Position numbers and translations under genes: made by a program
Assembly (NCBI GenBank): GCA_905479985.1
Contig: CAJQOM010000019.1
Span: forward strand, 1-47,825
Source of the DNA: an uncultured Gammaproteobacteria bacterium
GTDB lineage: Bacteria > Pseudomonadota > Gammaproteobacteria > Nitrosococcales > Methylophagaceae
Reading direction: 5' to 3'
DNA length: 47,825 bases
Notes under the pieces: generated by a model
Databases searched by the model: none
The model's input: only the letters and a program-made list of their open reading frames with translations
What the model was told of the DNA's origin: nothing
Shown: in pieces, positions 1 through 47,825 of the stretch
Position numbering within the stretch: the stretch's first letter is position 1
Layout of the letters: every line of letters starts with the position of its first letter

Positions 1-821
1 CGTTTCATTCGGTGAGAAATCACCAGCTGCTTAACCTGAGCCTGTTGTGCAATATGGCCAATTTGTGACGGCGTCATATGTAAATGGGCTGCCACCCCTT
101 TCGCTGTTTCCGGCACCGCATTGTGCATCACCAAAATATCACTGTCTAAAGCCAGCTTTTCCAAGGTGTGATAATCATCATTCATATCACCCGAAAAGGT
201 AATCGCACAGCCCGCGACATCAACACGCCAAGCCACAGCCGCAATCGGGCCATGATGCACCGGTATCGCACTTAATATCATTTCCCTGCCAATGGGGTAA
301 TAAGTCACTTCTTTTAAATCCAAACCAACACTTTTCGTTTTCAGCTTAAACGCACTACTTTGCTCAGGATCAAGGTAATTCGATAAATAGGAAAATGCCC
401 CTTCATGGCCAAATAAACGCGATGCAAACTGCTCCGTTGACGGCATCAAGTCATTAGCAGCTGGCCCCAGCAAGGTGAGGTTTTTTTGTCGATCCGTAAA
501 GAAAGATCCTTTAACAAAAGCCGGCAGGTCAGCACTGTGATCAACATGCAAATGCGTCAGCATGATGACGCTGATATCTTCTAGTTTGGCATTGGCCTGA
601 CCAAAATTCACACTCGAACCCGGGCCAAGATCAACTAAAGCCCTCGCTTTACCATCTAGCCAAACAAGATAGCTTGTCGAAGCACGACCATCATCCAGCT
701 CTGGCCCACCGGAGCCAAGCACCTGTAATGCAACCCGATCTGCCTCACAGGCTGAACTTGCCATTGCAGATTGTGACAATACCAGTGATAAGGCCAACCC
801 TGTTATGACGTTTTTAAACAT
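1..821 (-). CDS. Periplasmic metallo-beta-lactamase-fold hydrolase (3' end cut by window edge)
   Basis: Translating the minus strand from the ATG at 821 gives an N-terminal signal peptide (hydrophobic residues about 5-18, AMA-SS cleavage-like site). A metallo-beta-lactamase fold follows, with the zinc-binding HLHVDH motif at residues 90-95 and a later SGDMNDDYH segment. The frame stays open to base 1, so the C-terminus lies outside the window. The family hydrolyses esters, phosphoesters or sulfate esters or acts as RNase Z-like proteins. A periplasmic location is inferred from the signal peptide, which argues against a nuclease role. A second secreted MBL-fold protein is at 38475-39395. The true substrate cannot be read from the sequence. 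Confidence 0.8.
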   Translation of the reverse strand, partial: MFKNVITGLALSLVLSQSAMASSACEADRVALQVLGSGGPELDDGRASTSYLVWLDGKARALVDLGPGSSVNFGQANAKLEDISVIMLTHLHVDHSADLPAFVKGSFFTDRQKNLTLLGPAANDLMPSTEQFASRLFGHEGAFSYLSNYLDPEQSSAFKLKTKSVGLDLKEVTYYPIGREMILSAIPVHHGPIAAVAWRVDVAGCAITFSGDMNDDYHTLEKLALDSDILVMHNAVPETAKGVAAHLHMTPSQIGHIAQQAQVKQLVISHRMK

Positions 822-983
822 ACTTTTTTCCTATTTCAACAAAATGGTGTGTGTGAATTTATATTAAAGCACTTTACCTTAAAACCCTTGAATCTCAGAT
901 AATTAAGTGCACCTATTATAGATACACTGTAAGCTAGCATCCCTTTCCCCGTATTTATACCTATTAAATTGAGCACCAACGCT

Positions 984-2285
984 ATGCTTTTTACCGAACT
1001 GGGCTTACCTGAGCCTATCCTCAAAGCCATTGCCAAACAAGGCTACGACACACCGACACCCATCCAAGCGCAAGCTATACCAGCGATCATGGAAGGCAAC
1101 GATGTCATGGCAGCGGCCCAAACAGGCACCGGTAAAACCGCTGGCTTTACACTGCCCCTGCTCGTTCGTTTATCGAAAGGGCAACCCGCTGGTGCCAATC
1201 AAGTCCGCGCTTTGGTGCTCACACCAACCCGCGAATTAGCCGCACAAGTCAATGAAAGCGTTGTCAATTATGGTCAATTCTTACCATTAAAATCTGCCGT
1301 TGTTTTTGGCGGCGTCAAAATCAATCCGCAAATGATGAAATTACGCCGTGGTGTTGACATCCTAGTCGCCACACCAGGTCGACTACTTGATCTCTACAAT
1401 CAAAACGCCGTTCGTTTCAGCCAATTAGAAATATTGGTTTTAGATGAAGCCGATCGCATGCTCGATATGGGCTTTATTAATGACATCAAAAAAATATTAA
1501 AAGCCTTACCCGCAAAACGCCAAAACTTACTATTTTCAGCGACCTTCTCTAATGAAATTCGCCAACTGGCCAAAGGTCTGGTTAATAATCCGGTTGAGAT
1601 TTCTGTCAGCCCGAGAAACACCACCGTTAAATCTGTAGAACAATGGATTTGTCCGGTCGATAAAAATAAAAAATCGCCACTGCTTTGCCACCTCATTAAT
1701 GAGAATCAATGGCATCAAGTGTTAGTCTTTTCTCGCACCAAACACGGCGCCAATAAACTGGTTAAACAGCTTGAAGCTACTGGCTTAAAAGCGGCAGCCA
1801 TTCATGGTAATAAAAGCCAAGGCGCACGGACTAAAGCGCTCGCCAACTTCAAAGACAATACCATTCAAGTATTGGTCGCGACAGATATCGCAGCACGCGG
1901 TATTGATATCGATCAACTACCGTATGTCATCAATTTTGACCTACCGAATATCCCAGAAGATTATGTCCATCGTATTGGTCGCACCGGTCGAGCCAGCGCA
2001 ACCGGTCATGCCATCTCCTTAGTCTGCTCTGATGAATTCGACTACTTATCTGATATTGAGCATCTAACAGGCGAATTAATAGAACGTCGTGTCGTTGAAG
2101 GCTTTGCACCCGTTCATGATCTTCCTGCTTCCAGCTTGGATAAGCCCCACAAACACCGCAAACGGGTATCAAAACCATCAAGCAATAGATCTCGCGGTAA
2201 CACAAAGCAACACGCTTCAGACCCGTCTAAGCCAAACCAGGCTCGCCGGAGAAGAAGACCCAGCAATCGCCCGACCTCAGCTTAG
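984..2285 (+). CDS. rhlE: DEAD-box ATP-dependent RNA helicase, RhlE type
   Basis: All DEAD-box motifs are present in order: Q motif (GYDTPTPIQ), motif I (AQTGTGKT), [15 protein letters not shown], motif II DEAD, motif III SAT, then the helicase C-terminal domain with [10 protein letters not shown] and [10 protein letters not shown] basic tail rich in Arg, Lys and Ser (about the last 65 residues) resembles RhlE tails that bind RNA. The protein would unwind RNA duplexes in ribosome assembly or RNA decay. I chose the ATG at 984 because RhlE proteins start right before the FxxLGL segment; a TTG at 969 is an alternative in-frame start. Neither has a strong Shine-Dalgarno sequence. It is a single gene, convergent with the gene at 2371. 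Confidence 0.9.
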
Positions 2286-2302
2286 GCATCATCCAAAAAA
2301 CT

Positions 2303-2338
2303 AAAGGGGGTGCCCATACAATGATGGACACCCCCTTT
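2303..2338 (-). terminator. Intrinsic terminator between convergent genes
   Basis: Ten-base perfect arms (AAAGGGGGTG at 2303-2312 and its complement at 2329-2338) enclose a 16-base loop. Read on the minus strand, the stem is followed by a T-rich run (TTTAGTTTTTT), so it mainly ends the spondin-domain gene transcript. It may also stop rhlE transcripts, but there is no T run on that side. Confidence 0.85.
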
Positions 2339-2370
2339 AAATGAAAAGTAGCGATGAATCTTAAATTATT

Positions 2371-3228
2371 TTAGGCAGTTTTCGCTTTACGACGTAAACC
2401 TAAGAAACCCATCAAAGCTGGGCCAAACAAAAATACCGCTGCTGGTACCGGCACTTCGGATACATTGGTTAATGCAAATGAGCCAATACTTTCGTAGCCG
2501 GTGAAATTAAGTTTTAACAGTTCTTCGTCCGTTAAATCACCCGCATTTGCAAACAATATAAAGGCATTAAAAGCATCAAAGCTATCTGGAATAACGGAAC
2601 CCGCCGCACCCACAAGCGTGACTAGACCATTCTCATCTACACCTTGATTAGCCCTTGATTGGCCACTATTCGCACCAAACAAAGTCGCAGCCGGTGATGT
2701 TGAGAAATCATTCACTTCCGTTCCCGCATCATAAACACGGAACACATCAAAACTTAATGATGACACCACACCATCCAACAAGTCTGAAAGGTCGACTGCT
2801 AAGGGGTTGCCATTACCAATAAAGAAATCAGAACTGGTCAATAACATCGATGCATAAGAAAAATAGTTATTGCTGCCATCAGTATTGACTGTAAAAGTAT
2901 TACTTGCTGAACCACCTGGACCTATTGGTGCCATACCCACTTGGCCATCAACACCACCGACAGTACTCGCACCAAACTCACTACTTAATACACTAGTATT
3001 ACCATCTTCAGCTAAACGCTCTAAACCTTGTGTCGCCGCCTGACCTGTTGAAAAAGTGTCGAAACCACCATCATGGAAACCGACCCAAACAGGCGTTTGA
3101 AGCGTACCACCAGCAGGTGCATTATTAGTGAAATCAACTTGAATTTGTGCCGATGACGCTTGTGCAGCCGAACCCATCACCATGACAGCCAAACCAAATG
3201 CTGACAAAAGTTGCTTATTTAAAGCCAT
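2371..3228 (-). CDS. Secreted spondin-domain protein with VPLPA/PEP-CTERM-type sorting signal
   Basis: The 285-residue product has a signal peptide (cleavage near ASS at about residue 26). The body matches the bacterial Spond_N family (VWVGFHDGGFDTF, LERLAEDGNTS, GGVDG). The C-terminus is a sorting signal: PVPAA motif, hydrophobic helix (FLFGPALMGFLGL) and basic RRKAK tail. The tail is typical of VPLPA-CTERM proteins, which are processed by an exosortase-type system and often linked to exopolysaccharide or surface display. No exosortase gene is in the window. The ATG has a good ribosome site (GGAG). The neighbouring sigma/anti-sigma pair lies upstream on the same strand but is separated by about 115 bases, so co-regulation is a guess. 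Confidence 0.75.
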   Translation of the reverse strand: MALNKQLLSAFGLAVMVMGSAAQASSAQIQVDFTNNAPAGGTLQTPVWVGFHDGGFDTFSTGQAATQGLERLAEDGNTSVLSSEFGASTVGGVDGQVGMAPIGPGGSASNTFTVNTDGSNNYFSYASMLLTSSDFFIGNGNPLAVDLSDLLDGVVSSLSFDVFRVYDAGTEVNDFSTSPAATLFGANSGQSRANQGVDENGLVTLVGAAGSVIPDSFDAFNAFILFANAGDLTDEELLKLNFTGYESIGSFALTNVSEVPVPAAVFLFGPALMGFLGLRRKAKTA

Positions 3229-3342
3229 TTTTATTCTCCGTTATTAAAAGTTATCGATAGCGTCCAAAGCCAAATCACTTCACACACATAACCCCAATAC
3301 GTCGAATAAACCAAAAACGATACTCAGTTCACAAAATTAATT

Positions 3343-3981
3343 TTATTTAATAATAATCTTAGCTAAAAAAGCACCAATCACACCCATGAACAAGCCTGGT
3401 AAAACATGAAATAACAGCGCATGCATTGGATCATACATACACGCAAATTGCATCACCATCGCAGCAATAGCACCTGATGCTAAGCCAAACAATAAGCCCG
3501 TCTGTACTTTATTTGTAGGCCAACACGCTTTTGCCCAAAATAGTCCCGCTAACAGAGGCAAAGCAGCCAATAACATCGTTTCTAAATAACAATGATCACG
3601 CTTACCCGCCATCGATTCTACTAATGCTGGATCCACAATGCCGTAGACATAAAAAGCCATCCAAACAAACAGCAAACCTATCGGGACAACACGCCGTTTA
3701 TATTCACTCTGTCCCGAAGGAATAGCCGATCGAAAGGCCATATACGCAATCACGATAATGGCAATACACCCCACCATGGTTTCAATTGAAAACTGCACTG
3801 ACCCGACTAATTGATCTAATGCGCCCACACGATAAGGCCCTCTTAACCAAGCCAAGCCGCCAGCAAACAACACCGCCATCATCAACCAAAGTTGAAAAGG
3901 CATCACAAATCCTGCCGGTTTATCGACCGGCTTAAGATCATCAACCAAAGCTGTAATTAATTTTTCATGATTATTTTTCAT
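3343..3981 (-). CDS. NrsF-like (DUF1109) integral-membrane anti-sigma factor
   Basis: A 212-residue protein with about six membrane helices and a cytoplasmic N-terminus (MKNNHEKLITALVDDLKPV). The conserved CMYDPMHALLFHVLP segment near the C-terminus is characteristic of DUF1109/NrsF proteins. In Caulobacter such a protein holds the ECF factor SigF at the membrane until stress acts on its cysteines. The start is set by an ATGA overlap: the sigma gene's TGA uses the same bases as this ATG (3978-3981), so translation is probably coupled. An upstream in-frame start inside the sigma gene (4005) is less likely. Confidence 0.7.
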   Translation of the reverse strand: MKNNHEKLITALVDDLKPVDKPAGFVMPFQLWLMMAVLFAGGLAWLRGPYRVGALDQLVGSVQFSIETMVGCIAIIVIAYMAFRSAIPSGQSEYKRRVVPIGLLFVWMAFYVYGIVDPALVESMAGKRDHCYLETMLLAALPLLAGLFWAKACWPTNKVQTGLLFGLASGAIAAMVMQFACMYDPMHALLFHVLPGLFMGVIGAFLAKIIIK

Positions 3982-4544
3982 GGATAAATTGACTCCGCAT
4001 CCCACACTTCTTGTATTTTTTTCAAACCACGTCGTAACCGTGCCTTAACCGCACTCTCACTAATACCTAATGACTCCGCCACTTCTAATGTCGTCAGCCC
4101 AAAGTACTTTGTCATCACCAGTACTTCTCGGTGATCCGCTGACAAACGCAACATCATCTTCGCACCATCCAACAACCGATTAAAGCCATCAGCACTAACA
4201 TCATCAACATCTTCTAATGGGGCATCAATATTGATATGGCGATTAGATTGCCTCAAAACATCGATCGTCTTATGACGTGCAATGGTAAAAAACCACGGCC
4301 GAAAAGCCCGTTGTGGATCATAAGTATGCCTAGCCCGGTGCACCGCCAATAAACACTCTTGAACACAGTCCTCAACTAACTCAAACTGACCAAACTGCTT
4401 ATGCAAATAGCCTGTCAACGCATCGGTTAGTTCAGACAAAAGCTGAGCATAAGCCACTTTATCACCCCGATGACTCGCCGCCATCAACTCAGACCAACGC
4501 GCTTCATCCGCTTGCCAACGTGTTGTTTGATCGCTGTCCTGCAT
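3978..4544 (-). CDS. ECF-type RNA polymerase sigma factor
   Basis: The 188-residue protein has sigma region 2 (about residues 30-100: VEDCVQECLLAVHRARHTYDP, PWFFTIARHKTIDVLR) and region 4 with a helix-turn-helix (about 135-180: LTTLEVAESLGISESAVKARLRRGLKKI). It overlaps the membrane anti-sigma gene by four bases, the standard arrangement of a regulated ECF pair. By analogy to SigF/NrsF it may respond to oxidative or metal stress, but the regulon is not visible. I looked for GTAAC/CGTC-type ECF promoter elements before the spondin gene and found none with normal spacing. Confidence 0.85.
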   Translation of the reverse strand: MQDSDQTTRWQADEARWSELMAASHRGDKVAYAQLLSELTDALTGYLHKQFGQFELVEDCVQECLLAVHRARHTYDPQRAFRPWFFTIARHKTIDVLRQSNRHINIDAPLEDVDDVSADGFNRLLDGAKMMLRLSADHREVLVMTKYFGLTTLEVAESLGISESAVKARLRRGLKKIQEVWDAESIYP

Positions 4545-4721
4545 ATCAACTAAACCTAAGATCCATCATGACCATATTAATCCCTATACGCTTTAAAAAG
4601 ACATTTCGATACATCCCACACCCAATACTGACGCATCAGATCACTTTTCATTACAAGATCCATTGCAAAGCCACGTAAAACCCGGCACGATGACAAGCAA
4701 CAAAAAGACAAAACGCGAGTC

Positions 4722-4727
4722 TATAAT
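4722..4727 (+). promoter_or_regulatory. TATAAT -10 box almost touching a start codon
   Basis: A consensus -10 hexamer lies four bases upstream of the ATG at 4731. Transcription from it would begin at or near the start codon, giving a leaderless or nearly leaderless mRNA. No good -35 hexamer sits at normal distance, so this is a weak prediction. Confidence 0.3.
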
Positions 4728-4730
4728 CTC

Positions 4731-5261
4731 ATGAGTAACCAAGCTAAACCACCTACCTTCAACACTTTCACCGTCGCCATTATTTGGATCGCCTTATTAG
4801 CCGGCGCCAGCTTTTTCTTCGATGATGCCCTAGAAAAAATAAACAACCCCAACCAAACCATCACCACCCACATTAATCTTGATGGCGAACAAGAAATTGT
4901 CTTAAAACAAAACCGTCAGGGCCACTATGTTGCTAATGGTGAAATCAACGGCCAATCTGTCCAGTTTTTACTTGATACCGGCGCCACCAATGTCGCCATT
5001 CCAGAACATATTGCTAACCGGCTTAACCTAAAAAAAGGCGCCGAGCACCAGACCATCACAGCAAACGGCACGAGCACTTCTTATACGACAAGATTGGATC
5101 GCATTTCTTTAGGCAGTCTCGAAATGCACAATGTGCCAGCCGGTATTAGTCCAGGCATGCAATTTGATGAAATCCTACTGGGCATGTCATTTTTAAAACA
5201 TTTAAAAATGACCCAACAAGGTAAACTTTTAACGCTGAGCATACCCGAGCAAAGTCATTAG
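4731..5261 (+). CDS. Membrane-anchored retropepsin-like aspartic protease (TIGR02281 family)
   Basis: The 176-residue product has one N-terminal membrane helix (about residues 13-30, IIWIALLAGASFFF). A single-lobe retropepsin domain follows, with the active-site motif LLDTGATNV at about residues 82-90 and a LGMSFL segment near the C-terminus. This is the size and layout of bacterial TIGR02281 clan-AA proteases, thought to act as dimers facing the periplasm. The ATG has no clear Shine-Dalgarno sequence, and a perfect TATAAT ends four bases before it. It heads a likely three-gene operon: the SDR gene starts nine bases after its stop. Confidence 0.8.
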   Translation: MSNQAKPPTFNTFTVAIIWIALLAGASFFFDDALEKINNPNQTITTHINLDGEQEIVLKQNRQGHYVANGEINGQSVQFLLDTGATNVAIPEHIANRLNLKKGAEHQTITANGTSTSYTTRLDRISLGSLEMHNVPAGISPGMQFDEILLGMSFLKHLKMTQQGKLLTLSIPEQSH

Positions 5262-5270
5262 AGACCCATC

Positions 5271-5930
5271 ATGAAATCACACCTTATTATCACAGGCTAT
5301 GGCCCCGGCTTAGGGCAAGCCCTTCGCAACCAATTCGAACAAAACGGCTATCACGTCACCACAATGGCCCGCTCATCAGGCGAAGTCCAAGTGAATTTAA
5401 CCGATACCGCCCAAACTAAAACCAGCATTGAACAAGCGATAACCCAATACGGATCACCTACCACCGTTATTCATAATGTCGCCGCTCTCATTAGAGGCAA
5501 ATTTCTCGACCTTGATGCAGCAGACTTTGAACAAGCATGGCGGGCTATAGTATTAAGCGCCATCAACGTCAGTCACGCTGTTATTCCGGCTATGCAAGCC
5601 CAAGGTGAAGGCACACTCATTTTAAGCGGTGCCACAGCCAGCACACGCGGCAGTGCAGGATTCGGGCCTTTCAGTTCTGCCAAGTTTGCGCTACGTGGCT
5701 TAGCCCAATCGCTTGCGAGAGAATTTCAATCACAAGGCATTCATATTGTTCATCCCATTCTTGATGGCATTATTTGGTCAGAACTAAGTCGAAAACGCTT
5801 TCCTACAATCAAACAAGAAAACTGCCTACAACCCGAAGACCTTGCCAAAATATACTGGGATCTCGCTCACCAAGCCCCCTCAGCTTGGACACACGAACTC
5901 GACATCAGGCCCCAATCAGAACCTTTCTAA
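5271..5930 (+). CDS. Short-chain dehydrogenase/reductase-fold protein lacking the catalytic tyrosine
   Basis: The 219-residue protein has the SDR Rossmann fingerprint (ITGYGPGLG at residues 7-15), a degenerate NNAG element (HNVAA) and the catalytic-serine strand (LSGATAS). Where the YxxxK motif is expected it reads FSSAK (in GPFSSAKFALRG), so the tyrosine that donates the proton is phenylalanine. Cofactor binding should be intact, while classical dehydrogenase chemistry is doubtful. A group of SDR homologues may share this substitution; I cannot verify that here. It lies between the retropepsin gene and the amine oxidase gene, with gaps of 9 and 16 bases. Confidence 0.8.
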   Translation: MKSHLIITGYGPGLGQALRNQFEQNGYHVTTMARSSGEVQVNLTDTAQTKTSIEQAITQYGSPTTVIHNVAALIRGKFLDLDAADFEQAWRAIVLSAINVSHAVIPAMQAQGEGTLILSGATASTRGSAGFGPFSSAKFALRGLAQSLAREFQSQGIHIVHPILDGIIWSELSRKRFPTIKQENCLQPEDLAKIYWDLAHQAPSAWTHELDIRPQSEPF

Positions 5931-5946
5931 CGAAGCCCCTTAAAAC

Positions 5947-7083
5947 ATGACAACAATGATTAACACCCCTGTCGCCATTATTGGTGGCGGCTTAAGCGGG
6001 CTATATACCGCCTATTTATTACAGCAACAAGGCATTCAAGCGACTGTCTTTGAAGCACGCGATCGCCTTGGTGGCCGCATCGTTTCTTTACCGTCATCAA
6101 AACCAACGGCGAATATTAACGCCGACACTGAACGCTATGATCTTGGCCCTTCTTGGTTTTGGCCAGACATGCATCCATTAATGGATAACTTAATTGAAGA
6201 ATTAGGACTAACCGCATTCCAACAATATCAAACCGGTGCTCACCTGTTTGACCGTGGTCGAGGGAATACACCTCAACGACATGAACTTGGCATTGCCACC
6301 AGCCCAATATCAATGCGTCTCTCTGGCGGCATGTTGAGCTTAATTGAAGCGCTCGCAGCCAAGCTTCCTGCCGAATCAATTCAATTGAATCACCAGATAG
6401 CCGACATCACACAACAACCGTCGGGTGATATATCACTGACTTGCAACACCCCAGCAGGCAACACAACCATCACAACACAAAAGCTCATCACCGCTTTGCC
6501 ACTCCGGCTACTCTCAGACACCATCCGGTTTTCGCCGGCCTTACCCGACAAGCTCATTAACGAATGTACCAACACGCTAACGTGGATGGCTGCACACGCC
6601 AAATTTGTTGCTGTTTATGATCAACCTTTCTGGCGGCAGCAAGGTCTATCAGGTTCTGCCAGCAGCCAAACTGGACCTTTAGTCGAAATCCATGATGCCT
6701 CAGCGATAGAAGGGAAAGCCGCTTTATTTGGCTTTGTTGGTGTCAATGCCGCTGCCCGTCAAACAGCCGGCCGGGAAACACTCATTAAAGTGATCTTGAG
6801 TCAACTGACAGCCCTATTCGGTCAACAAGCGGAAAAACCGGTCGATGCCTTTTTAGTCGATTGGTCACAGGAAAAATTTACCGCCACCGAACAAGATCAA
6901 ATCGGTGCGAATAGTCACCCGATGTACGGCCTCGCTACCTCAGCCAGTCCTCTTTGGGATAACAATCTCATCATCGCTGGCACCGAATCATCCTCTAATG
7001 CCGGCGGATATTTAGAAGGCGCTTTGGCATCTGCCCTACAAGCGACACAGCAAGTAACCTTGCACAATAGGTCCAAAGCTTAA
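5947..7083 (+). CDS. FAD-dependent flavin amine oxidase family protein
   Basis: A 378-residue flavoprotein. The N-terminal dinucleotide-binding motif AIIGGGLSGL is followed by VFEARDRLGGR, the signature of monoamine-oxidase/phytoene-desaturase-like enzymes. The C-terminus carries the second FAD contact (IIAGTESSSNAGGYLEGALASA). No signal peptide is visible, so it is probably cytoplasmic. Family members oxidise amines or act as desaturases; the substrate is unknown. In a methylotroph an amine substrate is tempting, but the sequence does not show it. Its stop codon overlaps the stop codon of the convergent MMPL gene. Confidence 0.8.
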   Translation: MTTMINTPVAIIGGGLSGLYTAYLLQQQGIQATVFEARDRLGGRIVSLPSSKPTANINADTERYDLGPSWFWPDMHPLMDNLIEELGLTAFQQYQTGAHLFDRGRGNTPQRHELGIATSPISMRLSGGMLSLIEALAAKLPAESIQLNHQIADITQQPSGDISLTCNTPAGNTTITTQKLITALPLRLLSDTIRFSPALPDKLINECTNTLTWMAAHAKFVAVYDQPFWRQQGLSGSASSQTGPLVEIHDASAIEGKAALFGFVGVNAAARQTAGRETLIKVILSQLTALFGQQAEKPVDAFLVDWSQEKFTATEQDQIGANSHPMYGLATSASPLWDNNLIIAGTESSSNAGGYLEGALASALQATQQVTLHNRSKA

Positions 7084-9578
7084 CCTCTAGCAGGCGCTTG
7101 CTTACCATAAGGTTTCAACTTGCCTAACAAAATGGGTAAAACCGTTAAGTCAGCTAATAAGGCAGTTAGCATCGCAAAGGCTGTTAAAACACCAAAATAA
7201 ATAGTCGGCACAAAATCTGATAACGCCAAGATAGAAAAGCCTATCGTGATGGTAATGGTGGTGTAATACATCGCACGACCGATGCTGCCATGTGATCGCC
7301 TCAGTGCCGCAGGGTAGTCCCAATCTGTTGACAGCTCACTCTTCAATCTATGCATGTAATGAATCGTGTTATCAACCGCAATACCCACACTGATGGCAGT
7401 GATAGTGATCGTCATCATATCCAATGGAATACCTGCCGCGCCCATCAAGCCCAGTACCGATAAACCGGCAACCAAATTGGGCACAATGGCAATCAAGGCG
7501 AGTTTAAGTGAGCGAAATAACAATGTGAACATTAAGAAGATCGCAAGAAAAACGACCCCCAGCGTCAAAATTTGTGATTGATATAAGCTTTGCAGCATAT
7601 TATTAAACAACACTAACATGCCCGTTAAATGGACTTGTTCCTCAGCAAGACCGACTTCTTCCGTCAAACCCGTTTGAATTTTTGCCAATAAGGCCTGTCG
7701 CTTTAACCCGACATCTGACTCAAACACCCTAACTGAAAAACGTAACTGATGACCATCTTCAGATAAGTAAGGGCTTATCATGCTTTGTTTTATATCTTCC
7801 GGAAGGCGTTTATATAAAATAGACATGAAAAAATCATCCATGATTTCGCCGTCATTCAACTGCTTTAAAACATCCATGCTGGTAGCCAGCGACAAGACTT
7901 TACCCGTTTCATCTAAGTCATCCAGATACTGATGAACCGCTTTAATAGTATCGAGTTGATAACTATTAAACCAATAGCTGCTAGCGGTAAAACCTTCCTC
8001 GCCATCCAATTCAAAGTCTTCATCCTCTTCTAAAGCTTCAAATGTATGATCTGCTGTCATAAAATCGGCAGGCGCATCAATAATGATATTTAAAGGCGTT
8101 GTGCCGCCCAGTTTTTGATCAATCAGGTACATGCCTTGAAAGATTTCTGTCGACGCTTTGAAATAATCAATAAAGCGGTTCTCGACTGACAGTCGTGATA
8201 TACCTATGCCGCCCAAGACCATGGCAAGAAATGTGAATAACAATATTGTGTTACCAAAACGTGCATTGAGATCAGCAAAAAAACCAGTAATGGCACCGGT
8301 TAAATCACGCTTTGGTGATAAATGCCCCGGCTTCATTAACATTAGAATCACGGGGAATAATGTAAATGTCAGGATAAATGACAGGCTCAGGCCGATAACC
8401 ATAATCCAGCCAAAATCAATCACAGGCCGAATCCCACTGACCACCAGAGAGCCAAAGGCAACCATGGTTGTTATCACCGTATAAAGACAGGGGATGACCT
8501 TACTACCCACCGTTTCTTTAACCAAGGTTAATTGATCCGCTTGTGGCTTTAATACCTGTAATTCACGATAACGAACAATAAGGTGGATCGTCAGCGACAA
8601 AGCAAAAATGAGTAATAAAGCTAAAAAATTAGACGATACCACTGTAATCCGCCACTCTAAAAACCCCAGCAGCCCTATCGTCATCAGACTGGCTACCGAG
8701 GCTAACAGTAAGGGCAAAACCACCCAACGAAGCCGGCCAAAGATAACAGCCAAAATAACAATAAGAATGCCAATCACAGCCAGACTAAATACCCGTAAAT
8801 CATGGCGTACAAAATCCATCATATCGGCCACAATCATCGGCACACCGCCAAGATGAATCTCAGAAAAATCTCGGTGCTTATCCAGTACTTGCCTAATAGC
8901 CGCTATAGAACTGGCTTCTTGCGCCATCAATGCAGAACTAGTGTGCTTAAATTCCCGACTTAACGATTCCAACTGGACTAATTCTGTCGGCGTTAAATTA
9001 GACTCTAATCGTTTTTCACGCAAGGCATCACGTTGATCTCTCAAATCAATATAAGCCTGATCGCGTTCGAAATTAACCTGCAAAGCCGTTGTCTTGCCAT
9101 CTTCACCAACCAGCCTATTGCGGTATAAAGGACTTTCACGCAATTCTGTTTGAGCCAAACCAAGATCGGTATCAGCATCCCCTAATAAGCGGGTGTGTTG
9201 CCGTAACTCACGTAACGTTATTGCTGGGCTAGCAATCAAAGGGACATCTAAAATACTGATAACGGATTCAACGCGTTCAACGTCAAGCAAACTGTTTCTA
9301 AGTAACGCGATATCATCCAAAGTCTGACGATCAAACAAGTCGACTTCCGGTGTATAGGTAATGATCAGATAATCATCCGATCCATAGCGCGCGTTAATGG
9401 AACGGTAATAATGTAAATCTTTATCGTTCTCAAGCACCAGAGAATCAGCCGAGATATCGAGCTTAAAATCTTGAATATACCAGGCTGAAATAGCAGTCAG
9501 TAGTAGAATAAAAAATAAGCTTAAGACTGGCTTTTCAAGCAAATGTCGCTCATAAAATAATGCCAGCGAATGTCTCAT
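7080..9578 (-). CDS. RND-superfamily (MMPL-type) exporter
   Basis: The 832-residue protein has the duplicated RND layout. There is one helix near residues 19-38, a large periplasmic loop to about 255, a block of five helices, a second helix-loop unit from about 430 and a final block of five helices ending near 820. The IAVDNTIHYMHR segment in the last block is typical of MMPL/COG1033 transporters, which move lipids or hydrophobic compounds and stand alone, without an AcrA-type adaptor. None is encoded here. The ATG lacks a clear ribosome site. The preceding DUF5062-like gene ends 25 bases upstream, so they may be cotranscribed. Confidence 0.85.
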   Translation of the reverse strand: MRHSLALFYERHLLEKPVLSLFFILLLTAISAWYIQDFKLDISADSLVLENDKDLHYYRSINARYGSDDYLIITYTPEVDLFDRQTLDDIALLRNSLLDVERVESVISILDVPLIASPAITLRELRQHTRLLGDADTDLGLAQTELRESPLYRNRLVGEDGKTTALQVNFERDQAYIDLRDQRDALREKRLESNLTPTELVQLESLSREFKHTSSALMAQEASSIAAIRQVLDKHRDFSEIHLGGVPMIVADMMDFVRHDLRVFSLAVIGILIVILAVIFGRLRWVVLPLLLASVASLMTIGLLGFLEWRITVVSSNFLALLLIFALSLTIHLIVRYRELQVLKPQADQLTLVKETVGSKVIPCLYTVITTMVAFGSLVVSGIRPVIDFGWIMVIGLSLSFILTFTLFPVILMLMKPGHLSPKRDLTGAITGFFADLNARFGNTILLFTFLAMVLGGIGISRLSVENRFIDYFKASTEIFQGMYLIDQKLGGTTPLNIIIDAPADFMTADHTFEALEEDEDFELDGEEGFTASSYWFNSYQLDTIKAVHQYLDDLDETGKVLSLATSMDVLKQLNDGEIMDDFFMSILYKRLPEDIKQSMISPYLSEDGHQLRFSVRVFESDVGLKRQALLAKIQTGLTEEVGLAEEQVHLTGMLVLFNNMLQSLYQSQILTLGVVFLAIFLMFTLLFRSLKLALIAIVPNLVAGLSVLGLMGAAGIPLDMMTITITAISVGIAVDNTIHYMHRLKSELSTDWDYPAALRRSHGSIGRAMYYTTITITIGFSILALSDFVPTIYFGVLTAFAMLTALLADLTVLPILLGKLKPYGKQAPARG

Positions 9579-9603
9579 AAAAAACTGATTTTTTTATACA
9601 CCA

Positions 9604-9837
9604 CTATTGCTTTGATGCCCAAATAGCGAGCTTATGCTGCATTGATTTAAGCGAAACCTGATCTTCTGGCAAGCCTTGTATCACCTTATCGTGCACAAGC
9701 AGGCGGTAAATGTATTCGATTTTATCCTTTGCAGAATCTGTCGCTTCAAACTCGACAACACCTCGCCCCTCACCGTATTTAATCCCTTCTAAGATCGCTT
9801 TTTTAAGCAGTTCTTTTTCATTCTTTAATTTTTTCAT
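9604..9837 (-). CDS. Small conserved protein, DUF5062-like
   Basis: A 77-residue, highly charged protein beginning MKKLKNEKELLKKAI, with a conserved-looking core (DKIEYIYRLLVHDKVI) and a C-terminal helix. The pattern fits my memory of the gammaproteobacterial DUF5062 family, whose function is unknown. The ribosome site AGGG is eight bases from the ATG. It sits between fbp (54 bases upstream) and the MMPL exporter gene. No signal peptide or membrane segment is seen. Confidence 0.6.
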   Translation of the reverse strand: MKKLKNEKELLKKAILEGIKYGEGRGVVEFEATDSAKDKIEYIYRLLVHDKVIQGLPEDQVSLKSMQHKLAIWASKQ

Positions 9838-9890
9838 CGAAAAACCCTAATCGTTTAAGCTTACGATACTAAAATCATATCATTCCTAAT

Positions 9891-10904
9891 TTACGCATCG
9901 TTTTGATGATAAAACACCACACGCTCTACTTCTTTCTTAGAGCCTAAAATAACCGGCACTCTTTGATGTACACCGTCAGGTTTAATCTCCATGATCCGCT
10001 CACGCCCCGTCGAGCTCATGCCGCCAGCCTGTTCGACAATAAAGCTCATCGGGCTCGCCTCATACATTAGCCTGAGCTTACCGCCATCGGTCGAAGGCTT
10101 GGTATCCAATGGATACATAAAAATACCGCCTCGTGTCAGCACCCGATAAACCTCAGCCACCATCGATGCGACCCAGCGCATATTAAAGTTTTTCTCACGT
10201 CCGCCATCAACGCCCTTCATGCACTCATCAATATAACGTTGTACCGGTGGCTCCCAAAAACGTTGATTCGACATATTAATTGCAAACTCAGCCGTCTCTT
10301 CCGGAATCGTCATCTTAGGATGGGTCAGAATAAACTCACCAACGTCCCTATCCAAGGTAAAGCCATTAACACCCTGCCCCGTCGTCAATATCATCATCGT
10401 CGTTGGGCCATAGACACAAAATCCAGCACAAACTTGCTCTGTCCCGGGCTGCATAAAGTCTTCAACTGTTGGCTCCGTCACACCCGGAGGACAACGTAAA
10501 ATAGAGAAAATAGTACCGACTGAAATATTGACATCAATATTAGAAGAACCATCTAAAGGATCAAAGGTAATTAAATACTCACCTTTAGGTAGGCCATCAG
10601 GAATTTGAATAATCTCTTCAATCTCTTCCGATGCCATCGCGGCCAAATGACCAGTCCAATTCAAATGATCCACCATCACATCATTGGTAATGATATCGAG
10701 CTTTTTTTGAACCTCGCCCTGAACATTCTCTGATTCTGCCGCCCCACCAAGGCCAATGATCCCACTGCGATTAACAAGGTGCGAGATCTTCTTACACGCA
10801 CTCGCAATATCCGTCATTAACCCCGTAAAAGATCCAGTTGAACCGGGATGGTTGCGTTGCTCTTCAACAATAAATTGAATAATAGACTTACCAATATCAG
10901 ACAT
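9891..10904 (-). CDS. fbp: Fructose-1,6-bisphosphatase class 1
   Basis: The 337-residue protein carries the metal-binding and catalytic signature [10 protein letters not shown] at residues 115-124 and the substrate-phosphate region ([20 protein letters not shown]). It also has the C-terminal segment containing [12 protein letters not shown]. It removes the C1 phosphate from fructose 1,6-bisphosphate in gluconeogenesis. In a ribulose-monophosphate methylotroph it would supply fructose 6-phosphate for regeneration of the formaldehyde acceptor. The start has an AAGG site eight bases upstream. Length matches the family. Confidence 0.95.
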
Positions 10905-11032
10905 AAATCAAACCTTAAATTAACCTTATTAACAATCCATAATACGTTATTTCTAATTATTAGTTATAAGCTTATTCGATTTTATTAACCTAGTCGGTTT
11001 TCAAAAATCAATTACAGCTGGCCTTGTTGGCA

Positions 11033-11506
11033 CTATAAAAGCAGTGACCTTTCAATTGGATAATACCTTGAGGCAGCATTGATAAGGCTCGATGCCGTCA
11101 ACTTCTCCACACCATAGACTTCGACTTCTGCCTCATAGTCGGCACACACCTTCTTCACCAAAATATCAAAGTCGCCATCACCCGACGCCAACACAATAAT
11201 GTCTGATTCCCGTGCACATTCCATAATGTCGACCGTAATCCCCACATCCCAGTCGCCTTTAGCCGAGCCATCCGATCGTTGAATATAAGGTTTTAGCTTT
11301 ACCTCAAAACCAATCGCCCGGAGTATATTTTGAAACTGCTTCTGCTCTTCATCACCGCGATTAACTGCATAAGCGTAGGCATTGATCACTACTCTATCTT
11401 CGGTCGCTTTGGCCCAAAATTTATTATAATCAAAACTTCGGTTATAAACGCTTCTCGATGTGTAATAGATGTTTTGTACATCGACAAATAGGCTGACTTT
11501 TTTCAT
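11033..11506 (-). CDS. NYN-domain (LabA/DUF88) putative ribonuclease
   Basis: The 157-residue protein is a single NYN domain of the PIN-like nuclease fold. Acidic residues expected to bind metal are visible: D9 in FVDVQN, the DWDVGITVD segment and the SGDGDFDILV motif. Family members process RNA or act in regulatory pathways; no specific target is suggested by the neighbours (fbp downstream, a DUF2784 protein upstream). The protein is about the length of one domain, with no extra region. Confidence 0.8.
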   Translation of the reverse strand: MKKVSLFVDVQNIYYTSRSVYNRSFDYNKFWAKATEDRVVINAYAYAVNRGDEEQKQFQNILRAIGFEVKLKPYIQRSDGSAKGDWDVGITVDIMECARESDIIVLASGDGDFDILVKKVCADYEAEVEVYGVEKLTASSLINAASRYYPIERSLLL

Positions 11507-11540
11507 TTAATACTCTTGATTATCTTGGAACTGTAACACT

Positions 11541-11948
11541 TCAATGACGCCTAAACGGATTCGGTCGAACCCAAAACCAACTCACTAAAACCAGCAAGCC
11601 AAACCCAGTGTAGCTGACAATAAATACCCAGTCCGGCGCGTTATAGAAAAAAACAGCCTCTAACCAATGTGAGATGAATGAGCCAGCGTAAACTTGATCT
11701 CCCGCCTGCTCACGCAGCGCCATCTCCCAAGTCGTCAGCGGGCAGACCTGTCCCAGCCATGATTGAACTGCCACCACAGCAATAGTGATGAGGTGAACCA
11801 AACGAAACCATGGATTTCGAACCCAAGACCATGGCACTAATTTACCGACAATAGTGAAAAACAAACCAAAGATAACAAACAAGATAACCAGCACATGTAA
11901 AACTAACATGGCATCGGCTGCTAGCAGAAAGGCGAATTTAGCGTTCAT
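11541..11948 (-). CDS. DUF2784 integral-membrane protein
   Basis: A 135-residue protein with about four membrane helices (approximately residues 10-36, 47-66, 88-104 and 107-128). It has the conserved CPLTTWEMALR segment between helices 2 and 3 that marks DUF2784 proteins. Function is unknown for the family. It ends 34 bases before the NYN-domain gene on the same strand and could share a transcript with it. Confidence 0.75.
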   Translation of the reverse strand: MNAKFAFLLAADAMLVLHVLVILFVIFGLFFTIVGKLVPWSWVRNPWFRLVHLITIAVVAVQSWLGQVCPLTTWEMALREQAGDQVYAGSFISHWLEAVFFYNAPDWVFIVSYTGFGLLVLVSWFWVRPNPFRRH

Positions 11949-12022
11949 ACTGTTATATCAATTACTCTGGCCTTATTAGTTTATAGAAATTAAAGAGCCC
12001 TCTTGTTTAGACACTTTATTTC

Positions 12023-12442
12023 TCAACTTTTGCATTCTGTTTTTTCTAGTAAGAAAGTATTAGAAAAATGATATGTGATTGGCATTAAAACTTTTGCAAG
12101 ATTGTTTGGGTTGGCGAACCCTTTAAGGCACAAGTGATCTCCGTGCCTCAATTGTGCTTCCAATATAAATGGTTCATCTGCTTGTGTTGAGCGTACGAAA
12201 AAACTATACGAGCCGGCTGGTAGGCTAACTTTATAGCCTCCACCATTTCTAAGTTTCACATAATCATTGTCATCGGCGCCAAACACCATTCCAACCGCGC
12301 CGGAATTAAAGGAAGGTTCGCGAGTAACAGTCAACTCGGCTTTATTCGCATCTGTCGGTATTGGGGCTTGAACAATTCTTGCCGGTGAACAACCTGTTAT
12401 CAAAAACAGAAAGACAAGTGTAAAAAAACATTTAAATTCCAT
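12023..12442 (-). CDS. Small outer-membrane-type lipoprotein, function unknown
   Basis: The start at 12442 is fixed by a good ribosome site (GGAG eight bases upstream); two further in-frame ATGs upstream lack one. The 139-residue product has a lipoprotein signal peptide with lipobox LITGC at residues 13-17, so Cys17 becomes lipidated. The residue after the cysteine is Ser, which favours the outer membrane. The mature part is a small beta-rich domain (GGGYKVSLPAGSYSFFVRS) resembling DUF2846-like or PEGA-like carrier domains, but I do not assign it. Base composition is low in GC compared with the fhc genes. Confidence 0.65.
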   Translation of the reverse strand: MEFKCFFTLVFLFLITGCSPARIVQAPIPTDANKAELTVTREPSFNSGAVGMVFGADDNDYVKLRNGGGYKVSLPAGSYSFFVRSTQADEPFILEAQLRHGDHLCLKGFANPNNLAKVLMPITYHFSNTFLLEKTECKS

Positions 12443-12528
12443 TTTGTTACTCCAGTCCATATATAGAAAAATCAATCGAGTCTGACCTCATTTATTCAAA
12501 AGGGAAAATTAAATAAACCCATCCCCTT

Positions 12529-13452
12529 TTAATTCAGCATGACTAAAGAGGTTATTAGAGACCAAGCATTCATAAATACCCAACCCATCAATATAATCAA
12601 AATAATCGCAAATCCCCCACTCGGATCCTTATTCAATAAATCGTAGCAGGTTTTATCTCTGAAACTATCAAGAGCTTCTTTATTATGAATATCAGTTGAA
12701 TTTAATCGACTTTCTATTCTTTCCAGCGTTTCCTGATCTAAATAGTCTTCCGTCCACTTTCTTAAAAGCCCCATAAATAGATCGGGTTCAAAACTTTCCT
12801 GTGGGTAGTCGTTAAGAATAAAGTATGCAGTAGAGCGGATAGGTATAACTAATTTTCGAAAACCCATCCACAAAAGTAGGGTTGTTATAAGAGAAACGAT
12901 AAATATGATTATTTGATAACTTGTCACTCGATCTCTAAGGGGTGGGTTTTCAATATAGTGAAATGTTTCAAAGTTCGATAACCCCTTAATGCGACTATCA
13001 ACTTTGAAAGAGTCAACTGGTGAGTCGGTAAGTACGTCAAATTCATACGTATCACCTGTATTCATTAAATCAAAGTCAATCGATATTTTATTATTACTTA
13101 CTTTACTGATATCCAAGTCAAAACTTGGAGGTGCCGATTTATATTTCTTTACGTCCAAAATCTCACTGACATCCAGGCTAATTAAAATAGGAGTTAGAAC
13201 ATCCTCCTTTTCGAAAAACTTAGTACCTGAGTTAATCAATAAAAACCTTGTAGAGTAGAGCTCATTAATCTCCCTGTTTTTATATGTTAATTTAATTTCT
13301 TCGTAATTCTTAGCCTTTTTAATCACATTATGCTGAGATTTCATATACAGGCTTAAATAAGAGTCTTCCTTAAAAAATTCTACATAAACTGTAATACCGA
13401 GACCAACAACTGATAAAATAATTGGAAATACTATTAATATAAATTTCTTCAC
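12529..13452 (-). CDS. Unrecognised membrane protein in AT-rich DNA
   Basis: The 307-residue protein has an N-terminal membrane helix (residues about 5-24). An extracytoplasmic beta-rich region follows to about 170, then a second helix (YQIIIFIVSLITTLLLWMGF), a charged cytoplasmic part (about 205-275) and a C-terminal helix (AIILIILMGWVFMNAW). I do not recognise a family. The gene is much richer in A and T than its neighbours: bases 13321-13380 contain 17 G+C of 60, against 35 of 60 at 13861-13920 in fhcC. This suggests horizontal acquisition. No mobile element is seen beside it. Confidence 0.6.
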   Translation of the reverse strand: MKKFILIVFPIILSVVGLGITVYVEFFKEDSYLSLYMKSQHNVIKKAKNYEEIKLTYKNREINELYSTRFLLINSGTKFFEKEDVLTPILISLDVSEILDVKKYKSAPPSFDLDISKVSNNKISIDFDLMNTGDTYEFDVLTDSPVDSFKVDSRIKGLSNFETFHYIENPPLRDRVTSYQIIIFIVSLITTLLLWMGFRKLVIPIRSTAYFILNDYPQESFEPDLFMGLLRKWTEDYLDQETLERIESRLNSTDIHNKEALDSFRDKTCYDLLNKDPSGGFAIILIILMGWVFMNAWSLITSLVMLN

Positions 13453-13516
13453 TAAAACCGTCCATGAGTTACGGGGCAGGAGTTATAAAACCTATTATCT
13501 TGTACAGTGTAGCAAA

Positions 13517-14332
13517 TCAAATCTTAACTAAAATCTCACCCATCCCAATCCCAGCCAAATCCCCTGCATAACGCTGCACACGTGAGAATGTCTCGACTTT
13601 AGCAAACTCACTCTCCAACTTTTTAAACGACGCAAACATCAAAGGTAAAAAAGCCAAAGTGTGTGAGCCACAATTATTAAAGTTAGCTGTGATGCCTCGA
13701 GAAGGCATTTGAGTGAGTAAGATCGTGCCACGCTTCATGGCATAGCCTAAATGGGCGCCGCAATCACCTAGTACGGCAATCGTGCCCGAAATCATTCTCG
13801 AGCCACAATAATCGCCGGCATTGCCTTCGATTAAGATTTGGCCGCGACGCATATGATCGCCGGTTCTCGCACCGGTGCTACCGGTGACAATCACTGTGCC
13901 GCCAGTCATACCATTACGTCGTCCTGGACGAGCGCCACCGACAAAGTCACCTCCATTGCCATTAACTTTAATCTGGCCGCCTTTCATTTCACAGCCGGTA
14001 TAGATACCCGTATTGCCGCTAACAGCGAGTTCGCCACCTTCCATAAAGATGCCGAGATAGGCACCAACATCACCTTCAACCAAAATGTTGCCTTGTGTCA
14101 TGTTCCGACCAATAAAGTCGAGTTTTGAATCACTATTGGCAAACACAATCGTATTACTATCGCCCTCCGCTAATTCAAATAAGGCATCAACCCGAACCGT
14201 TGACTTACCAACAACCAACTCTATCGCGGCAATCTCAGCTAAGGGTTTGTCAGCCAAGTTATCCGGCGTTAAAGGCCCACAATCAATCCGTTGTTTCGGC
14301 GTTGCCTTTAAAGTAAACGTTAAATTACTCAT
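13517..14332 (-). CDS. fhcC: Formyltransferase/hydrolase complex subunit C
   Basis: The 271-residue protein consists largely of the right-handed beta-helix repeats of FmdC/FwdC and glutamate synthase alpha C-terminal domains. These are visible as successive Gly-rich turns from about residue 75 to 200 (GNTGIYTGCEMKGG, GNGGDFVGG, GNAGDYCGSRMISG). In methylotrophs the Fhc complex moves the formyl group from formyl-tetrahydromethanopterin through methanofuran to free formate, the last step of formaldehyde oxidation. The start overlaps the fhcD stop as ATGA, so it is translationally coupled. It is the last gene of the operon. Confidence 0.92.
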   Translation of the reverse strand: MSNLTFTLKATPKQRIDCGPLTPDNLADKPLAEIAAIELVVGKSTVRVDALFELAEGDSNTIVFANSDSKLDFIGRNMTQGNILVEGDVGAYLGIFMEGGELAVSGNTGIYTGCEMKGGQIKVNGNGGDFVGGARPGRRNGMTGGTVIVTGSTGARTGDHMRRGQILIEGNAGDYCGSRMISGTIAVLGDCGAHLGYAMKRGTILLTQMPSRGITANFNNCGSHTLAFLPLMFASFKKLESEFAKVETFSRVQRYAGDLAGIGMGEILVKI

Positions 14333-15225
14333 GCCATAATCTCCTGTAAATGGAAATGGAATGGCCCTAATTTACCGCCGTAGTTACCCGCACTGATGCG
14401 TCGAATGCCTTGTGCTGCACCCAAACCACAAACGGCTTGAATGCCAACTTTCATCGCTTCATCAATGTCTTCTTTGGTCAAACCATCAATGACGATTTCC
14501 ATTACCGACTCACATTCTGGTGGTAATTCGCTTTTAGTTTGGCCTTTTAAGGTTGGGCAAAAAGCATCATTGGTTGAGGCATTCAATGCTTTATATTTTG
14601 ATCCCACTTTAGAGCCCGAACGAACAACACCGCCAGGGAAAGGCATGATCACGTTGGGTATTTTTCTCATTTCTTCAATGGCTGCTTCACAGGCCGCCAG
14701 CGCTTGGCCTTGTGACTCTGCTAATACCAAGAAATTACCGCCACCGACTGCGGCTGTGACACCCGTTTTTTCTTGCGTTAAAAACTCACCATCCATCACC
14801 GGAATACGCCAATAGCGTTTGCCATCAATCATTTTAGATATTTGGAAACCATCACCGAAGTAACGTAGGTTTTGGCCTAAAGGCATGTCTTTTTCGCCAT
14901 CAAGCCCTGAAAACAAAGCAGATGTCGGTGAGGTTAAGACACATTGTCCTGACCGCGTTTCAACTTGTTTTGCTAAGCCTTTACCGCCCATCGCAAAAAT
15001 CAGTACTGCAACACCCGGTCGACCGTCTGGCGTTTCATTGCCATCCAATTCACGCTCAATACCGGCTTCACAACCACAGGCAATAACAGACGTTGCAAAC
15101 CCGGTGAAGGCTTGTGCTGAAATCATCGCCCACTTGGCATTGTGTGCCGTAATGATCAACCGAGTCGCTTTCATTGGAAAGGCTTCTGCGAAGGTTTCGT
15201 CAATGGTGACGCCATTAATGATCAT
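14329..15225 (-). CDS. fhcD: Formylmethanofuran:tetrahydromethanopterin formyltransferase (Fhc subunit D)
   Basis: The 298-residue protein is a full-length Ftr. It starts with MIINGVTIDETFAEAFPMKATR and has conserved blocks such as MPFPGGVVRSGSKVGSKY and the C-terminal GGKLGPFHFHL. It transfers the formyl group between formyl-tetrahydromethanopterin and methanofuran inside the Fhc complex. Its start overlaps the fhcA stop (ATGA at 15222-15225) and its stop overlaps the fhcC start in the same way. Length matches archaeal and methylotroph homologues. Confidence 0.95.
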   Translation of the reverse strand: MIINGVTIDETFAEAFPMKATRLIITAHNAKWAMISAQAFTGFATSVIACGCEAGIERELDGNETPDGRPGVAVLIFAMGGKGLAKQVETRSGQCVLTSPTSALFSGLDGEKDMPLGQNLRYFGDGFQISKMIDGKRYWRIPVMDGEFLTQEKTGVTAAVGGGNFLVLAESQGQALAACEAAIEEMRKIPNVIMPFPGGVVRSGSKVGSKYKALNASTNDAFCPTLKGQTKSELPPECESVMEIVIDGLTKEDIDEAMKVGIQAVCGLGAAQGIRRISAGNYGGKLGPFHFHLQEIMA

Positions 15226-16889
15226 ATCCGGCCTCCTTTATGCAAAGGCTGTATGGTCAAACTGCCTCGACCATCATCGACAATTTCATCATCGCTGATT
15301 TTAAAGTTGCCCATTTTCATCGTCAGGTATTTATCAAAATAGCCTTTTAACTCTTTCTCGATGCTGTTGTCATATTCCGGCTTCACTACATGGGTTGTGC
15401 CCCAAGTGACATCAATCAAATCACCATTTTCAACCACCATCTTGCCATCTTTAAAGACATAATCTGGTTTGCTAAACATCTTCTCGCGATCGTCATCATC
15501 GGTATAGACCGTAATATCAGCTGCACCGCCCACACCAAGATGGCCACGGTCCGCTAAGCCAACCAATTTCGCCGCACCCGCACGCGTCATAATCGCGATT
15601 TCATACAAAGAATATTCACGATCAATCGATGCCAAGCGACTGGCTTTTTGTGCCTCTGGATGAAGCTCTGACAACACATCATTCCGGAATGATTTATCCA
15701 TCAACAATTTAATCAAATGCGGATAGCTGGTAAACGGTGCCCCATTCGGATGATCCGTCGTTAAGAAGATACGCCAAGGATCTTCCACCAAAAGGAAGGT
15801 TTCTAAACCAATCATCCATTGCAAAGCATTCACATAGCTTTGATCTTTATACTTGAACGGCAACACACCACAACCGGCATCACATTCAATATCCATCGTC
15901 ACCCATTTGTTGGGGTGCGCATGAGAATGAGCAGCATGTTGCATCATCGAATCGCCTGACGCTGTAACCGTCTGACCAAACAAAATTTGACCAACGTCCA
16001 CCGTAATATTTTTATTGCTATTGATTGCTTCTGCAATTTCAGCTGCACCGGAAGAGAACTTAAAATCACCTTCTGTGCCGTAACTGTGGAACTGAATATG
16101 AGTCATATGCATTGGTAGACCATCAATACCCGTGATGGTATCTAAGGTCGTATTCATATTGCCTGGCACACCCAAGTTACAACCATGAACATGGAGTGGA
16201 TGCGGAATACCTAATTCTTTTACCGCTCTGGAGAGCCGTAATAAAATCTCACGTGGCGTGACACCGTAAAAGCTGTTTTTTTCATCAAGATCTAGCTTAC
16301 GCTGATTAAACTTAAACGCATTGATACCACCGGGATTCACCACTTTAACGCCAATTGCTTGGCTATGGGTTATTGTCCATGCGACATAGTTATTAATTGA
16401 TTCTTGATCATCATTCGCTGCCATCATCCGGAGTAGGTAGTCATCACTCCCCAACATGACGTAGCCGCCTTTATCAATGATCGGTGTGTCATGCATTTCC
16501 ATATGCGCTTGGCGGGCATTAATCGGCAAGATTGCTGGTTCAAACCCGGCGGTATAACCCATTTCAGCATAGCGATAACCGGCCGTTAAGGTACTCGGCG
16601 CTGCATGGCCACAACCAGAACGCATTAATTCCGTTCTTGCCACCACATCAGCAGCATGATCTTCTGGCAACATCGTCCGAGCAATATTGACCTTACCGCC
16701 ACCAATATGGGTATGCATATCAATCGCACCCGCCATCACCACCTTGCCACGAAGATTGATCTCTTGATCAATTTTGCCGTCAGAAGGCGCTTTTACAATA
16801 CGACCATTGTTGACATAAATATCGCGAACTTCGTCGTTCACACCATGTGCCGGATCGACAATACGACCGCCTGTTAATTTCATCAACAT
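15222..16889 (-). CDS. fhcA: Formyltransferase/hydrolase complex subunit A (amidohydrolase)
   Basis: The 555-residue protein is an amidohydrolase-superfamily enzyme of the FmdA/FwdA type. The N-terminal metal motif MHTHIGGGK has H59 and H61. Further conserved His segments (PLHVHGCNLG, THIQFHSYG) and the late acidic motif TTDHPNG follow. In this family the subunit hydrolyses formylmethanofuran to formate and methanofuran. Two ATGs two codons apart (16889 and 16883) could start it; the ribosome-site spacing does not decide. It follows fhcB after 15 bases. Confidence 0.95.
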   Translation of the reverse strand: MLMKLTGGRIVDPAHGVNDEVRDIYVNNGRIVKAPSDGKIDQEINLRGKVVMAGAIDMHTHIGGGKVNIARTMLPEDHAADVVARTELMRSGCGHAAPSTLTAGYRYAEMGYTAGFEPAILPINARQAHMEMHDTPIIDKGGYVMLGSDDYLLRMMAANDDQESINNYVAWTITHSQAIGVKVVNPGGINAFKFNQRKLDLDEKNSFYGVTPREILLRLSRAVKELGIPHPLHVHGCNLGVPGNMNTTLDTITGIDGLPMHMTHIQFHSYGTEGDFKFSSGAAEIAEAINSNKNITVDVGQILFGQTVTASGDSMMQHAAHSHAHPNKWVTMDIECDAGCGVLPFKYKDQSYVNALQWMIGLETFLLVEDPWRIFLTTDHPNGAPFTSYPHLIKLLMDKSFRNDVLSELHPEAQKASRLASIDREYSLYEIAIMTRAGAAKLVGLADRGHLGVGGAADITVYTDDDDREKMFSKPDYVFKDGKMVVENGDLIDVTWGTTHVVKPEYDNSIEKELKGYFDKYLTMKMGNFKISDDEIVDDGRGSLTIQPLHKGGRI

Positions 16890-16904
16890 GTTTTTATCGG
16901 TCCC

Positions 16905-18179
16905 TTATAACGCTTGTTCAACAGCGCTTAATACCTCAAAGGTACTTGGCAAACCGCTATCACGTAATTGTCTCAGTGGTATCGACACCACACTATCCGT
17001 TCTAAACGCTCGGCCAGCATGATCAATGCCCGGTGTACCAACTGGAATAAACACCGCTGGCTCTTGGCCAAATGTCATACCAGATCGGCCTAACACGACG
17101 GTTGTTGTATCAGTTTTGGGCGGCGTACGGTCAATATCAAAACTCGACACCCAAATTAACGTGTCGACTTCATCATCAGCCAACATCCGTAAACTATCAG
17201 ACAAATACGGGTCATAATCGGGATAACCACGATTAAAATTGCTCCGCATCGGATAACCTGATTGCCAGGCAGCGACTTGATTCACTGTGGTATCGCCTTC
17301 CTTACCGCCCAATGGCAAACCACTAGAACGTGTTTCAACATTAAGATCTTTAACCATTTCACACAGCGTTTGTACCGTGGCTTCAGCATGATCAAAATCC
17401 AGCATTGCTGCCGACCAAGTCACAACAGAATATTTGGCGGCTTTTAATTTCTCAGCCAAATCAGATAACACGCTAATGGCAATACCACCAATTTGATCTG
17501 CTTGTAATGTACGACCAGCGATCAGAGCACGTAACACCGACATCACTTCCGGTAGGTCAGCGTCATCACAAGGTATCACTTGTGCTTTTTTACCCTTCGG
17601 AGAAGTCGAGGCATCACCAGATGGGGCTTTACCTAAATAAATAACATCGCGGGATTCAATATCTTGGCTGAACAAGGTCTCTTGTGGCCACACCATCCGT
17701 TCATAAAAACGGGGGTAAGCTGACTCAATATCACTGCCAACCACCAGCAATAAATCAACCCGGTTTTTAACTTCAGCCAGGGTGGTATTCATCCAACCGG
17801 TATCTTGTAATACCAGAAAATTCCTAAACGCACCGGTTGAATTCATATGATCAACCGTTGCCCGACCTTTATCCGCCAAGGCCATTGCCGATCGTGCGCC
17901 GTTCAAATCTGTTCCTAAACCTGAAATCACCGTTTGTTGGCTATCACGCATCAGTTCTGCAATACGTTGTACCGCGTTAGCTAAACTGGTTTCTTGGCCA
18001 TCAACACGGGGGACTGTGTCAGTTATCGGTGTTTCAAAGCCTTTAACGGTGATCGGATCGCCATTTTCTATGACCGTTACCTGCTGGTCATTGACCGAGA
18101 TAGTCAGATCATCTGAAGCAATACCACAGAATGGACTTGGTACTTCCTGCCAAACACCCGCCTCATTTCTTTCTGTCAT
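16905..18179 (-). CDS. fhcB: Formyltransferase/hydrolase complex subunit B
   Basis: The 424-residue protein is related to the molybdopterin subunit FmdB/FwdB (VDLLLVVGSDIESAYPRFYERM; the WSAAMLDFDHAE region). Near the N-terminus it reads SPFCGIASDDL, with one Cys where redox-active FwdB proteins have an iron-sulfur CxxCxxxC cluster, so the redox centre is lost. That agrees with the known non-redox, structural role of FhcB in methylotrophs. I chose the ATG at 18179 because GAGGCG lies just upstream; a TTG at 18191 is the alternative. It is the first gene of fhcBADC. Confidence 0.92.
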   Translation of the reverse strand: MTERNEAGVWQEVPSPFCGIASDDLTISVNDQQVTVIENGDPITVKGFETPITDTVPRVDGQETSLANAVQRIAELMRDSQQTVISGLGTDLNGARSAMALADKGRATVDHMNSTGAFRNFLVLQDTGWMNTTLAEVKNRVDLLLVVGSDIESAYPRFYERMVWPQETLFSQDIESRDVIYLGKAPSGDASTSPKGKKAQVIPCDDADLPEVMSVLRALIAGRTLQADQIGGIAISVLSDLAEKLKAAKYSVVTWSAAMLDFDHAEATVQTLCEMVKDLNVETRSSGLPLGGKEGDTTVNQVAAWQSGYPMRSNFNRGYPDYDPYLSDSLRMLADDEVDTLIWVSSFDIDRTPPKTDTTTVVLGRSGMTFGQEPAVFIPVGTPGIDHAGRAFRTDSVVSIPLRQLRDSGLPSTFEVLSAVEQAL

Positions 18180-18256
18180 TTTTCGCCTCAATCTCCGGTT
18201 TAAAAATACAATTGGACTGACTTATTAACCCCTAAGCATACCGGAATATTCGGGGC

Positions 18257-18817
18257 CTAACTACGCCTTGTACGCAGTAAAAATGAATCAATTTTATTTT
18301 TATTAAGTTGTTTTTGAATGCTGTCTGCCTTATCACGACCGACAATAGGGCCAATCAAAACCCGGTGCCACGTTTCACTATTATCAATCGTCACCGTTTG
18401 AACTTTAGACTCGATCCCCAATAAAGCCACCCGAGCTTTGAAACCATCGGCATCAGCTGCATTTCTGAATGAACCGACTTGGATTAAATAGCTAACACTC
18501 TCTGTCTTCTTAACTGCTGCAGTTTGCGTAGATTTTTGAGCCGTCTGCTGTTTTTTCTTCGCGACCTTTGGCCTATCTACTGTCACTTCCATTTCAGGCA
18601 AAATATCGTAAAAATCAAATGTCGGCTCAATCGTATTTGACTCTGCTTTTTGACTAACCTTTTCCTCTGGTTCTGCCACTGCGTCGGCCGGCACGGTATC
18701 CTTAATGTGCAACAAAAACATCACAAAAGCACCGACAGCAAAACTGATCAGCATCGCTGCAACCGGTAAATTTCTTTTTTCTGGCTGTTTACGTCTATTT
18801 TTACGTTTAGCCACCAT
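18257..18817 (-). CDS. Inner-membrane SPOR-domain protein (FtsN-like)
   Basis: The 186-residue protein has a basic cytoplasmic start (KRKNRRKQPEKR) and one membrane helix (about residues 17-38). A low-complexity periplasmic linker follows, then a C-terminal SPOR domain (about 108-183, beginning YLIQVGSFRNAADADGF). SPOR domains bind denuded glycan at the division septum. Its ATG directly follows the argS stop with no gap. An argS-SPOR gene pair is common in gammaproteobacteria, where the SPOR protein is annotated FtsN-like; in many of them hslVU comes next, but here fhcBADC follows. Confidence 0.85.
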   Translation of the reverse strand: MVAKRKNRRKQPEKRNLPVAAMLISFAVGAFVMFLLHIKDTVPADAVAEPEEKVSQKAESNTIEPTFDFYDILPEMEVTVDRPKVAKKKQQTAQKSTQTAAVKKTESVSYLIQVGSFRNAADADGFKARVALLGIESKVQTVTIDNSETWHRVLIGPIVGRDKADSIQKQLNKNKIDSFLLRTRRS

Positions 18818-20578
18818 TTACATCGTCTCCGGTGCTGACACACCTAACACAGACAAACCATTAGTAATCACTTGTTTAACAGCGGTAATCAACGTTAAAC
18901 GCGCCTGACTTAACGGTTGATCCTCGACAATAAACTGATGGGCATTGTAGTAAGTATGAAAATCACGGGCCAAATCCATCAAATAATGCGCCAACAAATG
19001 CGGCGTGTAATTGGTGGCAGCGGTATTAATCACTTCTGGATAACGCGATAACATCGACAATAAAGCCTGCTCATGATCTTCTGTTAAACGCGTTAGTTGC
19101 TTTTCACCTTCTACTTTGTCCCAAGTCAAACTACGTTCGGACAACTGCCTAAACACACTACAAACACGGGCATGAGCATATTGCACATAATAGACCGGAT
19201 TATCATTACTCTGAGATTTCGCTAATTCTAAATCAAAATCCATATGCTGATCGGCACCCCGTAGCACATAGAAAAAACGCGCAGCGTCTTTACCGACTTC
19301 ATCACGCAGCTCGCGCAAAGTGACAAACTGACCACTTCGGGTCGACATCGCCACTTTTTCACTGCCACGATATAACACAGCAAATTGGACTAACAGGACT
19401 TTTAACCGGTCGGCATTTTTGCCCATCGCAGTTAAAGACGCCTTCACCCGTGGTATATAACCATGATGGTCAGAACCCCAAATATCGATCACCGTATCGA
19501 AACCCCGTTGATATTTATTCAGGTGATACGCAATATCAGAAGCAAAATACGTCGTCTGACCATTATCTCGCACGACAACACGATCTTTTTCATCACCAAA
19601 TTCTGTTGATTTAAACCACCACGCGCCATCTTTTTCATACAACATTTCCGCTTTTTTCAAAGCATCAATGGCATCATCAACAACACCTGTTTCCATTAAC
19701 GACCGTTCAGAAAACCATTCATCATAATCAGTGCCGAAATCAGATAGATCTTGACGAATATCCGCTAAAATCGCATTCAGACCGGCATCAAAAACGTGCC
19801 GATAACCATCCTCACCTAACAAACGCCGTGCATTACTGATTAAATCATCAATATGCCGTTCTTTATCACCACCTGCCGGTTCATCAGCTACAACGCCATC
19901 AAACACGTCGACTGTTGGTGCTAAAAATGCATCGCCATGAGCAAACTTTAAGTTTTCAGCAATGGTTGAAACATAAGCACCTTTATAGCCATTACTTGGG
20001 AAGATAAACGTTTCACCGCAAGTTTCAAGATAACGTAACCAAACACTGGTGGCCAAAATATCCATTTGCCGACCAGCATCATTGACATAATATTCACGAT
20101 GAACTTTAAAGCCCGCCGCCTTGAGCAAGCTACTGACAGCAGAACCATAGGCTGCACCCCTACCATGCCCAACATGCAATGGCCCAGTAGGATTGGCTGA
20201 CACAAACTCGACTTGTACCGATTGTCCCGCACCTAAATCACTCTGACCAAACTGTTCGCCTTCTGCCAATATCGTTTTAACAACTTGCTGAGCAGAATCA
20301 GCTGATAATGTGAAATTAATAAAGCCCGGGCCAGCAATATCTACTTTTGTAATAAAATCTGTTTCTGGTAATGCATCCACCAATAATGTCGCGATTTGAC
20401 GTGGGTTCATCTTGGCCGAACGCGCCAACATCATCGCAACATTACAAGCAAAATCTCCGTGAGATTTATCCTTAGTCCGATCAATTTGTATTTCGGGTAG
20501 CGTCAACGCAGGCAAACTATTTTGGGCAATAAGTTGCGTTAATGTTGTCTCGATAATATGTCTAAGCTGATCTTTCAA
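18818..20578 (-). CDS. argS: Arginyl-tRNA synthetase
   Basis: The 586-residue class I synthetase has the HIGH-type motif HVGH at residues 135-138 ([13 protein letters not shown]), a KMSK-type segment ([11 protein letters not shown]) and a C-terminal DALR anticodon-binding domain. It charges tRNA-Arg. The start codon is TTG at 20578. An in-frame stop lies five codons upstream with no ATG or GTG between, and the protein begins MKDQLRHI like other ArgS. An AAGG site is about 11 bases upstream. It is cotranscribed with the SPOR gene. Confidence 0.97.
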
Positions 20579-20725
20579 CGGGTAAAGCCTTCAATGTGGG
20601 ATTGGTTATCGCGTTATTTTAACTGATCCCATCACTGGATCACATCATTGATTAGGCTGATGTATTCACACCTTTTGCTATGCTATTGTTAAACATAATA
20701 ATAAACCAATATCAAAGGTGAACTC

Positions 20726-22015
20726 ATGGCATATTCCTCCACATTTGAAGACGCTTTATTACGAGTACAATCTTTTGCCAAACGTGCTGATATCAACGCT
20801 GAAATTACTGAAGCCCTTTGTCACCCAAAAGAAATGATGTCCGTTAGCCTACCCATTCGTATGGACGATGGCACCAAACAATATTTCTCTGCTTACCGAT
20901 GCCGCTATAACAATATTCTCGGTCCAACAAAAGGCGGAATACGATTCCACCCGAATGTAAACAGCGATGAAGTGCAAGCCCTTGCCTTATGGATGACAAT
21001 TAAATGTGCCGTTCTCGATATCCCTTTTGGTGGTGCTAAAGGGGGCATCACTGTCAATCCAAAAGATTTATCCCCCATGGAACTAGAACGATTATCACGG
21101 GCGTATATGCGCGCTATGGTTAATTTCATCAGCCCCCACCGTGACATTCCTGCCCCTGACGTCAATACCAATGCCTTAATCATGGCTTGGATGCTAGACG
21201 AATATGAATCAATCAAGCGGGAGCACTCACCTGACGTTATCACCGGTAAACCGGTTGAGTTAGGGGGTAGCCTAGGGAGAGATGATGCAACAGGTCGTGG
21301 GGCTTATCTGTGCACACTGGAGCTGATTAAAGTCATGGGGTGGTCACCCAATAATCTAACCGTTGCAATCCAAGGCTTTGGTAATGGCGGTTACCATATT
21401 GCCCAATTACTTGAAAAAGTCGGCTGTAAAATCGTGGCCGTCAGTGATTCACAAGGGGGTATTTACGCTGAAGAAGGTTTTCATATCGACAGTCTATGGC
21501 AAGAAAAACAGAGATCACGACAAGTTCGCGCCGTTTATTGTGATGGTTCCGTCTGCGAACTGATTAATCATCACCCCATTACCAATGCAGAACTACTTGA
21601 ACTCGATGTCGACATCTTAATCCCAGCGGCACTCGAAGGCGTCATCACCAAAGACAATGCCCATCAAATTAAAGCCAAAGCCATTGTAGAAATAGCCAAT
21701 GGGCCTATTTTATTCGAAGCAGATGACATATTAGCGAGCAAAGGCATTAAAGTTATACCGGATGTCCTCGCTAACGCTGGCGGTGTTACCGTCAGTTATT
21801 TTGAGTGGGTTCAAAACCGCAGTGGCCAACACTGGTCTTTAGACGATGTCCATCAAAAACTAAAAGATAAAATGATCGATGCTTTTTCTCAAGTATGGAC
21901 ATTGGCAGAACAAAAAAATTATAGCTTACGTGAAGCGGCTTACATTAATGCTTTAAACAGAATCAGTACTGCAACCAGTAAATTAGGCACACACCACTAT
22001 TTCAAACAAACTTAA
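20726..22015 (+). CDS. Glu/Leu/Phe/Val-type glutamate dehydrogenase
   Basis: The 429-residue enzyme has the substrate-binding KGGIRFHP segment (K69 region), the catalytic lysine motif GGAKGGI (K105) and PAPDVNT. The C-terminal Rossmann domain carries VAIQGFGNGGYHIAQLL. It interconverts glutamate and 2-oxoglutarate with ammonium; the length of about 430 fits the hexameric gdhA/rocG/gudB-like class. The ribosome site AAGGTGA is well placed. It is a single plus-strand gene inserted between argS and priA, and its stop is two bases from the end of priA. Confidence 0.9.
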   Translation: MAYSSTFEDALLRVQSFAKRADINAEITEALCHPKEMMSVSLPIRMDDGTKQYFSAYRCRYNNILGPTKGGIRFHPNVNSDEVQALALWMTIKCAVLDIPFGGAKGGITVNPKDLSPMELERLSRAYMRAMVNFISPHRDIPAPDVNTNALIMAWMLDEYESIKREHSPDVITGKPVELGGSLGRDDATGRGAYLCTLELIKVMGWSPNNLTVAIQGFGNGGYHIAQLLEKVGCKIVAVSDSQGGIYAEEGFHIDSLWQEKQRSRQVRAVYCDGSVCELINHHPITNAELLELDVDILIPAALEGVITKDNAHQIKAKAIVEIANGPILFEADDILASKGIKVIPDVLANAGGVTVSYFEWVQNRSGQHWSLDDVHQKLKDKMIDAFSQVWTLAEQKNYSLREAAYINALNRISTATSKLGTHHYFKQT

Positions 22016-22017
22016 AA

Positions 22018-24204
22018 TCACATCAAGTCAATAGGATCAATATCAATCGACCATTTCACTTTTCGACTACTTTTTAAACTAGATATCGCAGGCATATGGT
22101 GGTCTAACAGCTGATGTAGGATCTTACGATTTTGTGTCGTCAATAATAATTGCGCCCGAAAATACCCTGCTCTTTTTTCCATCATGGCAGGAACAGGACC
22201 CAAAACTAATACCGCATTTTGATGACCTTGATTGAGTAAGCCAGCCACTTCCGTTAAAAAATCTAATGACAAAACCTGCGCCTTACCGCGAGCACGAATC
22301 ACACATAACGATCCCACCGGCGGCATTAAACTCCCTTTACGTTCTGCTAACAAAGCGGCAGCGATCTCACTATAACCATGATGTAATAACTGTTGCCAAA
22401 ACGGATGTTCGGTTTGACTACTTTGAATATATACCCGGCCTGACTTTTCACCACGGCCTGCTCTACCTGTCACTTGAATAATCAATTGGGCTAACACTTC
22501 TGTTGCTCGAAAATCAGCACTGAATAAACCTTGATCAGCATCCAATACCCCCACCAAGGTCACATCATGAAAATCATGGCCTTTGGCTAACATTTGGGTA
22601 CCGACTAATATTTTCGCACCCCCTTGCTGTATTTCTGACACTAATTTGGCAAAGGCTCCCACTTTTTGGGTGGTATCCCGATCAATTCGTAATACGGGAA
22701 CAGCAGGAAATAAAGTTTGTAAACTCTGCTCTATTTGTTCAGTCCCAACACCATAATGACCCAAATCAGCTGATTCACACTCAGGACAATTTTTAATTAA
22801 AGCTTGGTTAAAACCACAATGATGGCAACGTAATTGGTAACGGCCTTGATGAATAATCATCTTGGCATCGCAATCTGGACAACTAGCTTGCCATTGACAA
22901 TCATGACACATCAAAACGGGGGCATAACCCCGTTTATTAATAAACAATAATACTTGGTTATCTTTTGCTAATTCTGCTTCTATAGCCTTATAAAGCACCG
23001 TTGATAAGCCATTCACTGCCTTAGGACCTCGGCTATCAACTAACATCACTTCAGGTAACACTGCACCGGTGGCACGTTGTGTCAGTGTTAAAAGTCGATA
23101 CTGTTGAGATTGGGCACGATAAAAAGATTCTAATGACGGTGTAGCACTGCCAAGGACAATAGGAATATCAGCTTGTTTTGCTCGCATTAAGGCGACGTTT
23201 CGAGCGTGATAACGCAAACTGTCTTGTTGCTTATAAGAACTATCATGTTCTTCATCGATGATAATCAGACCCAAATTGTCTAATGGGGTAAACACAGCAG
23301 AACGTGTGCCTATCACGATATCTGCATGGCCTGACTGAGCTAATAACCAAGCTTGATGTCTATCTGTTTCATTCATTGACGAGTTAATCACAACAATCTT
23401 AGCGGAGAGATGTTGCTTAAATCGAGCAACGAATTGTTCGGTTAATCCAATCTCAGGGATTAAAATTAACACTTGCCGATTTTCAGCTAACATCTCTGCC
23501 GTTAACTGAATATAAACTTCTGTTTTACCACTTCCTGTAATACCTTGAATTAAACTGACATTAAAAGATGATTTATTATTCCATATATCTTTTACTGTGT
23601 GTGACTGCTCACTATTTAATATTTTTAGTGGGATAAGGTTAGTTTCAATAGCCGGTTTTTTAATGTCTTCATGTTGTTCAATAACTCCCTTTTCTAATAA
23701 ATTTAACAGAGTAGAACGGCAAGATCCAAGCTGTTCATACAGATCTTTTTGTGAAATAGCCTGATCAGATTGATCGAGGAAATGAATAATTTCTTGCTGC
23801 TTTTTACCGAAGCGTAAAGCTGTTTTTTTCTGTTTGACAAGAGACCAAGCATTGACTGTTTTTAAAGTATTAGGCTCTCCCGATCTTATTTTTTTAGGTA
23901 AGGCAACTTGGTAACAATCCCCAATAGGGTGATGATAATAGTGACTTGTCCAATGAATTAATTCGAATAAAGCTTTAGAAATAATAGGGGCAGGATCGAG
24001 ACAATAAATTACCTTTTTTAATCGTTCAAGGTCAGCGGGATCTTTTTCTTCTGTAATGCTGACAACAAAACCAATTATTTCGCGTGATCCAAAAGGAACT
24101 TTAACCCGAGAGCCTATTTTTATTTCAAGACTAGATGGATTAATTAAATAATCGAAAGTTTGCCTTAAAGGACAAGGAAGTGCTATTTCAGCAATGCGTG
24201 ACAT
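22018..24204 (-). CDS. priA: Primosomal replication-restart helicase PriA
   Basis: The 728-residue superfamily 2 helicase has an N-terminal DNA-binding domain, Walker A GITGSGKTE at residues 221-229 and Walker B IIDEEHDSSYKQ. The zinc-binding insertion contains four CxxC-type pairs (CHDCQWQASCPDCD, RCHHCGF, CPEC). The C-terminal helicase half has GTQMLAKGHDF and TGRAGRG. PriA reloads DnaB at stalled forks. The ATG has no Shine-Dalgarno sequence and lies at the AT-rich border of the DnaA-box region, so its promoter overlaps the proposed origin. Confidence 0.97.
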   Translation of the reverse strand: MSRIAEIALPCPLRQTFDYLINPSSLEIKIGSRVKVPFGSREIIGFVVSITEEKDPADLERLKKVIYCLDPAPIISKALFELIHWTSHYYHHPIGDCYQVALPKKIRSGEPNTLKTVNAWSLVKQKKTALRFGKKQQEIIHFLDQSDQAISQKDLYEQLGSCRSTLLNLLEKGVIEQHEDIKKPAIETNLIPLKILNSEQSHTVKDIWNNKSSFNVSLIQGITGSGKTEVYIQLTAEMLAENRQVLILIPEIGLTEQFVARFKQHLSAKIVVINSSMNETDRHQAWLLAQSGHADIVIGTRSAVFTPLDNLGLIIIDEEHDSSYKQQDSLRYHARNVALMRAKQADIPIVLGSATPSLESFYRAQSQQYRLLTLTQRATGAVLPEVMLVDSRGPKAVNGLSTVLYKAIEAELAKDNQVLLFINKRGYAPVLMCHDCQWQASCPDCDAKMIIHQGRYQLRCHHCGFNQALIKNCPECESADLGHYGVGTEQIEQSLQTLFPAVPVLRIDRDTTQKVGAFAKLVSEIQQGGAKILVGTQMLAKGHDFHDVTLVGVLDADQGLFSADFRATEVLAQLIIQVTGRAGRGEKSGRVYIQSSQTEHPFWQQLLHHGYSEIAAALLAERKGSLMPPVGSLCVIRARGKAQVLSLDFLTEVAGLLNQGHQNAVLVLGPVPAMMEKRAGYFRAQLLLTTQNRKILHQLLDHHMPAISSLKSSRKVKWSIDIDPIDLM

Positions 24205-24269
24205 GAGTAATTAAGATTAATAATAATAAATATGTTTTTAAAAGATTAATGATGTTAATGATTAATGCC

Positions 24270-24286
24270 TGTGGATATGGGGATAA
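24270..24286 (-). promoter_or_regulatory. Two abutting near-consensus DnaA boxes
   Basis: TGTGGATAT (24270-24278) and TGGGGATAA (24278-24286) each differ by one base from TGTGGATAA and share one base. They flank the AT-rich element, where DnaA would be expected to load during unwinding. Confidence 0.55.
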
Positions 24287-24295
24287 GGTTAAATA

Positions 24296-24328
24296 CTAAT
24301 TCTATTTCAGTGACTTAAATAGAATTAG
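24296..24328. repeat. Perfect 12-base inverted repeat inside the proposed origin
   Basis: CTAATTCTATTT at 24296-24307 and its exact complement at 24317-24328 are separated by nine bases. It lies between the near-consensus and consensus DnaA boxes. It could form a hairpin or be a protein-binding site; no T run follows in either direction, so a terminator is less likely. Confidence 0.75.
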
Positions 24329-24330
24329 CA

Positions 24331-24339
24331 TGTGGATAA
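24331..24339 (-). promoter_or_regulatory. Consensus DnaA box
   Basis: A perfect TGTGGATAA, the complement of TTATCCACA, placed between the inverted repeat and the paired plus-strand boxes. Confidence 0.7.
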
Positions 24340-24381
24340 TAACAAGCTTAAAATTTTACTTAATATGTATAAGTCGCTAAC

Positions 24382-24406
24382 TTATCCACAGGAAAAGTTA
24401 TCCACA
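24382..24406 (+). promoter_or_regulatory. Pair of consensus DnaA boxes
   Basis: Two perfect TTATCCACA sites (24382-24390 and 24398-24406) in direct orientation, separated by seven bases (GGAAAAG). This spacing and linker resemble the DnaA-box core of several gammaproteobacterial origins. Confidence 0.75.
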
Positions 24407-24498
24407 GTTTATGCTGTTCTTTATCCGTGAGCTTATACAGATCTTATCCTTTCTATTTCAAATGGTATCCTATTGATTAAAAAAGAGTGGGTTTAACG

Positions 24499-24993
24499 AT
24501 GAAATTAGCATTAATTGTGGCAACTGATGAAGCCGGTTTAATTGGTAGAGATAATGATCTGCCGTGGCGTTTATCTGCTGATTTGCAATATTTTCGACGT
24601 ATTACGATGGGTAAACCCATTATTATGGGTCGTCGGACGCATGAATCAATTGGCCGTCCTTTACCAGGTAGAGATAATATTATTATTACTTCAGATACAC
24701 AGTATCAGGCTGAAGGTTGCATTGTCACGCATTCAGTAGCCGAAGCGTTAAACCAGTGTAAAGCAGCAGAAGAAGCGATGATCATGGGCGGCGCTTCTTT
24801 ATATAAACAGTGTCTTCCTGATGCTGATATCATTTATTTAACACAAGTTCATGCGACGTTACAAGGTGATACTTGGTTCCCAAAGTGGGATAAAAAAGAC
24901 TGGAAATTGGTCTCAGAACAAACATATCCTGCTGATGATAAAAACGAATATCCCTATAGTTTTATGGTCTATCAACGCAAAAGTATAGTCTAA
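24499..24993 (+). CDS. folA: Dihydrofolate reductase
   Basis: The 164-residue enzyme shows the classic DHFR pattern: IGRDNDLPWRLSADLQYF with acidic D27, MGRRTHESIGRPLPGR and IMGGASLYKQ. It reduces dihydrofolate to tetrahydrofolate with NADPH. I chose the ATG at 24499, because DHFR proteins begin right at MKLALIVA; a GTG at 24487 would add four residues. The gene diverges from priA across the proposed origin. Its end overlaps the convergent TIGR02647 gene by four bases. Confidence 0.95.
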   Translation: MKLALIVATDEAGLIGRDNDLPWRLSADLQYFRRITMGKPIIMGRRTHESIGRPLPGRDNIIITSDTQYQAEGCIVTHSVAEALNQCKAAEEAMIMGGASLYKQCLPDADIIYLTQVHATLQGDTWFPKWDKKDWKLVSEQTYPADDKNEYPYSFMVYQRKSIV

Positions 24994-25229
24994 GTTTTAG
25001 ATCCTAAAATCGCAATCGCAGCTTGTGTGTGTTCAGCGGCTTCATGGCCTAAATCTGTCAGGTAACCACCATCTTCTTGCGTGACTAATCCTTTATCAAA
25101 TAATCGCTTTGTTGCTTCGCGTAGTGCTTGTCGTGCGTCTTGATGCACTTTAAGACCTTCAAGTGTTGTATCGAGGTTGTAGCGTAGTAGTACTTCGATT
25201 TCATCAATAATGTGTTGCTTGATAGACAT
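24990..25229 (-). CDS. TIGR02647 family conserved small protein
   Basis: The 79-residue protein matches the TIGR02647 pattern from memory: NLDTTLEGLKVHQDA, RLFDKGLVTQEDGGYLTDLGHEAAEHTQ. It looks like a small winged-helix-type fold, as in ArsR/MarR-like domains, but its function is not established. A GGAG ribosome site lies seven bases from the ATG. Confidence 0.75.
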   Translation of the reverse strand: MSIKQHIIDEIEVLLRYNLDTTLEGLKVHQDARQALREATKRLFDKGLVTQEDGGYLTDLGHEAAEHTQAAIAILGSKT

Positions 25230-25413
25230 TAACTGCTCCGTAATAAGGTAGGGTATGGCTTTATCTTACAGCAATTTTTAGATTATTTTAATGACAATTT
25301 CATAAGTCTAAAATGCCAAGAGAGTCACATATAAGCTAACTAAAACTGTGTAATAATGGAAAGTGAAGACAGTGCGTATCATGTCATTTATCACTCATCT
25401 TAAGGAGCGTAAA

Positions 25414-25665
25414 ATGGAAATACTAGGAATAGCGCCACACAGCAACCAACCGACATTAACCAACCCTTTAAAGCAAAGTGAGACCTTACAAGGGCAACAA
25501 ACACAAGCACAAAGTGCGAGTGAAGCCCCGAGTACGGTGACATTGTCTGAGCAAGCAACAACGGGCTTATCAGAGACAGCAGTCATCAATCAAAGCAATG
25601 AAGCAACAGCAGCCAATAATAGTAATACTGCAAGTATAGGTGCTACTATCGATATTACTGTCTAA
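25414..25665 (+). CDS. Small Ser/Thr/Gln/Asn-rich protein, unknown
   Basis: The start at 25414 is fixed by an excellent ribosome site (AAGGAG, seven bases upstream). The 83-residue product begins MEILGIAPHS and is dominated by Ser, Thr, Gln, Ala and Asn, with no signal peptide, cysteine or membrane helix. It is probably disordered. A TVTLSEQA segment recalls motifs in small disordered regulators such as FlgM and YjfB-like proteins, but the match is too short for a call. The pentapeptide-repeat gene follows after 16 bases with its own GGAG, so the two form an operon. Confidence 0.6.
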   Translation: MEILGIAPHSNQPTLTNPLKQSETLQGQQTQAQSASEAPSTVTLSEQATTGLSETAVINQSNEATAANNSNTASIGATIDITV

Positions 25666-25681
25666 TTAGGAGAAAAAATAA

Positions 25682-26023
25682 ATGCCGCGTCCAATCATTT
25701 CAGACGATCCACTCTATCGTTTATTAAGAGAAAGTAAAATTGACGAATTTCACCAGCGCATAGCTGCAGGCGAAACCGCTGATCTTAAAGGGTGTGATTT
25801 TAGACATATTAACCTGCAGAATTTGAATGCAGATGGACTTGATTTTTCAGAGAGTTACTTCCGACAAGCAGACCTAAGAGGTGTTGATTTCTCAAAATGC
25901 GTTAATTTTGAAGGGGCAAGTATTCACTCCGCTAAAATTTCCGGCGCACGTTTTCCAAGAGAAATTAGAGCAGATGAAATCTTATTGTCATTAGAGCATG
26001 GCACACGGCTTCGTTATACCTAG
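25682..26023 (+). CDS. Pentapeptide-repeat protein
   Basis: The 113-residue protein has a short helical N-terminus followed by about eight pentapeptide repeats of the A(D/N)Lxx type from residue 35 to 90 (CDFRHINLQNLNADGLDFSE, ADLRGVDFSK). Such repeats build a right-handed four-sided beta-helix. Long members mimic DNA and inhibit gyrase, but this one is short and the role is unknown. Its stop codon shares bases with the convergent tatC stop. Confidence 0.8.
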   Translation: MPRPIISDDPLYRLLRESKIDEFHQRIAAGETADLKGCDFRHINLQNLNADGLDFSESYFRQADLRGVDFSKCVNFEGASIHSAKISGARFPREIRADEILLSLEHGTRLRYT

Positions 26024-26775
26024 GCTTCGGTTACTTCCTGATCGTCATCTTTTGCTTTTTTAGGCAACCAGCGCGAACAAAACAGACCTAATTCAAACAG
26101 CAGCCAAACGGGTAAAGCTAATAAGGTTTGAGAAATGACATCCGGTGGGGTTAATAACATGCCAATCACAAACGCGCCGACAATAATATAAGGCCGTTTT
26201 TCACCCAAGCTTTGTACCGTTGAAACACCAGACCAAATCAGTAATAAGGTGGCAATAGGCACTTCAAAAGCAAAGCCGAAGGCAAAGAACAATTTTAAAA
26301 CAAAGTCTAGGTAGCTACTGATATCGGTCATAACAGCGACGCCTTCTGGCGCAGCTTGGGTTAAAAAGCCAAAGACAAGTGGAAATACCACGTAATAAGC
26401 AAAAGCAATGCCTAAGAAAAACAGTGCTGTGCTGGCAAATAATAACGGGAAAATAATCCGTTTTTCATTGTCATACAACCCCGGTGCTACAAAGCCCCAG
26501 AGCTGAAATAACAGAATCGGTATAGCAAGCATAATAGCTGTACATAACGTCAGTTTAAATGGCGTTAAAAAGGGCGATGCGACTTCAGTCGCAATCATGG
26601 TACTACTTTCGGGTAAATGGCTTAACAACGGCTCAGCTAAAAAATGATATAAATCATTTGAGAACGGTAATAGCACAACAGCAATAATTAGTACGGCCAA
26701 AATACCACGTAAAAGACGGTCACGTAACTCAACTAAATGGGAAACCAACTGTTGTTGCTGGCTATCCGTTTCCAT
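26020..26775 (-). CDS. tatC: Sec-independent protein translocase TatC
   Basis: The 251-residue protein has six membrane helices and the conserved N-terminal SHLVELRDRLLR segment that binds twin-arginine signal peptides. It also has the FGFAFEVPI region of the central loops and helices. TatC forms the receptor of the Tat export machine. Its start lies 14 bases inside the end of tatB, indicating coupled translation. Tat cargo in this window includes SoxB and SoxC. Confidence 0.96.
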   Translation of the reverse strand: METDSQQQQLVSHLVELRDRLLRGILAVLIIAVVLLPFSNDLYHFLAEPLLSHLPESSTMIATEVASPFLTPFKLTLCTAIMLAIPILLFQLWGFVAPGLYDNEKRIIFPLLFASTALFFLGIAFAYYVVFPLVFGFLTQAAPEGVAVMTDISSYLDFVLKLFFAFGFAFEVPIATLLLIWSGVSTVQSLGEKRPYIIVGAFVIGMLLTPPDVISQTLLALPVWLLFELGLFCSRWLPKKAKDDDQEVTEA

Positions 26776-27088
26776 TCTTATCCTTGTCTGAGTCAGGTGT
26801 TTCTACAGGGTCTGTTTTCAGGGTTTCAGCAGCAGTAGCCGGTGAGTCAGCTTCGTCAGGGATGACATAGCGAGGCACCGACGGTGTGCCGTCTTCAGAA
26901 ATAGCCCTTCTTAATTCATCAGCACGTAATTCACGTGAAATATCACTGCGTACAGACTGAATAGAAGCGTTAGCACGCCCAATCCATAACCCCGTAACGC
27001 GAATTAGCTTAGGCATACGCTCTGGCCCGACAACGACCAAAGCCACTATCGCAATTAATAAGAGTTCCCAAAAACCGATATCAAACAT
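26762..27088 (-). CDS. tatB: Sec-independent protein translocase TatB
   Basis: The 108-residue protein begins MFDIGFWELLLIAIVALVVV, a single membrane helix, followed by GPERMPKLIR and an amphipathic helix. It ends with a charged tail, the standard TatB layout. It links substrate recognition by TatC to TatA recruitment. It overlaps tatC. Confidence 0.93.
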   Translation of the reverse strand: MFDIGFWELLLIAIVALVVVGPERMPKLIRVTGLWIGRANASIQSVRSDISRELRADELRRAISEDGTPSVPRYVIPDEADSPATAAETLKTDPVETPDSDKDKNGNG

Positions 27089-27155
27089 AACTGTTTATTG
27101 TAATATTATTCAATAGCGGATATAGCCTAAGGCCATCGCCGCGCATTAAATAAAA

Positions 27156-27398
27156 CTAGCTTTGTTTGTCTTTTTCAGTTTGTTGCATGGTGCTTTCACT
27201 GCTGCCATCGGCATGATGAAGTGAGACATCATCTTTCGCATTAATGTCATCTTCACCTTCACGGACAGATTGTTTAAAGCTTTTGATAGCACTGCCTAAA
27301 TCACCCCCCATAGAGCGTAATTTTTTAGTACCAAATAACAGGATCACAATGGCTAAAACAATCACTAACTGCCAAATACTAATACCGCCTAAACCCAT
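27156..27398 (-). CDS. tatA: Sec-independent protein translocase TatA
   Basis: The 80-residue protein has an N-terminal helix ([18 protein letters not shown]) and the [21 protein letters not shown] hinge and amphipathic helix typical of TatA. A charged tail follows. It oligomerises to form the transport passage. hinT ends nine bases upstream, so tatABC is likely part of the his-hinT transcript. Confidence 0.95.
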
Positions 27399-27407
27399 GA
27401 TGTTCTC

Positions 27408-27746
27408 CTAATTAAAACTAGACAAGCCTTGGCCGCCCAGTAAATGTACATGTAAATGCCCTACTTCTTGTCCACCCCCAGGGCCAGTATTGATAATGGT
27501 TCTAAAACCATCAGGTAAGCCTTGATCGCGTGCCAAGTGAGGTAATTGCAACATTATATGCCCTATCAACATTTGATGCTCATCCGTCAAATCATCCAAG
27601 CTATCGATATGGATTTTCGGAATCACTAATAAATGGACAGCGGCACGGGGATTAATATCCTTAAAGACCATTATTTGTTCATCTTCATAAACGGTATCAG
27701 CGGGAATGTCACCTGCGACAATTTTACAAAAAAGACAGTCGGTCAT
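27408..27746 (-). CDS. hinT: HIT-family nucleotide hydrolase
   Basis: The 112-residue protein has the zinc-like CLFCKI start and the histidine-triad motif HLHVHLL near the C-terminus. HinT-type enzymes hydrolyse adenosine phosphoramidates. The start overlaps the hisE stop by four bases, so it belongs to the his transcript. Confidence 0.92.
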
Positions 27747-28063
27747 GGCTTTGATCTATTGGCTTTTTCTTCGAGTCCAGACAAGCCGAACCGACGATCT
27801 AACTCATCTAAAATCAGCTGATGGTCGATATTATTATGGGCTAACAGCACCATGCTGTGGAACCAAAGATCAGCCGTTTCGTAAATAATTTCATCGCGAT
27901 CACCACCCTTACCTGCAATCACAGTTTCGGTAGCTTCCTCGCCTAATTTTTTGAGAATTTTATCCGTACCGGCTTCGTATAAACTAGCCACGTAAGAACT
28001 GTCAGCATCAGCTGATTTGCGGGCTTCGAGCACTGCGGCTAATTGGCTTAATACATCACTCAT
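27743..28063 (-). CDS. hisE: Phosphoribosyl-ATP pyrophosphatase
   Basis: The 106-residue all-helical protein contains the acidic metal-binding pattern [29 protein letters not shown] split over two helices, typical of HisE. It converts PR-ATP to PR-AMP in step 2 of histidine synthesis. It is separate from hisI here, with a four-base overlap, rather than fused as in enterobacteria. Confidence 0.95.
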
Positions 28064-28440
28064 GAATATATCTCTTTAGGATCTTTTAATACGGGATCAG
28101 CGCTGACCCATTCATTATTTTCTAGGCGCAGATAAAAACAATGATGACGACCAGTATGACAAGCTATCCCGCCTAATTGTTCAACCTCTAGTAATACTGC
28201 ATCATGATCACAATCTATCCTGATCGACTTTACTTGTTGCTGGTGACCTGATGTTTCACCCTTATGCCAAAGTCGTTGGCGAGAACGTGACCAGTAAACA
28301 GCATGACCTGTTTCAAGGGTGAGCGCTAAGGACTCGCGATTCATCCAGGCTAAGGTCAAGACTTGCTTAGTCTCAATTTCTTGTGCGATAACAGGGACCA
28401 GCCCGTCATCGTTCCATTTTACTTGTTCAAGCCAAGTCAT
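28060..28440 (-). CDS. hisI: Phosphoribosyl-AMP cyclohydrolase
   Basis: The 126-residue protein has the conserved [19 protein letters not shown] block, the metal-binding CDHDA and the C-terminal [10 protein letters not shown] motif. It opens the adenine ring of PR-AMP (step 3). It overlaps hisF upstream and hisE downstream by four bases each. Confidence 0.95.
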
Positions 28441-29213
28441 GTTATCCGCACCTCAATACCTTGGCTGGCCATTTGTTGTTTGGCTTCACCTACGGTATGT
28501 TCACCGAAATGAAAAATACTCGCGGCTAATACGGCATCTGCTTCGCCCAACTTTACGCCATCGGTTAAATCTTGTAATTTTCCGACACCGCCAGAGGCAA
28601 TCACGGGGATAGTCACGGCTTGGCTAACAGCGCGGGTTAACGCCAAATCAAAGCCAGATTTAGTCCCATCACGGTCCATGCTGGTTAATAAGATTTCACC
28701 CGCACCATGAGACGCCATCTTTTTAGCCCATTCAACCGCATCAATGCCTGTCGGCTTGCGGCCACCATGGGTGAAGATTTCCCATTTATCGGCGTCGCCA
28801 TCAGGAGAAACCCGCTTGGCATCAATCGCGACAACGATACATTGCGAGCCAAATTTCTCTGCAGCTTCTCGAACGAACTCAGGGTTGGTAATCGCTGCTG
28901 AGTTAATGCCAACTTTATCAGCGCCAGCATTAAGCATACGACGAATATCTTCTAGTTTACGAATGCCACCACCGACAGTGAGTGGAATAAAGACTTGGCT
29001 AGCAACGGCTTCAACGACATGGACAATGGTATCCCGATTATCATGTGTGGCGGTAATATCCAAAAAAGTCAGCTCATCAGCACCTTGTTCATCATAACGC
29101 TTAGCAATTTCAACGGGGTCACCGGCATCGCGGATGTCGACAAATTGAACACCTTTAACAACACGGCCATTATCGACATCGAGACAAGGAATAATACGTT
29201 TCGCTAAGCCCAT
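28437..29213 (-). CDS. hisF: Imidazole glycerol phosphate synthase, cyclase subunit
   Basis: A 258-residue (beta/alpha)8 barrel starting with [21 protein letters not shown], including catalytic D11. The second catalytic Asp lies in [10 protein letters not shown], and late phosphate loops [10 protein letters not shown] and ADAVLAAS are present. Together with HisH it makes imidazole glycerol phosphate and AICAR. Confidence 0.97.
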
Positions 29214-29217
29214 GTTA

Positions 29218-29970
29218 TTAAGTGTAATCTTGTGGCGGGTTTAAGCGATCAGCCAAAGATTGGCCTTCAGCAAGATCAATGGTGCCTTCATAAATCGCAC
29301 GACCAACAATGGCTCCCATCACGCCTTCACTTTCGTAATGGCATAAGGCTTTAATATCGTCATAATCGGTGACACCGCCAGATGCAATAACAGGAATATT
29401 GATAGCACGTGCTAAATCGCGAGTAGATTCTAAATTCACGCCTTGCATCATGCCATCACGGCTGATATCAGTGTAAACAATGGCTTCGACACCATCTTGT
29501 TCAAACTGTTTTGCGATGTCGGTAACGTCATGATGAGATAGTTTTGACCAACCATCAATGGCCACTTTGCCATCTTTAGCATCTAAACCGACAATGATAT
29601 GCCCCGGGAATTCCGCACAAACATCCCCAACAAAATGGGGGGCATTGATCGCCTTTGTACCAATAATGGTATAGCGAACACCGGCCTCGAGATAAGCTTG
29701 AATGGTATCTTCATCACGAATACCGCCACCGATTTGTACATCAAGATCAGGGAAGGTACTACAAATCTCATGAACGACACCGGCATTCACCGGCTTACCG
29801 GCAAAAGCACCATCGAGATCGACAATGTGCAAACGTTTAGCACCTGCATCAACCCACTGTTTAGCAACGGCAACGGGATCTTTAGAAAATACCGTATTGT
29901 CTTCCATTCGACCTTGTCTCAGGCGGACGCAATGCCCCTCTTTCAGGTCAATAGCAGGAATTAACAACAT
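29218..29970 (-). CDS. hisA: Phosphoribosylformimino-5-aminoimidazole carboxamide ribotide isomerase
   Basis: A 250-residue (beta/alpha)8 barrel with the HisA start [19 protein letters not shown] (catalytic D8). It also has the [12 protein letters not shown] loop and the second catalytic Asp in [10 protein letters not shown]. It performs the Amadori isomerisation before HisF. The stop is four bases from the hisF start, and the ribosome site GGAG is well placed. Confidence 0.96.
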
Positions 29971-29994
29971 AACACTGTCTCCATTTTGTCAGAT

Positions 29995-30636
29995 TTAGGA
30001 TTGTCCATCCCAGTTTAAAAAGTTCTTAAGCAATTGTAATCCAGCCGATTGGCTCTTTTCCGGATGAAATTGCGCAGCAAAAATATTGTCTTGGCTCAGT
30101 GCCGCGGTAAATGTGTGTTGATATTGGCTGGTTGCAGCGGTGACAGAGGCTTGCTCTGGATCAACAAAGTAACTGTGCACAAAATAGAAGCGACTCGCGT
30201 CATCAATACTCTGCCATAGCGGATGTGACCCGCTTTGTTGGACTTCATTCCATCCCATGTGGGGGACTTTAAAGTCGTTTTCTGTTCGTATGCGTTGGGT
30301 ATCGAATTGACGGACTTGACCAGGAATAATACTCAGGCTCGTCACACCGCCATTTTCTTCACTATGGCTTAATAAAGCCTGCATGCCTAAGCAAATACCG
30401 AGGAAAGGTTTCGTTTGAGCCGCTTCACGGATAACATCATCAAGTCCTAAGCGAGTGAGCTCGGCAACGCAATCACGGATAGCGCCGACACCTGGGAAAA
30501 CAACATGACTTGCATTGAGGATTTGCTTGGGGTCTGCAGTAACGTGAACAGCCGTATTTTCCGCAACCGCTTCTAACGCTTTAGAAACAGAGCGTAAATT
30601 ACCCATACCATAATCAATCACAGCTACGTGACGCAT
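29995..30636 (-). CDS. hisH: Imidazole glycerol phosphate synthase, glutamine amidotransferase subunit
   Basis: The 213-residue class I amidotransferase has the nucleophile segment PFLGICLGMQ and the His/Glu pair in QFHPEKSQ. The N-terminus is IDYGMGNLRSVSKAL. It supplies ammonia from glutamine to HisF. It lies 24 bases before hisA. Confidence 0.96.
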   Translation of the reverse strand: MRHVAVIDYGMGNLRSVSKALEAVAENTAVHVTADPKQILNASHVVFPGVGAIRDCVAELTRLGLDDVIREAAQTKPFLGICLGMQALLSHSEENGGVTSLSIIPGQVRQFDTQRIRTENDFKVPHMGWNEVQQSGSHPLWQSIDDASRFYFVHSYFVDPEQASVTAATSQYQHTFTAALSQDNIFAAQFHPEKSQSAGLQLLKNFLNWDGQS

Positions 30637-30705
30637 AACAAACCTATCTGAATTATCATTTTCTATTTTACGCGTTTAACAGACACCTTAATATGTAAGC
30701 GTGCT

Positions 30706-31299
30706 TTAAAGGCTACCTTTGGTCGATGGCATTTGTCCTAACGCGCGGGCGTCAAGTGTCACAGCCATGCGCAAGGCGCGGCCAAAGGCTTTAAACATCG
30801 TCTCTGCAATATGGTGTGCGTTGCGGCCTTTTAGGTTATCAATATGTAAGCTGACACCGGCGTGATTTACAAAGCCTTGGAAAAACTCATAGAATAAATC
30901 GACATCAAACTCACCGATTTTATCGCGGTTAAAAGTGACATCGTATTCAAAGCCTGGTCGGCCAGATAGATCTAACACGACGCGGCTCAAAGCTTCATCT
31001 AGCGGGACGTAACTGTGGCCATAACGCACAACCCCTTTTTTATTGCCAAGCGCTTTCTTAAAGGCTTGACCAAGGGTAATACCGATATCTTCCACGGTGT
31101 GGTGAGCATCAATTTGCAAGTCGCCATTGGCTTTGATCGCGAGATCAAATAAACCATGACGGGCAATTTGTTCCATCATATGATCAAGGAAAGGCACACC
31201 CGTTTCGGCACTAAATTGGCCCTGCCCATCGAGGTTAATCGAGACCTCAATTTGGGTTTCAAGTGTGTTACGCGCAACAGTGGCGGTGCGAGTTGTCAT
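30706..31299 (-). CDS. hisB: Imidazoleglycerol-phosphate dehydratase
   Basis: The 197-residue monofunctional IGP dehydratase has the two metal-binding histidine repeats [11 protein letters not shown] and [18 protein letters not shown] chose the ATG at 31299 ([12 protein letters not shown]) because it has an AGGA site six bases upstream and gives the family length. An upstream in-frame start would add 37 unrelated residues. It lacks the phosphatase domain found in E. coli HisB. It is first in hisBHAFIE-hinT-tatABC. Confidence 0.96.
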
Positions 31300-31368
31300 G
31301 GTGTGTCCTAGCGCATTGATAAGTAGAAATAAACAATGATAACTGTTTAAGCGATTGGTTTGAAGGAT

Positions 31369-31397
31369 ATCATAGTCAATTAGTGCGAGTATGAGAA
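31369..31397 (-). promoter_or_regulatory. Possible promoter of the his-hinT-tat operon
   Basis: On the minus strand a TTCTCA -35 (31392-31397) and a TATGAT -10 (31369-31374) are separated by 17 bases, about 70 bases upstream of hisB. Both are partial matches to the sigma-70 consensus. Confidence 0.35.
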
Positions 31398-31491
31398 GCA
31401 GCGATGTCACAAATCAAGGTATTTAACCCTTCAGTGAACTGCTGATTCTAGTAAGTAATGGTCAAGTATTAAGAGGCAGGAAACATCCTTT

Positions 31492-33213
31492 CTAGGAAGT
31501 TTGAGGGGTTTCGAGTGCTGTAAAGGCGTCAGCCGTGCTTAAAAAAACTTGGCCTTGGAGCTGCGTCATAAAGCGCGTTGGTGAGAGCTTGTCCATGACC
31601 GGCCCTTTTACCTCAGCAAGGTGCACAGTGACCCCGGCCTCCTGTAATGCCTCAGACAAGTGCTCAAGCGTCTCCAAAGCACTACTATCAATAAAGTTAA
31701 TACCACTACAGACTAAGACTAAATGCTGAATGTCAGGATGTTCAGCGACTTTGTCTGAAATCAGGTTTTCAATATAACTTGAATTAACGAAGAACAGGCT
31801 TTCATCAATGCGTAAAGCCAATATGTGAGCAGGGCTCTGAGCGTCATACCGTAGAACATTGCGAAAGTGGCCGTGATCATCAATACGCCCCAAAACCGCG
31901 ACATGAGGTTGGCTGGTGCGTAATAAGAAAAAGAACACTGATAAAACAACACCGACGAGAATGCCAAGCTCTACACCCATAAACAACACAACAAAAAAGG
32001 TCACTAGCATTGAGATAGCATCACCTTTGTTATAACGCCAAAGGTCTATCAGCCCTTTCATATCAAATAATTTCGTGACAGCGATAATGACAATAGACGA
32101 TAAGACGGCTAATGGCAGATAATAAAACAGCGGTGTCAGAAAGAGGACAACGATTAAAACCAATAAGCCGGTGAAAATAGAGGCAAACGGTGTTTGAGCG
32201 CCAGCACTATAATTGACAATCGAGCGGCTTAACCCCCCCGTAATCGGGTAAGCGCCGGTGAAGGAAGCGCCGAGGTTTGCCATCCCTAAGCCAAATAATT
32301 CTTTATTGGGCTCAATCTTTTCTCGTTCCTTGCTAGCGAGAGATTTGGCAACTGAAATACTTTCAATCGTACCAACCAAAGCGATTAAGATGGCCGGGCC
32401 GAGTAACTCCCAAACTAAATCTTGATCAAGGTGAGGTATGCCAAAGCTGGGTAAACCGCTTGGAATATCACCGACAATCCGCAAATTGAACGCATCATGC
32501 CAACCAAAATACCAAGAAGCGATGGTAAAGAGTGCGACAGCAAATAAGGGTCCAAGCTTTGACATGACATTGACGAAGATAGCTGAAAGTTTAAGCCGTG
32601 TTAACAACCGTTTTAAAGCCCCGCCCGAAGAAAGAATAATCACAATAGAAGCAATACCGACGAATAAGGCCAAGACATTGCTTTCTTGCCAATGATTTAA
32701 AACATAAAACAGCTTTTCAAAACTATTCAGGCCCGATGGAATGGTCATGCCAAGGAAGTACTTTAATTGGCTCATGCCAATGATAATGGCGGCAGCACTG
32801 GTAAAACCATTCAGGATCGGTTTGCTGAGCAAGGTGGCCAACACGCCAAGGCGAGCCAAACTCATAATAATCAACAAGACGCCACTCAATAATGCAATGA
32901 TCAGTGCGCCGATATGGTAGTCAGTGCTGCCAGAAGCGGCGACCTCACCCATCACGCTGGCGGTCATCAATGACACCAGTGCGACAGGGCCAACGGCCAG
33001 GTAACGACTGCTACCAAATAAGGCATAGAGCATCATCGGCACAATACTCGCATACAGGCCAATTTCAGGCGATAAACCGGCCAATAAAGCATAGGCCATT
33101 GATTGGGGAATGATCATGATAGCAACAGTGATGCCAGCGACAATATCACCAGAAAGTGTTTGGCGTGTGTAGTCTGGTAGCCATTGCAAAATAGGCAGTA
33201 TTTTCTTAATCAC
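31492..33213 (-). CDS. SulP-family anion transporter with STAS domain
   Basis: The 573-residue protein has the SLC26/SulP membrane domain (about 10-14 helices; IPQSMAYALLAGLSPEIGLYAS signature at the start, FTGAYPITGGLSRSIVNYSAGAQTP in the middle). A C-terminal STAS domain follows (about 435-560, with LVCSGINFIDSSALETLEHL). The start codon is GTG with an AAGG site. SulP proteins move sulfate, bicarbonate or other anions. Beside genes that produce sulfate, a sulfate role in either direction is plausible but unproven. A terminator separates it from sqr. Confidence 0.88.
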   Translation of the reverse strand: MIKKILPILQWLPDYTRQTLSGDIVAGITVAIMIIPQSMAYALLAGLSPEIGLYASIVPMMLYALFGSSRYLAVGPVALVSLMTASVMGEVAASGSTDYHIGALIIALLSGVLLIIMSLARLGVLATLLSKPILNGFTSAAAIIIGMSQLKYFLGMTIPSGLNSFEKLFYVLNHWQESNVLALFVGIASIVIILSSGGALKRLLTRLKLSAIFVNVMSKLGPLFAVALFTIASWYFGWHDAFNLRIVGDIPSGLPSFGIPHLDQDLVWELLGPAILIALVGTIESISVAKSLASKEREKIEPNKELFGLGMANLGASFTGAYPITGGLSRSIVNYSAGAQTPFASIFTGLLVLIVVLFLTPLFYYLPLAVLSSIVIIAVTKLFDMKGLIDLWRYNKGDAISMLVTFFVVLFMGVELGILVGVVLSVFFFLLRTSQPHVAVLGRIDDHGHFRNVLRYDAQSPAHILALRIDESLFFVNSSYIENLISDKVAEHPDIQHLVLVCSGINFIDSSALETLEHLSEALQEAGVTVHLAEVKGPVMDKLSPTRFMTQLQGQVFLSTADAFTALETPQTS

Positions 33214-33265
33214 GGTATGCCTTGTTGAGGAAGCTGATAGATAAAATAAGGGGTTAAAACAAATA

Positions 33266-33299
33266 AACTGCCAACCCGGTCTAAATTGGATTGGCAGTT
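33266..33299 (-). terminator. Intrinsic terminator downstream of sqr
   Basis: Nine-base perfect arms (AACTGCCAA at 33266-33274 and its complement at 33291-33299). On the minus strand the stem is followed by TTATTTGTTTT. It ends the mto-sqr transcript before the SulP gene. Confidence 0.8.
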
Positions 33300-33358
33300 C
33301 GATGTGTTTCCTAGCAAAAGTCAGTATCAGTAAACTGATTTAGGGCCATTAATAAAGT

Positions 33359-34549
33359 CTAAAAGCGGCCTTTTAACATACCGTACCAGTAAAGTTTAGG
33401 CAGGATATCTTTCTTCAAGAGATACATGCTCTTTCTTTCCACGCTTTGATCGAATGGGAAGGTTTCTTTCGGATTTAAGTCATAATCAAACTCAGCCAGT
33501 ATCAAACGGCCGTAGCCAGTTACCAGTGGACATGAGGTATAGCCGTCATATTGATCAACAAGCGGCTGATTATCTCTAGCAGAAAGAATATTCCTTACCA
33601 TTACCGGGACTTGTGCACGAATCGCAGCTGCTGTTTTAGAGGTCGGTAAGCTACTGCAGTCGCCACAGGCGAAGATATTATCGTAGGTATTATGTTGCAT
33701 AGTGTCTTTATCAACATCAACCCAACCCGCATCATTCGTTAAGCTACTTTTCTTAATAAAAGTGAGTGGACCCATGCGCGGTGTGACATGCAACATGTCG
33801 TATTCCATCGAGACCAGTTCTTCAGAATCAAGATCTTTGAAGATAGCGACTTTGTTGTCAGCATCAACTTCAACTAAGTCATGACGGAATGTACGCTCAA
33901 TACCACGCGTATCACAGATTTTAGTCAATTGATCCGCATATTTTTTAACGGCAAAGATACCGGGCATACCCGATACAAATTTGACATCAATTTGGTTTCT
34001 AAGGCCAGAACGTTTGAAATGGTCTTCTGCGAGATACATGATTTTTTGTGGTGCACCGCCACATTTAATTGGGCTGCCAGGCTGGGTGAAGATAGCCGTT
34101 CCTTTACCTAAGTTTCGGATGTTTTCCCAAGTTGACTCAACAGATTTGTAGCTGTAGTTGCTACAAATGCCTTTTTTACCCAAATTAGGTGAGAGGCCTT
34201 TAATGTCAGTCCAGTTAATTTGCAAGCCAGCAGCAACCACCAAATACTCATAACTGAGGTCGCCATTTTCTTTTGTTGTCACTTTATTGTTTTCTGGATC
34301 AAAACCCGTAGCAGCATCTCTAATCCAATCGCATCCTTCTGGAATAAGCGTAGCCGTATCTTTTTTGGAAACCTCTTTCGGCATGACGCCACCGCCAACC
34401 AATGTCCAAATTGGTTGATAATAATGCTCTGTCGAAGGTTCAATAATGGCAATACTGCCGCTGGGCAATTCTTTAACCAGTCTTGCTGCTGTACTAATGC
34501 CGGCTGCACCGCCACCCACGATTACAATTTCATAATGTTTATCAGTCAT
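33359..34549 (-). CDS. sqr: Sulfide:quinone oxidoreductase
   Basis: The 396-residue flavoprotein has the FAD motif VGGGAAG (residues 11-17) and a second NAD/FAD-type motif FACGDCSS (294-300). The three cysteines expected for disulfide/polysulfide chemistry are present: C129 (GICSNY), C163 (IKCGGAPQK) and C340 (YTSCPLVTG). It oxidises sulfide to sulfane sulfur and passes electrons to quinone at the membrane surface. It lies downstream of the mtoX operon, so it is placed to remove the sulfide released by methanethiol oxidation. A palindrome in the 112-base gap upstream may give it separate control. Confidence 0.92.
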   Translation of the reverse strand: MTDKHYEIVIVGGGAAGISTAARLVKELPSGSIAIIEPSTEHYYQPIWTLVGGGVMPKEVSKKDTATLIPEGCDWIRDAATGFDPENNKVTTKENGDLSYEYLVVAAGLQINWTDIKGLSPNLGKKGICSNYSYKSVESTWENIRNLGKGTAIFTQPGSPIKCGGAPQKIMYLAEDHFKRSGLRNQIDVKFVSGMPGIFAVKKYADQLTKICDTRGIERTFRHDLVEVDADNKVAIFKDLDSEELVSMEYDMLHVTPRMGPLTFIKKSSLTNDAGWVDVDKDTMQHNTYDNIFACGDCSSLPTSKTAAAIRAQVPVMVRNILSARDNQPLVDQYDGYTSCPLVTGYGRLILAEFDYDLNPKETFPFDQSVERKSMYLLKKDILPKLYWYGMLKGRF

Positions 34550-34634
34550 AGCTCATGTTCTCATTAGTGACGCTGGAAGGATAGCGACAGATTTAAATAG
34601 GCTAGTTAATGGCTTAATTATAATCGGGCTAAAA

Positions 34635-34653
34635 GTTTAAGTCGAACTTAAAC
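34635..34653. repeat. Palindrome between the TlpA-like gene and sqr
   Basis: GTTTAAGT (34635-34642) and its exact complement (34646-34653) flank CGA. On the minus strand it is followed by TTTT, so it may be a weak terminator for the mtoX operon. It could equally be an operator for sqr. It begins eight bases beyond the stop of the TlpA-like gene. Confidence 0.6.
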
Positions 34654-34661
34654 GGAGGCGA

Positions 34662-35165
34662 TTATTTCTCGGTCATTAAAGCCCGCATTTTATCGATTTC
34701 CCATTCTCTTGGGCCGAGTGCTTTATAGATAAGTTTACCTTCTGGGCTAACAAGGTAGCTCATGGGTAAAGCACGCACTTCCCAGCCTTCAACTGACATA
34801 TTGGCATCTAAAACCGTTTTGAAGGTGATATTGTGCTTTTCAAGGAAAAGTCTTACTCGGCCTTGTGGTGGGCCTGCGTGGATAGCAATGATTTCAAAGC
34901 CATGTTCGCCATCTTCATTTAGAGCTTCATAGAGGGCCTGCATAGCAGGGAATTCTTTGATACAAGGGCTACACCAATGCGCCCAAAAGTTAACAAGAAT
35001 GTATTTACCTTCGTACTCTTTCATATTAAACGGCTGACCATTGCTATCTGGGAGCGCAATAGGCGGCGCAACACGAATTCCAGGCATCTCGGTCATGAGT
35101 GGTTTATCACTAGCGAAGCTCATTGAGCCAAAGAAAGCCAAGCAGATAAAAAGAGCCGCACGCAT
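34662..35165 (-). CDS. Periplasmic TlpA-type thioredoxin-fold protein
   Basis: The 167-residue product has a signal peptide (MRAALFICLAFFGSMSFA) and a TlpA/ResA-like thioredoxin domain with active site WCSPC in ILVNFWAHWCSPCIKEFP. It is CxxC, not the CxxxCP of Sco proteins. I chose the ATG at 35165 because AAGGA lies just upstream; a start at 35195 would overlap the upstream gene. It probably reduces disulfides or helps heme or copper maturation of the neighbouring peroxidase and MtoX. Published mtoX loci carry a Sco/SenC gene, so this may do an equivalent job. Confidence 0.82.
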   Translation of the reverse strand: MRAALFICLAFFGSMSFASDKPLMTEMPGIRVAPPIALPDSNGQPFNMKEYEGKYILVNFWAHWCSPCIKEFPAMQALYEALNEDGEHGFEIIAIHAGPPQGRVRLFLEKHNITFKTVLDANMSVEGWEVRALPMSYLVSPEGKLIYKALGPREWEIDKMRALMTEK

Positions 35166-35184
35166 TGAAGAATCCTTAAAAATA

Positions 35185-36591
35185 TTAGTGTTCATTTGTT
35201 GTGTCTCCTACCGGAGTTGCAAAAGCATCTGAAATCACTTCAGCAATATTGTCACCATTCAACGTCTTCATAAAAGTCATTAAGTCGTCGATCTCACCTT
35301 CTGTTAAACCAAGCGGTTGTATCAGGGGTGATTGTGTGACATTTGGAAAGTTACTTTCGTTCTTGAGCATGCCGCCTTCATTATAAAAAGCAATGACATC
35401 ACCCAAATTTAGCATCGAACCATCATGCATATAAGGTGCAGTTAACGCGACATTACGCAAAGAAGGTGTACGGTATTTCCAGCGATCATCAGGGTCTTGT
35501 GTGACTTCATAAAAGCCAACATCAGGGATCGGTGGGTGACCCACTAGGGCCTTTTTAGACTTTAAGACATAGGCGTAAGTACCCGGTGCAATAAGCATCC
35601 GTTCTTTATCAGGTTCTTTACCCATTGAGCGTTTAAAGCCAAGGCCGGTATTGTGCATCATATTATCGGTAAAAAGCGCTGTTTTCTGCCCCACGCTGTG
35701 ACAACTAACACATTGCCCTTTACCTTTAAAGACATTAAAGCCTCGAATGGCTTTTTCACTGATGGCATTAGCTTCTTTACCAAAATACCAGCGATCAAAT
35801 GCTGAGTTGCCCGACACAAGTACACGCTGGTAACTGGCGAGCGCTTTACCCATTGTGACAATATTGGGCCCTTTACCATCAAAAGCAGCTTCAAATAAGC
35901 CGGCATAATCAGGCATGTCTTTTACTTTTTGGATGACTTGGCCCATTGAGGTCATGGCCATTTCATTACGGGCTAGTAATGGCCCCCAAATTTGGTTTTC
36001 TAATGTGGTTTCACGGGCATCGTGAAAAAGGCGTTCTAAATACGCGGTATTGTAGATTGTAGGCGCATTTCGACGGTTTGATCGGCCCTCAAAACCAACG
36101 GCTTTCTCTAACTCATGGCTTGTGAAGCCTTGTTCAGGAATATGGCACATGGCGCATGAGAAAGTGTCGTTAAGGGATAAGCGACGATCAAAGAATAATT
36201 TTCTACCCAAATCAATTTTTTCGACAGTCAAAGGATTGTTGACTGGTACAGGAATTTTTGGCAGACCTAATGGCGGGTTTTCAATAACGCGGATTAAATC
36301 AGCTTTTGTTCCTTGTCGTGCAGAGATGGCAACGGAATTAGTTTGATAGCCAGTTGTTTCGTAACCAGCTTTATCATCACCAGCACCAATACGGACACCA
36401 TCAATGATATAGGCATTGCCAGAGGCAGAAGACGAGTCTTCTGCCTCTGGTGCCTGAATAGTGAAATGTTCTGAGTTATAAAAATCACGAGGCTTTTCTT
36501 GTTCTCGTACGTCATTATCTTTTGATAAGCCGTAGCTACTATAGAAACAAAGTGACAATAGCAGGCTTATTTTTACACCAGAATATCTCAT
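35185..36591 (-). CDS. Di-heme cytochrome c peroxidase / MauG-family protein
   Basis: The 468-residue secreted protein has two c-type heme motifs, CAMCH at residues 146-150 and CVSCH at 294-298. It also has the family segments LGRKLFFDRRLS and YRTPSLRNVALTAPYMHDGS. There is a signal peptide and an unusually long N-terminal extension of about 115 residues. Family members reduce hydrogen peroxide or, like MauG, oxidise protein side chains. Directly after mtoX (21 bases) it could remove the peroxide made by MtoX or modify MtoX; mauG-like genes are known next to mtoX in other methylotrophs. Confidence 0.88.
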   Translation of the reverse strand: MRYSGVKISLLLSLCFYSSYGLSKDNDVREQEKPRDFYNSEHFTIQAPEAEDSSSASGNAYIIDGVRIGAGDDKAGYETTGYQTNSVAISARQGTKADLIRVIENPPLGLPKIPVPVNNPLTVEKIDLGRKLFFDRRLSLNDTFSCAMCHIPEQGFTSHELEKAVGFEGRSNRRNAPTIYNTAYLERLFHDARETTLENQIWGPLLARNEMAMTSMGQVIQKVKDMPDYAGLFEAAFDGKGPNIVTMGKALASYQRVLVSGNSAFDRWYFGKEANAISEKAIRGFNVFKGKGQCVSCHSVGQKTALFTDNMMHNTGLGFKRSMGKEPDKERMLIAPGTYAYVLKSKKALVGHPPIPDVGFYEVTQDPDDRWKYRTPSLRNVALTAPYMHDGSMLNLGDVIAFYNEGGMLKNESNFPNVTQSPLIQPLGLTEGEIDDLMTFMKTLNGDNIAEVISDAFATPVGDTTNEH

Positions 36592-36612
36592 TTTTTCTCT
36601 TTTTTACGCTGA

Positions 36613-37983
36613 CTACTTGCTCATTGCTACGATTGGGCTTTTTGCTTGCTCAACTTTGGCTTGTTTGCCGTAGAGAGAGTAAGCGCCAAAGCGCATTTGA
36701 TGAGCACGACCTAGCTTCTCAGCATGGAAGTCGATAGCGAACTGTTCGGTCATTTCTTTACCATCCCAGTGGTAAAGCTTGATGAACTGGTCGTTATCTT
36801 GTGCTTTCTTATCCCAGTTGCCTAGTAAAGAAGTGGTGTAGTACAAACGCTTACCATCCCAGCTAGATGAAACCATGTTTACTTGATTACCGATTTGCTT
36901 CTCATAAACCTGTTTAGGGTTATGTGGATCAGTGATATCAAATGCACGTGTTTTACCATCTAAGAAAGTGTTAACCCATAAAAGAGCATCATCACTTTGG
37001 ATAGAGATATCAACAGGTAATGGAATGTTAGCAGGAACGCCGATATCAGCAACGTTAGTCGCTTTCCAAACATCATTTTCTTCTTCTAATAAAACAATTT
37101 GAGAAGTCAATGCTGTTGTTGAGAAACAGTAATCGTTACCTGGTTTCCAAGCACAACGGATTTCAAGAGGTGCACCCGGTACGTCTAAGACTTGCTTAGG
37201 CTTACGTGTGTGCAGATCCCAGATAACCATAGTGTTACCGAAACGTTTCATCGCTTCAGCATCACCTAACATGGCACCGAAGTCCATCATGTAGTTAGAC
37301 CAACCAGTGAATGAAGACGTTAACATTACGTTTTTAGACGGTAATGCACGGATATCATAACCGTAACCATCTGCAAATTGACCACCTTTGTGAGCACCTT
37401 GAAGGTTATCATCAGTCGGCATCCAATAAGTTGAGATGTATTCACCACTGTTAGTGTATTCAACTAATGCTGTACGACCGCCGTGATCTTGGTTATTTGA
37501 TAAGCCAGTGATGATCATACGACCTGGAAGAGCGTAAGTTGTGTGAGGACCAACAACACCACCTGATTTGCTTACGAAATCATCGATAGTTTTAACTAAA
37601 GTGGCTTTAGCTGGATCAGTGTGTACGTCAAAGATAAAAATTTTGTTTGAATCTAGACCACCAGCCCAAAGGTATTTACGATCATCTGTGAAACCAGAGT
37701 GATGAGCTTCATTACGCCCGCCGACTGATTCAGAGTTGATCACTTTACCGTAGTGTTCAGATTTTGGGTTAACGTCAACAGTAACCATTTTGTCTTGTCC
37801 ATCGCCTAGGCCTTCAACACCTAGAGTCCAAACATAAACGAAATCTTCTTGACCAACGATTTTAACCATGTACGGGGACATACATGTTTCATCAGCCATA
37901 ACTGGGTTTGTAGCTAACACAGAGGCAGCCACGAATGGCGCTAATACTGCTAGCGGTTTGCTAATAAACTTTTTGATATTCAT
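36613..37983 (-). CDS. mtoX: Methanethiol oxidase (SBP56 family), periplasmic
   Basis: The 456-residue protein has a signal peptide (cleavage near MADETC, residue 30) and is full-length SBP56. It begins TCMSPYMVK and has the conserved NEAHHSGFTDDRKYLWAGGLDS block (H94, H95), VVGPHTTYALPGRM (H147) and HKGGQFADGYGYD. Family work shows SBP56 is a copper enzyme that converts methanethiol to formaldehyde, sulfide and hydrogen peroxide; the paired histidines are proposed copper ligands. The start at 37983 is set by AGGAGATG directly upstream. It heads the mtoX-mauG-tlpA operon and has a long, palindrome-bearing upstream region. Confidence 0.93.
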   Translation of the reverse strand: MNIKKFISKPLAVLAPFVAASVLATNPVMADETCMSPYMVKIVGQEDFVYVWTLGVEGLGDGQDKMVTVDVNPKSEHYGKVINSESVGGRNEAHHSGFTDDRKYLWAGGLDSNKIFIFDVHTDPAKATLVKTIDDFVSKSGGVVGPHTTYALPGRMIITGLSNNQDHGGRTALVEYTNSGEYISTYWMPTDDNLQGAHKGGQFADGYGYDIRALPSKNVMLTSSFTGWSNYMMDFGAMLGDAEAMKRFGNTMVIWDLHTRKPKQVLDVPGAPLEIRCAWKPGNDYCFSTTALTSQIVLLEEENDVWKATNVADIGVPANIPLPVDISIQSDDALLWVNTFLDGKTRAFDITDPHNPKQVYEKQIGNQVNMVSSSWDGKRLYYTTSLLGNWDKKAQDNDQFIKLYHWDGKEMTEQFAIDFHAEKLGRAHQMRFGAYSLYGKQAKVEQAKSPIVAMSK

Positions 37984-38474
37984 ATCATCTCCTAAATTTA
38001 CGATTCGCATCTAAGCTAAAGAAACCTAATTTATACTGCCCGGTCGGGAAGCTAACAACAGCCCTTTTCTTTGGCATTGCTAACAAAGTGACTCAAACCC
38101 AAAAGTGTTTCTAGCCCATGAGTGATGCGTCTTCATGCAGGCATCATAGTCTTAACATACCTATATCAATAGATACCTACACGGATGATACATCAATGAT
38201 ATTGAAATAGAGCCTAGTATTAATACTAGGAGTATTGCTCCTAGCAAATCAACGACATTGTCTGTAAATATAGTAATAATGAGTGTTTACGAGCAATATC
38301 AATATTTTCTTGTAACCGATTTGTTGAATAGGGCACGCCGTGTCAAATGACCTAGTTTTTTTATCTTTTTACTAAATATAACTGTATTGATATCTAGACC
38401 ACGTTTGATCATAGAAGTTTTAAAAACAAACAAATTTTAGTTTAAACTGACTAAATGGTTTATTTCAGTTTGGT
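37984..38474. promoter_or_regulatory. 491-base non-coding region upstream of mtoX
   Basis: No convincing gene is seen. On the minus strand a TATGAT -10 (38143-38148) with a TTGATA at a short 15-base spacing is a possible mtoX promoter; that would leave a 5' leader of about 155 bases. Overlapping inverted repeats lie about 70 bases upstream of it (38213-38244). The octamer ATATCAAT occurs at 38163-38170 and 38296-38303, and its complement at 38386-38393. That may be chance in AT-rich DNA. Confidence 0.5.
38213..38244. repeat. Two overlapping inverted repeats, probable mtoX operator
   Basis: CCTAGTATTAATACTAGG (38213-38230) is a perfect 18-base palindrome. It overlaps CTAGGAG (38226-38232) and its complement (38238-38244) with a five-base spacer. 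The CCTAG element or its complement thus occurs three times about 13-14 bases apart. There is no T run after it, so a protein-binding site is more likely than a terminator. Confidence 0.65.
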
Positions 38475-39395
38475 TTAATAAAAAGTGATATTGTTGCCGA
38501 CGCCTATTCTCATCAGGTCATACCCCATGCGCAACTCCCCATTAAACGCTGAGCGGGTTGTTTCTAAGATAGCGGCCTCGTCAACTCCGAAGAGTAAAAC
38601 ATGGTTGAAAACAGCGGCTTTGGGTTGGACATGTTTAAACAATCGGCCAGCCTGTTCTGGTGTCGTGTGATAAGACAAGACTTTTTGCAGCCGTGGGTTT
38701 TGCGCCAGTAGTGTTGTCCCAGCTGCAGCGACTTCATGAATAAGTAAGTCAACACCTTCAGCATGCTTTATCAGGTTGTCTGAGTAGGTTGTGTCGCCAG
38801 AAATAATAACAGAGGCTTCACCATTATCTATTCGGTAGCCATAAGCGGGCTCTACGGGGTGATGGTTGACCAAAAAGGCGGTGATAGTGATGCCATCCTG
38901 ATCGTAGACAATCCCCTCTGATTGAATATCTCGACTGATGATGTCATACGTCTCTGGATCAAGTTGGGTATTTTTTGTTCGATAAGTGAAGTCTGCTTGG
39001 TGTGCTAAGCAAAGGTGTTTGGCCAAAGCCTTGACGCCCGTTGGCCCTGTTAGCTCGAGTTTCTTTGGGCGCTGCCATATCCAGCTGGTTAACCATAAAT
39101 CACTTAAACCTGAAATATGGTCAGAATGCAGGTGCGTTAAAAAAACATGCTCAATTCGGGATAAGTGAATCCCTGCCTGTGCCAATCGCATTGTGATGCC
39201 ACGACCACTATCGAAGATAAAGTAACGCCCTTTCACCTCAACGACGGTAGCCGGTCCAAAGCGTTCAATACTCGGCTTAGGTGTCCCAGTCCCAAGTAAC
39301 GTTACTTCCATATAATCTGCATAGGCAGACGGAGTGAAAAAAGTCGTTAAGATGGTGAATAACAAAAGTGAATATTTTATGGCAGTCATCGACAA
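38475..39395 (-). CDS. Secreted metallo-beta-lactamase-fold hydrolase
   Basis: The 306-residue protein has a signal peptide (cleavage near AYADY, residue 27). Its MBL fold resembles arylsulfatase/RNase Z-like enzymes: LLGTGTPKPS, the zinc motif HLHSDH at residues 88-93, IISGDTTYSD and the late NHVLLFG histidine. Export makes a tRNA-processing role unlikely and a periplasmic ester, sulfate-ester or thioester hydrolase more likely. It is placed between osmC and mtoX on the same strand, with a terminator upstream, so it has its own transcript. Confidence 0.82.
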   Translation of the reverse strand: MSMTAIKYSLLLFTILTTFFTPSAYADYMEVTLLGTGTPKPSIERFGPATVVEVKGRYFIFDSGRGITMRLAQAGIHLSRIEHVFLTHLHSDHISGLSDLWLTSWIWQRPKKLELTGPTGVKALAKHLCLAHQADFTYRTKNTQLDPETYDIISRDIQSEGIVYDQDGITITAFLVNHHPVEPAYGYRIDNGEASVIISGDTTYSDNLIKHAEGVDLLIHEVAAAGTTLLAQNPRLQKVLSYHTTPEQAGRLFKHVQPKAAVFNHVLLFGVDEAAILETTRSAFNGELRMGYDLMRIGVGNNITFY

Positions 39396-39488
39396 ACCTA
39401 TTGAGTGATGATACTAAATCAGTATGAGCAATATGGTTACATGGATGCAGTAGTAGGTAAAGCGTGGGGATTTTACTGTGCAAAACAG

Positions 39489-39510
39489 GGGGCTGTATTG
39501 AAACAGCCCC
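39489..39510 (-). terminator. Intrinsic terminator downstream of osmC
   Basis: Eight-base GC-rich arms (GGGGCTGT at 39489-39496 and its complement at 39503-39510) around a six-base loop. They are followed on the minus strand by CTGTTTTG. Confidence 0.75.
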
Positions 39511-39538
39511 GGAGTCTTTGCATAAAAAGAAAAGGCGT

Positions 39539-40084
39539 CTATGCGCTTTTTTGAATTAAGCTATTCATATCGTTACCATTGATGCTAACAGTGCCAGTAA
39601 CAGTCACGGGTCTTGTTAGCATATCTAATACTGGGCAATTACTTTCAGCAGCATTGACTAACTTAAGCAATGATTCATTATCAGCAGGGCTTACTAGTGT
39701 TGTTTCGAAAGCAATGTCTGTGAAGCCGGCAGGTACAGTTTCATCCATCCCAAAGAGGCCTTTAAGATCTAGGTTACCTCTAATATTGACTTTAACTGAG
39801 GTTAAAGGAATATCCATAACAGATGCATACGCCGAGTACATGATTTCTTGGCAAGTGCCTAGCGAAACTAAGACTAATTCAACAGGACTCATTCCGGCAT
39901 CTTTACCAGCAAGGACGGGAGGTTCATCAATGGTCATTGAAGGAAAATCGCGCACTTGTGCTGTACAGCGTACATCTTTTACCCATTCGGTAGAGACGTG
40001 GTAAACAGCTTTTGATTTGCTAGGGCTTTCTTGAATTCCGCCAATGATTGTCATCATGGCATTTTTGACATCTTCTTGAGACAT
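39539..40084 (-). CDS. OsmC/Ohr-family thiol peroxidase-like protein
   Basis: The 181-residue protein has the OsmC fold with the two expected redox cysteines: LVSLGTCQEIMYSAYA (C97 region) and the later SNCPVLDML. Family members reduce organic hydroperoxides or handle reactive sulfur species, using a dihydrolipoyl or thiol reductant. It sits between soxB and the MBL gene in the sulfur island. A GAGGA ribosome site lies upstream. A strong promoter with an overlapping palindrome (40203-40263) suggests it is inducible. Confidence 0.85.
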   Translation of the reverse strand: MSQEDVKNAMMTIIGGIQESPSKSKAVYHVSTEWVKDVRCTAQVRDFPSMTIDEPPVLAGKDAGMSPVELVLVSLGTCQEIMYSAYASVMDIPLTSVKVNIRGNLDLKGLFGMDETVPAGFTDIAFETTLVSPADNESLLKLVNAAESNCPVLDMLTRPVTVTGTVSINGNDMNSLIQKSA

Positions 40085-40202
40085 AATTTATTCCTCGCAT
40101 TAAATTTAGCTACCAGAACATAAGTGCGATCGTCCGTGAAGCTTGATTATTCTGAAAGCAACATTACATTTCTTTTAGCCAGTCCTTGAGTAAAAGAGCG
40201 CA

Positions 40203-40236
40203 TCTAACTTATACCAACTAGTTGGTATAAGTTAGA
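40203..40236. repeat. Perfect 34-base palindrome, probable operator
   Basis: Each half is 17 bases (left half begins TCTAACTTATACC; centre CTAG). The two halves are exactly complementary from 40203 to 40236. It starts at the last base of the predicted -10 box of a minus-strand promoter and covers the expected transcription start, the classic place for a repressor such as a TetR-family protein. As RNA it could also form a hairpin, but no T run follows. Confidence 0.75.
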
Positions 40237-40263
40237 GAATACGGAAACTGAAAATATTGTCAA
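40236..40263 (-). promoter_or_regulatory. Sigma-70 promoter for the osmC-type gene
   Basis: On the minus strand a perfect -35 TTGACA (40258-40263) is followed after 16 bases by TATTCT (40236-40241). The predicted start lies inside the 34-base palindrome. The osmC-type gene begins about 145 bases downstream. Confidence 0.65.
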
Positions 40264-40315
40264 CCAAATGGTCTAAAATAAAAAGAGGGGTTCCTAAGTG
40301 GTGCGGATACAGGCC

Positions 40316-42073
40316 TTAGCTAATAATACCTTTATTACCAGCCATGTTTTTCAATTTGGGTGTGTTGATTTTCTCGATTGAGAATTGCTTTTTATCTCTT
40401 AAGTAACCTGATACGACATCCCAAATAGGCGCGCCCTCAGCTTGGGCATTGACCGTAGCCCAACCGGCAACCTTATAAAGCTTATTAGCTTCAACTGTTT
40501 TACCATTATCAAGGGTCATATTTGAAATACGCTCGCCGAAGCCAGCAAGGGGGTCACAAACGTAATCCATACCACCGACACGCACCATGTCACCACCTTG
40601 GCGATAAAACGGGTCGACATTGAACAGATTGTCACAGACATCCTCAAGAATGGCTTTGATATCTGCCCCTGACATATCACGGGTATAAGTTTCTGGGTAA
40701 GTAATACAGGTTTGATCCATGACATGCTCAAACGTGATGTTCTGACCTGGCATGACCGTGGTACCCCAGCGGAAGCCAGGAGATAAAGAAATGTCAGCGC
40801 CATTCACTTCACGTAAGGCATCACAAATCACTTGATCAAATGTGCCGTTAAAATTGCCGCGGCGATAAAGTAGCTCATCAGTGACGGCTAATGTTTCATT
40901 AAGCTTGCTTTCGTAAGGAGCGCGAACATCATCAATGAAAGCATCCATTTCGGGATCGGCTTTAATATAATTTGAGAAAACTGGTAATAAGGTATAACGG
41001 AAATCTTTGACGTGCCCTTTGCCTAATTCGAGGTCAAGCACGCCGACAAACTTACCGTTAGAACCGGCATTGGTGACTAAAGTTGTACCAGCGGCATTTT
41101 TGACATGAACGGGTTTGGGCACACCATCATGGGTATGGCCGCCTAAGATAACATCTAGGCCTGCGACGGTTTCTGCTAATTTAAGGTCAACATCCATACC
41201 ATTGTGTGAGAGTAGGATGACAGCATCAGGTTGCTCGGCATCCTTCACTTCATCAATAAGCTCTTGTAATTCACCCGCTTGAATACCAAAAGTCCAATCA
41301 GGAATAAAGCGGCTCGGGTTAGCAATCGGGGTATAAGGGAAGGCTTGTCCGATGACAGCAACGCGATGATCCCCCATTATTTTAATGGTATAAGGCTTAA
41401 AGGCGTTACCGGTATCTTCGTCATAAGCCGGCGCGCCTTCAAATAAAGCATCTTCATTAACTTTGACGTTATGGGCGATGAATTCACCATTGAAGGCTTC
41501 AATATTTTTTAATATTTCGGTATCTTGATAAGTAAATTCCCAGTGTCCTGTCATGACATCGACACCGAGCAAATTAGAGGCTTCGACCATGTCCATACCA
41601 CGAGTCCAGTATGCGGTCGCTGAACCTTGCCAAGTATCACCGCCGTCAAGTAGCAGTGAGTGATCTGCATCGCCATAACTTTGGCGTAATTGCTTAATGA
41701 GCGTGCTGAGATGAGCATAACCACCGACTTTGCCATACTTTTCTGCACAAGCAATAAAATCAAGTGAGGTAAAACCATGTGATTGAATGCTGCCAGCATT
41801 CATATTGAAATAATCTAGAAAGTTTTTGCCAACGATATGGGGTGGCTTGCCATCCTCGTGACGAATACCAATATTGACACTGGGCTCACGGAAATAAATA
41901 GGTTTTAGTTGTGCATGGCTATCAGTAATATGAAGCAATCGGGCATTACCAAATTTCGGTATGTCATACATGCTTTCAGGTGTTGCTTCTGAGTGATTAG
42001 AAAACGCAGTTCTAGGGAAGATATTAGCTGCGCTAGCTATGGCAAGTAATTGAGTAAATTCACGACGATTCAT
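40316..42073 (-). CDS. soxB: Thiosulfohydrolase SoxB
   Basis: The 585-residue 5'-nucleotidase-superfamily enzyme has a twin-arginine signal (NRREF, residues 2-6) and di-manganese ligands in HITDSHAQL (D51, H53). It also has LLDGGDTWQG, GHWEFTY, LSHNGMD and GGHTHDG. It hydrolyses the terminal sulfone from SoxY-bound intermediates to release sulfate in the periplasm. Its ribosome site is weak. A terminator lies between it and the preceding rhodanese gene, so its expression may be partly uncoupled from the other sox genes. Confidence 0.96.
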   Translation of the reverse strand: MNRREFTQLLAIASAANIFPRTAFSNHSEATPESMYDIPKFGNARLLHITDSHAQLKPIYFREPSVNIGIRHEDGKPPHIVGKNFLDYFNMNAGSIQSHGFTSLDFIACAEKYGKVGGYAHLSTLIKQLRQSYGDADHSLLLDGGDTWQGSATAYWTRGMDMVEASNLLGVDVMTGHWEFTYQDTEILKNIEAFNGEFIAHNVKVNEDALFEGAPAYDEDTGNAFKPYTIKIMGDHRVAVIGQAFPYTPIANPSRFIPDWTFGIQAGELQELIDEVKDAEQPDAVILLSHNGMDVDLKLAETVAGLDVILGGHTHDGVPKPVHVKNAAGTTLVTNAGSNGKFVGVLDLELGKGHVKDFRYTLLPVFSNYIKADPEMDAFIDDVRAPYESKLNETLAVTDELLYRRGNFNGTFDQVICDALREVNGADISLSPGFRWGTTVMPGQNITFEHVMDQTCITYPETYTRDMSGADIKAILEDVCDNLFNVDPFYRQGGDMVRVGGMDYVCDPLAGFGERISNMTLDNGKTVEANKLYKVAGWATVNAQAEGAPIWDVVSGYLRDKKQFSIEKINTPKLKNMAGNKGIIS

Positions 42074-42106
42074 AATTAACCATTTTTCAGTAAGAGAATA
42101 TAAAAA

Positions 42107-42142
42107 AGCCCAGAACTAGTCTTTAAAACTTAGTCCCGGGCT
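42107..42142 (-). terminator. Terminator inside the sox cluster, just upstream of soxB
   Basis: AGCCC (42107-42111) pairs with GGGCT (42138-42142), and inner ACTA/TAGT pairing extends the stem. On the minus strand it is followed by TTTTTTAT. It begins 33 bases beyond the rhodanese stop and ends 33 bases before the soxB start. It would end or reduce transcription before soxB. Confidence 0.65.
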
Positions 42143-42175
42143 GTTTGTTGTGCCGTTTAAGTAAAGCTAGGAAGC

Positions 42176-42826
42176 TTACTTAGGTTTAACTGTAGATAAA
42201 CCTAAAGTTTCCCAGTTTTGCATACCACCACGGTACCACTTGATTTTTGCTGCTGGGTAGCCAAATTTTAACAAAGTTAAAATGTTTCTAGGTGATTGAC
42301 CACACCACATACCATTACAGAACATAACCAATGTTTTAGCATTTGTGTAGTTCCATAGGCCTTCTTGCTCTTCAACACCGAATTTTTCTTGCATGATTTC
42401 AGCAATGTCAAATGGGCTAGCGCCTTTAGCAGTGTCTAGGTGAGTCCAAGGAATGTTGACTGAACCAGGAATAGTCCCTTTAGCAACCCAATCAGGTGTA
42501 CGTGAATCGATGACCATGATTGAATCATCACCATCACTGTGCATTTTTACGTAATGAATGATTTCTAGTTCACCTAATGTTTCAACGCCTTCAGCAATAA
42601 CAATTGGGCGGATACAAAATGGCGGACATTTTCTTGATGTTTTTGCATAATCAGCTTTAATAGTATTAGCTGTGTCTTGATTTCTTACGATGGTTACTGT
42701 TTCGCCGTGATTATTAACATCTACTGATGGTAGCGTTGGTGTTAGTTGAACATCAAGCGCTGATGCTGAACCAGCAATGAAAATCGATAAAAATAGACCT
42801 GCTACTTTTAGTGTCGTTTTATTCAT
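42176..42826 (-). CDS. Periplasmic rhodanese-domain protein of the sox cluster
   Basis: The 216-residue protein has a signal peptide (cleavage near ASALD, residue 23). A Cys-containing motif KCPPFCIRP at about residues 66-74 precedes a rhodanese domain (about 85-212) with active-site loop MFCNGMWCGQSPRN. Rhodaneses transfer sulfane sulfur, so it may load or unload sulfur on SoxYZ or accept it from SQR or MtoX products. The CPPFC element looks like an extra redox pair. It is preceded by soxK and followed by the terminator before soxB. Confidence 0.85.
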   Translation of the reverse strand: MNKTTLKVAGLFLSIFIAGSASALDVQLTPTLPSVDVNNHGETVTIVRNQDTANTIKADYAKTSRKCPPFCIRPIVIAEGVETLGELEIIHYVKMHSDGDDSIMVIDSRTPDWVAKGTIPGSVNIPWTHLDTAKGASPFDIAEIMQEKFGVEEQEGLWNYTNAKTLVMFCNGMWCGQSPRNILTLLKFGYPAAKIKWYRGGMQNWETLGLSTVKPK

Positions 42827-42858
42827 GTGTCTTTTTCCTTTGATTATTTGAAAGTAAA

Positions 42859-43221
42859 TTAATCATTTACAGGGATAAGTAATTGCCAATGTTTATCAGC
42901 ATAGTGAGCCTGTTCTATAGCAAGCATAGATTGGTGTTTCACTTCTCGGAACAGAGCAATCGCTTGCTCATGGTTGCCGGCTTTTGCTGCAGCGTGGGCT
43001 TCCTCTAAGAGAGGGGCTGTCACACTCCATTCAAAACCCAGTTTATCAGCTTCAGACTGTGCATCTTCAGCTTGTGTGATTAAGGTGTCGAGATCAACAG
43101 CTTCATCATGCTGAGCTGCTGGTTTATCGGTCATGGTATCCGTTCCTGAGTCAGAGCAGCCTGTCAAAAGTACAGCTGCTGCGAATAAAGCCAAGAAGGT
43201 TGAGTAAGTTGTTTTTGCCAT
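42859..43221 (-). CDS. soxK: Lipoprotein resembling the SoxXA-binding protein SoxK
   Basis: The 120-residue protein has a lipobox (LLTGC, residues 18-22). A mature domain of two or three helices follows, with the pattern AQSEADKLGFEW, LLEEAHAAAKAGNHEQAIALF and VKHQSMLAIEQAHYAD. This fits the SoxK/SAXB family of Allochromatium and Chlorobaculum, which stabilises SoxXA and raises its activity. Its position directly after soxA (four-base gap) agrees. The gene symbol rests on pattern and position only. Confidence 0.65.
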   Translation of the reverse strand: MAKTTYSTFLALFAAAVLLTGCSDSGTDTMTDKPAAQHDEAVDLDTLITQAEDAQSEADKLGFEWSVTAPLLEEAHAAAKAGNHEQAIALFREVKHQSMLAIEQAHYADKHWQLLIPVND

Positions 43222-43225
43222 GATG

Positions 43226-44062
43226 CTATTTCCTTGAGCCAGGGCCGTTTAGCGGTAAGCCGTTAGCCATATATGTGTGGAAATACTCTAAGTTACGGTA
43301 TTGTTCACTTTGTAATGCAAAAGGCTTCGCGCGAACTTGCGTATTACAACCGGCATAACGTTTTTGTAGTGTGCCGATATCATCCCATGCAAAACGGAAA
43401 GCAGGAAAATGCGTTGTATGGCCTAAGGCTGGGCTAGTGATTTCAGCTCTTAATTGCGCGCCGGCACTTGAAATATGACAAGTTGCACAAGCCATATTGA
43501 GTTGACCCTTACGTTCATAAAACATCTTTTTACCAGCTTCATAAGCTGCAAGTGCACGCTCATCATCAGGAATGACAACATTAATAATATTATCTCGTGA
43601 TGTCTCAGCCATATAGGCTGAGACATAAGCTAGCTGACCCTGACCGTAGGGTAAGGCTTCTTCACCATTACTTGTGCGGCAGTGATTAATGGCAGATTCA
43701 ATCGTGATGACTTGGCCTGTTTCTGTATCAAACTTAGGATAATCCTGTTTGATTCCAATACCGCCATTAGGAAAGCAGTCGGCATAACCTTTACCATTTG
43801 CGAAAGGCGTTTCAAAAAATGCTTGCCCTTCATCAACAGCATCTTCATAAGGCGGAAATTCTTCAATTTCTTCCCATTGTGAACGCGCATTTTCATTGAT
43901 GGCATAGACACCATCTGCAAGGCCTGCTAATTCAACTTTAGGGAACCGTTTTTGAAAAAACGCCCTAATGTCATCTTGATCAGACTGAGGATCTGCATAA
44001 CTTGGCGCACTTACAAACAGTGAACCAAGGAGTATGGCAGACAAACAAGTTAAACCTTTCAT
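43226..44062 (-). CDS. soxA: SoxA, heme subunit of L-cysteine S-thiosulfotransferase
   Basis: The 278-residue secreted cytochrome has a single c-type heme motif, CATCH at residues 192-196. The conserved cysteine proposed as heme ligand and thiosulfate carrier is C239 in RYAGCNTQVRAKPF. The N-terminal half keeps two cysteines (C96, C128) without CxxCH, so this is the monoheme form in which the first heme is replaced by a disulfide. With SoxX it couples thiosulfate to the SoxY carrier cysteine. The ribosome site AAGGAT is well placed. Confidence 0.93.
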   Translation of the reverse strand: MKGLTCLSAILLGSLFVSAPSYADPQSDQDDIRAFFQKRFPKVELAGLADGVYAINENARSQWEEIEEFPPYEDAVDEGQAFFETPFANGKGYADCFPNGGIGIKQDYPKFDTETGQVITIESAINHCRTSNGEEALPYGQGQLAYVSAYMAETSRDNIINVVIPDDERALAAYEAGKKMFYERKGQLNMACATCHISSAGAQLRAEITSPALGHTTHFPAFRFAWDDIGTLQKRYAGCNTQVRAKPFALQSEQYRNLEYFHTYMANGLPLNGPGSRK

Positions 44063-44086
44063 GTGAAGATCCTTGAATGTGTTGGC

Positions 44087-44389
44087 TTATTTAATAGGGG
44101 CTTCAACAGTCACTGTTTCGTCGGTGTTATCAGTCCATGTCATTGAAACAGTCTCACCTTTTTGAGCACCAGCGAAAGAAAATGACACATAAGGGTTTTT
44201 AGATACCGAACGGCCAAAATCTGCGTGAAAGACAACTTTATCACCATGCTTACAAACGAGTTCTTTGATGAACTTAGCCGGGATGATTTTGTCTGTTTTT
44301 TTATCTTTACGTAGGCCTGTTTCCATAGGGTGTTTTGCTAACACCTTGATGACGGCCATATCTCTTTTCATTTTTGCTTTAATTTTCAT
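44087..44389 (-). CDS. soxZ: SoxZ, sulfur-carrier complex partner
   Basis: The 100-residue beta-sandwich protein lacks a signal peptide, as usual: SoxZ is exported with SoxY. It has HPMETGLRKDKKTDKIIPAKFI and the GETVSMTWTDN stretch typical of SoxZ. It forms the SoxYZ carrier heterodimer. It follows soxY after 27 bases. Confidence 0.95.
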   Translation of the reverse strand: MKIKAKMKRDMAVIKVLAKHPMETGLRKDKKTDKIIPAKFIKELVCKHGDKVVFHADFGRSVSKNPYVSFSFAGAQKGETVSMTWTDNTDETVTVEAPIK

Positions 44390-44416
44390 ATTTCTATCCT
44401 CAATATCTTATCTAGA

Positions 44417-44869
44417 TTAACCGCCACAGCCGCCGATTGTTACTTTGACTTCTTGCTCTGTCGTGTACAACTTCCCGTTAGCTTCAACAATCGCTTTAAC
44501 AACTTGAGTTTCACCGAGGCGAATACGAATAGAAACTTCAGCAGCGGTACCTTCAGGTAAAGTAAATGATGCTGCTAGTGGTTGTGGGTTTTTATCAGCA
44601 AGGATACTGATGTTTGTTACATTTGCCATTTTTGTCTTAACAGTCACTGGTACAACAGCACCATTTTCTGCAATTTCTGGCACTTTCAAAGTGATTTTGT
44701 CATCTTTAGTTAATGCTGTGCTGCCATAAAGATCCTTTAAAGCGCCATCAACAGTTTCGTTGTCGAAAGCTTTAGACCATTTAGCCATGGCTAGTCTTGG
44801 CATTGCTGTCATAGCCGCTGCCATTGTTGTAAAGCCTAAAAGGCCCTTAAGTAGTAATCTTCGTTGCAT
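44417..44869 (-). CDS. soxY: SoxY, sulfur carrier subunit
   Basis: The 150-residue protein has a Tat-type leader (QRRLLLKGLLGFTTM) and ends in the swinging-arm motif GGCGG, whose cysteine covalently holds sulfur intermediates. Length and sequence fit SoxY. A GGAG site precedes the ATG. Confidence 0.96.
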   Translation of the reverse strand: MQRRLLLKGLLGFTTMAAAMTAMPRLAMAKWSKAFDNETVDGALKDLYGSTALTKDDKITLKVPEIAENGAVVPVTVKTKMANVTNISILADKNPQPLAASFTLPEGTAAEVSIRIRLGETQVVKAIVEANGKLYTTEQEVKVTIGGCGG

Positions 44870-44909
44870 TATATTTTCTCCAGGTTATCTTTTATATATT
44901 CGTTGGGCT

Positions 44910-45251
44910 TTATAGCGTGTAGAGGTAATCCACTACCTTATCAACCTCTTCCTCAGTCATCATCCTATGCTTACCAAAAGGGGGCATTGATGTGGCTGGG
45001 TTCCTGATTGTTGGATCCCAAATTTGTTCTCTTAGTACGGCTCTGTCTGGAAATCTGACTTTCATCATCATCAAAGGAGGCCCAACTAAACCAGCTAGTT
45101 CGCCGTCATCCATCATATGGCACGCTAAGCAATTTCCTTTTTTTCTATCAAAGGAGATTTCTTTACCTTCTGCAACGCTGTCAGCATAGGCAGAAGAGAG
45201 CAATAATGGAAACAGGAATATCGCTGTAATAAGTTGTGTTAACTTGTTCAT
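44910..45251 (-). CDS. soxX: SoxX, monoheme cytochrome c
   Basis: The 113-residue secreted cytochrome has CLACH at residues 41-45, the VGPPL loop and the axial-Met segment MPPFG (M89). It is short for SoxX, close to a minimal heme domain. It pairs with SoxA to attach thiosulfate to SoxY and passes the electrons to a small cytochrome c. Confidence 0.88.
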   Translation of the reverse strand: MNKLTQLITAIFLFPLLLSSAYADSVAEGKEISFDRKKGNCLACHMMDDGELAGLVGPPLMMMKVRFPDRAVLREQIWDPTIRNPATSMPPFGKHRMMTEEEVDKVVDYLYTL

Positions 45252-45286
45252 AATCGATTATATCCTCTTAGAATTGTTTACGAAGC

Positions 45287-46228
45287 CTATTGGCTTTGCT
45301 CAACCATGTAGTGAACAGCAGCAGTGACATCTTCATCGCTCAGGCTCATGTTGCCGCCTTTAGGAGGCATAACACCGTCTTCACCTGTGTAACCGCTAAT
45401 CGCACGCTCAACAACTGCTTCCATGCCAGGAACAAGCCGGTCAGCCCAAATCTCGTTATCACCTGTCTTAGGCGCGCCTGCGACACCATGATCATGACAA
45501 ACTGCACATGATTGCTTGTATATCGCTTTACCATGCACATTGCCAGGTTCAGCTGCTTCACTCTCTTCAGCGCCCTTTTCTTCAAGGTGCTCGGTTGGGC
45601 TTACCCCTGCAATGGTTGAAATAACTTTGATTGAGGCAGGATCTTTACAGTCCTTCATGCAAGCTGTGTTCTTAACATCTGGACGATCATCTTCAAAAAA
45701 GCCCTCTGCATTGGGCATCTTAACAGTTAAAAAGTTCTCTTTGGTTAAAACAAAGTCTTCTTCAACGAGTTCATTCAGATAGAGCACATATGCAGTGATA
45801 GCATAGGTTTCGTCAACAGATAAAGATTGTGGTGCAGTAAAAGGCATTGCACGACGGGTGTAATCCCATAGTGTACTTGCGTAAGGCCAATAACTACCCA
45901 CAGTTTTCTGTGGCCGGTCATCTGTCAGCGTGCCTTCACCACCAGCCAAGACCGGCCAGCGACCTTCACCTTCGCCAAATAGGCCGTGACAAGATGCACA
46001 CTGCGCTTCATATAAGCCTTCGCCAACTGAAACCGAGCCACTTCCATCAGGTAGGCCTAAGCCATCAGGCCTAACATCAATATCCCAACCAGCAACCTCT
46101 TCTTCTGTAGCGATACGTCCAAGGCCATAATGGCCTGGGTCTTGCGCATAAGCTGCAGTAGCAAAAAGCCCTTGAGCAGCTGTGGCTAAAACCAGTACTT
46201 TTAAATATTTTTTAACCGAGTTGTACAT
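45287..46228 (-). CDS. soxD: SoxD, di-heme cytochrome subunit of sulfane dehydrogenase
   Basis: The 313-residue secreted protein has two heme motifs, CASCH at residues 77-81 and CAVCH at 241-245. An acidic linker lies between the two domains (EEKGAEESEAAE). It accepts electrons from SoxC during oxidation of SoxY-bound sulfane sulfur. Its start lies 17 bases inside the end of soxC, so the two subunits are translationally coupled. Confidence 0.93.
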   Translation of the reverse strand: MYNSVKKYLKVLVLATAAQGLFATAAYAQDPGHYGLGRIATEEEVAGWDIDVRPDGLGLPDGSGSVSVGEGLYEAQCASCHGLFGEGEGRWPVLAGGEGTLTDDRPQKTVGSYWPYASTLWDYTRRAMPFTAPQSLSVDETYAITAYVLYLNELVEEDFVLTKENFLTVKMPNAEGFFEDDRPDVKNTACMKDCKDPASIKVISTIAGVSPTEHLEEKGAEESEAAEPGNVHGKAIYKQSCAVCHDHGVAGAPKTGDNEIWADRLVPGMEAVVERAISGYTGEDGVMPPKGGNMSLSDEDVTAAVHYMVEQSQ

Positions 46229-47531
46229 TGTTTACCGTCCCATCTGTATTTAGCTGCCATGTGTGGATAGCATTCTTATGATAGATTGAATTCGTACCTC
46301 TAGCCTCACGTAATTGCGCATACGTCGGCTGTACATAGCCTGTGTCATCAATTGCACGACTCTGTAGAAGTAATGGTTCACCTTGCCAGTCAATTTCCAT
46401 GCTAAAACGCGTCATTGATTTGGATAAAACCAAACCTTTAAGTTGCGCTGTTTGCCAAGACACGCCACCGTTAAGTGAGATATCGACACGTGAGACTTTG
46501 CCCCGGCCAGACCAAGCAAAACCTTCTAATTGCATTAGGCCTTTACGTTTAGCTGGGTTTTCAGGGCATGGGCTAGTGATAACAGAGTTCACTTCTTGCA
46601 CGTAACTGTGTTTACGGGCTTTACCGTCAGCTAATAAATCTGTGTATTTAGAGGTTTCTTCGCGATGCATCCATGGCTTGTCACCGATTTCTAAGCGACG
46701 TAACCATTTGACGCTGGTGTTACCTTCCCAACCTGGTGTGAATAACCGCACAGGGTAACCTTGTTCTGGACGCAACATTTCACCATTTTGAGCAAAGACA
46801 ATCATTGCATCGTCTAAGGCTTTATCTATTGGGATACTACGCGTCATACCAGCAGCATCAGCACCTTCAGCTAAGACCCATTTTGCACCTGGTTTAAGGC
46901 CGGCTTCTTGTAAGATGGTCGAGAGCATAACGCCTGTCCATTCAGACCCACTGATCATGCCGTGTGTGAACTGGAGGGCTTCCATTTGCGCGCCACGCCA
47001 TTCCATTCCGCCATTAGCTGGGCACTCTAAGAAATGGATATGTGACTCTGACGGGAAAGCCATGATGTCATCCATGGTTAAAAGCAATGGTCGTTCGACC
47101 AGGCCATTGATCATGAGCCGGTGATCATCAGGGTTAACTTCTGGAACACCGCCATGATAACGCTCGAAATGCAGACCACTTGGTGTGATGATACCTTTCT
47201 GCTTATGAAGCGGTGTCATACTGATCGAGGCGATTTCGTCAGCAGTCAACCATTCGACAGTACGTCTAACGACATCTGCTTCATGTTTTGATGGCTGGCC
47301 ATAGGGGACAGAAACAACACCTCGGCCTAACGTCTTGCTCCATGCAGGAATGTTAGGGGGAAGGTTTTCCTGACCAGCAGCAACTTTGCCAACAGTTGTG
47401 GCAAGGGCTGTGCCCGCAGTTAATTTTAATCCGTTAAGCATAAAGTCACGGCGATTTTTTTGCGGTAACTCTGCTGCTTCGGCTTTGATTTCTTGAAGTA
47501 AATCAGTGGTGCTTTCAGATAACTTTTTCAC
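46212..47531 (-). CDS. soxC: SoxC, molybdenum subunit of sulfane dehydrogenase
   Basis: The 439-residue sulfite-oxidase-family enzyme has a twin-arginine signal (KNRRDFMLNG, about residues 25-34). The molybdopterin domain has the cofactor-cysteine segment HFLECPANGGMEW, and GWEGNTSVKWLRRLEIGDKPW precedes the C-terminal immunoglobulin-like dimer domain. The start codon is GTG with AGGTGG upstream. SoxCD removes six electrons from SoxY-persulfide, so this organism should oxidise thiosulfate fully to sulfate. It is the first gene of the cluster. Confidence 0.94.
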   Translation of the reverse strand: MKKLSESTTDLLQEIKAEAAELPQKNRRDFMLNGLKLTAGTALATTVGKVAAGQENLPPNIPAWSKTLGRGVVSVPYGQPSKHEADVVRRTVEWLTADEIASISMTPLHKQKGIITPSGLHFERYHGGVPEVNPDDHRLMINGLVERPLLLTMDDIMAFPSESHIHFLECPANGGMEWRGAQMEALQFTHGMISGSEWTGVMLSTILQEAGLKPGAKWVLAEGADAAGMTRSIPIDKALDDAMIVFAQNGEMLRPEQGYPVRLFTPGWEGNTSVKWLRRLEIGDKPWMHREETSKYTDLLADGKARKHSYVQEVNSVITSPCPENPAKRKGLMQLEGFAWSGRGKVSRVDISLNGGVSWQTAQLKGLVLSKSMTRFSMEIDWQGEPLLLQSRAIDDTGYVQPTYAQLREARGTNSIYHKNAIHTWQLNTDGTVNNVQLG

Positions 47532-47825
47532 TATCCACCTGTATGGTTTCTATAAAATAATTTGTAAGCCTATACATTACGCTAGACACCTGCACTTTGT
47601 GACTACGTATAAACCTATATTTTGTGCGTACTAACACTGGTCTTAGACAGAATATTATTAACAACTATGAACGTGATATCAAATATGTTTTAGCTTTTAT
47701 CGAGATAACACCTTCATTGTTTTATAAAAAAGTCGTTAACGAGTGCTAACGTGCTGGGTTTTGTCCTTATTTATCGTATTTATAGCCATTTAAGTCGATA
47801 ATTTAAATTATGATGAACAATAATC
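47532..47825. promoter_or_regulatory. Upstream region of the sox cluster, to the window edge
   Basis: 294 bases without a recognisable gene, AT-rich. No promoter with both hexamers was convincing. A short inverted repeat CGTTA (47734-47738) ... TAACG (47747-47751) with an eight-base spacer lies about 200 bases upstream of soxC and could be a regulator site. Nothing else stands out. Confidence 0.4.

Follow-up and report, generated by a model that had tools for sequence, protein, structure and literature searches.

A predicted chromosomal replication origin between priA and folA, away from dnaA, with twin copies in some relatives

Bacterial chromosomal origins are usually sought at dnaA-dnaN or at mnmG, and contigs are often rotated accordingly. 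The locus described here raises the question of whether a chromosome starts its replication between priA and folA, away from dnaA. The window, that is, the whole stretch of DNA analysed, is a complete contig of 47825 bp (G000:C19) from a 2.2-Mb genome in 46 contigs, presumably of a marine member of the Methylophagaceae. The dnaA gene lies outside the window, on a separate contig (G000:C22). The initial annotation proposed that the non-coding DNA between priA and folA in this window is the functional origin. Based on a cluster of DnaA boxes, an AT-rich stretch, a break in third-position GC (GC3) skew and conservation among relatives, we predict by computation that the segment 24205-24499 is the chromosomal replication origin, with a probability of about 0.93.

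The segment comprises the entire intergenic region between two divergent genes. Its left neighbor is priA, which encodes the primosomal helicase (22018-24204, minus strand; Pfam PriA_3primeBD, PriA_C and Zn_ribbon_PriA), and its right neighbor is the dihydrofolate reductase gene folA (24500-24993, plus strand), the start of which was placed by inspection at the ATG at 24500; the open reading frame that matches Pfam DHFR_1 itself opens at GTG 24487. Further to the left, Pfam matches identify a Glu/Leu dehydrogenase gene (20726-22015) and argS (18818-20578). To the right, folA is followed by a 100-aa ORF without a family and by genes for a pentapeptide protein, TatC, a TatA/B-like protein, a HIT-domain protein and histidine biosynthesis. 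As initially noticed, most genes on this side, 25 of the 28 used, are on the minus strand and thus head-on to a fork leaving the segment. A run of 25 minus-strand genes (tat, his and others) occupies 26020-47531, and its tat/his part is found near folA in many relatives, too.

Taking TTATCCACA as the perfect DnaA box and TTATNCACA as a looser pattern, the segment contains three perfect boxes and two boxes with one mismatch, as the initial annotation had it, and no further box at ≤1 mismatch occurs there. One perfect box is at 24331-24339 on the minus strand; the other two, at 24382-24390 and 24398-24406 on the plus strand, form a tandem pair (24382-24406) with the previously noted seven-base spacer GGAAAAG, which we consider to be the putative origin core. 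The one-mismatch boxes, 24270-24278 and 24278-24286, both on the minus strand, share one base and are also present in the family consensus. Two weaker elements accompany them, namely, the degenerate box TATGTATAA (24364-24372, minus strand), which is located 18 bp before the tandem pair at a place that in many relatives is taken by a perfect inverted box, and the box-like TTATACAGA (24433-24441, plus strand), of which TTATAC is kept in the family consensus. Of 60 order-1 Markov sequences, none exceeded 3 boxes at ≤1 mismatch per 294 bp, compared to five here, and none had more than one perfect box, so that the cluster is well above chance in non-coding DNA. Genome-wide (2.2 Mb), there are 22 perfect boxes, three of which fall within 76 bp in the segment, and the closest other pair in the genome list is about 5.2 kb apart. 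Over the whole window, TTATNCACA at ≤1 mismatch is no more frequent than expected (53 matches compared to 60.9); hence it is the clustering of the boxes, not their abundance, that stands out.

The boxes are adjoined by an AT-rich stretch of 64 bases (24203-24266), also among the features listed initially, that reaches 87.5% AT, the maximum for a 64-mer in the window, attained only once; we presume that it is the DNA-unwinding element (DUE). The box at 24270-24278 adjoins this stretch. A conserved TGATGTTGATG stretch, seen by eye in the family consensus, may relate to a DnaA-trio beside the DUE-proximal box. A search of the window for parS-like sites gave one 3-mismatch match, at 26927, which does not exceed chance, 29 of 100 shuffles having one as well.

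Between the two groups of boxes, there is an IHF-like site, TTTCAGTGACTTA (24305-24317, plus strand), 77 bases before the tandem pair and with one mismatch to WATCARNNNNTTR, which we take to be the IHF consensus. It is flanked by the arms (24296-24307 and 24317-24328) of the perfect 12-nt inverted repeat reported at the outset (24296-24328), which is itself part of a longer 19-nt pair at 89%. A comparison of nine rows showed no conservation of the arms, and the repeat was therefore set aside as a functional element; what is fixed is the IHF-like site at its center. Among 47 aligned origin copies, 37 have an IHF-like site at ≤1 mismatch in the stretch that was scanned, compared to 15.5 in shuffles, 36 of these at -77 to -79 from the box pair, and perfect sites occur in 13 of the 47 compared to 1.2 in shuffles. 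The case for IHF relies on the fixed position and on the excess over mononucleotide shuffles, among rows that are related rather than independent. The same scan at ≤1 mismatch finds no site in the Escherichia coli oriC, where an IHF site is known, so that the absence of a site in a given row means little. The consensus of the 47 copies reads TGATGTTgaTG within the AT-rich stretch, then gcCTGTGGATA.gTGgaTaa, and in the later part TGTGGATAA, nine bases, a box, seven bases, a box, and then TTATACag.agTTAT.

The composition of the strands switches at the segment. Raw GC skew is -0.163 to its left and -0.025 to its right, staying near zero across the 23 kb on the right, which we attribute to the head-on orientation of the genes there. 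At third codon positions, GC3 skew of the plus strand is -0.438 for the 5 genes on the plus strand and -0.199 for the 15 on the minus strand on the left, and +0.059 (3 genes on the plus strand) and +0.176 (25 on the minus strand) on the right, so that the head-on genes have the leading-strand sign that is expected at third positions. Over 48 genes (ORFs hand-picked from the ORF list, with overlapping minor ORFs omitted), the best single GC3 break is between priA and folA, with a log-likelihood gain of 126.5; none of 2000 permuted gene orders gave as strong a break, the maximum gain being 71.9. The first eight genes to the right of the segment are near zero (-0.24 to +0.22), and the clear rise begins at 28.4 kb and continues onward.

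For relatives, skew was computed from 20-kb samples of four contigs (G034:C3, G018:C1, G033:C1 and G035:C4) that represent four relatives in three genera. In all four, the sampled skew changes sign at or near the box cluster, and dnaA is embedded in one-signed territory, 75-213 kb away. In three further relatives with long single contigs, G410, G413 and G415, about 123, 217 and 146 kb, respectively, separate dnaA from the cluster. In G034:C3 (2.27 Mb), with the cluster at 362.8 kb and dnaA at 149.5 kb, skew is negative in 9/9 stretches from 20 to 373 kb, positive in 8/8 from 373 kb to 1.22 Mb, and negative in 4 from 1.45 Mb; the two halves of the cluster-bearing stretch have -0.098 and -0.016. 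In G018:C1 (cluster at 528.6 kb, dnaA at 453.3 kb), the stretches before 540 kb are negative, the one at 540-560 kb has -0.023, and 7/7 later ones are positive, the bulk skew thus becoming positive only about 30 kb beyond the cluster. The switch in G033:C1 coincides with the cluster at 303.1 kb, skew being negative to 303 kb and positive thereafter, with dnaA at 421.7 kb. In G035:C4 (cluster at 281.3 kb, dnaA at 139.9 kb), skew is -0.013 at 281-291 kb and positive at 350 and 450 kb, but is weak (range -0.048 to +0.023), and a slightly negative value persists immediately beyond the cluster. On the contig of the window's own genome that carries dnaA, each of the 4/4 stretches is negative, at -0.12 to -0.18. 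The polarity of KOPS-like GGGNAGGG, counted on the sampled stretches, was too rare to be informative.

The GC3 comparison was extended to the neighborhoods of 36 of 40 relatives' loci, which had been chosen for having the segment or the box pair (left out were G011, where the box pair was missed by the regular expression, G024, owing to its length, G028 and G031). The folA side exceeds the priA side in GC3 skew in 34/36 of these neighborhoods, and the sign goes from minus to plus in 25/36. In the remaining 11/36 (G032, G035, G030, G027, G411, G413, G417, G418, G424, G004 and G416), the switch is weaker or one-signed, with no rise at all in G027, whose priA side consists of a single gene, and G418, where the two sides are equal. 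These data also bear on the possibility that the break in the window is a recent inversion or an assembly boundary that happens to coincide with a box cluster. With the window being one of 46 contigs in the assembly, such an artifact is conceivable, but a break also occurs at or close to these genes in four relatives representing three genera, and GC3 rises across the cluster in 34 of the 36 neighborhoods; we give this explanation almost no credence.

If the origin were beside dnaA, a box cluster adjoining that gene would be expected, and none was found in the loci checked. In 5/5 members of the window's family (f1), the dnaA-dnaN gap is 14-28 bp and, like the rpmH-dnaA gap, free of TTATNCACA boxes; 7/7 further dnaA loci of 3.1-3.5 kb contain none either. 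In G033, two TTATNCACA boxes are within 3 kb of dnaA, outside its flanking gaps. The initial annotation had named a skew minimum away from the segment, such as one at a box cluster linked to dnaA, as fatal to its proposal; neither the window nor the sampled contigs of relatives gave this outcome. The GC3 break at priA-folA and the sign change at or near that place, rather than at dnaA, in the four relatives lend strong computational support to the origin reading. These observations weigh likewise on the idea that the cluster titrates or reactivates DnaA, in the manner of datA or DARS, and that replication starts elsewhere. Sites of the datA/DARS type are conserved clusters of DnaA boxes that have IHF sites, too, and the segment shares both features with them. 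Nevertheless, the strand switch in composition falls at the segment, an AT-rich stretch adjoins one of its boxes, and, in the relatives checked, the gaps beside dnaA are box-free with no skew switch at that gene, all of which makes a purely titrating or reactivating role highly improbable.

The segment and its gene context are conserved among relatives. At the DNA level, the 297-bp segment is matched in 30/59 genomes (including its own) from 3/24 genera, all in family f1, and the tandem pair is present at ≤2 mismatches in 52/57 family genomes (again including the own one), whereas the reversed control pattern gives 4 matches in 57; in G426, the pair is matched only at 2 mismatches. The pair was not found in G016, G419, G022 and G002, which are 67, 68, 84 and 86% complete, respectively, nor in G029. 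The latter, a 1.1-Mb genome of family f1 rated 100% complete, has a weak partial PriA match and contains dnaA. Across the class, an exact pair with a spacer of 5-9 bases occurs in 5/369 genomes, namely, 2 of the 4 sampled family members, G092, G200 and G273. The cluster is located between priA and folA in 40 of the 41 loci inspected (the window and 40 relatives), the exception being G031, in which it precedes folA at a contig edge. Two loci obtained by a protein search of named genomes are apparently G003:C87 and G012:C12 again and were counted once.

Several relatives carry the cluster twice. In G001 (L050), G006 (L051), G007 (L052), G009 (L053), G020 (L054) and G028 (L055), all of the window's genus, a second copy, 2.4-2.6 kb away from the other, resides in the argS-priA gap, which amounts to a bipartite arrangement in 6 of the 38 family loci that extend across both sides of priA (those of G027, G031 and G024 are truncated). 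As far as can be seen by eye, each of the six argS-side copies has its own AT-rich stretch and DUE-side boxes, some of them degenerate, and the core of the G020 copy is decayed. In G033 (L056, 9680-10329), a second copy with a decayed box is found in tandem within the priA-folA gap. The window itself has one copy only; 2 bp separate priA from the next gene, and the argS-priA interval contains no perfect box.

The twins are pertinent to a further explanation, according to which the boxes mediate transcriptional control of the divergent priA and folA by DnaA and have no role in starting replication. The segment separates two divergent gene starts and must hold their promoters, which fits this proposal. 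However, in the six relatives the second copy occupies the interval bounded by the priA stop codon and the start of argS, off the priA-folA promoter position, although there it could serve argS. Furthermore, about 1.9-2.1 kb separate priA from folA in 15 of the 39 relatives that show both genes; in the one examined, G007, the gap between the cluster and folA is filled by a 552-aa gene, presumably phosphate-cotransporter-like. Together with the skew switch at the segment, these arrangements render regulation as the sole function scarcely credible, even if the segment may regulate genes as well as start replication.

With the origin as the preferred reading, the segment would be, by mechanism, an ordinary DnaA-type oriC, its novelty consisting in the location and the twins. 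The genome encodes DnaA and a second, Hda-like match, DciA, and three HU/IHF-family genes. By analogy with E. coli, we infer that DnaA would bind two groups of boxes, the inverted and tandem ones at 24331-24406 and the overlapping pair at 24270-24286, that an IHF/HU-family DNA-bending protein at 24305-24317 would join the two box groups, and that DnaA assembly would open the AT-rich stretch at 24203-24266, after which DciA would help to load the helicase and forks would leave in both directions. The E. coli oriC (mnmG-mioC) is built alike, with an AT-rich stretch on one side, then the box CCTGTGGATA(A), in the same placement and orientation as the minus-strand box at 24270-24278, and then boxes in both orientations; it is also far from dnaA. 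The segment differs from it in the priA/folA neighbors, the tandem perfect pair with a 7-base spacer, and the loader, DciA rather than the DnaC of E. coli. Moreover, the 295-bp segment contains one GATC, and SeqA had no match in the genome (0/1 genome; the E. coli control was positive), so that SeqA-controlled sequestration of the E. coli type is not indicated.

The sister family makes it possible to ask where the origin was before. There, the dnaA-dnaN gap is 272-554 bp and contains 2 to 5 boxes in 3/3 genomes (G036, G040 and G041), and in G040, the only one among the sister-family and G273 origins in which skew was sampled on both sides, it switches at dnaA-dnaN. These putative origins, as well as that of G273, have the same box type as the segment but are beside dnaA, not priA, whereas such a cluster would not fit into the dnaA-dnaN gap of family f1. 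In G273, which belongs to another family, a near-identical inverted-then-tandem layout is found between dnaN and dnaA (L138, 10085-10128), with boxes at 10085 (minus), 10103 (plus) and 10120 (plus) and a spacer of 8 rather than 7 bases, possibly reflecting the ancestral location. Among the sister genomes, priA is about 14-25 kb from dnaA in the four where both were found (G036, G038, G040 and G041). In G036, G037, G040 and G041, argS adjoins priA, which implies that the argS-priA neighborhood predates the move. In G037, an order relative on a single, nearly complete 1.8-Mb contig, no DnaA domain match was found; dnaN starts at base 268, and dnaA may be cut by the contig ends. In family f1, the origin probably left the dnaA-dnaN gap for the priA-folA gap; that it moved, rather than being made anew, we infer.

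The subsequent history of the twins is more tentative. The tree of the 47 origin copies leaves the number of duplications unsettled, with 11 of 44 inner branches open. In G001, G006 and G007, the two sides form sister groups (95/71), the argS-side copies of G009 and G028 fall elsewhere, and the two G020 copies are sisters with weak support (80/50). One scenario, to which we would give slightly less than even odds, is that the family-wide move from dnaA-dnaN to priA-folA was followed in some members by duplication of the complete origin across priA, and that the resulting two DnaA origins about 2.5 kb apart act together or compete.

Bipartite origins are known from Bacillus subtilis and from Helicobacter pylori, with dnaA as the gene between the two parts. 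In both, two box regions flank one gene, as do the twins in the six relatives; the differences are that the gene between the twins is priA, not dnaA, and that the argS-side copies have, by eye, an AT-rich stretch of their own. The H. pylori origin is described as bipartite in PMC6742236. A box cluster far from dnaA and dnaN is reported, in a passage of the DoriC 10.0 article (PMC6323995), for Synechococcus lividus PCC 6715, which differs in phylum, box type and neighbors and is a single strain named there, compared to most of a family here. An excerpt of PMC5859110 lists priA among the genes near the Francisella origin, together with dnaA. Neither priA nor Methylophaga appears in the examined text of gammaBOriS (PMC7174414), nor does priA in that of DoriC 10.0 (PMC6323995). 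The accessible literature on Methylophaga replication, on oriC distant from dnaA and on bipartite or duplicated origins yielded no description of a priA-folA origin, although DoriC may already predict the site. What appears to be new, therefore, is the priA-folA place and the natural twin copies, whereas the kind of object is already known.

For the biology of these bacteria, the prediction has several implications. In the four sampled relatives, the strand switch is 75-213 kb from dnaA, contrary to the usual assumption of an origin at dnaA. Because the sister family keeps box clusters at dnaA-dnaN while the switch in family f1 is far from dnaA, the relocation can be placed on the tree and studied. 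The question of how adjacent origins behave is otherwise approached with engineered strains, and the natural twins would allow one to examine whether two complete origins side by side fire jointly, alternate or decay. Finally, peak-to-trough estimates of growth in these bacteria would gain from the improved placement of the origin.
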